NCBI GenBank assembly: GCA_014360805.1
Contig: JACIWU010000025.1
Span: 1-36,256 of the forward strand
Direction: 5' to 3'
Length of the DNA stretch: 36,256 nt
From: Chloroflexota bacterium
GTDB taxonomy: Bacteria > Chloroflexota > Anaerolineae > DTLA01
Positions 1-36,256 of the stretch are shown piece after piece. How positions within the stretch are numbered: position 1 is the first letter of the stretch; every line of letters starts with the position of its first letter. The translations under genes were made by a program, and so were the position numbers. Below the pieces are notes generated by a model, which saw nothing but the letters and a program-made list of their open reading frames with translations, was not told the DNA's origin and ran no database searches.

Positions 1-608
1 CGCTCGCTGCCGAAACCGATAGCGTGCCCGTGGTGCAGATTTTCTCGCGGGCGCTGATGACCATCTGCAACGGCGAACTGCGCCAGTTGCTGGCCGACCG
101 CACGTGGCCGCCGACGCGGGCGTCCTACGACAAGCGCATCTACAGCAAGACGGCCTCGCTGTTTGCCGCTTCGGCCGAGGCGGGCGCGGTGCTCAGCACG
201 GCCCCCGCCGACAAGGTGGCGCTCATCCGCAGTTACGGCCACAACCTGGGGATGGCGTTCCAGATCGTGGACGACGTGCTGGACTACGTGGGTGACCCGT
301 CGGAGTTGGGCAAGCCGGTGGGCAGCGATTTGCGCCAGGGGATCGTTACGCTGCCCGCGCTCCTGTACCTGGAGCAGGCGCGGCATCCGGAGGCCGAGGC
401 GCTGGTGAAGCGGGCCGCCCATGGCGAGGACGCCGCCGTGCGGGAAGCGGTGGCCGTCATCATCGCCTCGGGGGCTGTGGACGGGGCGCTGGCAGAAGCC
501 GCCGAGTACGCCCGCAAGTCCCACGCGGCGCTGGATGGGCTGCCTGCCTGCCAATCCCGCGACATCCTCGCCCAACTGGCGGATTATGTCGTCGCGCGGC
601 GAATTTGA
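1..608 (+). CDS. Polyprenyl diphosphate synthase, C-terminal part (5' truncated)
   Basis: Trans-isoprenyl diphosphate synthase, which extends an allylic diphosphate with isopentenyl units to make quinone side chains or the polyprenyl carrier for glycans. The reading frame is open to the left edge of the window, so the GTG at 24 is internal and the N-terminal part, with the first aspartate-rich motif, lies outside. The second aspartate-rich motif is clear: [16 protein letters not shown] at about 250-297, followed by the usual [16 protein letters not shown] segment that contacts the substrate. The remaining roughly 200 residues are alpha-helical and alanine-rich, as expected for the family. A cell-surface glycan block follows after a 126-base gap, which would fit a role in polyprenyl carrier supply, but quinone biosynthesis is equally possible. 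Chain length cannot be told from this fragment. Confidence 0.93.
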
Positions 609-725
609 TAGCGGCCAGCGATCAGCGGTCAGCCGTCAGCCTTTGGCCAAGGGCCGAGTGCCGTGCGATAGCGCCGAGCACGGTTTGCGGATTGCTGATG
701 GCTGTTTGCTGACGGCTATTCGCTA
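609..725. repeat. Inverted arrays of a degenerate heptad (CNNTCAG-type)
   Basis: The gap after the prenyl synthase gene holds short tandem heptads. On the plus strand (about 614-640) the units read CGATCAG, CGGTCAG, CCGTCAG. On the minus strand (about 692-720) the complementary units read CCGTCAG, CAAACAG, CCATCAG, CAATCCG. The two arrays face each other and could fold into a loose hairpin. No T-run follows, so an intrinsic terminator is not supported. I see no gene or convincing promoter here. Heptad repeats of this kind are dispersed in some bacterial genomes; their function is unknown to me. Confidence 0.6.
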
Positions 726-734
726 GTGGCTACT

Positions 735-1703
735 ATGAGCGAAAGCGTGGACCTGTCCGTAGTCATCGTGAGTTGGAACGTGAAGGCGCTGCTGGAGCGG
801 TGCCTTCGTTCGCTTTTGGCTGCCTCGGGCTGGACGTTGGTTGCCCCCAGTGATGAACCCGTCGGCGCGCGCACAATGGAGATTTGGGTGGTAGACAGCG
901 CGTCCGCCGACGGCAGTGCCGACATGGTGCGCGATGTCTTCCCCGCCGTGGGCCTCATCGCCAACACCGAGAACGTGGGCTTCACGCGGGGGAACAATCA
1001 GGGGCTGGCCCGTTGTCGCGGGCGCGCCGTCCTGCTGCTAAACCCCGACACCGAGGTTCTGGGCGACGCCCTGACCGTCATGGCCGACTACCTGGACGCG
1101 CACCCCGACGTGGGAATTGTCGGCCCGCGCATCCTCACGCCCGACGGCGGCGTGCAGCCCTCGCGACGCCGCTTTCCCACCTACGGCACGGCGTTCGTGG
1201 AGAGCACGTGCTTGCAGCGGTGGTTCCCGCGCCACCGCCTGCTGGCGCGCTACTACATGTGGGATGCGCCCGACGACCGCGAGCAAGACGTGGACTGGCT
1301 GGAGGGGGCGTGCCTGATGGCCCGCGCCGAGGTCGCGCGGCAGGTGGGCGGGCTGGACGAGCGGTTCTTCATGTACTCCGAGGAGATGGACTGGTGCCTG
1401 CGGGCCAAGCGGGCGGGCTGGCGCGTGGTGTACCTGCCCCAGGCTGCCATCGTCCACTACGGCGGCAAGAGCAGCGAGCAGGTGGTGGCCGCCAAGCACA
1501 TCCACTTTCAACGGAGCAAGGTGGCCTACTTCGCCAAGCATTTCGGCGCGGCGCGGGGCGAGATTCTACGACTCTTCCTTCTCGGCACGTATGTCTGGAT
1601 GCTGGCCGAGGAGGGGGGCAAGTGGCTGGTGGGCCATCGGCGACCGCTGAGGGCCGAGCGCGTCGCCGCATATTGGCAGGTGGTGAGGTCGGGGCTGCGA
1701 TGA
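735..1703 (+). CDS. Glycosyltransferase family 2 (rhamnosyltransferase-like)
   Basis: Cytoplasmic GT-A fold glycosyltransferase that adds a sugar from a nucleotide-sugar donor to a growing surface glycan. The N-terminus has the GT2 opening (LSVVIVSWNVKALLERCLRSL), then ENVGFTRGNNQGL and the DXD-type region LLLNPDTEVLGDAL near residues 100-115. The pair WLEGACLMARAEV and DERFFMYSEEMDWCLRAKRAGW is typical of the WbbL/rhamnosyltransferase branch of GT2 enzymes. The ATG at 735 gives 322 residues; an in-frame GTG at 726 would add three. Neither start has a strong Shine-Dalgarno. The stop overlaps the next start (ATGA at 1700), so translation is coupled to the GT4 gene. Donor and acceptor sugars cannot be predicted. 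Confidence 0.92.
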   Translation: MSESVDLSVVIVSWNVKALLERCLRSLLAASGWTLVAPSDEPVGARTMEIWVVDSASADGSADMVRDVFPAVGLIANTENVGFTRGNNQGLARCRGRAVLLLNPDTEVLGDALTVMADYLDAHPDVGIVGPRILTPDGGVQPSRRRFPTYGTAFVESTCLQRWFPRHRLLARYYMWDAPDDREQDVDWLEGACLMARAEVARQVGGLDERFFMYSEEMDWCLRAKRAGWRVVYLPQAAIVHYGGKSSEQVVAAKHIHFQRSKVAYFAKHFGAARGEILRLFLLGTYVWMLAEEGGKWLVGHRRPLRAERVAAYWQVVRSGLR

Positions 1704-2872
1704 GGGTGCTGTTCGTTACGGGCGAGTTCCCCCCGATGCAGGGCGGCGTGGGCGACTACACGGCGACCCTGGCCCGCACGCTGGCCGACCTGGGCGCGTC
1801 CGTCGCGGTCATCACGTCGGCGAAGGCCGCCCTGCTGGACGACGCCCGCGTGGCGGTGTACCCCGTGGTGCGCCGCTGGGGGTGGGCGAGCCTGGGGGCT
1901 GTGGCGGGGGCGGCGGCCTCGTGGCGGGCGGATGTCGTCCATATCCAGTATCAGGCAGCGGCCTACGGGATGCGCCTGCCGATTCACCTGCTGCCCGCAT
2001 ACTTGCGGATGGGCAATCGGGGCGTCCGTCGCGCGGTTACGTTCCACGACCTGAAACTGCCGTATCTGTTCCCGAAGGCTGGCCCCGCGCGCCGTTGGGC
2101 GGTGGCGCGATTGGCGCGCGATTGCGACGCGGCCATCGTTACCAACCGCGAGGACGAACTGGCCTTTGGCGACCTGGGGGTTTCCCGCGCGCCGCGCCTG
2201 ATTCCCATCGGGAGCAACATCGCGCCGCACCTGCCGCAGGGGTTTGAGCGCGGGGCGTGGCGCGCCAAGTGGGGCATCGCGCCCGACGACCTGGTGCTGG
2301 CCTACTTCGGATTCCTGAACGCCACCAAGGGCGGCGACACGCTGATTGCCGCCGTCGGCCACCTGGCGAAGCAGGGGCGGCCTGTGCGCCTGCTGATGAT
2401 CGGCGGCAAGGTGGGCGCCAGCGATCCCACCAATCGGGAGTTTGCGCGGCACGTGGAGAACGTCATCACCCGCGAGGGGGTAGCCGACCGCGTGATCTGG
2501 ACGGGATTCTTGCCGCCGGAGGAGGTCTCGGCTGCCTTCGCCGTGGCCGACATGGCCGTGCTTCCCTATTCCGACGGCATTTCGTTCCGCCGCGGGAGCC
2601 TGATGGCGGCGCTGGCCCACGGCATGCCCATCATCAGCACCGTGCCGCGGGTGCACCTGCCCGAACTGGTGCCCGAGGAGAACGTCATCCTCGTGCCACC
2701 CGACCAGCCCGCCGATTTGGCCGAGGCGGTGGCGCGCCTGGCCGACCACGCGGGGTTGCGCACGCGCCTGGGCGAAGGGGCGCGGCGGCTGTCGCGGCTG
2801 TTCGCCTGGGAGCGGATCGCTCGCGAGTCGCTGGCCCTGTACGAGTCGCTGCTCGGGGGAGAGCGGACGTGA
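1700..2872 (+). CDS. Glycosyltransferase family 4 (GT-B fold)
   Basis: Retaining GT-B glycosyltransferase acting on the cytoplasmic side in surface glycan assembly. The start at 1700 overlaps the stop of the GT2 gene. The protein opens with MRVLFVTGEFPPMQGGVGDY, whose glycine-rich loop is characteristic of GT4. The frame is open far upstream, but only as a shadow of the GT2 gene. The C-terminal Rossmann domain carries VLAYFGFLNATKGGDTLI, VIWTGFLPPEEVSAAFAVAD and VLPYSDGISFRRGSLMAALA, the region where GT4 enzymes hold the E-X7-E donor-binding motif. Here the first glutamate seems to be replaced: the segment reads DGISFRRGS. The length, 390 residues, is normal. The stop overlaps the GTG start of the next gene (GTGA at 2869). 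Confidence 0.92.
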   Translation: MRVLFVTGEFPPMQGGVGDYTATLARTLADLGASVAVITSAKAALLDDARVAVYPVVRRWGWASLGAVAGAAASWRADVVHIQYQAAAYGMRLPIHLLPAYLRMGNRGVRRAVTFHDLKLPYLFPKAGPARRWAVARLARDCDAAIVTNREDELAFGDLGVSRAPRLIPIGSNIAPHLPQGFERGAWRAKWGIAPDDLVLAYFGFLNATKGGDTLIAAVGHLAKQGRPVRLLMIGGKVGASDPTNREFARHVENVITREGVADRVIWTGFLPPEEVSAAFAVADMAVLPYSDGISFRRGSLMAALAHGMPIISTVPRVHLPELVPEENVILVPPDQPADLAEAVARLADHAGLRTRLGEGARRLSRLFAWERIARESLALYESLLGGERT

Positions 2873-5289
2873 GCAGCGCGCCGGTCTCCCAACGGAATGC
2901 GGGCGATGTGGCGGCTCTGCTCCTGTTTGCGGCCCTCGCGCTGGGCATCGGCTGGGCCTTGCGCGGCATGGCCCTGGATGATCCGTTCATCACCTACCGC
3001 TACGCCGAGAACCTGGCGACAGGGCGCGGATTCGTGTACAACGAAGGCGAGCGCGTGCTGAGCACAACCACGCCGCTGTACGCGCTCCTGCTGGCTGCGG
3101 GGCGCCTGGTAACGTCGGATTTGCCTGCGCTGAGCAATGGCATCGGCATTCTGTCCATCTGGGCGGGGGCGTGGCTCCTGCACCGAATGGCGCGGCGCTT
3201 TGGGCGGCCTGCGGCGGGGCTGGTGGCGGGTGCGCTGTACGCCGCGTTCCCGCTCCTGTGGCTTAGTTTGGGGTTTGAGGTCCCGCTGTACCTGCTGCTG
3301 GCGCTCCTGGGGTTCTATCTGCACTTCGCAGGGCGCACGACGTGGGCGGCGATTCCGCTGGGGCTTGCCACGCTCACGCGGTTTGACGGCGCAATCGCCG
3401 CTGGCGTCGTGTTTCTCCTGGCGGGCACGCAGGCGCTACGCGGGGAGCGGAGCGGTATGGCGCGGCGGGTGTGGGCAGGCGCGGTGCGGCCCGCGCTGGT
3501 GTACCTGGCCGTGATGGCGCCGATGCTGGGCTGGCTCACGTGGTACTTCGGCTCGCCCGTGCCGGTAACCCTGGCGGCCAAGGGCGCGCAGACGGTGCTG
3601 GGCGTTACGGGGTTCTACGCCCACACCACGTTCATCCAGGGCGCGCTGATTCTGGCGAAGGCGTGGCTGGCGCAAACTCCGCTGTACGCGCTCCTGGCGT
3701 TGGCGGCGGTCGGCGGGCTTGTGGTGGCGGCGTGGCGCGAGCGATGGGCGCTGGGGCTGGTGCTGTGGGCAGGGCTGTACGGGCTTGCGTACCACGCGCT
3801 GCGCGTCGCGCCGTATCATTGGTACTATGCGCCGTTTGTGCCGGCGGGGGTCATGCTGGTGGGGATGGGCGTTGCCTGGGCGGCTCAGGTTCGCGGGCGA
3901 TGGGCGAAGGCGGGGCGCATCGTGGCAGCAGCCCTTGCGGCGGCGATCCTGCTGGCGCTGGGGGTTTCCGACATTCGCATCGCGCAGGCGCTGCGGACCG
4001 ATGCGCTCATCTCGCCCGACCGGCCCGACTACAAGGCGCTGCCCGAGGCCAAGACGCTGGTCTATCGGCAGGTGGGCGAGTGGCTGGCCGCTCATACCCC
4101 TGCCGATGCCGACGTGGGCGTAACCGAGGTGGGCGTCATGGGCTACTATGCCAAGCGCCGCATGGTGGACTTCCTGGGGCTTCTGCGGCCGGATGTGGCT
4201 CAGGCGCTGGCCCGCGGCGATGTGGCCTGGGCGCTGTTCCACTACCAGCCCGATTACCTGGCTCTGACCGAGGTGAACCCGCTGTACTCCTACGACATTC
4301 GGCGCGACGAGTGGTTCCGCGCTGCCTACGCCCCTGTGCAGCAGTTTCAGGACGCGCGATTCTGGGGCGGGCCGGTTACGGTCTATCGGCGGGTGATCCC
4401 GCGCAGCGCCGCGCAGACGGTGGAGGCGCTGCCCGCTTCGGCCACGCCGCTCCATGTGCGGTTCGGCCCGTCCATTCAACTGTTGGGTTACGAATGGGAA
4501 GGCGAGGCTGTGCGCCCCGGCGAACCCTTGGCGATCACCCTGTACTGGCAGGCGGCCGCGCCCGTGGGCGAAGACCTGTACGTTTTCGTGCACCTGCTGG
4601 GTGAGCACGAGATCGTCATCGCCCAGCGCGATGGCGTGCCGTGCATGGGCGGTTGCCCGGCACGCAGTTGGGAGCCGGGGGCCATCTACGCCGACCGCGT
4701 GCTCCTGGCCTTGCCGCAGACGGCCTACGCGCCCGACCGCGCCGTGTGGGAGGTGGGCCTGTTCGCGCCGTCCGATGGGCGGCGGCTTCCGGCCTACGCC
4801 GAGAGCGGCCAGGCCCTGGGGGACGCGATCCGCTTTGGCGCGGTGGAGGTGCGCCCCAATGCGGGGGACGTGCCGAACCCGCAGGACATCCGCTTTGAGG
4901 GCCGAATCGCGCTGGTGGGCTACGACATAGACCGGCGGGCGGCGGCACCCGGCGAAACGCTCCACATCACGCTGTACTGGAAGGCGCTCGCGCCGGTGGA
5001 CAAGGACTACACGGTGTTCGTGCACCTGCTGGGCGAGGGGGCCGACATCTGGGGACAGCAGGATAGCGCGCCGCAAGGCGGGCTTGCGCCGACTTCGACC
5101 TGGCAGGTGGGACAAATCATCCGCGACGAGTACGACGTGCCGGTGAAGGACGAGGCCCCCGCGCTGGTGTGCACGCTGGAGGTGGGGCTGTACGACGCGG
5201 CGACAGGCGTCCGTCTGAACGTGGTGGACGCCGACGGACATGTGCGGGATAACCGCGCGCTTCTGGCGAAGGTGAGGATTGTGCGATGA
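2869..5289 (+). CDS. GT-C type membrane glycosyltransferase with two C-terminal beta-sandwich domains
   Basis: Predicted polytopic membrane protein of 806 residues. The GTG at 2869 is chosen because it forms a GTGA overlap with the GT4 stop and begins just before the first membrane helix (DVAALLLFAALALGIGWAL). The sequence DDPFITYRYAENLATGRGFV after helix 1 matches the acidic first loop of GT39/ArnT-like enzymes that use polyprenyl-phosphate sugars, with the acidic pair as likely catalytic site. About ten hydrophobic segments run to residue 370, then a soluble region. Residues about 525-665 and 673-806 are two copies of one domain, each with a GY..(15-20)..ITLYW core, then VFVHLLGE, a Q-x-D step and a W-x-x-G-x-I-x-x-D/Y strand. 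These probably lie on the outer face and may bind glycan. The exact substrate is unknown. Confidence 0.82.
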   Translation: MSSAPVSQRNAGDVAALLLFAALALGIGWALRGMALDDPFITYRYAENLATGRGFVYNEGERVLSTTTPLYALLLAAGRLVTSDLPALSNGIGILSIWAGAWLLHRMARRFGRPAAGLVAGALYAAFPLLWLSLGFEVPLYLLLALLGFYLHFAGRTTWAAIPLGLATLTRFDGAIAAGVVFLLAGTQALRGERSGMARRVWAGAVRPALVYLAVMAPMLGWLTWYFGSPVPVTLAAKGAQTVLGVTGFYAHTTFIQGALILAKAWLAQTPLYALLALAAVGGLVVAAWRERWALGLVLWAGLYGLAYHALRVAPYHWYYAPFVPAGVMLVGMGVAWAAQVRGRWAKAGRIVAAALAAAILLALGVSDIRIAQALRTDALISPDRPDYKALPEAKTLVYRQVGEWLAAHTPADADVGVTEVGVMGYYAKRRMVDFLGLLRPDVAQALARGDVAWALFHYQPDYLALTEVNPLYSYDIRRDEWFRAAYAPVQQFQDARFWGGPVTVYRRVIPRSAAQTVEALPASATPLHVRFGPSIQLLGYEWEGEAVRPGEPLAITLYWQAAAPVGEDLYVFVHLLGEHEIVIAQRDGVPCMGGCPARSWEPGAIYADRVLLALPQTAYAPDRAVWEVGLFAPSDGRRLPAYAESGQALGDAIRFGAVEVRPNAGDVPNPQDIRFEGRIALVGYDIDRRAAAPGETLHITLYWKALAPVDKDYTVFVHLLGEGADIWGQQDSAPQGGLAPTSTWQVGQIIRDEYDVPVKDEAPALVCTLEVGLYDAATGVRLNVVDADGHVRDNRALLAKVRIVR

Positions 5290-7481
5290 AGGCGCGGCGG
5301 TGGATGCTGGCGGCGATTCTCGTGCTTTACTTCGCGGTGGCCGGCGCGTTCAGCGTCGCGACGCCTATCTTTGAGGCGCCCGACGAGCCGCAGCATTTCT
5401 TCTACGCCCGCCACCTGGCCCAGACGGGCCGCCTGCCCGTGGCCGAGGAGGGCACGCTGTGGGCGCAGGAGGCCACGCAGCCGCCGCTGTACTATGCCCT
5501 GACCGCCGCCGTTATCGCCGCAGTGGACACGTCGGACGCCGAGGCGGTGGCCCAGCGCAATCCTCACGCCGCTATCGGCGTGCCCTTGTACCCCGACAAC
5601 AAGAACGCCTACGTGCACACGTCGGCCGAGCGGTTCCCGTGGCGCGGGACGGTGCTGGCGGTGCATTTGGCGCGGCTGGTGTCGGTGCTGCTGGGCGGCG
5701 TTACCGTCTGGATGACGTATCGGCTTGGGCTGGAAGTCGGCTTCGGCGAGGTGGTGTCGCTGGCGGGCGCGGCAGTCGTGGCGTTCCTGCCGCAGTTTGG
5801 CTTCATCAGCGGCGCGGTCAACAACGACAATCTGGTAACGGCGCTTGCGGCGGTGGGGCTATGGGCAACGGTGCGGCATCTCCGACTAGGGGCTTCGCCG
5901 CGCCGCGCTGGGGCGCTGGGCGCGCTGGCGGGCCTGGCGACGATGGCCAAACTGTCGGGCGCGGGGCTGCTGGGGCTGTTCGTTGCGGCGGGCGTGTGGC
6001 AGGCGTGGCGCCGCCGCGATGCCGCCTGGCTCCGCGATGTGGGAATCATCCTCGCCGTGTGGGCGGCGATGACGGGCTGGTGGTTCGTGCGAAACGCGAC
6101 CCTGTACGGCGACCCCACGGCCACGGGGCGCATGGTGGAGATGATGGGCCGCCGCACGAATCCGGCCTCCTTCACCGCGGTGTGGGGCGAACTGCGGGGG
6201 CTGGCCGGGTCGTTCTGGGGGCTATTCGGCTGGTTCAACGTTCCCGCGCCCGACGCCATGTACCGGATGTTCAACTTGCTGGCGTTGGCGGCGGTGGCGG
6301 GCTGGGGGTTGCGCGTCGCGCTCCGTCGGGGGCGCGAGCGGTGGCCGGGGGCCGGGGTGTCGTGGCTGCTCGTGTGGGCGCTGATCATCCTCGCCGGCCT
6401 GGTGCGGTGGACGGCGCAGACGCTGGCGTCGCAGGGGCGGCTGATGTTTCCGGCGCTGCCGGCGCTGGCGCTGCTGATGGCCGCCGGCTGGGAGGGGCTT
6501 TGGCCGAGGCGGGTGCGCGGCGCCGGCATGACGGCCATTGCGCTCGTGTTCCTGTTCTGGGCGGCCCGCGCGCCGTTCTTCACCATCCGGCCAACCTACG
6601 CGCCGCCACCTGTGCGGGAGGAAAGCGCCTTGCCCGCCTCGCTTGTGCGGCTGGACGCGCGCATCGGCGACGCGGCGGTGCTGGTGGGCTACCTGGTTCG
6701 GCCCGACACGGTGCGCCCGGGCGAGTGGGTTACCGCAACGTTGTGTTGGAAGCCACTCCGCCGCACGGCGGTGAACTACAGCGTGTACGTGCACCTTCTG
6801 GGGCGCGGACAGAAGATTGTGGGCCAGCGCGACACCTACCCCGCCGGCGGGCGGCTCGCCACGTCGGACTGGGATACGACGGGGGTCTTCTGCGATGATT
6901 TGCCGATTCCGGTCGCCTTTGACGCCGAGGGGCCGACGGTGCTGCGGTTGACGGGTGGGCTGTATGACCTGCGAACGGGCGAGCGCCTTCCGGTGTACGA
7001 CAGCCTGGATCGCCCGACGGTCATCATGGAGGAAGTGGCCCGCCTGATTGGTTCCGCGCCCGATGCTGGCCCCGGCCCGGCGGTGGCCCGCCTGGGCGAC
7101 GAGATTGAACTGGCCCGTTGGAGCGCCGAGGCCCTGCCTGACGCGCCCGGCCGCGTTGTGGTGCGCCTGTACTGGCACGCGCGCACCGCGCCTGCGGCGG
7201 GCTACACGGCCTTCGTCCATCTGGTGGATGCGGAGGGGAAGATCATCGCCCAGCACGACGGCATCCCTGTGGATGGGGATTACCCCACGCGCTGGTGGCT
7301 GGCCGGTCAGGTCGTGGAGGATACGCACGTGCTGGGCGCGGATTCGCCAATTCCGCCTGGCGCGTATATGATAAGGGTCGGGATGTACCGCACGGATACG
7401 CACGAGGCGCTGCCGGTGGCGCAGGACGGGGCCGCTGCGCCCACCGGGTATGCGGTGCTGGGCACGCTCACCGTGCGCTAG
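5286..7481 (+). CDS. DUF2142/GT-C-like membrane protein with two C-terminal beta-sandwich domains
   Basis: Predicted membrane protein of 731 residues starting at an ATG that overlaps the previous stop (ATGA). The N-terminus has one hydrophobic helix and then TPIFEAPDEPQHFFYARHLA, the PDEP-H motif seen in DUF2142 and related GT-C proteins. Several hydrophobic segments follow up to about residue 430. Residues about 455-585 and 599-731 repeat the same beta-sandwich domain that closes the preceding gene: LVGYLVRP...VTATLCWKP...YVHLLGRGQ...GQRDTYP, and VVVRLYWHA...AFVHLVDAEG...AQHDGIP. The shared architecture, order and overlap suggest that the two proteins act together, for example in adding or modifying sugars on a lipid-linked glycan. 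The family assignment is by motif only. Confidence 0.78.
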   Translation: MKARRWMLAAILVLYFAVAGAFSVATPIFEAPDEPQHFFYARHLAQTGRLPVAEEGTLWAQEATQPPLYYALTAAVIAAVDTSDAEAVAQRNPHAAIGVPLYPDNKNAYVHTSAERFPWRGTVLAVHLARLVSVLLGGVTVWMTYRLGLEVGFGEVVSLAGAAVVAFLPQFGFISGAVNNDNLVTALAAVGLWATVRHLRLGASPRRAGALGALAGLATMAKLSGAGLLGLFVAAGVWQAWRRRDAAWLRDVGIILAVWAAMTGWWFVRNATLYGDPTATGRMVEMMGRRTNPASFTAVWGELRGLAGSFWGLFGWFNVPAPDAMYRMFNLLALAAVAGWGLRVALRRGRERWPGAGVSWLLVWALIILAGLVRWTAQTLASQGRLMFPALPALALLMAAGWEGLWPRRVRGAGMTAIALVFLFWAARAPFFTIRPTYAPPPVREESALPASLVRLDARIGDAAVLVGYLVRPDTVRPGEWVTATLCWKPLRRTAVNYSVYVHLLGRGQKIVGQRDTYPAGGRLATSDWDTTGVFCDDLPIPVAFDAEGPTVLRLTGGLYDLRTGERLPVYDSLDRPTVIMEEVARLIGSAPDAGPGPAVARLGDEIELARWSAEALPDAPGRVVVRLYWHARTAPAAGYTAFVHLVDAEGKIIAQHDGIPVDGDYPTRWWLAGQVVEDTHVLGADSPIPPGAYMIRVGMYRTDTHEALPVAQDGAAAPTGYAVLGTLTVR

Positions 7482-7522
7482 GACGCCGACGCCGGCTTAT
7501 GCGGAGGCTCCGCTTCTGACGG

Positions 7523-8989
7523 GTGAAGGACATGGATCGCCATTTTCTGCAAGCCAAGTGGTATCAGGAGTGGTTCGCGGCCGACACGCGGGCGGGCGTC
7601 GTGGCTGTGCTGTTGTTGTGCGTGGCGGTCGGCGGCGTCGTGGGCGCGCTCATCGGGTTGCTGGGGCCGCTGTACGGCGTCGCGGCTGTGGCGGCGGCTG
7701 CGGTGGGCCTCATCATGCTGCGCAGCGTGTACGTCGGGCTAATCGCCGCCATCGGGATTATCTGCCTGCTGCCCTTCGCCGCCATCCCGCTCCCCATCGG
7801 CTTCTCGCCCACATTCCTGGACGTGGCGCTGATCGCCGTGTACGTCGTGTGGCTCCTTCGGCTGGCCAGGCGCAAGCAGCGCGACTTTATCGCAACGCCG
7901 GTGGCTTTCCCACTGCTCCTGTTCATCATCCTGGCCATCGTAGCCTTCATCGCGGGGCTGGCCCACGCACGGCCCACCGCCAGCATCCTGCGCCGCTTCG
8001 CCGAGGTCATCATGGCGCTAGGGCTGTTCTACGTGGTGGTCAACATCGTGCGGACAAAGGGTCACCTGGACTGGATTCTGCGGGCCATCATCCTGGCGGG
8101 GTTCGCGGCGGCTTTCCTGGGCGTGGTGCTTTACTACCTGCCCGAGGGGACGACGATTCGGATTCTGTCGGCGCTGGGCCGTTTCAACTATCCCACCGGC
8201 GCCGACATCATTCAGTATGTGGAGGATGACCCGAGCAAGCCCATGCGTGCGATATCCACGTCGGTGAACCCGAACCTGCTGGGCAGCCTGATGATCCTCA
8301 TCACGTCGGTTACGGTGGCGCAGTTGTTCGCCGAACGGCCGGTTTTGCCTCGCTGGACGCTGTGGGGGATGGTTCCGTTCATGGGGCTGTGCCTGTACCT
8401 CACGTACTCGCGGGGGTCGCTGGCGGGACTGGCCGTGGGGCTTGGGGTCATCGGCGCCGTGCGGTATCGCAAGTTGCTGGTGCTGATGGCGGTGGCGGGG
8501 CTTTTGCTGCTGCTCCTGCCCAGCACCCAGGCGTACATCGCGCACTTGATAGAGGGCGTGCGCGGCGAAGATCTGGCGACCCAGATGCGGTTTGGGGAGT
8601 ACAAGGACGCGCTCATCCTGATCTCACGCTACCCGTGGCTGGGGGTGGGGTTCGCGGGCACGCCCGACATTGACCTCTACATTGGCGTGTCCAATGTGTA
8701 CCTGATGATCGCAGAGCAGACGGGGCTTATCGGGCTGGCGCTGTTCCTGGCGGTGATGGCCACGGCATTCGCCTACGTGTGGCGCGGGTGGCGGGCTCGG
8801 ATGAGCCGCACGCACGAGGCGGCGTTGCTGGGGTTCGTGGCGGCGCTTGTAGGCATCATGGTCGGTGGCCTGTTTGACCACTACTTCTTCAACCTGGACT
8901 TTCCGCATTCGGTGTCGTTTTTCTGGATTTACGTGGGCCTGGCGGTGGTGAGCGCCCGCCTGGGCCTGGAAGCCCCCGCGCGCGAATAG
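7523..8989 (+). CDS. O-antigen ligase / Wzy-like polymerase family membrane protein
   Basis: Polytopic membrane protein of 488 residues. It has a short cytoplasmic N-terminus, then about 12 hydrophobic segments. The large loop between late helices contains LLGSLMILITSVTV, CLYLTYSRGSLAGLAVGLGV and GVGFAGTPDID..IGVSNVYLMIAEQTGLIGL. The run of a small-residue-rich TYSRGS helix, an outward loop with NVYL and the following EQTGLIGL helix is the usual signature of the Wzy_C / O-antigen ligase superfamily. The likely role is polymerising a lipid-linked glycan or transferring it to an acceptor at the outer face of the membrane. The GTG at 7523 and the ATG at 7532 are both possible starts. A GGAGG at 7503-7507, inside a small GCGGAG/CTCCGC palindrome, is the only Shine-Dalgarno candidate. 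It closes the glycan block. Confidence 0.85.
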   Translation: MKDMDRHFLQAKWYQEWFAADTRAGVVAVLLLCVAVGGVVGALIGLLGPLYGVAAVAAAAVGLIMLRSVYVGLIAAIGIICLLPFAAIPLPIGFSPTFLDVALIAVYVVWLLRLARRKQRDFIATPVAFPLLLFIILAIVAFIAGLAHARPTASILRRFAEVIMALGLFYVVVNIVRTKGHLDWILRAIILAGFAAAFLGVVLYYLPEGTTIRILSALGRFNYPTGADIIQYVEDDPSKPMRAISTSVNPNLLGSLMILITSVTVAQLFAERPVLPRWTLWGMVPFMGLCLYLTYSRGSLAGLAVGLGVIGAVRYRKLLVLMAVAGLLLLLLPSTQAYIAHLIEGVRGEDLATQMRFGEYKDALILISRYPWLGVGFAGTPDIDLYIGVSNVYLMIAEQTGLIGLALFLAVMATAFAYVWRGWRARMSRTHEAALLGFVAALVGIMVGGLFDHYFFNLDFPHSVSFFWIYVGLAVVSARLGLEAPARE

Positions 8990-9055
8990 GGCGGCGCTCT
9001 CTGCCGCTCTGCCGCGAGCGCCCATCCTGCGAGGCGAGGTAGCGCGCCGCGCCGT

Positions 9056-9084
9056 TTGACAGCCGCCCTGCCTCAAGGTATCAT
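9056..9084 (+). promoter_or_regulatory. Sigma-70 type promoter of dnaG
   Basis: A perfect -35 box TTGACA at 9056-9061 is followed, after exactly 17 bases, by TATCAT at 9079-9084 (5 of 6 consensus positions). Transcription would start near 9091, leaving a short leader with a purine-rich AAGGGAAGGG before the dnaG ATG at 9115. Confidence 0.8.
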
Positions 9085-9114
9085 TCAGTCCCAAGGGAAG
9101 GGACGGGTCTGGCC

Positions 9115-11022
9115 ATGGGCGTGGTGGACGAGATCAAGAACCGCATAGACATCGTGGATTTCATTTCGGGCTACGTGCCGCTCAAGAAGGCGGGGCGAAC
9201 CTACAAGGGCCTGTGCCCGTTTCACTCCGAGAAGACGCCCTCGTTCATCGTGTTCCCCGACTCGCAGTCGTGGCACTGTTTTGGGGCGTGCGGCACCGGC
9301 GGCGATATCTTCACTTTCCTCATGAAGCGCGAGAACCTGGACTTCGGCGAGGCGCTCCGAATCCTGGCGGCGCGGGCCGGCGTCCAACTGGAGCCGGTAA
9401 CGCCCGCGAAGGCCGCCGAGCAGGAGCAAGAGGAGCGTCTCTTTGCCGTGAACGCCGCCGCAGCCGAGTACTTCCACGATCTTCTGGTGTCGTCGGCGCA
9501 GGCCGAACACGCCCGCGCCTACCTGGAAAAGCGCGGCGTAACGCCGGACTCGTGGCGGGCGTTCCAACTGGGCTACAGCCTCAACGACTGGCACGCGCTC
9601 CAAAATCACCTGCGCGGCAGGGGCTTCCGCCACGAAGACATCGCGGCCGTGGGCCTCATCATCCAGCGCGAGGGCGGGGAGGGGTTCTACGACCGCTTCC
9701 GGGGCCGCCTGATGTTCCCCATCCGCGACATGCGCGGGCGCGTCATCGGCTTTGGCGGGCGCTCGCTGGACGGCTCCGAACCCAAGTACATGAACTCACC
9801 GCAGTCGCCCATCTTTGACAAGGGCAGCGTCCTGTACGGGATAGACCTGGCCCGAGGGCCGATCCGCCAGCAGAATCAGGCCATCATCGTGGAAGGGTAC
9901 ATGGATGTCATCATGGCGCACCAGTACGGCATCGCCAACGTGGTGGCGTCCATGGGCACGGCGCTGACCGAGACGCAACTGCGCACGCTGTCGCGGCTGA
10001 CCAAGCGGTTCGCGCTGGCGCTGGACTCGGACGCGGCGGGGAGCGCGGCCACGCTGCGGGGGCTGGACACCGCCCGCGCCACGCTGGACCGCGACGTGAA
10101 GCCTGTGCCCGTGGGCCCGGGTCTCATCCGCTTTGAGTCCACCCTCAACGTGGATTTGCGCATCGTTACGCTGCCGCCGGGCAAGGATCCCGACGAGATC
10201 ATCCGCGAGAGCATCGATGCCTGGGCGACGCTTTTGGCCCAAGCCACGCCTCTTGTAGATTACTACTTCCAGATTGTAACCGCCGAACTGGACCTTACGA
10301 CGGCCAAGGGCAAGAGCGAAGCGGTCCAGCGCCTGAAGCCCGTCCTTCAGGATGTGGGCGATCCCATCCAGCGCCAGCATTACATTCAGCGGCTGGCGCG
10401 CCTGGTGCATGTGGACGAGCGCACCCTGGCCGAGGTGCTAGGCCGGCCGGCGCGCGCGGTCAAGGCCCGCCCGCAGCCCGAGGGCGAGGTGCCGGTGCCA
10501 GGCCGCACCGAGCGCGCCACGTATGAGGACTACGTGCTCTACCTCATCTCGCGCTCACCGGATGCGGTGCCCTGGGTGAGCCAGGCCCTGGCCGAGGCCG
10601 GATTGCAGCCGCCGCGACCCGACGAGTTCCGCGACCCGCGCAGCCGCGCCATTCTGGAGCACATCTGGGAACCGCTGGCCGCCCAGAGCACGCCCTGGCC
10701 GGAGATTCGGGCCGGCCTTCCGCAGATCATGCAGGACTACCTGACCGAACTGGCCCAGCAGATGGCGTCGTTACCGCCGCTGCCCGACGAGCAGGTGCGC
10801 GCTGAAGTGCTCCAGACTATCTTGCGCCTGCGCCAGCAGTATCTCAAGACCGTGCTTGCCGACCTGCGCTTCCTGTGCCAGGATGCCGAAGAGCAGCACG
10901 ACGAAGAAGCCCTTGCCCAGTACACCCTTGCCATTGGCCAGCACACCCAGGAACTGGCGGTCGTCCAGAAGGCCCTCGGCCCCAAAGGCGACCAGCGCGT
11001 CCCACTCTTTCTTCGCGGTTGA
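9115..11022 (+). CDS. dnaG: DNA primase DnaG
   Basis: Replicative primase of 635 residues that makes RNA primers at the fork with the DnaB helicase. Domains in order: an N-terminal zinc-binding domain (residues 1-100) with CPFHSEKTPSF (C34, H37) and WHCFGACGTGGD (C55, C59); a catalytic core with the metal-binding TOPRIM motifs IIVEGYMDVI (about 257) and ALDSDAAG (about 303); then a helicase-binding C-terminal part with an all-helical ending. The second zinc pair is spaced C-X3-C (CFGAC) rather than the usual C-X2-C (CFGC). The surrounding motif is intact, so I read this as a lineage variant, not damage. The next gene is the primary sigma factor, the classic macromolecular-synthesis pairing, though here each gene has its own promoter. 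Confidence 0.97.
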   Translation: MGVVDEIKNRIDIVDFISGYVPLKKAGRTYKGLCPFHSEKTPSFIVFPDSQSWHCFGACGTGGDIFTFLMKRENLDFGEALRILAARAGVQLEPVTPAKAAEQEQEERLFAVNAAAAEYFHDLLVSSAQAEHARAYLEKRGVTPDSWRAFQLGYSLNDWHALQNHLRGRGFRHEDIAAVGLIIQREGGEGFYDRFRGRLMFPIRDMRGRVIGFGGRSLDGSEPKYMNSPQSPIFDKGSVLYGIDLARGPIRQQNQAIIVEGYMDVIMAHQYGIANVVASMGTALTETQLRTLSRLTKRFALALDSDAAGSAATLRGLDTARATLDRDVKPVPVGPGLIRFESTLNVDLRIVTLPPGKDPDEIIRESIDAWATLLAQATPLVDYYFQIVTAELDLTTAKGKSEAVQRLKPVLQDVGDPIQRQHYIQRLARLVHVDERTLAEVLGRPARAVKARPQPEGEVPVPGRTERATYEDYVLYLISRSPDAVPWVSQALAEAGLQPPRPDEFRDPRSRAILEHIWEPLAAQSTPWPEIRAGLPQIMQDYLTELAQQMASLPPLPDEQVRAEVLQTILRLRQQYLKTVLADLRFLCQDAEEQHDEEALAQYTLAIGQHTQELAVVQKALGPKGDQRVPLFLRG

Positions 11023-11038
11023 TGCCCGTTCGCGGCAG

Positions 11039-11067
11039 TTGACAAGGCGCGCGTTTCGGTGGAAAAT
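11039..11067 (+). promoter_or_regulatory. Probable sigma-70 promoter of the sigma factor gene
   Basis: A perfect TTGACA at 11039-11044 lies just after the dnaG stop. At 17-base spacing the -10 position reads GAAAAT (11062-11067), four of six consensus positions, in an A-rich stretch. A Shine-Dalgarno CAGGAGA at about 11089-11095 precedes the ATG at 11106. The -10 box is weak, so expression may also come from dnaG read-through. Confidence 0.6.
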
Positions 11068-11105
11068 ACACCCTAACCACGATAGAGACAGGAGACGGCC
11101 ACATC

Positions 11106-12458
11106 ATGGACACGACCGAACTGTCTGGTGCATCCAAGCGCAAATCCCGGCGTGCGGCATCTTCCTCGCCCGCCCGCGCGGGCCGCGCCGACTCCGCTCC
11201 GAAGAAGGCAACTCCGGGCAGAATGTCGGGGGGGCTGGCTCCGGATGATGACGTGGATTTGGCCGACGACGAACTCTCGGACCTCCTGGAAGCCGTGGAA
11301 GTTCCCCTGGACGAAGAGGAACTGGAGGATTTGGAACTGGAGGCCGATGAGGAGTTGGACCTGACCGAGGCCGCCGACGCCTGGGAGGAAATAGAGGCCG
11401 TGGGGGCCGAGGAAGGGCGTTTGCCTCTGCGGGCGCTGGTAGAAGTGTCTGCCCCCGACCTGGGCGGCGACCCCGTTCGGATGTACTTGAGCGAGATCGG
11501 GCAGGTTCCTCTCCTGTCTACGGCGCAGGAGGCGCGGCTGGCCCGGAAACTCCAGAAGGGCGAGGAGGCCCGGCGCAAGTTGGAGGCGGAGAAGGATCAA
11601 CTGACGCCGAACGAACGTCGCAAACTCCGGCGAGCCATCCGCGAAGGCGCTGTCGCCCGCCGCAAACTGATTGAGGCCAACCTGCGCCTTGTGGTGAGCG
11701 TGGCGAAACGCTACCTGGGCAGGGGGCTGTCGCTGCTGGACCTGATCCAGGAAGGCAATATGGGCCTTCTCCGTGCTGTGGAGAAGTTTGACCCGGGCAT
11801 GGGCTACAAGTTCAGCACCTACGCCACCTGGTGGATTCGCCAGGCCATCAGCCGCTCCATTGCCGACCAGTCGCGCACCATCCGCATTCCGGTGCACATG
11901 ATTGAGACCATCAACCGCCTGTTTCGGGCCTCGCAGGCGTTGCAGCAGGAACTGGGCCGCGAGCCGACGCCCGAGGAACTGGCGCTGGAGATGGGGTTTG
12001 TGGAGCCGGAGGACCGGGTGCGGATAGAAGAGGCACTGGCCAACGGCGGCGAGATGGACAAGGCCCTGGAGCGCCGCCTGCGCCGCGCCGCCTTCCGGGT
12101 TCGCCGCATCCAGCGCATCGCCCAAGAGCCTATGTCGCTGGAAGCGCCCGTCGGCTCCGAGGACAACAGTTACCTGGGGGACTTCATAGAAGACGACTCG
12201 CTGCCGGGTCCGGCCGATGCGGCCTCGCTGCAACTCCTGCGCGAGCAGATGCAGGAGATTCTGGAGGGGCTGAACGAGCGCGAGCGCGAGGTGCTGGCGA
12301 TGCGGTTCGGGCTGGAGGACGGCCAGGGCCACACGCTGGAGGAGGTGGGGCAGCGGCTGGGCGTAACCCGCGAGCGCATCCGCCAGATTGAGTCCAAGGC
12401 GCTGCGCAAACTCCGCCACCCCACGCGCACGCGCAAGTTGCGGGACTACCTCGGCTGA
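11106..12458 (+). CDS. rpoD: Primary RNA polymerase sigma factor (RpoD/SigA)
   Basis: Housekeeping sigma factor of 450 residues that directs RNA polymerase to TTGACA/TATAAT promoters, several of which occur in this window. Order of parts: a basic start, then a strongly acidic stretch at about residues 45-105 that takes the place of region 1.1; region 1.2 ([17 protein letters not shown]); a short non-conserved helix pair; regions 2.1-2.4 ([54 protein letters not shown]); region 3; and region 4 with the helix-turn-helix [20 protein letters not shown]. The ending [18 protein letters not shown] is the standard terminus of primary sigma factors, which argues against an alternative sigma. The gene is complete and sits directly downstream of dnaG. 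Confidence 0.97.
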
Positions 12459-12534
12459 CGCGCAAGGGTAGGCGCGGGGTTGCTCCGCCGGCGATGGCGG
12501 AGAACACGAGGTCAGGTGTGTTGGAACTTGCGAT

Positions 12535-12563
12535 TTGACACGGTCTCATCGGCTGGATATACT
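12535..12563 (+). promoter_or_regulatory. Sigma-70 type promoter of the Trp T-box operon
   Basis: TTGACA at 12535-12540 and TATACT at 12558-12563 are separated by exactly 17 bases. Transcription would start near 12570, directly upstream of the first T-box stem, which fits the RNA leader well. Confidence 0.85.
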
Positions 12564-12828
12564 TGGGCTGAACTTACAAACCGAAAACGTCCAACAAAGA
12601 CTGTGAACAGGACGAGTAGGTATCACAGCGGGACACAGAGAGTCGGCGCACGGTGAGAGTCCGACGTCTGCGCGGATACTGAATGGACCTGGGAGTCGCC
12701 GCCCGAACGCCGGCCACAGCGGCTGGCCAGTAGACGCGGACGGAAACCGCTACCGTTATCTGAGCGGAGGGTATCGGAGACAGGGGTTGTCTCCCGTACC
12801 CGCGAAGGAGTGAGGCTGGCTATTTGTG

Positions 12829-12856
12829 GAATCCGCCATCACGGCGGATTTTTTGT
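12829..12856 (+). terminator. Terminator-like hairpin inside the T-box leader (stem III)
   Basis: AATCCGCC (12829-12836) pairs perfectly with GGCGGATT (12842-12849) across a short loop, followed at once by a run of T. The outer arms GGCTGG (near 12815) and CCAGCC (12861-12866) extend it into a longer stem just before the T-box sequence, so it most likely is T-box stem III. On its own the hairpin plus T-run has the form of an intrinsic terminator. Confidence 0.5.
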
Positions 12857-12894
12857 TACACCAGCCTAACGAGGGTGGCACCACGGGTGAAAAA

Positions 12895-12926
12895 GGCTCT
12901 CGCCCCTCGGCGAGGGCCTTTTTGTT
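12895..12926 (+). terminator. T-box regulated intrinsic terminator
   Basis: GGCTCTCGCC (12895-12904) pairs with GGCGAGGGCC (12909-12918), with one G-U pair, and is followed by TTTTTG-TTTT. It lies directly downstream of the T-box sequence, in the position of the terminator that competes with the antiterminator. Confidence 0.92.
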
Positions 12927-12942
12927 TTCGCGGGGGCATGCC

Positions 12943-12978
12943 TGGGTTCGCCCGTGAACCCAGAGAATTCACATGTGA
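12943..12978 (+). promoter_or_regulatory. Hairpin and palindrome over the trpB2 ribosome binding site
   Basis: After the T-box terminator, TGGGTTC (12943-12949) pairs with GAACCCA (12956-12962). A separate perfect palindrome TCACATGTGA (12969-12978) touches the GAGGAGG Shine-Dalgarno. These could stabilise the mRNA end or act as a second control point; nothing here proves a function. Confidence 0.35.
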
Positions 12979-12990
12979 GGAGGTGCAGCG

Positions 12991-14358
12991 ATGGACGAAG
13001 TCAAGTTTCTACTGCAGGAGTGCGAGATGCCGACCGCGTGGTACAACATCGTGCCCGACCTGCCAGCGCCGCTGCCGCCGGTGCTGCATCCCGCGACGGG
13101 CCGGCCCATCGGCCCCGATGACCTGGCCCCGCTGTTCCCGATGGCGCTGATTGCGCAGGAGGTGAGCGCGGAGCGGTTCATTGAGATACCCGCGGAGGTG
13201 CAGCGGGTGTATCGGCTGTGGCGGCCCACGCCCCTGGTGCGGGCGCGGAACCTGGAACGCGCGCTCCAGACGCCGGCCCGAATCTACTTCAAGAACGAGT
13301 CGGTAAGTCCCGCGGGCAGCCATAAGCCGAATACGGCGGTGGCCCAGGCCTACTACAACAAGGCCGAAGGCGTCCGACGCCTCACCACCGAGACAGGCGC
13401 AGGGCAATGGGGGAGCGCGCTGGCCCTGGCGTGCCGGCTGTTCGGCCTGGAGTGCAAGGTGTACATGGTGAAGGTCAGTTATCAGCAGAAGCCGTACCGG
13501 CGCTCGCTGATGCAGGCCTGGGGTGCGACGGTTACGCCCAGCCCCAGCGAGGAGACCGAGGCCGGCCGTCAGGTGCTGGCCCAGGACCGCGAGTCGCCCG
13601 GCAGCCTGGGCATCGCCATCAGCGAGGCGGTGGAAGTGGCGGCGCAGAACGCGGACACCAAGTACTCTCTGGGCAGCGTGCTCAACCACGTCCTGCTCCA
13701 TCAGACGGTCATCGGCGAGGAGGCGATCAAGCAACTGGCGCTCGCCGATGACTACCCCGATGTCGTCATCGGGTGCGTGGGCGGAGGCTCCAACTTCGCC
13801 GGGCTTGCGTTCCCCTTCATTCGCGAGAGCCTGGCAAGGGGCTTGGGGACTCGCTTTGTGGCCGTGGAGCCGACCGCGTGCCCTTCCATGACCAAGGGGG
13901 CGTGCGCCTATGACTTCGGCGACAGCGTTGGCCTCACGCCGTTGCTCAAGATGTTCACGCTGGGGCACACCTTCGTGCCGGCCGGAATCCACGCGGGAGG
14001 GCTGCGGTATCACGGCGTTGCGCCAGCCCTGTCCGTTTTGGTGAAGGCCGGCGTGGTTCAGCCGGTGGCCTATCGTCAGACGGCCGTGTTTGAGGCTGCG
14101 GTTCAGTTTGCACGAACGGAGGGGATCGTGCCCGCGCCCGAGTCGGCCCACGCCATCCGCGCAGCGATGGACGAGGCGATTCGGTGTCGTGAGGAAGGCG
14201 TGAGCCGCGCCATCCTGTTCAACCTGAGCGGGCACGGCCACTTTGACCTGGCCGCCTATGACGAGTACATGGCCGGGCGGCTCCAGGACTACGAGTACCC
14301 CGCCGAGAAGGTGGGGGAAGCGCTCCGCTCGCTCCCCCAAGTGCCCGGAGAGCCGTGA
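12991..14358 (+). CDS. trpB2: Tryptophan synthase beta-like protein, TrpB2 type
   Basis: PLP enzyme of 455 residues joining L-serine and indole to give L-tryptophan. It belongs to the long TrpB2 branch, which differs from classic TrpB by its length, an N-terminal extension ([12 protein letters not shown]) and usual independence from TrpA. The PLP lysine is K112 in GSHKPNTA, the substrate-binding loop ETGAGQWG is at 134-141, and the phosphate-binding glycine loop [12 protein letters not shown] is near 257-268. A strong GAGGAGG Shine-Dalgarno (12977-12983) precedes the ATG. No trpA, trpC or other pathway gene is nearby. That suggests salvage of indole, or a main pathway encoded elsewhere. Control by the Trp T-box upstream supports a real tryptophan role. 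The next gene overlaps by one base (TGATG). Confidence 0.95.
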
Positions 14359-15449
14359 TGTGTGCTGTGAACCTGCGTGTACCCGGCCCCACACCCCTGC
14401 CGCCGGAGGTGTATGAGGCGCTGGCGGAGCCGATGATCAGCCACCGAGGCGGCGAGTTCCATCGCCTGATGGCCGAGATTCAGCCGCCGCTGCGCGAGGT
14501 TTTCGGGACTGGCAGCGATGTGCTGGCGCTCACGGCGTCGGGGACCGGCGGGCTTGAGGCGGCCATCGTCAACGTGCTTTCCCCCGGAGACGAGGTGCTG
14601 GCCGTGAGCGTAGGGGTCTTCGGAGAGCGGTTTGCCGGCATCGCCCGCACTTTCGGCGCACGGGTTACGATGGTGGAATTCCCAATGGGGCGGCCGGCTG
14701 ACGCACGGGAGGTCGCGGCCGCGCTCGCCGCCACGCGCGGGGCCAAAGCGCTCCTCCTGACCCACAACGAAACGTCCACCGGCGTGGCGAGCGACGTGGA
14801 GGCGATTGCGGCTGCGGCGCGGCAGGTGTCTCCCGACATCTTGATTCTGGTGGACGGCGTGAGTTCGGTGGGCGCGATGCCCATGCAGGCCGACGAGTGG
14901 GGCTGCGATGTGGTGATCACGGCGTCGCAGAAGGCGCTCATGGCTCCGCCGGGGCTGGCGTTGCTGGCGGTGGGGCCGCGGGCGTGGCGCGCCATGGAGC
15001 AGGCGCGGATGCCGCGCGCCTACTGGGATTTGCGAGAGGCGCGGCGATGGGCCGAGCGAGGCGAAACGCCCTTCACCCCGGCCGTGAGCGCGATGCAGGG
15101 CCTGCGCGCGGGCTTGAAGGCGCTCATGGCCGAGGGGCTGGAAGCCGCCTTCGCGCGGCATCGGCGACTGGCGAAGATGACGCGGCGCGGGCTGGCTCAA
15201 CTTGGGTTCCGGCCCGTGGCGCGCGAGGAGAGCGCGTCGCCGACGGTAACGGCGGCCTGGGTCCCGGAAGATGTCCCCGGCGAGGCGCTCCTGCGCGTGT
15301 TGGAGGAGCGCTACGGGGTGGTGCTGGCTCCGGGGCACGTGAAAAACCGGACGATCCGCCTGGCTCACATGGGCTGGGTGCATGAAGCCGACATCCGCGA
15401 GGCGCTGGAAGCGCTGGCGGCGGCGGTCGCGGACGTGAGGAGGGCATGA
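14358..15449 (+). CDS. Class V aminotransferase (alanine/serine-glyoxylate type)
   Basis: PLP aminotransferase of 363 residues, of the alanine-glyoxylate / serine-pyruvate aminotransferase family. The opening VPGPTPLPPEVYEALAEPMI and HRGGEFHRL are typical, with the ring-stacking region TASGTGGLEAAI at 60-70, D166 in ILVDGVSSVGAMP contacting the pyridine nitrogen, and the Schiff-base lysine K192 in ITASQKALMAPPG. Start: the ATG at 14358 overlaps the trpB2 stop by one base; a GTG at 14355 would add one residue. It lies between trpB2 and a serA-like gene, and in several lineages this family replaces SerC or makes serine from glyoxylate or hydroxypyruvate. I infer a role in serine supply for TrpB2. 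Substrate preference cannot be read from sequence alone. Confidence 0.88.
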   Translation: MCAVNLRVPGPTPLPPEVYEALAEPMISHRGGEFHRLMAEIQPPLREVFGTGSDVLALTASGTGGLEAAIVNVLSPGDEVLAVSVGVFGERFAGIARTFGARVTMVEFPMGRPADAREVAAALAATRGAKALLLTHNETSTGVASDVEAIAAAARQVSPDILILVDGVSSVGAMPMQADEWGCDVVITASQKALMAPPGLALLAVGPRAWRAMEQARMPRAYWDLREARRWAERGETPFTPAVSAMQGLRAGLKALMAEGLEAAFARHRRLAKMTRRGLAQLGFRPVAREESASPTVTAAWVPEDVPGEALLRVLEERYGVVLAPGHVKNRTIRLAHMGWVHEADIREALEALAAAVADVRRA

Positions 15450-15450
15450 G

Positions 15451-16422
15451 ATGCGAATCCTGATTACGGATGCCATCGCGCCTGAAGCGGTGAGCCTGTT
15501 GCGCGCGTGTCATCACGTGGACCAGTGCGACCCTGGGCCACCTGCCCGCTTGTGCGAGATCATCGGGGCCTACGACGCCCTGATCGTGCGGAGCCAGACG
15601 CGCGTCAGCCGTGAGGTCCTGAGCCATGCGCGGCGGTTGCGGCTGGTGGCCCGCGCGGGCACCGGCGTGGACAACATTGACGTGGCCGAGGCCCAGCGGC
15701 GTGGCATAGCGGTTGTGTGCGTGCCGGGTGGGAATGCCATCGCGGTCGCCGAGCACACGCTGGGGCTGATGTTGGCCCTGGCGCGACAGATTCCCCGCGC
15801 GGATGCCAGCGTCCGTGCAGGCCGCTGGGAACGGCACGAGTTTGAGGGCATAGAATTGTACGGCAAGACGTTGGGCATCGTCGGGTTGGGGCGGATCGGC
15901 ACGGAAGTGGCGCGGCGCGCGATGGCGTTCGGCATGACGGTCGTCGCCACGGATCCTCTGGTCGCACCAGAACGGGCGGCGGAGATGGGTGTGCCTTTGC
16001 TGGCGCTGGATTCCCTGCTGGCCGTGTCGGACTTCGTCTCCATCCACGCGCCGGCGACTCCCTCCACACGCGGGCTGCTGGGCAGGCGCGAGTTCTCCCT
16101 GGTCAAGGCGGGGTGTCGCATCATTAACTGCGCGCGTGGGGGCATTGTGGACGAGGACGCGCTGGCCGATGCGCTGGCCGAGGGGAGGGTGGCGGGCGCG
16201 GCGCTGGACGTTTTCCAGCGGGAGCCGCCGACGAACGCGCGCCTGCTGCAGGATCCGCGCGTGATCCTGACGCCGCACATCGGCGGCTCAACCGTGGAGG
16301 CGAAGGGGAGAATCGGGGTAGAACTGGCGCGAGAAGTGCTGCGGGTGCTGGATGGACTGCCACCCCTGCATCCGGTCGCGGTGCCCGTTGAGGCGGGGGG
16401 TGCGTCGGTCGGTCCTCCGTGA
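15451..16422 (+). CDS. serA: D-3-phosphoglycerate dehydrogenase-like 2-hydroxyacid dehydrogenase
   Basis: NAD-dependent D-2-hydroxyacid dehydrogenase of 323 residues, close to SerA, which oxidises 3-phosphoglycerate as the first step of serine synthesis. Features: a substrate domain with LIVRSQTRVSREVL and ARAGTGVDNID, a Rossmann loop GLGRIG at 145-150, and the catalytic triad R229 (NCARGGIVDE), E258 (QREPP) and H276 (TPHIGGST). The protein ends soon after the catalytic domain: the C-terminal ACT and intervening domains of long SerA, which carry serine feedback, are absent. It follows the aminotransferase stop directly (one base between them) and is the last gene of the T-box operon. Hydroxypyruvate or glycerate reductase activity is an alternative reading. 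Confidence 0.85.
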   Translation: MRILITDAIAPEAVSLLRACHHVDQCDPGPPARLCEIIGAYDALIVRSQTRVSREVLSHARRLRLVARAGTGVDNIDVAEAQRRGIAVVCVPGGNAIAVAEHTLGLMLALARQIPRADASVRAGRWERHEFEGIELYGKTLGIVGLGRIGTEVARRAMAFGMTVVATDPLVAPERAAEMGVPLLALDSLLAVSDFVSIHAPATPSTRGLLGRREFSLVKAGCRIINCARGGIVDEDALADALAEGRVAGAALDVFQREPPTNARLLQDPRVILTPHIGGSTVEAKGRIGVELAREVLRVLDGLPPLHPVAVPVEAGGASVGPP

Positions 16423-16448
16423 AGGGAGATGCTGCGGGTTGTGGGAGC

Positions 16449-16486
16449 CGGGCCCTGGCGGTGATGCCGCCGGGGCCCGCGCATTT
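16449..16486 (+). terminator. Probable terminator after serA
   Basis: CGGGCCC-TGGCGG (16449-16461) faces CCGCC-GGGGCCCG (16466-16479) with a five-base loop, followed after four bases by TTTT. The hairpin is very GC-rich but the T-run is short. It separates the T-box operon from the IclR cluster promoter. Confidence 0.6.
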
Positions 16487-16563
16487 TCCGGCGGCTGGCC
16501 ATCGGCGCCGCGGCGATTTGGGCGCGGGTTAGGCGACCGTGTCGGAATCCGCCATACGGGAAT

Positions 16564-16592
16564 TTGACAAGGCCGGGGGAGGTGCGTATAAT
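16564..16592 (+). promoter_or_regulatory. Perfect consensus sigma-70 promoter of the IclR cluster
   Basis: TTGACA at 16564-16569, a spacer of exactly 17 bases, and TATAAT at 16587-16592 match the consensus at all twelve positions. Start of transcription is expected near 16599, about 60 bases before the iclR-type start codon. Such a strong promoter would be expected to need repression. Confidence 0.9.
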
Positions 16593-16605
16593 AGAAAATG
16601 AAACC

Positions 16606-16626
16606 GAGTTTTGAATATTGAAACTC
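16606..16626. promoter_or_regulatory. Candidate operator, inverted repeat just downstream of the promoter
   Basis: GAGTTT (16606-16611) and AAACTC (16621-16626) form a perfect inverted repeat around an A/T-rich nine-base core that contains AATATT. It lies at about +8 to +28 relative to the predicted start, where a bound repressor would block the polymerase. IclR-family proteins bind A/T-rich palindromes, so autoregulation by the gene that follows is a fair inference. Confidence 0.5.
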
Positions 16627-16661
16627 ATCGCTCCCGATGCGGGGAGCGACTGGGGAAGCCG

Positions 16662-17444
16662 ATGCGAGAGAAACACGAACCCGCACAAGAGAAGACGCGG
16701 ACAGTCGCCAAGGCGCTGGATGTGCTCCTGTGCTTCAGCCACAGCGAGCCGGAACTTTCGCTGACCGACATTTCGGAGAGGCTGGGCATCCACAAGAGCA
16801 CCATGCATCGGCTTCTCGGCACGCTGGAAGCCAGACGCTTCGTCCAGCGCGACCCCGAAACCGGCCGCTACCGATTGGGCACGCGGCTTCTGGAACTGGC
16901 CTTCCTCGTCCTGGAGCACAACGACCTCCAGCAGCGCGCCCGACCTCATCTGTACCGCCTCTTGGAGGAGTGCCAGGAGACGGTTGACCTGTCGGTTCTG
17001 GATGGGAACAGCGTGGTTTACCTGGAGGTGATAGAGAGCCCGCATCGGGTCAAACTGGCGGCCAGGCCCGGGCAGCGGCTTCCCGCGCACTCTACCGCTT
17101 CGGGGAAGGCGCTTCTGGCTTTTGTTCCCCCTCACGAGTTGGAGAGGCTGCTCCCCGCCGAGTTGACCCGCTACACCGAGAGCACGTTGGCGACTCGCGA
17201 GGCTTTGCTCAAAGACCTGGAAACCGCACGCCAGCAGGGGTTTGCGGTCTCGTTCCAGGAACACGAGGCGGGCATCAACGCGGTGGCTGCGCCGGTGTTG
17301 GACATGCGAGGGTACCCCATCGCCGCGGTGGCGGTCGCCGGCCCGGCTTTTCGCCTGACGCCGGAGCGGATAAAGGAGATCGCGCCTTCGGTGAAGGCGA
17401 CGGCCGAGGCGATCGCGCGCGACGTAGGGGCCGTTGCACTGTGA
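16662..17444 (+). CDS. IclR-family transcriptional regulator
   Basis: DNA-binding regulator of 260 residues. The N-terminal winged helix-turn-helix (about 10-75) shows KALDVLLCFS, LSLTDISERLGIHKSTMHRL and GTRLLELAF. The C-terminal IclR effector domain has LPAHSTASGKALLAFVP, the GFAVSFQEHEAGINAVAAPV signature and a closing helix. I chose the ATG at 16662 because GGGGAAG lies just ahead of it. A TTG at 16611 would extend the protein, but it overlaps the candidate operator and has no ribosome site. It is the first gene behind the consensus promoter, and nine same-strand catabolic genes follow, so it is likely their regulator, with a pathway intermediate as effector. IclR proteins can activate or repress; the promoter and operator layout favours repression. 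Confidence 0.93.
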   Translation: MREKHEPAQEKTRTVAKALDVLLCFSHSEPELSLTDISERLGIHKSTMHRLLGTLEARRFVQRDPETGRYRLGTRLLELAFLVLEHNDLQQRARPHLYRLLEECQETVDLSVLDGNSVVYLEVIESPHRVKLAARPGQRLPAHSTASGKALLAFVPPHELERLLPAELTRYTESTLATREALLKDLETARQQGFAVSFQEHEAGINAVAAPVLDMRGYPIAAVAVAGPAFRLTPERIKEIAPSVKATAEAIARDVGAVAL

Positions 17445-17505
17445 GTGATGTAGGACACTGCCCATGCGCCGCAGGATTTTACATAACTTCAGGAGGATGT
17501 GAATC

Positions 17506-17868
17506 ATGAACAAAGGTCCTTTCGTTGTAGCCGCCGAAGTGGAGGGGGAATATCGGACGCCTCCCCGCGTATCTAAGTTGCTCCTCAGCCCTAAGTCCGT
17601 AGGCACCAAGGCCGTTTCCATGGGGCTGAACGTTACCGAGGTCGGCAGCATGATCCCCGATCATGTGCACGAGGACTCGGAAGAGGTGATGTTCATCATC
17701 AGCGGGCGCGCCAAACTGGTGATTGAGGGCGAGGGCGAGTGGGAAGTGGGGTCCGAGACTGCCATCTATTCGCCCATCGGCAAGAAGCATCGGCTGGAGA
17801 ACATCGGCGACGAGCCGCTGAAACTGGTGTGGGTCTATTCGCCACCGCTCCCGCAGCACTGCAAGTAA
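17506..17868 (+). CDS. Small cupin-domain protein
   Basis: Single-domain cupin of 120 residues. The first cupin motif is seen in IPDHVHEDSEEVMFIISGRAKL (H-x-H, then E), and the second in YSPIGKKHRLENIGDEPLKLVWVY (P-x-G-x3-H). These histidines and the glutamate would bind one metal ion, so an isomerase, epimerase or dioxygenase-like role is possible; many such small cupins act on sugar acids. An AGGAGG Shine-Dalgarno precedes the ATG. It lies second in the IclR-led cluster and just upstream of a TIM-barrel protein. In a sugar-acid or cyclitol route it could carry out the isomerisation step that lacks an obvious enzyme here, but this is only an inference. It could also be a small ligand-binding protein without catalysis. 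Confidence 0.85.
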   Translation: MNKGPFVVAAEVEGEYRTPPRVSKLLLSPKSVGTKAVSMGLNVTEVGSMIPDHVHEDSEEVMFIISGRAKLVIEGEGEWEVGSETAIYSPIGKKHRLENIGDEPLKLVWVYSPPLPQHCK

Positions 17869-17901
17869 CCCAAACTCGGATTATTCTTTAGGAGGAACGA
17901 A

Positions 17902-18816
17902 ATGTTTGAAGCAAGTCGGAAGTTCATGAAGAAGATTGGCCTGCCAGAAGGCGACCTGTGGGATCTGCCCACGTCGGACGCGCGATTCCCCGACGGCGCC
18001 GCGTTCCGCATTGAGGTGCCGACGGTGAACTCCTCGGCGGCGGTTGCGGCCCTGCTGGAGACGGCCGACAAGATGGGCATCACCATCAACCGCGTAACCG
18101 AGACCTACGGCATGTTCCGCCACACGGCGCAGGAAATCAAGGAGTACGTGAAACTGTGCCACGATTACGGGGCGGAACTGCTCATGTCCACCGGCCCGCG
18201 CGCGACCTATGACACCGGCGCGACGGTGCTCTCGCCGCAGGGCGTGCGCATCAGTTACCGCCTGCGCGGCATGGAGCAACTGCTGCGCGGTATTGAGGAC
18301 ATCAAGCGTGGCATTGAACTGGGCGTTCGCGGTTTCCTCATCTACGACGAGGGTATGCTGTGGGTGGTCAACGAGATGCGCAAGGAGGGCGAACTGCCCA
18401 AGGAGATCATTTTCAAGACCTCGGCGCACCTGGGCCACTGCAACCCAGCCTCGTTCAAACTGCTGGAGAGCCTGGGCGCCGATAGCATCAACCCCGTGCG
18501 CGACCTGCAACTGCCCATGATCGCCGCCCTGCGCGCCGCGGTGAAGGTTCCCATTGACGTTCACACCGATAACCCGCCCGGATCCGGTGGCTTCATCCGC
18601 GTGTACGAAGCGCCCGAAATCGCCCGCATTGCGGCTCCCGTGCACCTGAAGACGGGCAACTCCGTGGTTGGCGGGCACGGCGAGATGACCTCCGCGGCCG
18701 AGGGCAAGCGCATGGCCGAGCAGGCCGCCATCGTGGTGGAGATGCTTGGCAGGTACTATCCGCACCTGAAGCAAACCGAGCGCAACGCCGAAGACCTGCG
18801 GATTCCGGTTGTATAG
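17902..18816 (+). CDS. TIM-barrel protein of unknown activity (U32-peptidase-like)
   Basis: Soluble protein of 304 residues with alternating strands and helices typical of a TIM barrel. Visible blocks include ELLMSTGPRATYDTGATV, GVRGFLIYDEGMLWVVNEM, EIIFKTSAHLGHCNPASF, LGADSINPVRDLQLPMIAAL and VPIDVHTDNPPGSGGFIRVY. The SINPVRDL and FIRVYE-PEI-RIAAPVHLK pattern reminds me of proteins filed under the peptidase U32 family, but the U32 signature with its conserved cysteines is absent, so proteolysis is unlikely. Conserved-looking charged residues near strand ends (D, E, K, H) suggest an aldolase, epimerase or lyase. The gene has a TTAGGAGGA ribosome site and follows the cupin gene by 33 bases. 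I do not recognise its reaction. Confidence 0.6.
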   Translation: MFEASRKFMKKIGLPEGDLWDLPTSDARFPDGAAFRIEVPTVNSSAAVAALLETADKMGITINRVTETYGMFRHTAQEIKEYVKLCHDYGAELLMSTGPRATYDTGATVLSPQGVRISYRLRGMEQLLRGIEDIKRGIELGVRGFLIYDEGMLWVVNEMRKEGELPKEIIFKTSAHLGHCNPASFKLLESLGADSINPVRDLQLPMIAALRAAVKVPIDVHTDNPPGSGGFIRVYEAPEIARIAAPVHLKTGNSVVGGHGEMTSAAEGKRMAEQAAIVVEMLGRYYPHLKQTERNAEDLRIPVV

Positions 18817-18833
18817 TTCCGAATAGCGCCTGG

Positions 18834-18872
18834 CGCTGCGGCCTGGCGGGCTTCCCCGTCGGGGCCGCAGCG
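18834..18872 (+). other. Intercistronic hairpin
   Basis: CGCTGCGGCC (18834-18843) pairs perfectly with GGCCGCAGCG (18863-18872). No T-run follows. It probably marks an mRNA processing or stability site between the TIM-barrel and creatininase-family genes. Confidence 0.5.
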
Positions 18873-18904
18873 TCGGCACCCGCGCGAGCGCAAAGGAGGC
18901 ATTC

Positions 18905-19870
18905 ATGCCGAAATGGAAACTGCCGCCGAGTGGCGGCCACATGGATAAACCCCATGGCATCTATTACCAGACGATGACCAAGGCGGAAGTTGAGGAGCGC
19001 CTGAAGACCAACGACATCATCATCATCCCCGTGGGCAGCACCGAGCAGCATGGCGATGCCCAGCCCTTCGGCGAGGACACGTTCCTGGCCGCGCGCATGG
19101 CCGAGGTGGTGGCCGAGGCCACCGGCTGCACCGTGGCCGAGCCGGTCTGGTACGGTTCGCACCCCTTCAATCATCTGGGGATGCCGGGGACGGTGGTAGT
19201 GCCCGAGGATACCTTCATCGCCTACCTGCGGGCCATCATCGCCGGGTTCTGGAACACCGGCTTCCGCAAGCAGATTCTCCTCAACGGCCACGGGCAGGAA
19301 GAGGTCATCCCGCTGGCGCTGCACCAGTTCGCCAAGAAGTACCAGGTGCCGTGCCTGTTGATCTCGCTGCACTGGCCCACGGTGATTCACGATTACCTGA
19401 AGGACAAGGAGCACGGGGGGCCGTTTGACACGCCATTCCGCCACGCCGATGAAGCCGAATGCTCGTACTCCATGGCCCTGTTCCCCGAAATGGTGAAGTT
19501 GGAGAAGGCGGTGGACACCGAGCACAAGGGTTTCATGCCGCCCGGACACGTGGACAAAGGCGGCGAGGTGTACCACGCGCCCATCAAGGGGCACGAGCAG
19601 ATCGGGTTCGGCGGGATAGAGGTCATCATGACGCCGGAAGGCGTGGTGGGCAAGCCGTCGCTGGCCGACCCGTCCAAGGCCGAGGCCGGGCTCAACGCGC
19701 TGTTTGACTACATGGTGCGCCTCATCAACGACATCCTGACGCGGTTCCCGGCCGGCCAGTTGCCGCCCGCCGACAAGATGTCCATGCGCACGCCAGAGGA
19801 GATTGAGGCGGTCCTGAAGGGGCCTTTCCGCGGCGGCAAGCACCTTTACACCATCGCCTACCCGCCATGA
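18905..19870 (+). CDS. iolN: Creatininase-family hydrolase, likely 3-dehydro-scyllo-inosose hydrolase (IolN-like)
   Basis: Metal-dependent hydrolase of 321 residues in the creatininase family. Expected metal and catalytic residues are present: GSTEQHG (E47, H49), D58, NGHGQ (127-131, usually NGHGGN) and HADEAECS (180-187, usually HAGEAETS). It is longer than creatinine amidohydrolase (about 260 residues). In Thermotoga a creatininase-type enzyme, IolN, opens the ring of a diketo-inositol made by IolG and IolM. Here the next two genes encode enzymes that look like IolM and IolG, which is why I favour this call over creatinine or a formamide substrate. A strong AAAGGAGG precedes the ATG. The assignment to IolN is from memory of the family and its neighbours, not from a search. 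Confidence 0.65.
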   Translation: MPKWKLPPSGGHMDKPHGIYYQTMTKAEVEERLKTNDIIIIPVGSTEQHGDAQPFGEDTFLAARMAEVVAEATGCTVAEPVWYGSHPFNHLGMPGTVVVPEDTFIAYLRAIIAGFWNTGFRKQILLNGHGQEEVIPLALHQFAKKYQVPCLLISLHWPTVIHDYLKDKEHGGPFDTPFRHADEAECSYSMALFPEMVKLEKAVDTEHKGFMPPGHVDKGGEVYHAPIKGHEQIGFGGIEVIMTPEGVVGKPSLADPSKAEAGLNALFDYMVRLINDILTRFPAGQLPPADKMSMRTPEEIEAVLKGPFRGGKHLYTIAYPP

Positions 19871-20124
19871 TGAGGCCCAAAATCGCTTACGAGCCGCGGC
19901 GCTGACGTTCTCATCGCACCGGATCCGCCGCGGGAGCAGCCCTTCTCCGTCGCCCATCATCGCCAGGGCTGCAGGGTTGCGCGACGACGCGCCGTGGAAG
20001 CCGCATCGCAGCCGCGTCGCAGATACCAACGCACTCGCGCCGACGTCGCATCGCAGACCTGCCCGCGTCGCCGCGCAACCCCCGATTTGCTCTCATTCGC
20101 ACGACAGACGACAAGGAGAATGCC
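19871..20124 (+). other. 254-base intercistronic region with long-range inverted repeat
   Basis: No gene seen. GGGTTGCGCGACG (19974-19986) can pair with CGTCGCCGCGCAACCC (20066-20081), with one bulge, around a 79-base segment that contains three TCGCAG copies. No promoter matching the consensus was found. The stretch could be a structured RNA or a relic of a lost gene. The Shine-Dalgarno of the next gene (AAGGAGA) lies at its end. Confidence 0.45.
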
Positions 20125-21294
20125 ATGCGAGCGTTGGTGTTGGACGGGCAGTTTGCCCCGCGTCCTGACTACCCGGTAACCGAGACGGAGCGGCGGACCC
20201 GTATCGCCCGCAAGGGGAGCAACGTGTGGCGCTACACGACTCTGGAGGTCAAGGACATCCCAGAGCCAGAGGTCGGTCCCGAAGACGTGCTCATCCGGGT
20301 TCGCGCCTGCGGCGTCTGCGGGTCCGATTTGCACCTATACGAGACCGACGAGGACGGCTACCTCATCTACCCCAGTTGGACGAGGCTGCCGGTGGTCATC
20401 GGGCACGAGTTCGCCGGCGAGGTGGTCGGCGTGGGCGAGAAGGTAACGGATTTCAAAGTTGGCGACCTGGTTACCGGAGAGCAGTTGCACTGGTGCGGCA
20501 AGTGCTCCTCGTGCCGCCGCGGGCTGTACAATCACTGTCGCAACATGGGGCGTTTTGGCTTCGTTACCAACGGCGCCTTCGCCGAGTACGTGGCCATGCG
20601 CGACAAGTATGTGTGGAGCATCAACAGTCTGCTGGCGGTGTACGGCGACAAGGATAAGGCATGCGAAGCCGGCGCGCTGGTAGAACCCACCGGCATCTCC
20701 TACAATGGCTTGTTCACGCGGGCGGGCGGGTTCCTGCCAGGCGCGGTTGTCGTGGTGTACGGCGCTGGCCCCATCGGTCTGACCAGCATCGCGCTGTCCA
20801 GGCTGGCGGGCGCCTCCAAGATCATCGTGTTTGAGGTAACGGAGTCGCGGCGCCAATTGGCGCAGCGGTTCGGCGCCGACTATGTGTACAATCCCCAGGC
20901 GCTGGCCGAGCAAGGCTCCAGCCCCCATGAGGTTGTGCTGGAACTGACCCACGGCGAGGGCGCAGACGTGCAGGTGGAAGCCGCCGGCGTTCCCAAAGCC
21001 ACCCTGCCCGAGATTGAGCAGTCGCTGGCGGTGGGCGCGAAGGTGGTGCACCTAGGCCGCCGCGCCGGAGCCGTGCCCACCAGCATCACGGTGTATCAGG
21101 ATACCGGCAGCCAGTCCTTCGGCAGCCTGGGCCATACCGGATGGGGCACGTTCGGCAACATCATCAAACTGATGGCCAGCGGCCGCCTGGATATGACGCC
21201 GATGATCACGGCGCGCTATCCCCTGGAACAGGCCGCCGAGGCCGTTCGCAGCCTTGCGAATCGCGAGGGCGGCAAAGTCATGGTGAAGATCTAG
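20125..21294 (+). CDS. iolM: Zinc-dependent dehydrogenase, likely scyllo-inosose 3-dehydrogenase (IolM-like)
   Basis: Medium-chain zinc dehydrogenase of 389 residues. Catalytic zinc ligands are C65 (ACGVCGSD), H94 and E95 (GHEFAGEVVGVG). A structural zinc is held by C124, C127, C130 and C138. The nucleotide-binding loop is VYGAGPIGL. The protein is longer than standard family members because of an N-terminal segment (residues 10-40) and the insert LYETDEDGYLIYPS after the catalytic cysteine. That insert is, from memory, shared with the Thermotoga enzyme IolM, which oxidises scyllo-inosose to a diketo compound. The creatininase-family gene lies upstream and a Gfo/Idh/MocA dehydrogenase gene follows after 19 bases, completing the trio of that pathway. 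Oxidation of another cyclic polyol or a sugar is the alternative. Confidence 0.7.
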   Translation: MRALVLDGQFAPRPDYPVTETERRTRIARKGSNVWRYTTLEVKDIPEPEVGPEDVLIRVRACGVCGSDLHLYETDEDGYLIYPSWTRLPVVIGHEFAGEVVGVGEKVTDFKVGDLVTGEQLHWCGKCSSCRRGLYNHCRNMGRFGFVTNGAFAEYVAMRDKYVWSINSLLAVYGDKDKACEAGALVEPTGISYNGLFTRAGGFLPGAVVVVYGAGPIGLTSIALSRLAGASKIIVFEVTESRRQLAQRFGADYVYNPQALAEQGSSPHEVVLELTHGEGADVQVEAAGVPKATLPEIEQSLAVGAKVVHLGRRAGAVPTSITVYQDTGSQSFGSLGHTGWGTFGNIIKLMASGRLDMTPMITARYPLEQAAEAVRSLANREGGKVMVKI

Positions 21295-21313
21295 GCCGGG
21301 CCAAGGAGGGCGC

Positions 21314-22372
21314 ATGGCTGAGAGGACTCGCATCGCCATTATCGGGCTGGGGTTTGGCGTCAACCACTTGCAGATTGCGGCGACTCTGCCCGAAGCGGAA
21401 CTTGTGGCGGCGTCGGACTTGATCCCCGAGCGGGGCCAGGTGGCCGAGGATGTCGGCGCGCGCTTCTACCAGGACTTCCGCCAGATGCTGGACAAGGAGC
21501 GGCTGGATGGCGTCGTGGCGGTGGTGTCCAACGACCAGCACGAGCCGGTCGCCGTGGAGTGCCTGCAGCGCGGCATCCCGGTGCTACTGGAGAAGCCCAT
21601 CGCGCCCACGCTAGAGGCGGCCGACCGCATCATCGCCGCCGCCGATCAGAGCGGCACGCCGCTGCTCATCGGGCATCACCGGCGGTTCTCGGCGTTCGTG
21701 GCGCGGGCGCGGGAGATGGTGCAGGGCGGCGCGCTGGGCGATTTGACGGCTATCGCCGTGCTGTGGACGATCTTGAAGCCCAAGGAGTACTACCAGGCGA
21801 CTTGGCGGACGCGGAAGGCTACCGGCGGAGGCCCGCTGCTCATCAATACCATCCACGACGTGGATGATATTCGCTACATTTGCGGGCGCGAGGTAACCCG
21901 CGTCTTCGCCGAAACGTCCAACCGGACGCGCGGGTTTGAGGTGGAGGACACCATCGCCATCTCCCTGCGGCTGCAGGGCGATGTGGTGGCCACAATCACG
22001 ACTTCGGATTGTGTGCCTTCCATCTGGGCCTATGAGTCCACCACCTCGCCGTGGGAGAATCCCTACTTCTTCTATTCGCCGGAAGATTGCTACTACTTCT
22101 TCGGCACCAAAGGCTCGCTGACCCTGCCGCAGATGCGCCACGTGTGGTATCCGGACGCCGAAAAGGCGGGCTGGCAGTGGCCTTTGCAGGTGGACCGTTT
22201 GGGCGTTACGCCGGTGCACCCGCTGCGGGAGGAGATACGCCACTTCTGCCGGGTGGCGCGACGGGAGGAAGAACCCCGGACAACCGGGCGAGACGCGCGC
22301 CGCACGCTTGAGGTGGTGTTGGCGATCATGAAATCGGGAGAGACGGGCCTGCCGGTGCAGATCGGAGGCTGA
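21314..22372 (+). CDS. Gfo/Idh/MocA-family dehydrogenase
   Basis: NAD(P)-dependent oxidoreductase of 352 residues. The Rossmann start IAIIGLGFGVNHLQIAA, the EKPIAPTLEAA motif (lysine near the active site) and GGGPLLINTIHDVDDIRYI (the usual catalytic H/D segment) place it in the family of inositol 2-dehydrogenase and glucose-fructose oxidoreductase. Given its neighbours I infer the first oxidation of a cyclitol or sugar, as for IolG, but members of this family act on many polyols. CAAGGAGG lies ahead of the ATG. The stop overlaps the start of the AEC permease gene by one base (TGATG), so uptake and oxidation are translated together. Confidence 0.88.
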   Translation: MAERTRIAIIGLGFGVNHLQIAATLPEAELVAASDLIPERGQVAEDVGARFYQDFRQMLDKERLDGVVAVVSNDQHEPVAVECLQRGIPVLLEKPIAPTLEAADRIIAAADQSGTPLLIGHHRRFSAFVARAREMVQGGALGDLTAIAVLWTILKPKEYYQATWRTRKATGGGPLLINTIHDVDDIRYICGREVTRVFAETSNRTRGFEVEDTIAISLRLQGDVVATITTSDCVPSIWAYESTTSPWENPYFFYSPEDCYYFFGTKGSLTLPQMRHVWYPDAEKAGWQWPLQVDRLGVTPVHPLREEIRHFCRVARREEEPRTTGRDARRTLEVVLAIMKSGETGLPVQIGG

Positions 22373-23280
22373 TGGCTGCCGTTCTGAGTCAGTCACTGCC
22401 CATATTGACGTGGATGGTCGCGGGCTTCCTGTTTCGGCAGGCCCGCATCCTGCGTCCCGACGACGGGCACACGATGGCCCGCGTCATTATCAACGCCACG
22501 CTGCCGTCGCTGCTGTTCCTGTCGTTGGCGCGGGCCGAGTTGGCCGCCGGCAGCATTCTCGTTTTGAGTTTCTGCGGCGCGGCCATTCCGCTGGTCTTGC
22601 AGACGCTGGCCCGCCTTGCGGCCAGGGCGATGCGCCTGGAGAAGCCGGTGGCCGGCGTGCTTGTCATCAGCACCATGGTGAGCAATATCGGCTTCTTCCT
22701 GGTGCCGTTCTTCCTGACGTTCTACGGGACGGAGGGAATCAGTCGGCTGGCCGCCTTTGACCTGGGCAATTCGCTGGTGGGCAACAGTTACGCCTATTAC
22801 ACGGCGACGCGGCACGGGACCCATGCGTCGTCGGCGTGGCAGGCCGCGCTCAAGCGCGTGCTTGCGCTGCCCACGTTCTGGGCGAACATCCTGGGCATCA
22901 CGGTGAACCTGGCGGGGCTGTCGCTGCCGGCGTGGCTGGTGCAGATTCTGGAGCCGGTGTCCAAGGCGAACGGGCCTCTCGCCATGCTCACGCTGGGGGC
23001 GTTCATTGAACTGCGGTTTTCCAGGTGGAGGCCCATGCTCGTCGCGGTGGCGCTGCGCATCGCGGGAGGCTGGCTGGCGGGGCAGGCGCTGGTGGCGGCC
23101 TTCGGGCTGCAGGGGCTGGAACGGGCCGCCGTAGCCATGGGCGCGGCGATGCCCATCGGCATCGTGGTGTTGGTGTACGCGTCTATGGAGGGGCTGGACA
23201 CGGATTTTGCGGCGGGCGCCATCTCGCTGTCCATGCTGGTGGCTCTGGCCATCACGCCGTTTTTGTTGGCAGCGTACTGA
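22372..23280 (+). CDS. AEC-family permease (auxin efflux carrier type)
   Basis: Membrane transporter of 302 residues with about ten hydrophobic segments, for example LPILTWMVAGFLFRQARIL, VLVISTMVSNIGFFLVPFFL and LALPTFWANILGITVNLAGL. The fifth block with a conserved Asn-Ile-Gly after a helix break (SNIGFF) and the near-duplicate in the second half (AAMPIGIVVLVYASMEG) fit the ten-helix AEC fold. Known bacterial members carry malate, malonate or related acids. Here it is the only transporter in the cluster, so it probably moves the pathway substrate in or an acid product out. Translationally coupled to the dehydrogenase gene upstream. Confidence 0.88.
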   Translation: MAAVLSQSLPILTWMVAGFLFRQARILRPDDGHTMARVIINATLPSLLFLSLARAELAAGSILVLSFCGAAIPLVLQTLARLAARAMRLEKPVAGVLVISTMVSNIGFFLVPFFLTFYGTEGISRLAAFDLGNSLVGNSYAYYTATRHGTHASSAWQAALKRVLALPTFWANILGITVNLAGLSLPAWLVQILEPVSKANGPLAMLTLGAFIELRFSRWRPMLVAVALRIAGGWLAGQALVAAFGLQGLERAAVAMGAAMPIGIVVLVYASMEGLDTDFAAGAISLSMLVALAITPFLLAAY

Positions 23281-23320
23281 TCGCACAACAGGCGACTATG
23301 TTGACATAAGGAGGACGCAC

Positions 23321-25033
23321 GTGAGAATCCTGCGGGTGGACATGACCAATCTGACGACGAAGTGGGAACCCGTTCCCGAATCCTACGAGCAGTTTGGCGG
23401 GCGCGGCCTCATTGCGAAAATCCTCGTGGAGGAAGTGCCGCCGCTTTGCGAACCGCTGGGGCCGCACAACAAACTGATCTTCGCGCCGGGGCTTCTGGGC
23501 GGCACGAGCCTGTCTAGCGCTGGGCGACTGTCGGTGGGAGGCAAAAGCCCGCTGACGGGAGGGGTCAAGGAGGCCAACGCGGGCGGAACGGCCGGGATTG
23601 TGCTGGGGCGGCTGGGCATCAAGGCCATCGTCATGGAGGGCCAGCCTTCGGATGGCCGACTGTACCAGTTGTACGTCTCGCCCGACAAGGTGGAATTGCT
23701 CCCTGCCGACGAGTGGCGGGGCCTCGGCACGTATGCCACCACGACGGCCGCGCGCGAGCGCTGGGGCGCGAACTGCACCATCGTGAGCATTGGCCCCGCC
23801 GGCGAGAGCCAACTGGCCGCGGCCAGCATCGCGTGCACCGGCGAGGGCGACCAGGTCAGTCGCCAAGCGGCTCGCGGGGGCCTGGGCGCGCTGATGGGCA
23901 GCAAGGGCCTGAAAGCCTTGGTGCTGGACGCAGGGAACGCAGGCCCCGCAGCCTTGGCCAATCCGGAACTGTTCCGCACGGCGGCCCGTCGCTTCGGGCA
24001 GGAGTTGTGGAATAGCCCCAAGACCGGCCACAAGGGGTCGTCGCACCTGTATGGAACGGCGTCCATCGTGGGCGCGGTCAACGAGATGGGGGCGTTTCCG
24101 ACCCGGAACTTCCGCCAGGGGCGGTTTGAGGAGGCCGAGAACCTGCGCGGCGAGCACCTGCGCGAGGTTACGCTGGCCCGAGGCGGGCAGGTGGGCACGC
24201 GCTGCATGCCCGGCTGCGTGATCGCCTGTTGCAACGTGTTCGTGGACGAGGGTGGCAAGCCCATCGTCGCAACGCTGCAGTACGAGACCATCGGGCTGCT
24301 CGGCTCCAACCTGGGCCTGGGCACGCTGGACGAGGTGGCGGAACTCAACTATATTTGCAACGACCTGGGGCTGGACACGATAGAGACAGGCGCCGCGCTG
24401 GGCGTTGCCGCCGAGGCCGGGCTGGCGCGCTTTGGCGACAAGGATAGTTTCGTGGCGCTGTTACAGGAGGTGGCCAAGGGCAGCGTTGTCGGCAAGATGA
24501 TCGGGCAGGGCGCGGTTGTTACGGGGCGCGTCCTGGGGGTCAAGCGCATCCCCGCGGTGAAGGGGCAAGCCATGCCAGCCTACGACCCGCGCGCGCTCAA
24601 GGGCAACGGTGTAACCTATGCCACGTCGCCTATGGGCGCGGACCACACGGCGGGCAATGCCTTCGGCTCGCGGGCCACGGTGAACCCGCTCGGGGTTGAG
24701 GGCCAGCGGGCGGAGTCGCGCAAGTTGCAGTTGGGCGCGGCGATGCTGGACTACACCGGCCTGTGCCTGTTCGCGCGACCGCCCGTCTTCGCCGACCCGC
24801 AACTGATGGTGGATCTCATCAACGGCCGATTCGGGTGGGGCTGGACGGTGCAAGACCTGGAGCGCATGAACCGCACGGTGCTGAAACTGGAACTGGAATT
24901 CAACCGTCGGGCGGGGTTCACGTCGGCGGACGACCGCCTGCCGGAGTACATGCTGGAAGAGCCGCTTCCGCCCCACAACACCGTCTTTGACGTGCCCGAC
25001 TCGGAAGTGGACGGCACGCTGGCCGACTTGTAG
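23321..25033 (+). CDS. AOR-family tungsten/molybdenum oxidoreductase
   Basis: Oxidoreductase of 570 residues with a bis-pterin tungsten (or molybdenum) centre and one 4Fe-4S cluster, normally oxidising aldehydes to acids with ferredoxin. The GTG at 23321 is chosen for its AAGGAGG site and the family-typical opening MRILRVDMTN. Pterin-binding features are GGRGL (26-30) and GRLSVGGKSPLTGG. Cluster ligands: C295, C299 and C303 in RCMPGCVIACC, spaced X3-X3 instead of the common X2-X3, plus C482 in DYTGLC. The second pterin segment NDLGLDTIETG (347-357) is present. Shorter than typical AOR (about 600). No MoaD-like gene is next to it, unlike the second AOR at the end of the window. In this cluster it may oxidise or reduce an aldehyde, keto or acyl intermediate of the catabolic route. 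Confidence 0.92.
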   Translation: MRILRVDMTNLTTKWEPVPESYEQFGGRGLIAKILVEEVPPLCEPLGPHNKLIFAPGLLGGTSLSSAGRLSVGGKSPLTGGVKEANAGGTAGIVLGRLGIKAIVMEGQPSDGRLYQLYVSPDKVELLPADEWRGLGTYATTTAARERWGANCTIVSIGPAGESQLAAASIACTGEGDQVSRQAARGGLGALMGSKGLKALVLDAGNAGPAALANPELFRTAARRFGQELWNSPKTGHKGSSHLYGTASIVGAVNEMGAFPTRNFRQGRFEEAENLRGEHLREVTLARGGQVGTRCMPGCVIACCNVFVDEGGKPIVATLQYETIGLLGSNLGLGTLDEVAELNYICNDLGLDTIETGAALGVAAEAGLARFGDKDSFVALLQEVAKGSVVGKMIGQGAVVTGRVLGVKRIPAVKGQAMPAYDPRALKGNGVTYATSPMGADHTAGNAFGSRATVNPLGVEGQRAESRKLQLGAAMLDYTGLCLFARPPVFADPQLMVDLINGRFGWGWTVQDLERMNRTVLKLELEFNRRAGFTSADDRLPEYMLEEPLPPHNTVFDVPDSEVDGTLADL

Positions 25034-25041
25034 GGCGGCGT

Positions 25042-25079
25042 TGCGGGCCGGGCCTGGCGCCTGGCCCGCATTCTTCTTT
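25042..25079 (+). terminator. Terminator-like hairpin between AOR and reductase genes
   Basis: TGCGGGCC (25042-25049) pairs with GGCCCGCA (25063-25070), followed by TTCTTCTTT. The Shine-Dalgarno of the next gene follows within ten bases. It likely gives partial termination, lowering expression of the last two genes. Confidence 0.6.
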
Positions 25080-25091
25080 CGGGAGGCGCAG

Positions 25092-27032
25092 ATGCAGAGT
25101 CCGTATCCGCATCTCTTCAGCCAGGGGCGCATTGGCCGCATGGAGATTCGCAATCGGATCGTGATGTCGCCCATGGGGACCAACTATGCCTCGGACACAG
25201 GCGGCGTAACGGAGCGGATGATCCGCCACTATGCCGAGCGTGCGCGCGGCGGCACCGGCCTCATCATCGTGGAGAACACCACCGTGCAGTATCCGCAAGG
25301 CCGGGGCGCGGTGGCGCATAACCGCATAGACCGCGATGAGTTCATCCCAGGGCTGAACCGGCTGGCCGAGGCGATCCAGCGGTACGGCGCGAAGGCGGCC
25401 ATTCAGATCAACCACGTGGGCGCGCTGACCGCCCCGCACCTGTGCGGGGGCACGCCGGTGGGGCCGTCGGATGTGCCGGTGGCTCCGGGACGTCCCACGC
25501 CAAGGCCGCTGTCGGTGGACGAGATTCAGGAGATCGTGCGATGCTTCGCGGCGGCTGCGGCGCGCGCAGTCAGGGCGGGATTTGACGGCGTTGAGATTCA
25601 CGGCGCGCACGGGTATCTGATTAGCCAGTTTCTGTCGGCGTACACCAACCGCCGCACCGACGAGTACGGGGTCGGGCTAGAGGGCCGCGCGCGGTTTGCG
25701 CTGGAGGTCATCGCCGCCGTGCGCCAGGCCGTCGGGCGGGGCTTCCCGCTGTGGATGCGCATCAACGGCGACGACTTCGTGGAAGGGGGCAACACCCAGG
25801 ATGAGTACAAGGCGCTGGCGAAAATGCTGGCGCAGGCTGGCCTGGACGCGCTGCATATTTCGGCGGCGTTCCCCGCGGCTCACCACAAGCAGATAGAGCC
25901 GATGCGGTTCCCCCAAGGCTGGAAACTGTACCTGGCCGAGGGCATTCGCGGGGTGGTGAACGTGCCTGTGCTGGCCGCCAGCGTCATCCGCGAGCCGGCA
26001 TTCGCCGATGAGGCCATCGCCGCGGGCAAGATGGACTTCGCGGTGCTGGGGCGCGGCCTGCTGGCCGACCCCGAGTGGGCGAACAAGGCCCGCGACGGCC
26101 AGGCGCACCGCATCCGCCGCTGCATCTCGTGCAACGTGTGCTCCAAGTCGCGCAGCGTGGACGGCATCCCCATCCGCTGTACGGTGAACCCGTTCCTGGG
26201 GCGCGAGGAGGTGTTTGACGATTTCGCACGCGCGCCGACCCCCAAGCGTGTGCTGGTGGTGGGCGGAGGGCCTGCGGGCATGGAGGCGGCATGGGCGGCG
26301 GCGCGTCGCGGCCACCGCGTTGTCCTCTGCGAGCGCGGCGCGGAACTGGGCGGGCAGATGATGTTGAGCAGCCGCCCGCCCGGGAAGGAGAAGATTCTCT
26401 GGCTTCACGACACGCTGACGCGGCAATTGCGCGAGGCGGGCGTGGAGGTGCGCCTGGGCGTGGACGTTACGCCCGAATACGTGGCGGCCCAGAAGCCCGA
26501 TGCGGTCATCGTGGCGACGGGCGGCAAACCGCTCCGCCCGCCCATCCAGCGGCTGGACGATGCGCGCGTGGTTACGGCGTGGGATGTGCTCGGCGGCAAG
26601 GCCGACGTGCAGGGCAAGACGGTGGCCATGATCGGCGCGGGGCTGGTGGCCTGCGAGACGGCGCTGTACCTGGCCGCCCGGGGCAACCGCGTTACGATGG
26701 TGGAGATGCTGGACCGAATCGCGCCCGACGTGGAGCCGACGACGCGCATTGACCTGCTGGAGGAACTGGAGCGCGCCGGAGTCATCGGGTACGCGGCGTG
26801 TCGGGCGAAGGAAGTGGCCGAAGAGGGGCTGGCCTGCGAGTTTGCCGATGGCAGACCCGCGCTCTTCGCCGCCGACGTGATCGTGTTGGCGGCGGGCGCC
26901 CAGGCCGAACGCTCGTTGGCCGACGCGCTCGCCTCGCTGGACGTGCCCGTGCACGTGGTGGGCGACGCCGTGCAGCCGCGCCGCCTGGTCAACGCCATCT
27001 ACGAGGGCCTGCTGGCGGGATGGCAGGTCTGA
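25092..27032 (+). CDS. Old-yellow-enzyme-type Fe-S flavoprotein reductase (2,4-dienoyl-CoA / 2-enoate reductase family)
   Basis: Three-domain flavoenzyme of 646 residues that reduces activated C=C bonds with NAD(P)H. Residues 1-340 form the FMN-binding TIM barrel (NRIVMSPMGTNYA; GVEIHGAHGYLISQFLS near 166-182). Residues 344-363 hold the 4Fe-4S ligands C344, C347, C350 and C363. Residues 385-646 are the FAD/NAD(P) part, with VLVVGGGPAGMEAA and VAMIGAGLVACETALYLAARG. The cysteine spacing X2-X2-X12 differs slightly from the common X2-X3-X11. It matches enzymes such as 2,4-dienoyl-CoA reductase, 2-enoate reductase and bile-acid reductases. In this cluster it may reduce an unsaturated keto or ring intermediate. 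Its place next to AOR suggests a ferredoxin- and flavin-linked anaerobic pathway. Confidence 0.92.
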   Translation: MQSPYPHLFSQGRIGRMEIRNRIVMSPMGTNYASDTGGVTERMIRHYAERARGGTGLIIVENTTVQYPQGRGAVAHNRIDRDEFIPGLNRLAEAIQRYGAKAAIQINHVGALTAPHLCGGTPVGPSDVPVAPGRPTPRPLSVDEIQEIVRCFAAAAARAVRAGFDGVEIHGAHGYLISQFLSAYTNRRTDEYGVGLEGRARFALEVIAAVRQAVGRGFPLWMRINGDDFVEGGNTQDEYKALAKMLAQAGLDALHISAAFPAAHHKQIEPMRFPQGWKLYLAEGIRGVVNVPVLAASVIREPAFADEAIAAGKMDFAVLGRGLLADPEWANKARDGQAHRIRRCISCNVCSKSRSVDGIPIRCTVNPFLGREEVFDDFARAPTPKRVLVVGGGPAGMEAAWAAARRGHRVVLCERGAELGGQMMLSSRPPGKEKILWLHDTLTRQLREAGVEVRLGVDVTPEYVAAQKPDAVIVATGGKPLRPPIQRLDDARVVTAWDVLGGKADVQGKTVAMIGAGLVACETALYLAARGNRVTMVEMLDRIAPDVEPTTRIDLLEELERAGVIGYAACRAKEVAEEGLACEFADGRPALFAADVIVLAAGAQAERSLADALASLDVPVHVVGDAVQPRRLVNAIYEGLLAGWQV

Positions 27033-27057
27033 ACGGCAGTGGGGAGGTTTGCGTGAG

Positions 27058-28068
27058 ATGAAAGCGGCTTTGCTCTACGGCCCGCGCGACATCCGCCAGG
27101 CCGACGTGGCCAAACCGGAGCCTGACCCCGGAGAGGTCGTCGTTCGGGTGCGGGCCACGGGCATCTGCGGGTCTGATTTGCACATGTACACAGGCGACCG
27201 TCCTGCGGACTACCCGCAGATTCTGGGCCACGAGTTCGCGGGCGATGTGGCGGCGGTGGGGGAAGGCGTGCAGGGCCTGGCGCCCGGCGACCGCGTAACG
27301 GCGGAGCCGAATTTCTCCTGCGGTGCGTGCATCTATTGCCGCGAAGGGCTGCCCAACCTGTGCGTGAACCGCGTGGGCATGGCGATCAACTGGCCGGGCA
27401 CGCTGGCGGAATATGCGAAGGTTCCCGCCCGATTCGTGTGGCGTATCCCCGACGGGATGTCGTATCGCCAAGCCGCGCTGGTGGAGCCGCTCATGGTGGC
27501 GGTGCACGCGGTGCGGCGGGGGCGCGTGCGGGTGGGCGACACGGTGGCCGTCCTGGGCTGCGGGGCCATCGGGCTGTTGACCGTGGCCGCGGCGAAGGTG
27601 GCGGGGGCGCGCGTGTTCGCCGTGGACATCGTGCCCGAGAAACTGGCCCTGGCGCGCCGGATGGGGGCCGAGGCGACCTTCAACGGGCGCGATGCTGACG
27701 CGCTGGAGCGGATTCGCGCGCTCACACCGGCAGGCCAGGGGCCGCTCGTGGTGTTTGAGACGGCGGGCGTGGGCGCCACGGTGCAGCAGGCGGTGGAACT
27801 GGTGCGGGGCGGCGGACGGGTCGTGCTGGTGGGCCTCTCCACACGCCCTGCGCCGGTGGTGCCGATGGCGGTGGCGCGCAGGGAGTTGGAGATTCTCGGC
27901 TCGTTCATCTACTACGCGGGCGAGTTTGACATCGGCATTCGGCTCATCGCCAGCGGCACCGTTGACGCCGAGGCGCTGGTGGGGATGGCGGTGGGCCTGG
28001 ATCAGGCCGACGCGGCGTTCCGCGCTGCGGAGTCGGGCGCGGTGGCGAAGGCGATGGTGGAGCCGTAG
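27058..28068 (+). CDS. Zinc-dependent alcohol/polyol dehydrogenase
   Basis: Medium-chain dehydrogenase of 336 residues, similar to sorbitol/threonine dehydrogenases. Catalytic zinc ligands are C37 (TGICGSDLH), H58 and E59 (GHEFAGDV). Structural zinc cysteines are C88, C91, C94 and C102. The nucleotide loop is VLGCGAIGLLTVAAAK, and VFETAGVGATVQQAVELV follows as usual. The ATG at 27058 is preferred because GGGGAGG (27041-27047) lies ten bases upstream; a TTG at 27049 is in frame. It is the last gene of the IclR-led run and the second zinc dehydrogenase in it. The two differ in length and lack the same insert, so they should act on different hydroxyls or intermediates. Confidence 0.92.
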   Translation: MKAALLYGPRDIRQADVAKPEPDPGEVVVRVRATGICGSDLHMYTGDRPADYPQILGHEFAGDVAAVGEGVQGLAPGDRVTAEPNFSCGACIYCREGLPNLCVNRVGMAINWPGTLAEYAKVPARFVWRIPDGMSYRQAALVEPLMVAVHAVRRGRVRVGDTVAVLGCGAIGLLTVAAAKVAGARVFAVDIVPEKLALARRMGAEATFNGRDADALERIRALTPAGQGPLVVFETAGVGATVQQAVELVRGGGRVVLVGLSTRPAPVVPMAVARRELEILGSFIYYAGEFDIGIRLIASGTVDAEALVGMAVGLDQADAAFRAAESGAVAKAMVEP

Positions 28069-28167
28069 GCGGGCGGGAACGTCCGCGGGCTGTCCCGCAA
28101 CCCCCGGATGAGTTCGGGGGTATAGGTGGAACCGCCTCCGATAACGCGGACTTCGGCATAGGCGCGT

Positions 28168-28185
28168 CTCTGCGCGGGCGCAGAG
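28168..28185. terminator. Palindrome between convergent gene ends
   Basis: CTCTGCGC-GG-GCGCAGAG is a perfect stem with a two-base centre. An additional CCCCCG / CGGGGG hairpin lies near 28101-28122. Both sit between the converging dehydrogenase and DUF59 genes. No clear T-run on either strand, so termination is only probable. Confidence 0.4.
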
Positions 28186-28188
28186 GCT

Positions 28189-28458
28189 CTACCGCTGCAT
28201 CCATGAGGGATCCCATCGCTCCTGGAGCAGGGTAACCTTCGCCTCCTTGACCCCGGGCACGGACTCCGCTGCCAGCCGCACCTGCTCGGTGAGGAAGTTG
28301 GCCAGGGGGCAGAACGGCGCAGTCAGCACCATCTTGATCTCCACCTGGTCGCCCTGAACCACGACCTCGCGGATCATGCCCAAATCCACGACGCTCATCC
28401 CGATCTCCGGGTCTATCACGGGACGCAACGCTTCGCGAATCTCTTGCTCGGTTGGCAT
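28189..28458 (-). CDS. MIP18/DUF59-family Fe-S assembly protein
   Basis: Small protein of 89 residues of the SufT/PaaD/MIP18 family, which helps deliver iron-sulfur clusters to target enzymes. The opening LRPVIDPEIGMSVVDLGMIREV and the MVLTAPFCPLANFLTEQV segment with its conserved cysteine are diagnostic. A CAGGAGGG site precedes the ATG. It lies 17 bases after degV, so it is probably the last gene of the plsY-degV unit. Nearby Fe-S enzymes (AOR, the Fe-S flavoenzyme) are transcribed from the other strand; a dedicated link is not shown. Confidence 0.93.
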   Translation of the reverse strand: MPTEQEIREALRPVIDPEIGMSVVDLGMIREVVVQGDQVEIKMVLTAPFCPLANFLTEQVRLAAESVPGVKEAKVTLLQERWDPSWMQR

Positions 28459-28475
28459 GTTTCCCTCCTGTAAAG

Positions 28476-29345
28476 TCAGTCTCTGCTTGATTTATCTCGT
28501 GCGCAGAAGGCCAGGCCGATGACGCCCGGCCCGGTGTGCACCCCCATGACGGGGGTGAACTCGGTAACGTAGAACTCTTGGCAGTCAAACCGTTCGCGCA
28601 CCCTGGCCTCTATCCATACGGCGTCGTCGGCGGCGTCGGCATGGAAGGCGGCGGCGCACATCGGGCGACTGCCGACGCGCTCCTCCATGAGATTCAGGAT
28701 GCGCTCCAGCGCCTGGCGTCGGTTGCGCGTTACGCCGGCGACCTTGACACGGCCCTCGGCCAGGTAGAGGATGGGGTGGATGCGCAGGCGCGCGCCCAAC
28801 ATGGCCGCCGCCTCGCCGATGCGCCCACCCCGGTGCAGGTACTCAAGGCTTTCCAGGGTGGCGTAGAGTCCTACGCGGGGGATGGTGGCTTCCGCTTCCG
28901 CTGCCACTTCCTCCAGGTTCTTGCCGGCGGCCGCGGCGCGCGCCGCAGCCAGCACCACGAACCCTTCGGCGATGGCCGCCGTGCGGGCGTCAATGACCCG
29001 CACAGGCACCGTCGCCGCCTGCTCGGCGGCAAGTCGGGCCGTGTGCAGCGTGCCGCTGAGTTCGTCGGGGACGTGGATGGACACGATCCCATCCGCCTGC
29101 GTGCTCAACTCCGCGTACAGGTTGGCGAACGTGCCCAGGGCCGGCTGCGAGGTCGTGGGCCAGGAGTTTTCATCCCGCAGTTCCCGCAGGCGCCGGTACA
29201 CCTCGGTGGGCGTGATGTCCACGCCGTCATGGTAACTCCGGCCGTTCCACACCAACTCAAACGGCACGACATGGATGTTGTACTCGCGCCGCAGGTCCTC
29301 GGGAATGCACGCGGCGCTATCGGTTACGACTGCGATTCGGGCCAT
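28476..29345 (-). CDS. DegV-family (FakB-like) fatty-acid-binding protein
   Basis: DegV protein of 289 residues. Members bind a fatty acid in a buried pocket and present it to the kinase FakA, which makes acyl-phosphate. Family motifs visible: VTDSAACIPEDL at the N-terminus, TSQP (near 65), SIHVPDELSGT, LEYLHRGGRIGEAAAMLG and the C-terminal HTGPGVIGLAF. The ATG has a good AAAAGGAG site. Its start overlaps the end of the plsY-like gene by 22 bases, so the two are translated together; PlsY is the enzyme that uses acyl-phosphate, which fits the FakB reading well. The FakA kinase is not in the window. Confidence 0.93.
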   Translation of the reverse strand: MARIAVVTDSAACIPEDLRREYNIHVVPFELVWNGRSYHDGVDITPTEVYRRLRELRDENSWPTTSQPALGTFANLYAELSTQADGIVSIHVPDELSGTLHTARLAAEQAATVPVRVIDARTAAIAEGFVVLAAARAAAAGKNLEEVAAEAEATIPRVGLYATLESLEYLHRGGRIGEAAAMLGARLRIHPILYLAEGRVKVAGVTRNRRQALERILNLMEERVGSRPMCAAAFHADAADDAVWIEARVRERFDCQEFYVTEFTPVMGVHTGPGVIGLAFCARDKSSRD

Positions 29346-30034
29346 GGGTTCTCCTTTTCTGCGGGCGGTTGCGCTGTGTCGGCGGGCCGGCGCTGATCCC
29401 AGGCGTCCCGCGTGGACACATCGCGATCCAGAAGCAGGCGGCGCAGCAGGACGCGGCGGCGCTCCGGCCCTGGCGGGGGCAGAGGGCGGCGGTTGGCTTC
29501 CAGCCGCTTGGCGATGGTGATGCCCAGCATGGCGACGCTGGCCCAGACGACCGCCGAGGGCTGCCCCGCGAAGGCGACGAGGAAGGGCAAGGTGGCGATG
29601 CCTGCCAGCGAGAAGAGCGCCGTCTGCCCCACGAGCCGCCCCACGGCCATGAACGCCAGGAGCCAGGGGAATGCCCAGGGGAACACCGCGAGCATGAGGC
29701 CGAGGATGCTGCTATGACCGCGCCCCCCGTGGAAGTTGAGGTAGATGGGCCAGTTGTGGCCGATCATGGCGGCCAGCCCCGCCGCTAGCGCCGCGCCCAG
29801 GCCCAACCCCCAGCGCAGGCCCAGCCACGTTGGGAGCCACACCTTGGCGATGTCCAGCAGGCCGACCAGGACGACGGCGGGCCGCGAGACGTGGTAGTAC
29901 ACGCCCGTGCCGCTGACGGTGCCGCTGCCGTAGCGGCGTAGGTCTATGCCTTTGAGCCAGCGCCCCGCGAGGTACGATGTGGGTGTGGAGCCCATCAGGT
30001 AGGCCATTGCGATCCACGCAACAGAGCGAAACAC
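29324..30034 (-). CDS. plsY: PlsY-like glycerol-3-phosphate acyltransferase
   Basis: Membrane protein of 236 residues that in this family transfers an acyl group from acyl-phosphate to glycerol-3-phosphate. The GTG at 30034 follows a GGAGG site and starts just before the first helix (VAWIAMAYLMGSTPTSYLAG). Motif regions are GSGTVSGTGVYYH, where classic PlsY has GSGNxGATN, and GHNWPIYLNFHGGRGHSS, where it has GH-x-P-V/I-FL-x-F-x-GGKG. About five to six helices follow. A basic, proline-rich tail of about 45 residues extends the C-terminus. The changes in the first loop suggest a divergent paralogue, perhaps with other substrate choice. Overlaps degV by 22 bases. Confidence 0.82.
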   Translation of the reverse strand: MFRSVAWIAMAYLMGSTPTSYLAGRWLKGIDLRRYGSGTVSGTGVYYHVSRPAVVLVGLLDIAKVWLPTWLGLRWGLGLGAALAAGLAAMIGHNWPIYLNFHGGRGHSSILGLMLAVFPWAFPWLLAFMAVGRLVGQTALFSLAGIATLPFLVAFAGQPSAVVWASVAMLGITIAKRLEANRRPLPPPGPERRRVLLRRLLLDRDVSTRDAWDQRRPADTAQPPAEKENPWPESQS

Positions 30035-30069
30035 GCCTATGACGCCTCCGGTTTTGTTCTCGCGACGCC

Positions 30070-30098
30070 ATTCTAACCTACAACCCTGGGATGGGCAA
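30070..30098 (-). promoter_or_regulatory. Probable promoter of the plsY-degV-DUF59 unit
   Basis: Read on the minus strand: TTGCCC (complement of 30093-30098), a 17-base spacer, TAGAAT (complement of 30070-30075). Four and five of six positions match. The plsY GTG lies 35 bases further on. Confidence 0.6.
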
Positions 30099-30192
30099 GA
30101 AGTGGCGCGCCCCCTGGCGATGACGCCGACGAAGTGGGGAGGCGTGTCCCGCGGCGGGGCTCGGTTCCAAAGTCTGTCGGTCGCCGCACGGT

Positions 30193-30233
30193 AGCAAGTG
30201 CGACGCACTTCCGGAAGTGCGTTGGACCTTGCT
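30193..30233. repeat. Nested palindromic element
   Basis: A perfect 20-base palindrome (ACGCACTTCC and its complement, 30203-30222) lies inside a second inverted pair AGCAAG (30193-30198) / CTTGCT (30228-30233). It sits between two divergent promoters. The form resembles dispersed REP-like elements; a protein binding site or a bidirectional transcription barrier is also possible. Confidence 0.65.
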
Positions 30234-30268
30234 CGCCAACACAAGGCAGAACGCGGCGGGGGGCGTTT

Positions 30269-30296
30269 TTGACATATTCTTGGATTGTTCTATAAT
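30269..30296 (+). promoter_or_regulatory. Strong sigma-70 promoter of rplU-rpmA-rpmE
   Basis: TTGACA at 30269-30274 and TATAAT at 30291-30296, both perfect, are separated by 16 bases. Transcription starts near 30303, giving a leader of about 65 bases. Confidence 0.88.
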
Positions 30297-30307
30297 AGGT
30301 TTTCGCG

Positions 30308-30345
30308 GGTTGCGAAGCAGATTGCCCCGGTATGCTGCGCAATCC
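30308..30345 (+). promoter_or_regulatory. Hairpin leader ahead of rplU
   Basis: GGTTGCG (30308-30314) pairs with CGCAATCC (30338-30345), with one bulge, and AGCA (30316-30319) with TGCT (30333-30336) extends the stem. It lies in the 5' leader just before the Shine-Dalgarno, where ribosomal protein operons often keep an autoregulatory RNA, for example the L21 leader of Firmicutes. No direct match to that family was tested. Confidence 0.45.
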
Positions 30346-30369
30346 AGATGTCTCGCGGAGGTATGAGTC

Positions 30370-30681
30370 GTGTACGCGGTTGTTGAGACCGGCGGAAAGC
30401 AATACAAAGTCCAAGTCGGTCAGACGATTGAAGTGGACAAGTTGCCCTTTGCCGTTGGCGAGAAGGTCAGCCTGGACAAGGTTCTCCTCGTGGCGACGGA
30501 TAAGGGCGTAAAGGTTGGGAATCCGAACGTGGAAGGCGCCAAGGTAGAGGCTACCGTTACTCTGCAGGACGCCTACCGCAAGATTCTGGTGTTCAAGTAT
30601 CGGCCCAAGAAGCGGTATCGGCGGAAATTGGGCCACCGGCAAGAATTCACACGGCTGCGCATTGACCGCATTGAGGCGTAG
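30370..30681 (+). CDS. rplU: 50S ribosomal protein L21
   Basis: Ribosomal protein of 103 residues, in the large subunit, binding 23S rRNA. Clear by MYAVVETGGKQYKVQVGQ at the start, the internal beta-rich part and the closing RKKLGHRQ-type motif (here RRKLGHRQEFTRLRIDRI). The start codon is GTG with a GGAGG (30357-30361) eight bases upstream. First gene of the rplU-rpmA-rpmE run behind a strong promoter. Confidence 0.97.
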   Translation: MYAVVETGGKQYKVQVGQTIEVDKLPFAVGEKVSLDKVLLVATDKGVKVGNPNVEGAKVEATVTLQDAYRKILVFKYRPKKRYRRKLGHRQEFTRLRIDRIEA

Positions 30682-30700
30682 CCGGTAGGAGGGTTAGGAC

Positions 30701-30961
30701 ATGGCTCACAAGAAGGGAGGCGGCTCCAGCCGCAACGGACGCGACAGCCAGGCCAAGCGCCTTGGTGTGAAGCGATTTGACGGGCAGTTGGTATCGTCCG
30801 GGACCATCCTCGTGCGCCAGCGCGGCACGAAGATTCACCCTGGGCAGAACGTGGGCATGGGCGGTGATTACACGCTCTTCGCCACCATTGACGGCTACGT
30901 GAGGTTTGAGGATATCAGGGGCAACAGGAAGCGCGTGAGCGTGTACCCGGAGAGGCAGTAG
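30701..30961 (+). CDS. rpmA: 50S ribosomal protein L27
   Basis: Ribosomal protein of 86 residues whose N-terminus reaches the peptidyl transferase centre. It begins directly as [16 protein letters not shown], without the cleaved N-terminal extension found in many Firmicutes, so no processing protease is needed. The [20 protein letters not shown] core is typical. A GGAGGG site lies in the 19-base gap after rplU. Confidence 0.97.
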
Positions 30962-30965
30962 GTCT

Positions 30966-31316
30966 ATGAAAAAGGGCATTCATCCGAAATACTATCCCAA
31001 CGCGAAGGTCATTTGCTCCTGTGGCAATACGTGGACAACCGGTTCCACCAAGCCGGAGATTCACACCGACCTGTGCAATGTGTGCCACCCGTTTTTCACG
31101 GGCGAGCAGCGCATTGTGGACACGGCGGGGCAAGTGGACCGCTTTGTGAAGCGCCTTGAGGCGAAAGAGGAGTTTGAGGCAGCGGCCCGGCAGCGCGCCG
31201 AAGCGGCCATCCGCGAGAAGGAAGAGCGCAAGCGCCGCCGCCGTATGATCTTTGCGGAGAAGGAATCGCAGGATTCTGGCACGGAGAGCGGTGAAGCGCA
31301 AGCCGATGAGGCCTAG
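30966..31316 (+). CDS. rpmE: 50S ribosomal protein L31 with long C-terminal tail
   Basis: Zinc-type L31 at the base of the central protuberance. The N-terminal 70 residues are normal: MKKGIHPKYYPN, the zinc ligands in ICSCGNTW and DLCNVCHPFFTG, then the closing VDRFVKR segment. A tail of about 45 residues follows, first helical and highly charged (EEFEAAARQRAEAAIREKEE, then a KRRRR run), then acidic. The full length is 116 against the usual 66-90. It begins four bases after rpmA and ends the run before a terminator. The tail may add rRNA or factor contacts; its role is unknown. Confidence 0.95.
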   Translation: MKKGIHPKYYPNAKVICSCGNTWTTGSTKPEIHTDLCNVCHPFFTGEQRIVDTAGQVDRFVKRLEAKEEFEAAARQRAEAAIREKEERKRRRRMIFAEKESQDSGTESGEAQADEA

Positions 31317-31366
31317 CCTTCTCCGCTTTGCGATGGGAATCTGCACGTGAACGCGACCCGGTACCG

Positions 31367-31402
31367 ATAAGGCAGACCCGAAAAGGTCTGCCTTATTCGT
31401 TT
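31367..31402 (+). terminator. Intrinsic terminator after rpmE
   Basis: ATAAGGCAGACC (31367-31378) pairs perfectly with GGTCTGCCTTAT (31385-31396), with loop CGAAAA, followed by TCGTTTT. Strong separation from the thymidine kinase gene that starts shortly after. Confidence 0.9.
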
Positions 31403-31419
31403 TCATGGAGGAGGCCGAG

Positions 31420-32025
31420 ATGTTCCATCCCCACACAGGCGGCTGGATTGAGGTGATCTGCGGGAGCATGTTCAGCGGCAAGACCGAGGAACTCATCCGC
31501 CGCGTCAAGCGGGCCACCATCGCGCGCCAGAAGGTGCAGGTGTTCAAGCCTGCCCTGGACACGCGCTACAACGCCGAGAAGGTCTCGTCGCACAACGGGA
31601 TGCACTTTGACGCGCGGGTCGTGCGGCAGGCGGCGGACATCCTCGCGCTGGTGGAGGACGACACCGACGTGGTGGCGGTGGACGAGGTGCAGTTCTTTGA
31701 CTGGAGCATCGCGGACGTGTGCGCCGAACTGGCCGACCGGGGTAAGCGCGTCATTGTGGCCGGGCTGGACATGGATTTCCGCGGCGAACCCTTTGGCCCC
31801 ATGCCCCTGCTGATGGCCCAGGCCGAGGTGGTGGACAAGTTGCAGGCCATCTGCGTGCGTTGCGGTGGGTCGGCCAGTCGCACCCAGCGGCTCATTAACG
31901 GCCGCCCCGCCAACTACGACGACCCCGTCATCATGGTGGGCGCGGCGGAGGTGTACGAGGCGCGATGCCGCGCCTGCCACGAGGTGCCCGGCAAGCCTGG
32001 CCCCGACGTGGAAGGCCGGCGGTAG
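31420..32025 (+). CDS. tdk: Thymidine kinase
   Basis: Type II thymidine kinase of 201 residues that phosphorylates thymidine in pyrimidine salvage. The P-loop [14 protein letters not shown], the DEVQFFDW motif (Walker B-like, with the catalytic glutamate), and the lid region [16 protein letters not shown] and CRACH with the zinc-binding cysteines are present. I place the start at the ATG at 31420, with GGAGGAGG (31407-31414) five bases ahead; an upstream in-frame ATG at 31405 overlaps that ribosome site and is less likely. The gene begins just downstream of the rpmE terminator; no clear promoter is visible, so read-through from the ribosomal genes may drive it. Confidence 0.95.
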
Positions 32026-32051
32026 GCCGGCGGGCGCGGAGAATCCGGGCC

Positions 32052-32654
32052 GTGTTGCAGGCGGCGGCGCGTGCGGGGATTCGGCTGATTGATACCCTGT
32101 TGCGGCGCTCGCTGGGCGTGGTGGAGTTTTCGGACGATCCCGGGTGCATTCTCCGCATCGGCCTCACGCGGGCGGATCGGCCCCGCATCCTCTCCGATGG
32201 CACGGCGATTCGCCCGGGCGATCTTCTCTGCGAAATCCACCTGTGGAACGAGCGGTTGCCCCGCATGGGGACTGGGGGGCCGGACCTGGACTGGGCGCTG
32301 AAGATGTACCGAGGGATGGTGCACTCGCTCCGGCTGCTGGCGCAGTTCCTTGCGACGAGCGGGGAGTATGCGGATGCTGTGGCGGTGCACGGCGAAGGCG
32401 CGGTCATGCGAGGGGCTGAGTTGGAGCAGGTACAGCGGCTGTTCGTGAGGTTGGGGTTTGAGACGGCGCCCCGCCACGCGCAAACGCGGGGGGAACGCTT
32501 CGCCCGCTGGTGGCAGAACCTGTATTCCACCTGGATCATCTGGACGTTCAACCCGGCGTCGCTCAAGGGCAAGCGGATGTCCGGCCTGACGCATTGGGAG
32601 TTCTGGATGTCGCGGCGGGCGTTCATGGAGCGGTACGGGCGGCCGGACGGGTGA
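32052..32654 (+). CDS. YkoP-domain-like protein of unknown function
   Basis: Soluble protein of about 200 residues. The part ILRIGLTRADRPRILSDG, then IRPGDLLCEIHLWNERLP and the following helical half resemble the YkoP-like domain, which is known alone and fused to polysaccharide deacetylase. The later segment GFETAPRHAQTRGERFARWW and the end FNPASLKGKRMSGLTHWEFWMSRRAF are basic and aromatic. The frame is open into tdk; I take the GTG at 32052, 26 bases past the tdk stop, with a weak GGAG upstream. No function is known to me. It may be linked to membrane or envelope lipids, but nothing local supports that. Confidence 0.6.
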   Translation: MLQAAARAGIRLIDTLLRRSLGVVEFSDDPGCILRIGLTRADRPRILSDGTAIRPGDLLCEIHLWNERLPRMGTGGPDLDWALKMYRGMVHSLRLLAQFLATSGEYADAVAVHGEGAVMRGAELEQVQRLFVRLGFETAPRHAQTRGERFARWWQNLYSTWIIWTFNPASLKGKRMSGLTHWEFWMSRRAFMERYGRPDG

Positions 32655-32662
32655 GAAGATTC

Positions 32663-32724
32663 ATCCACGAATCACACGAATCCGCACGAATGGGCTCTTG
32701 CGGTTACTCGTGTGATTCGTGGAT
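32663..32724. repeat. 17-base inverted repeat between convergent genes
   Basis: ATCCACGAATCACACGA (32663-32679) has a perfect inverse copy at 32708-32724. The 28-base loop carries an inner CCGCA / TGCGG pair. It lies between the ends of the YkoP-like and aminotransferase genes. Repeats with this core occur in many unrelated genomes as dispersed elements. It may also serve as a two-way terminator, but a T-run is missing. Confidence 0.75.
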
Positions 32725-32761
32725 AGAGGGTTTGTGAGCGTTCGGGCGAGGGGCGGGGTCG

Positions 32762-34117
32762 CTACGACACGAATCCCGCCTCGCGCTCGGCGAGGGTCAG
32801 CACCTCGTCAAAGATGTCTAGGCCCTCGTCCAGGTGCTCCTGGCTGATGTTGAGCGGCGGCATGAACCGCACGGTGCTGGGGCCACACCCCAGGATGAGC
32901 AGCCCATGCTCAAAGGCTTTCGTCACCACGTCGTCGCGGAATTTGGGCGCGATCTCCTTGGTTTCCTGATTCTTCACCAGTTCTACGCCGACCATCAGCC
33001 CCTTGCCGCGGATGTCGCCGATGGAGGGGTGCTTGTGGCGGCGCTCCTCCAGGATTTCCAGCATGCGCCGACCCATGACGGCGGCGTTGTCCATGTAGCC
33101 GTTCTCAATCAGGCGGATGGTCTCCAGCGCGGCGGCGCAGGACAAGGGGTTGCCGCCGAAGGTGTTGCCGTGGGAGCCGGGCTTCCAGGTCATGAGCGAC
33201 GCGCGGGCAATCATGGCGCCCAGGGGCATGCCCGACGCGATGCCCTTGGCCACGGCCAGGATGTCGGGGACGACGCCCCAGTGCTCCACGGCGAACATCT
33301 TGCCCGTGCGCCCGAAGCCGGTCTGGATTTCGTCGGCCACCAAGAGTATCCCGTACTTGTCGGCGATTTCGCGGAGCATGGGCAGGAACTCCGGCGGGGG
33401 CACGATGTAGCCGCCCTCGCCCTGGATGGGTTCCACGAAGATGGCGGCGACCTCCTCGGGCGGAACCAGCCGCTGGAAGACGACCTCCTCCAGGTAGCGG
33501 ACGCAGTCTATGCGGCACTGGCCGTAGGTCTTGCCCATGGGGCAGCGGTAGCAGTAGGCGTAGGGTGTGTGCGTTACCTCGGGCACCAGAGGCGCGAACC
33601 CGGCCTTGTGCAGCGCCTTGGAGCCGTTGAGGGACAGCGACCCCATGCTTCTCCCGTGGAAAGCGCCGATGAACGCGATCATGCGCGGGCGGCGGGTGTA
33701 GTAGCGCGCCAGTTTCAGTGCGGCCTCTATGGATTCGGTGCCCGAGTTGGTGAAGAAGAGTTGCTTGGGTTCATCGCCGGGGGCCAGGGCGTTCAATTTC
33801 TCGGCCAGTTCAATCTGCACGGGGTAGTAGAAATCGGTGCCCGACATGTGGATGAACTTGGCGGCTTGCTCCTGGATGGCGCGGACTACGTCCGGGTGGC
33901 TGTGGCCGGTGGCGTTGACGGCGATGCCCGCGTTGAAGTCCAGGTAGCGGTAGCCGTCCACGTCCCAGACTTCGGTGCCCTTGCCGCGCTCCATGACGAA
34001 GGGGTACGAGCGCGTGTAGGAGGGCGACACGTTGCGGGCGTCGCGCTCCAGCAGGGCCCGCGCCTTGGGGCCTGGGACTGGAAGTTTTCGCACCTTGGTT
34101 TTGGCAGTTGTGGCCAT
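32762..34117 (-). CDS. Class III aminotransferase (acetylornithine / 4-aminobutyrate type)
   Basis: PLP enzyme of 451 residues in the class III (omega) aminotransferase family. Motifs: YLDFNAGIAVNATGHSHPDVV, TNSGTESIEAALKLAR (phosphate cup), AFHGRSMGSLSLNGSKALHK, the aspartate motif LLVADEIQTGFGRTGKMFA, and the Schiff-base lysine in AVAKGIASGMPLGAMI. Between these lies an insert with four cysteines, CYRC-X6-C-X3-C (PMGKTYGQ between), which resembles a metal or Fe-S site. The form matches archaeal-type acetylornithine/ornithine/GABA aminotransferases. An AGGAGG site precedes the ATG. It lies downstream of moaD-like and AOR genes on the same strand but behind a terminator hairpin. Its aldehyde or keto products could be AOR substrates. 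Confidence 0.9.
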   Translation of the reverse strand: MATTAKTKVRKLPVPGPKARALLERDARNVSPSYTRSYPFVMERGKGTEVWDVDGYRYLDFNAGIAVNATGHSHPDVVRAIQEQAAKFIHMSGTDFYYPVQIELAEKLNALAPGDEPKQLFFTNSGTESIEAALKLARYYTRRPRMIAFIGAFHGRSMGSLSLNGSKALHKAGFAPLVPEVTHTPYAYCYRCPMGKTYGQCRIDCVRYLEEVVFQRLVPPEEVAAIFVEPIQGEGGYIVPPPEFLPMLREIADKYGILLVADEIQTGFGRTGKMFAVEHWGVVPDILAVAKGIASGMPLGAMIARASLMTWKPGSHGNTFGGNPLSCAAALETIRLIENGYMDNAAVMGRRMLEILEERRHKHPSIGDIRGKGLMVGVELVKNQETKEIAPKFRDDVVTKAFEHGLLILGCGPSTVRFMPPLNISQEHLDEGLDIFDEVLTLAEREAGFVS

Positions 34118-34151
34118 ATAGACCTCCTTTGGAGAACTGGAATTCGGGCGC

Positions 34152-34198
34152 GGAAAAAGGGAGAGAAAGGCGGGCCGAGCGCCCTCGGTCGGCCCGCC
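34152..34198 (-). terminator. Terminator after the MoaD-like gene
   Basis: On the minus strand the stem GGCGGGCCGA / TCGGCCCGCC (34198-34189 and 34178-34169) is followed by TTTCTCTCCCTTTTT. It would end the AOR-moaD transcript; some read-through to the aminotransferase is possible. Confidence 0.75.
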
Positions 34199-34209
34199 GC
34201 TCCTACACG

Positions 34210-34434
34210 TCAGCCTCCCCCGATGAGCGGAATGAGGATAACGTGGTCTTCCGGTTGGATCACATAGGTCTTGGGCCGCTGTCGGCCGTTGACCATCACG
34301 AACGCCACCAGGTCTGCGGGCAAGCCCAGCGCCTGGATGACGTCGGCCACGGTCTTGCCCTCGGCGGGGCCCAGTTGCTCCGGCCCCGCCTTGGCGTGCT
34401 CGCGCAGAATGCCCATCAGTTCAACGGTGGCCAT
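34210..34434 (-). CDS. MoaD/ThiS-like small sulfur-carrier protein
   Basis: Protein of 74 residues with a ubiquitin-like fold as in MoaD, the small subunit of molybdopterin synthase. Features are VELMGILREHAKAGPEQL, TVADVIQALGLP, VMVNGRQRPKTYVIQPEDHVILIPLIGGG, ending in the Gly-Gly tail that is thiocarboxylated in this family. The ATG is four bases from the AOR stop, so the two genes are co-translated. MoaD-like genes often lie beside AOR genes and are thought to help make the tungsto- or molybdopterin for that enzyme. No strong ribosome site is visible, which also points to coupling. Confidence 0.88.
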   Translation of the reverse strand: MATVELMGILREHAKAGPEQLGPAEGKTVADVIQALGLPADLVAFVMVNGRQRPKTYVIQPEDHVILIPLIGGG

Positions 34435-34438
34435 TGCT

Positions 34439-36256
34439 CTAGACCGCAGCGGCGAATTCGGTCAGGCCAAGTTCCTCCAGTTTCTGCGGCGTTGGCCAAC
34501 CGTTGGCATCCCATCCGCGCTGCTCGTAGTACATGTCCAGCAGGCGCTCCACATCCTCCAGCGCCATGACCTTGCCCTTGGTGGGGCCGCTCACCACCGG
34601 CTCCTTGTAGAAGCGCGCAGGGGGCATGTCCCAATCGCGCCCGAAGCCGGGCACCTCGCGGAACCAGAACAGGCGCGTGAGGTTCCAGATGCGCTCCGAA
34701 ATCTTCAGCAGGTCGTCCCATGAACGCTTCAGGCCCGTGAGGGCGGCGATGGTGGGCACGTACAGGTTGAGGTCCAGGCTCAACTCTACCCACTGCAGGC
34801 GGCACGCGCCCAGGGCGTCAAACAGCGGGCGCACGTGCTGGAGGTAGATGACCCGCTCGGCCTTGTCGGGCGTAACGGTGTCGCGCCCGGTCTGGATGTC
34901 GTAGGTGATGGCCCACGAGCGGTTGTGGTGGGCGCCCACGTCGCAGGTCATGTACGACAGCAGCATGGACGGGGCGTTGTGGGATTCGTAGCCGCTGAAC
35001 TCCATGCCCTTGGCCTGGATGGCGAAGGCTTCGCTTCCCTTGTCGAAGACCTGGGATGCGTGCTTCACGCCCTCGGCCAGTGCCGCGCCGATGCCTTCCC
35101 TGTAGGCGATCTTCTTGAGCATGGCGAAGACGGCTTCCGCGTTGCCGAAGGTGAGGCGGATACCGTCGGTGTCCTTATCGGTGAGGATGCCGCGCTCGTA
35201 GCACTCCATGGCAAAGGCGATGACGTTGCCCGCCGAGATGGAGTCCAGCCCCAGGTCGTCGGCCAGGTAGTTGGCGTAGGCCACGTCTTCTATGTCGGTG
35301 AGGGCGCAGTCGCCGCCGAGGAGGGCCGTGGACTCGTATTCGGGTCCCTCCACCCGCACGCCGTACTTCTTGACGTGGGACCATTTGCCGCAGGGGCTTG
35401 GGCAGCCGAAGCAACCCTTGTCGGTGATGACGATCTTCTCGCGCATGACCTCGCCGCTGAGGTTTTCGTAGCCCTCCAGTTGGCCGCTGGAGAAGTTGCG
35501 GGTGGGGAAGGCGCCGATTTCGTTGGACCAGGTGGTTACGCCCGCCGTGCCGTAGCGCTGCCAGACTTGCAGGCTGGCGCTCTCCTTGCAGGCTTTGTAC
35601 ATGGCGCGGGCGGCCTTGCGGAAGGCCTGCACGTCGGCGACGGGGATGCTCTTGTTGCCGCGCACGGCGATGGCCTTGACGTTCTTGGAGCCCATGACCG
35701 CGCCGACGCCGCCGCGACCGGCCTGGCGCCCGTAGTCGTGGGTGATGCAGGCGAACTTCACGCCGTTCTCGCCGCCCGGGCCGATGGTGGCAATCTGGAA
35801 CTCCTCTCCGAGGCGGTCCTTGAGAATTTTCTCGGTCTCCAGCGAGCCTTTGCCCCACAGGTCCGACGCGTCGCGAATCTCCACCTTGTCGTTGTCCACG
35901 AAGATGTACACCGGCTTGGGGGCCTTGCCCTTCAGGATGATGGAATCGTAGCCCGCGTACTTGATTTCGGCGGTCAGAAGGCCGCCGACGTTGGCGCTCG
36001 CATACCCGCCGGTCAGCGGCGACTTGCAGGTGATGTCCAGTTTGCCGGCCCCCGGCACGAGCGTGCCCGACAGCGGGCCGGGCGAGATGATGAGCAGGTT
36101 TTCCGGCCCCATGGGGTCGGCGCCGCGGGGCAGTTCGGTGAACAGGAAGTAGATGCCGAACCCGCGCCCACCCAGGAACTTTTCGGCGATTCTCGGGTCG
36201 GAGGGTTCTGTGGAAACGGAGCCGCTCGTCAAATCAATGCGCAGGATGTTTCCGCC
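34439..36256 (-). CDS. AOR-family aldehyde:ferredoxin oxidoreductase (start beyond window edge)
   Basis: Tungsten/molybdenum-pterin and 4Fe-4S oxidoreductase that oxidises aldehydes to acids and reduces ferredoxin. The frame is open to the right edge, where GGNILRIDLTSGSV, the normal AOR opening, is already visible upstream of the TTG at 36232. Only a few residues are missing. Motifs: FLGGRGFGIYFLF (pterin loop), GKLDITCKSPLTGGYASAN, the cluster motif CFGCPSPC with X2-X3 spacing, ADDLGLDSISAG, and the fourth cysteine in DALGACRLQW. Compared with the AOR at 23321 it keeps the usual cysteine spacing and is longer. It is followed by a MoaD-like gene and then an aminotransferase. Substrate is unknown; semialdehydes from amino acids are a fair guess. 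Confidence 0.94.
   Translation of the reverse strand, partial: GGNILRIDLTSGSVSTEPSDPRIAEKFLGGRGFGIYFLFTELPRGADPMGPENLLIISPGPLSGTLVPGAGKLDITCKSPLTGGYASANVGGLLTAEIKYAGYDSIILKGKAPKPVYIFVDNDKVEIRDASDLWGKGSLETEKILKDRLGEEFQIATIGPGGENGVKFACITHDYGRQAGRGGVGAVMGSKNVKAIAVRGNKSIPVADVQAFRKAARAMYKACKESASLQVWQRYGTAGVTTWSNEIGAFPTRNFSSGQLEGYENLSGEVMREKIVITDKGCFGCPSPCGKWSHVKKYGVRVEGPEYESTALLGGDCALTDIEDVAYANYLADDLGLDSISAGNVIAFAMECYERGILTDKDTDGIRLTFGNAEAVFAMLKKIAYREGIGAALAEGVKHASQVFDKGSEAFAIQAKGMEFSGYESHNAPSMLLSYMTCDVGAHHNRSWAITYDIQTGRDTVTPDKAERVIYLQHVRPLFDALGACRLQWVELSLDLNLYVPTIAALTGLKRSWDDLLKISERIWNLTRLFWFREVPGFGRDWDMPPARFYKEPVVSGPTKGKVMALEDVERLLDMYYEQRGWDANGWPTPQKLEELGLTEFAAAV

Follow-up and report, generated by a model that had tools for sequence, protein, structure and literature searches.

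Between a small cupin and a ring hydrolase of the creatininase family, the Chloroflexota genome considered here encodes a 304-aa protein that is left without an assigned family by the Pfam and NCBIfam cut-offs, and the question raised by this locus is which reaction the protein (U32L, the name used here) contributes to its operon. An earlier note had described it as a barrel with some resemblance to U32 proteins, and as a catabolic enzyme that could either act as a lyase or replace a missing epimerase. Throughout, the window is the whole stretch of DNA analysed (36,256 nucleotides).

The U32L gene and its operon

The U32L frame translates from an ATG start to 304 aa with zero internal stops, and is overlapped by a 359-codon antisense ORF (17881-18960). 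Despite this ORF, the plus-strand frame is the conserved one, given its close copies and at least 439 relatives. In 60 related genomes, copies 97-98% identical occur in two genomes of the same genus and copies 74-83% identical in six further ones, with some family member being present in 25 of the 60; a sample of the phylum retrieved a member in 23 of 301 genomes, and at least 439 relatives were confirmed among 592 pattern matches in a scan of named genomes. Full-length relatives are thus present in many genomes, and U32L is confirmed as a real gene. It belongs to the following array:

16611-17444, + strand: IclR-family regulator (PF01614, 162.5 bits)
17506-17868, + strand: small cupin, 33 bases upstream of U32L, assigned via its homologue L065:4111-4476 (PF07883)
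17890-17895, + strand: ribosome-binding site of U32L, AGGAGG, read from the sequence, about 8 bases 5' of the ATG
17902-18816, + strand: U32L, 304 aa, cysteine-free U32-type TIM-barrel protein (assignment by profile and model)
18905-19870, + strand: IolN, 3-dehydro-scyllo-inosose hydrolase family (NF041098, 532 bits, cut-off 245), in the U32L-linked IolN group
20125-21294, + strand: IolM, scyllo-inosose 3-dehydrogenase family (NF041097, 537 bits, cut-off 450)
21314-22372, + strand: Gfo/Idh/MocA dehydrogenase, IolG-like (134.5 bits, under the IolG cut-off of 355)
22372-23280, + strand: AEC-family membrane transporter (PF03547)
23207-25033, + strand: aldehyde ferredoxin oxidoreductase-type protein; the ORF overlaps the preceding gene and its start is uncertain
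24987-27032, + strand: old-yellow-enzyme type flavoprotein, BaiCD-like (527.6 bits, under the cut-off of 825)
27049-28068, + strand: zinc-type alcohol dehydrogenase, distant from IolM (224.7 bits, cut-off 450)

The map agrees with the position given to U32L in the earlier note, and the ring hydrolase downstream is, judged by its profile score, IolN. No NCBIfam match was obtained for the window cupin. Elsewhere in the window, a TrpB-like enzyme, a class V aminotransferase (BhcA-like, 292 bits, under cut-off) and a phosphoglycerate-dehydrogenase-like protein (397.5 bits, cut-off 454) are encoded in a row at 12991-16422, perhaps as a serine-related set, and a second aldehyde ferredoxin oxidoreductase-type ORF lies on the minus strand at the contig end (34439-36232).

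Fold, ancestry and conserved residues

AlphaFold2, supplied with 70 aligned family members, returned a model (pLDDT 95.6, pTM 0.93) in which strands and helices alternate as a barrel, and the solved structures matched by it in Foldseek and VIA-align are mostly TIM-barrel enzymes, as the earlier note had anticipated. The underlying alignment (A2) retains 70 of 107 full-length sequences, those at least 88% identical having been removed and 5 partial or over-long ones excluded. Class II aldolases, pyruvate kinase, the U32 protein Mk0906, pyruvate carboxylase and isocitrate-lyase-type enzymes occupy the top Foldseek ranks (TM 0.4-0.5), and the leading VIA-align matches are CutC (Z 16.4), RuBisCO-like proteins (up to 15.9) and U32 (Z 14.7). 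These ranks characterize U32L as a TIM barrel without a close solved relative, and the predicted fold alone does not tell its function. Several members of the PEP mutase/isocitrate lyase superfamily are also found among the Foldseek matches (TM about 0.4-0.5), and no Pfam match links U32L to this superfamily. Sequence searches of the PDB yielded chance matches only, the best at E 0.23 for the protein and 0.027 for the 70-row profile.

The sole Pfam match of U32L is to U32 (PF01136), at 15.8 bits and under the gathering cut-off of 22.4; a relative (G303) exceeds this cut-off with 23.8 bits, and U32 is matched at E<=0.01 by 50 of the 70 family members (best 1.1e-10). NCBIfam gave no match (best E 0.12). 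When the A2 profile was compared with six genuine U32 proteins, drawn from three genomes, hhalign reported a probability of 96.7 (E 3.9e-10) over residues 68-223, the negative control, with six AP_endonuc_2 proteins that the window's genome encodes (IolO among them), staying at 1.4. A motif search for the U32 cysteine signature, with a pattern based on the six U32 proteins and on the known signature, found it in none of the 70 members; cysteine occurs in at most 19 of the 70 sequences at any alignment column, and the U32 motif starts just beyond the part aligned by hhalign. These comparisons place U32L as a remote, cysteine-free branch of the U32 TIM-barrel superfamily, matching the likeness to U32 without its cysteines that had been sensed in the earlier note. 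At E 0.001 no genuine U32 protein was detected in the window's genome. Searches of open-access papers for U32 proteins acting as lyases or in biosynthesis yielded nothing relevant, and no publication on the U32L family was found in the open-access literature.

All 70 members have E38, R64, D149, S174, D201, R233 and K250, and 69 have K172, N197, D219 and R122, further arginines being R36 (67/70) and R120 (65/70). Residues of the barrel mouth were assigned from the strand ends of the AlphaFold2 model, which assigns K172, D219 and K250 to strands 5, 7 and 8, respectively, and D149 to a position just past strand 4. We infer from this conservation that some of these residues may be catalytic. The barrel mouth had been proposed as the place to look for metal or Schiff-base residues, and it does offer K250 and K172 as candidate Schiff-base lysines; the typical strand-6 lysine is absent from the family, and none of the alignment columns of the 70 sequences holds an invariant histidine (H259 is present in 67, and H176 and H221 are missing from branch E, one of the branches A to F defined below). 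The 45 members of branches A-D carry H176, R200, H221 and N224 almost without exception, whereas the 22 members of branch E have other residues there. This difference suggests that A-D probably share substrate features absent from E, and because it affects mouth positions, a single reaction across the whole family is unlikely.

Genomic context of the family

The family is hosted by Chloroflexota (Anaerolineae), Bacillota, Actinomycetota (Streptomyces), Bacteroidota, archaea (Desulfurococcaceae, Bathyarchaeota) and others. Neighbours were surveyed up to 10 kb on each side at the best 80 of at least 439 loci, a sample in which close relatives are over-represented. Counting relied on tblastn, since at some loci the gene calls missed U32L in favour of long antisense ORFs, and its overlap filtering removed U32L itself at 2 of the 80 loci (L061 and L085); many loci lie on short contigs, so absences of a neighbour mean little. 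Among these best 80 of at least 439 loci we counted IolN (21), cupin (20), Ldh_2-type dehydrogenase (17), aldehyde oxidoreductase (15), fumarase subunits (14), mandelate-racemase family proteins (13), malic enzyme (12), nitroreductase (12), CoA-transferase (11), AsnB (9), phosphonopyruvate-decarboxylase-like proteins (4) and IolM above 50% identity (1). Where IolN is present, it lies a short distance behind U32L in the same orientation, and a cupin usually precedes the pair.

Branches A-E were defined here by neighbours and tree position, F being a group of paralogues. With F as root, IQ-TREE analysis of 70 sequences supported A+B+C with 100, D with 99 and E with 100, and branch C is nested beside the Chloroflexota A group (97). 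Branch A (Chloroflexota) displays the order IclR-cupin-U32L-IolN-AOR-Ldh_2, and branch B (Bacillota, some archaea) the order Ldh_2-U32L-fumarase-malic enzyme. Branch C (Streptomyces, Rhodospirillaceae, others) combines ATP-grasp, U32L, AsnB, AEC transporter and TauD, with NRPS in Streptomyces. Branch D (Bacteroidota, Lachnospiraceae, others) lies within or near glycan genes and brings together C-C_Bond_Lyase, U32L, an aldo-keto reductase or D-2-hydroxyacid dehydrogenase, PrpD, a decarboxylase, ATP-grasp and fumarase. In branch E, e.g. in Thermomicrobium, U32L is accompanied by mandelate-racemase family proteins and sugar ABC transporters, whereas branch F comprises the U32L paralogue at contig C21 of the window's genome, which is followed by two DapA-Fae fusions. 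HpcH/HpaI or C-C_Bond_Lyase proteins and D-2-hydroxyacid dehydrogenases recur in other branches.

Some of these loci deserve a separate comment. The C21 fusions (L125:11079-12563 and 12576-14051) join a DapA/HpaI-type aldolase to a formaldehyde-activating enzyme domain, the latter scoring 122.5 and 127.5 bits with TIGR03126 (cut-off 118), and comparable pairs occur at L137, L139 and L142. Such a fusion would be sensible if the aldolase releases formaldehyde and the attached domain traps it. An orphan, roughly 150 aa long (L031:6262-6723, L041:3373-3813 and relatives), with no accepted Pfam match, adjoins a nitroreductase-family protein, and CoA-transferase genes as well in most of the longer U32L loci. 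A distant U32L (30.7%) is carried by an Enterobacter chuandaensis plasmid (L121:10901-23138) in what looks like a biosynthetic cluster, together with a phosphotransferase, an aminotransferase, two iron-containing redox enzymes, a nucleotidyltransferase and an MFS transporter.

Proposed reaction, competing readings and known systems

The U32L family almost surely performs small-molecule chemistry, and the catabolic role suggested in the earlier note fits this metabolic, non-proteolytic setting. The partners handle 2-hydroxyacids, fumarate, malate and pyruvate, aldehydes, and the ligation or amidation of acids; an enzyme splitting an oxo- or hydroxy-acid into an oxo-acid plus an aldehyde, or operating in reverse in the biosynthetic clusters, would suit all of them and supply every partner with a substrate. 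Such an association indicates the compound class of the U32L substrate, not the reaction. We tentatively favour a metabolic enzyme whose substrate is a small, anionic 2-oxo- or hydroxy-acid and whose likeliest activity is that of an aldolase-like C-C lyase, a possibility still short of an even chance. In favour of a lyase, the C21 paralogue precedes two DapA/HpaI-type aldolase fusions and the best Foldseek chains include class II aldolases (E 3.2e-7); against it, TIM barrels as a class resemble aldolases to this extent (TM 0.4-0.5), and VIA-align puts CutC and RuBisCO-like proteins first. The nesting of the AsnB-linked biosynthetic branch in the IolN/fumarase-linked catabolic one would fit one reversible reaction used in both directions.

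In mechanistic terms, the conserved arginines R36, R64, R120, R122 and R233 would hold the substrate carboxylates, and K172 or K250 could serve as Schiff-base or general base together with D149, D219 and N197. In the window operon the substrate would be a linear keto-acid that the IolN-type hydrolase sets free by opening the ring of a cyclic 1,3-diketone; its cleavage would give an aldehyde and an oxo-acid, which may be passed on to the neighbouring dehydrogenases and the aldehyde oxidoreductase. It is tempting to draw a concrete version in which an acid of the 5-keto-gluconate type is split into tartronate semialdehyde and dihydroxyacetone, but this we regard as distinctly doubtful.

A decarboxylase, dehydratase or hydratase of C4-C6 oxo- or hydroxy-dicarboxylates is somewhat unlikely. 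Genes near U32L for fumarase subunits, malic enzyme, PrpD-family proteins and AsnB speak for it, and the acidic and lysine residues at the barrel mouth would suit this chemistry too; however, fumarase and PrpD are already hydro-lyases in those clusters, so a further one is less needed.

Improbable, to a greater degree, is an isomerase or epimerase that would take the place of IolO on the product of the U32L-linked IolN. This reading draws on gene order, since U32L stands beside IolN as IolO does on contig C32 of the same genome, where IolM (580 bits), a zinc dehydrogenase, IolN (527 bits) and IolO follow one another. The C32 IolO, directly after this second IolN, scores 354.7 bits with NF041099 (cut-off 300), and with IolO encoded there U32L is no stand-in for a missing epimerase, contrary to what had been supposed in the earlier note. 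Given its place in the gene order, it may still do the work of IolO on a different substrate. The co-occurrence with the creatininase-family gene, which the same note had singled out as a check, was found throughout: IolN above cut-off adjoins U32L on the same contig in 9 of 9 genomes with a U32L copy at least 74% identical. IolO also exceeds its cut-off in six of these nine genomes, and in a seventh (G324) IolO-like proteins fall under it (best 273.7 bits), one of them beside a second IolN; the remaining two, which lend the isomerase some support, contain no full-length match (none in G334, partial ones of at most 58.6 bits in G323). Against the isomerase stand also the lack of relationship between U32L and IolO (hhalign probability 1.4; BLASTP E 0.45) and the fact that IolN is not nearby in most U32L branches.

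The window and C32 copies are 58% identical for IolN and 56% for IolM. In a FastTree phylogeny of 31 IolN proteins, rooted with three archaeal IolN-like proteins near U32L that fall outside the other groups, the U32L-linked bacterial IolN form one group with L155, which is not known to be linked (support 0.99; 0.75 without L155), and this group is sister to the IolO-linked IolN (0.98); 20 positions distinguish 21 U32L-linked from 4 IolO-linked proteins. Our reading is that IolN-IolO and U32L-IolN are two parallel modules, the window carrying the paralogous one. A literature search on IolN and the creatininase family gave one loosely related paper, on phloroglucinol degradation.

Branch D invites a bolder speculation. 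At four of its loci (L060, L070, L071 and L074) a phosphonopyruvate-decarboxylase-like gene lies 2-3 genes from U32L; the three decarboxylases scored reach 409.6, 397.6 and 419.6 bits with TIGR03297 (cut-off 312.5), and none of the four host genomes, two of which are MAGs, matches PEP mutase TIGR02320. Two options follow: the decarboxylase accepts a different 2-oxo acid, or what it consumes is produced independently of PEP mutase. In the latter event U32L of branch D, and perhaps of A-C given their predicted sharing of active-site residues with D, would make the 2-oxo acid for a pathway that bypasses PEP mutase and leads to phosphonates or to carboxylate or sulfonate analogues of them. This has a very slim chance of being right: oxaloacetate or another 2-oxo acid may be the decarboxylase substrate, the MAG status of two hosts weighs against it, and branches A-C contain no phosphonate genes among the families scanned. 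Hardly better are the prospects of a wider picture in which U32L would be a new class of barrel forming or cleaving C-C (or C-X) bonds, derived from U32 by cysteine loss, serving degradation in anaerobes but synthesis in Streptomyces and in surface-glycan clusters, and feeding the branch-D decarboxylase without PEP mutase; if true, the branch-D route would give nature a second way into phosphonates or analogues.

A true U32 peptidase, or a U32-type tRNA or quinone hydroxylation factor, is scarcely credible, and the peptidase was rejected, in spite of the homology to U32 and of the 'U32 family peptidase' label in 2 of 4 plasmid records found (the other 2 being unannotated there), because none of the 70 members has the cysteine signature, the operons concern small-molecule metabolism rather than protein, tRNA or quinone modification, and the search at E 0.001 detected no genuine U32 in the window's genome.

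Fixing the reaction would correct many annotations in bacteria and archaea, where the family is labelled peptidase if annotated at all; it would also explain the second IolN/IolM module in Anaerolineae, name a step in Streptomyces and Bacteroidota clusters and show what the U32 barrel does without its cysteines.

Among known systems, peptidase U32 (PF01136; Mk0906, PDB 5d88) is likewise a TIM barrel and superimposes on U32L over 183 residues (rmsd 2.8 at the VIA-align Z given above). The core aligned between the two families contains D149-x-G, x-S174 and the acidic residue that follows strand 6. Where U32 has HGxxC..C, the U32L family has D-x-H-T-x-N-P, and unlike U32 it consists of a single 304-aa domain found in organic-acid operons. 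IolO (5-keto-L-gluconate epimerase, NF041099, AP_endonuc_2), the enzyme that converts 5-keto-L-gluconate to D-tagaturonate, in agreement with its NCBIfam name, is also a TIM barrel and adjoins IolN at C32; it has no sequence or profile relation to U32L, and U32L as an IolO homologue was rejected on the hhalign and BLASTP values given above and on the absence of a Pfam or NCBIfam match to that family. Class II fructose/tagatose bisphosphate aldolases (PDB 1gvf, 2fjk), barrel enzymes acting on C-C bonds, provide the best Foldseek chain (E 3.2e-7, TM 0.48) at 10-15% identity. They carry metal-binding histidines, whereas the U32L family, with no fully invariant histidine, would have no conserved zinc triad. 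Finally, the inositol pathway of Thermotoga maritima, reportedly the subject of a paper by Rodionova et al. (2013) that PMC3750489 cites, proceeds through IolM, IolN and IolO. According to PMC5931981, the IolN product of the Thermotoga pathway, 5-keto-L-gluconate, is turned into D-tagaturonate. The window encodes IolM and IolN homologues above cut-off, and U32L instead of IolO.
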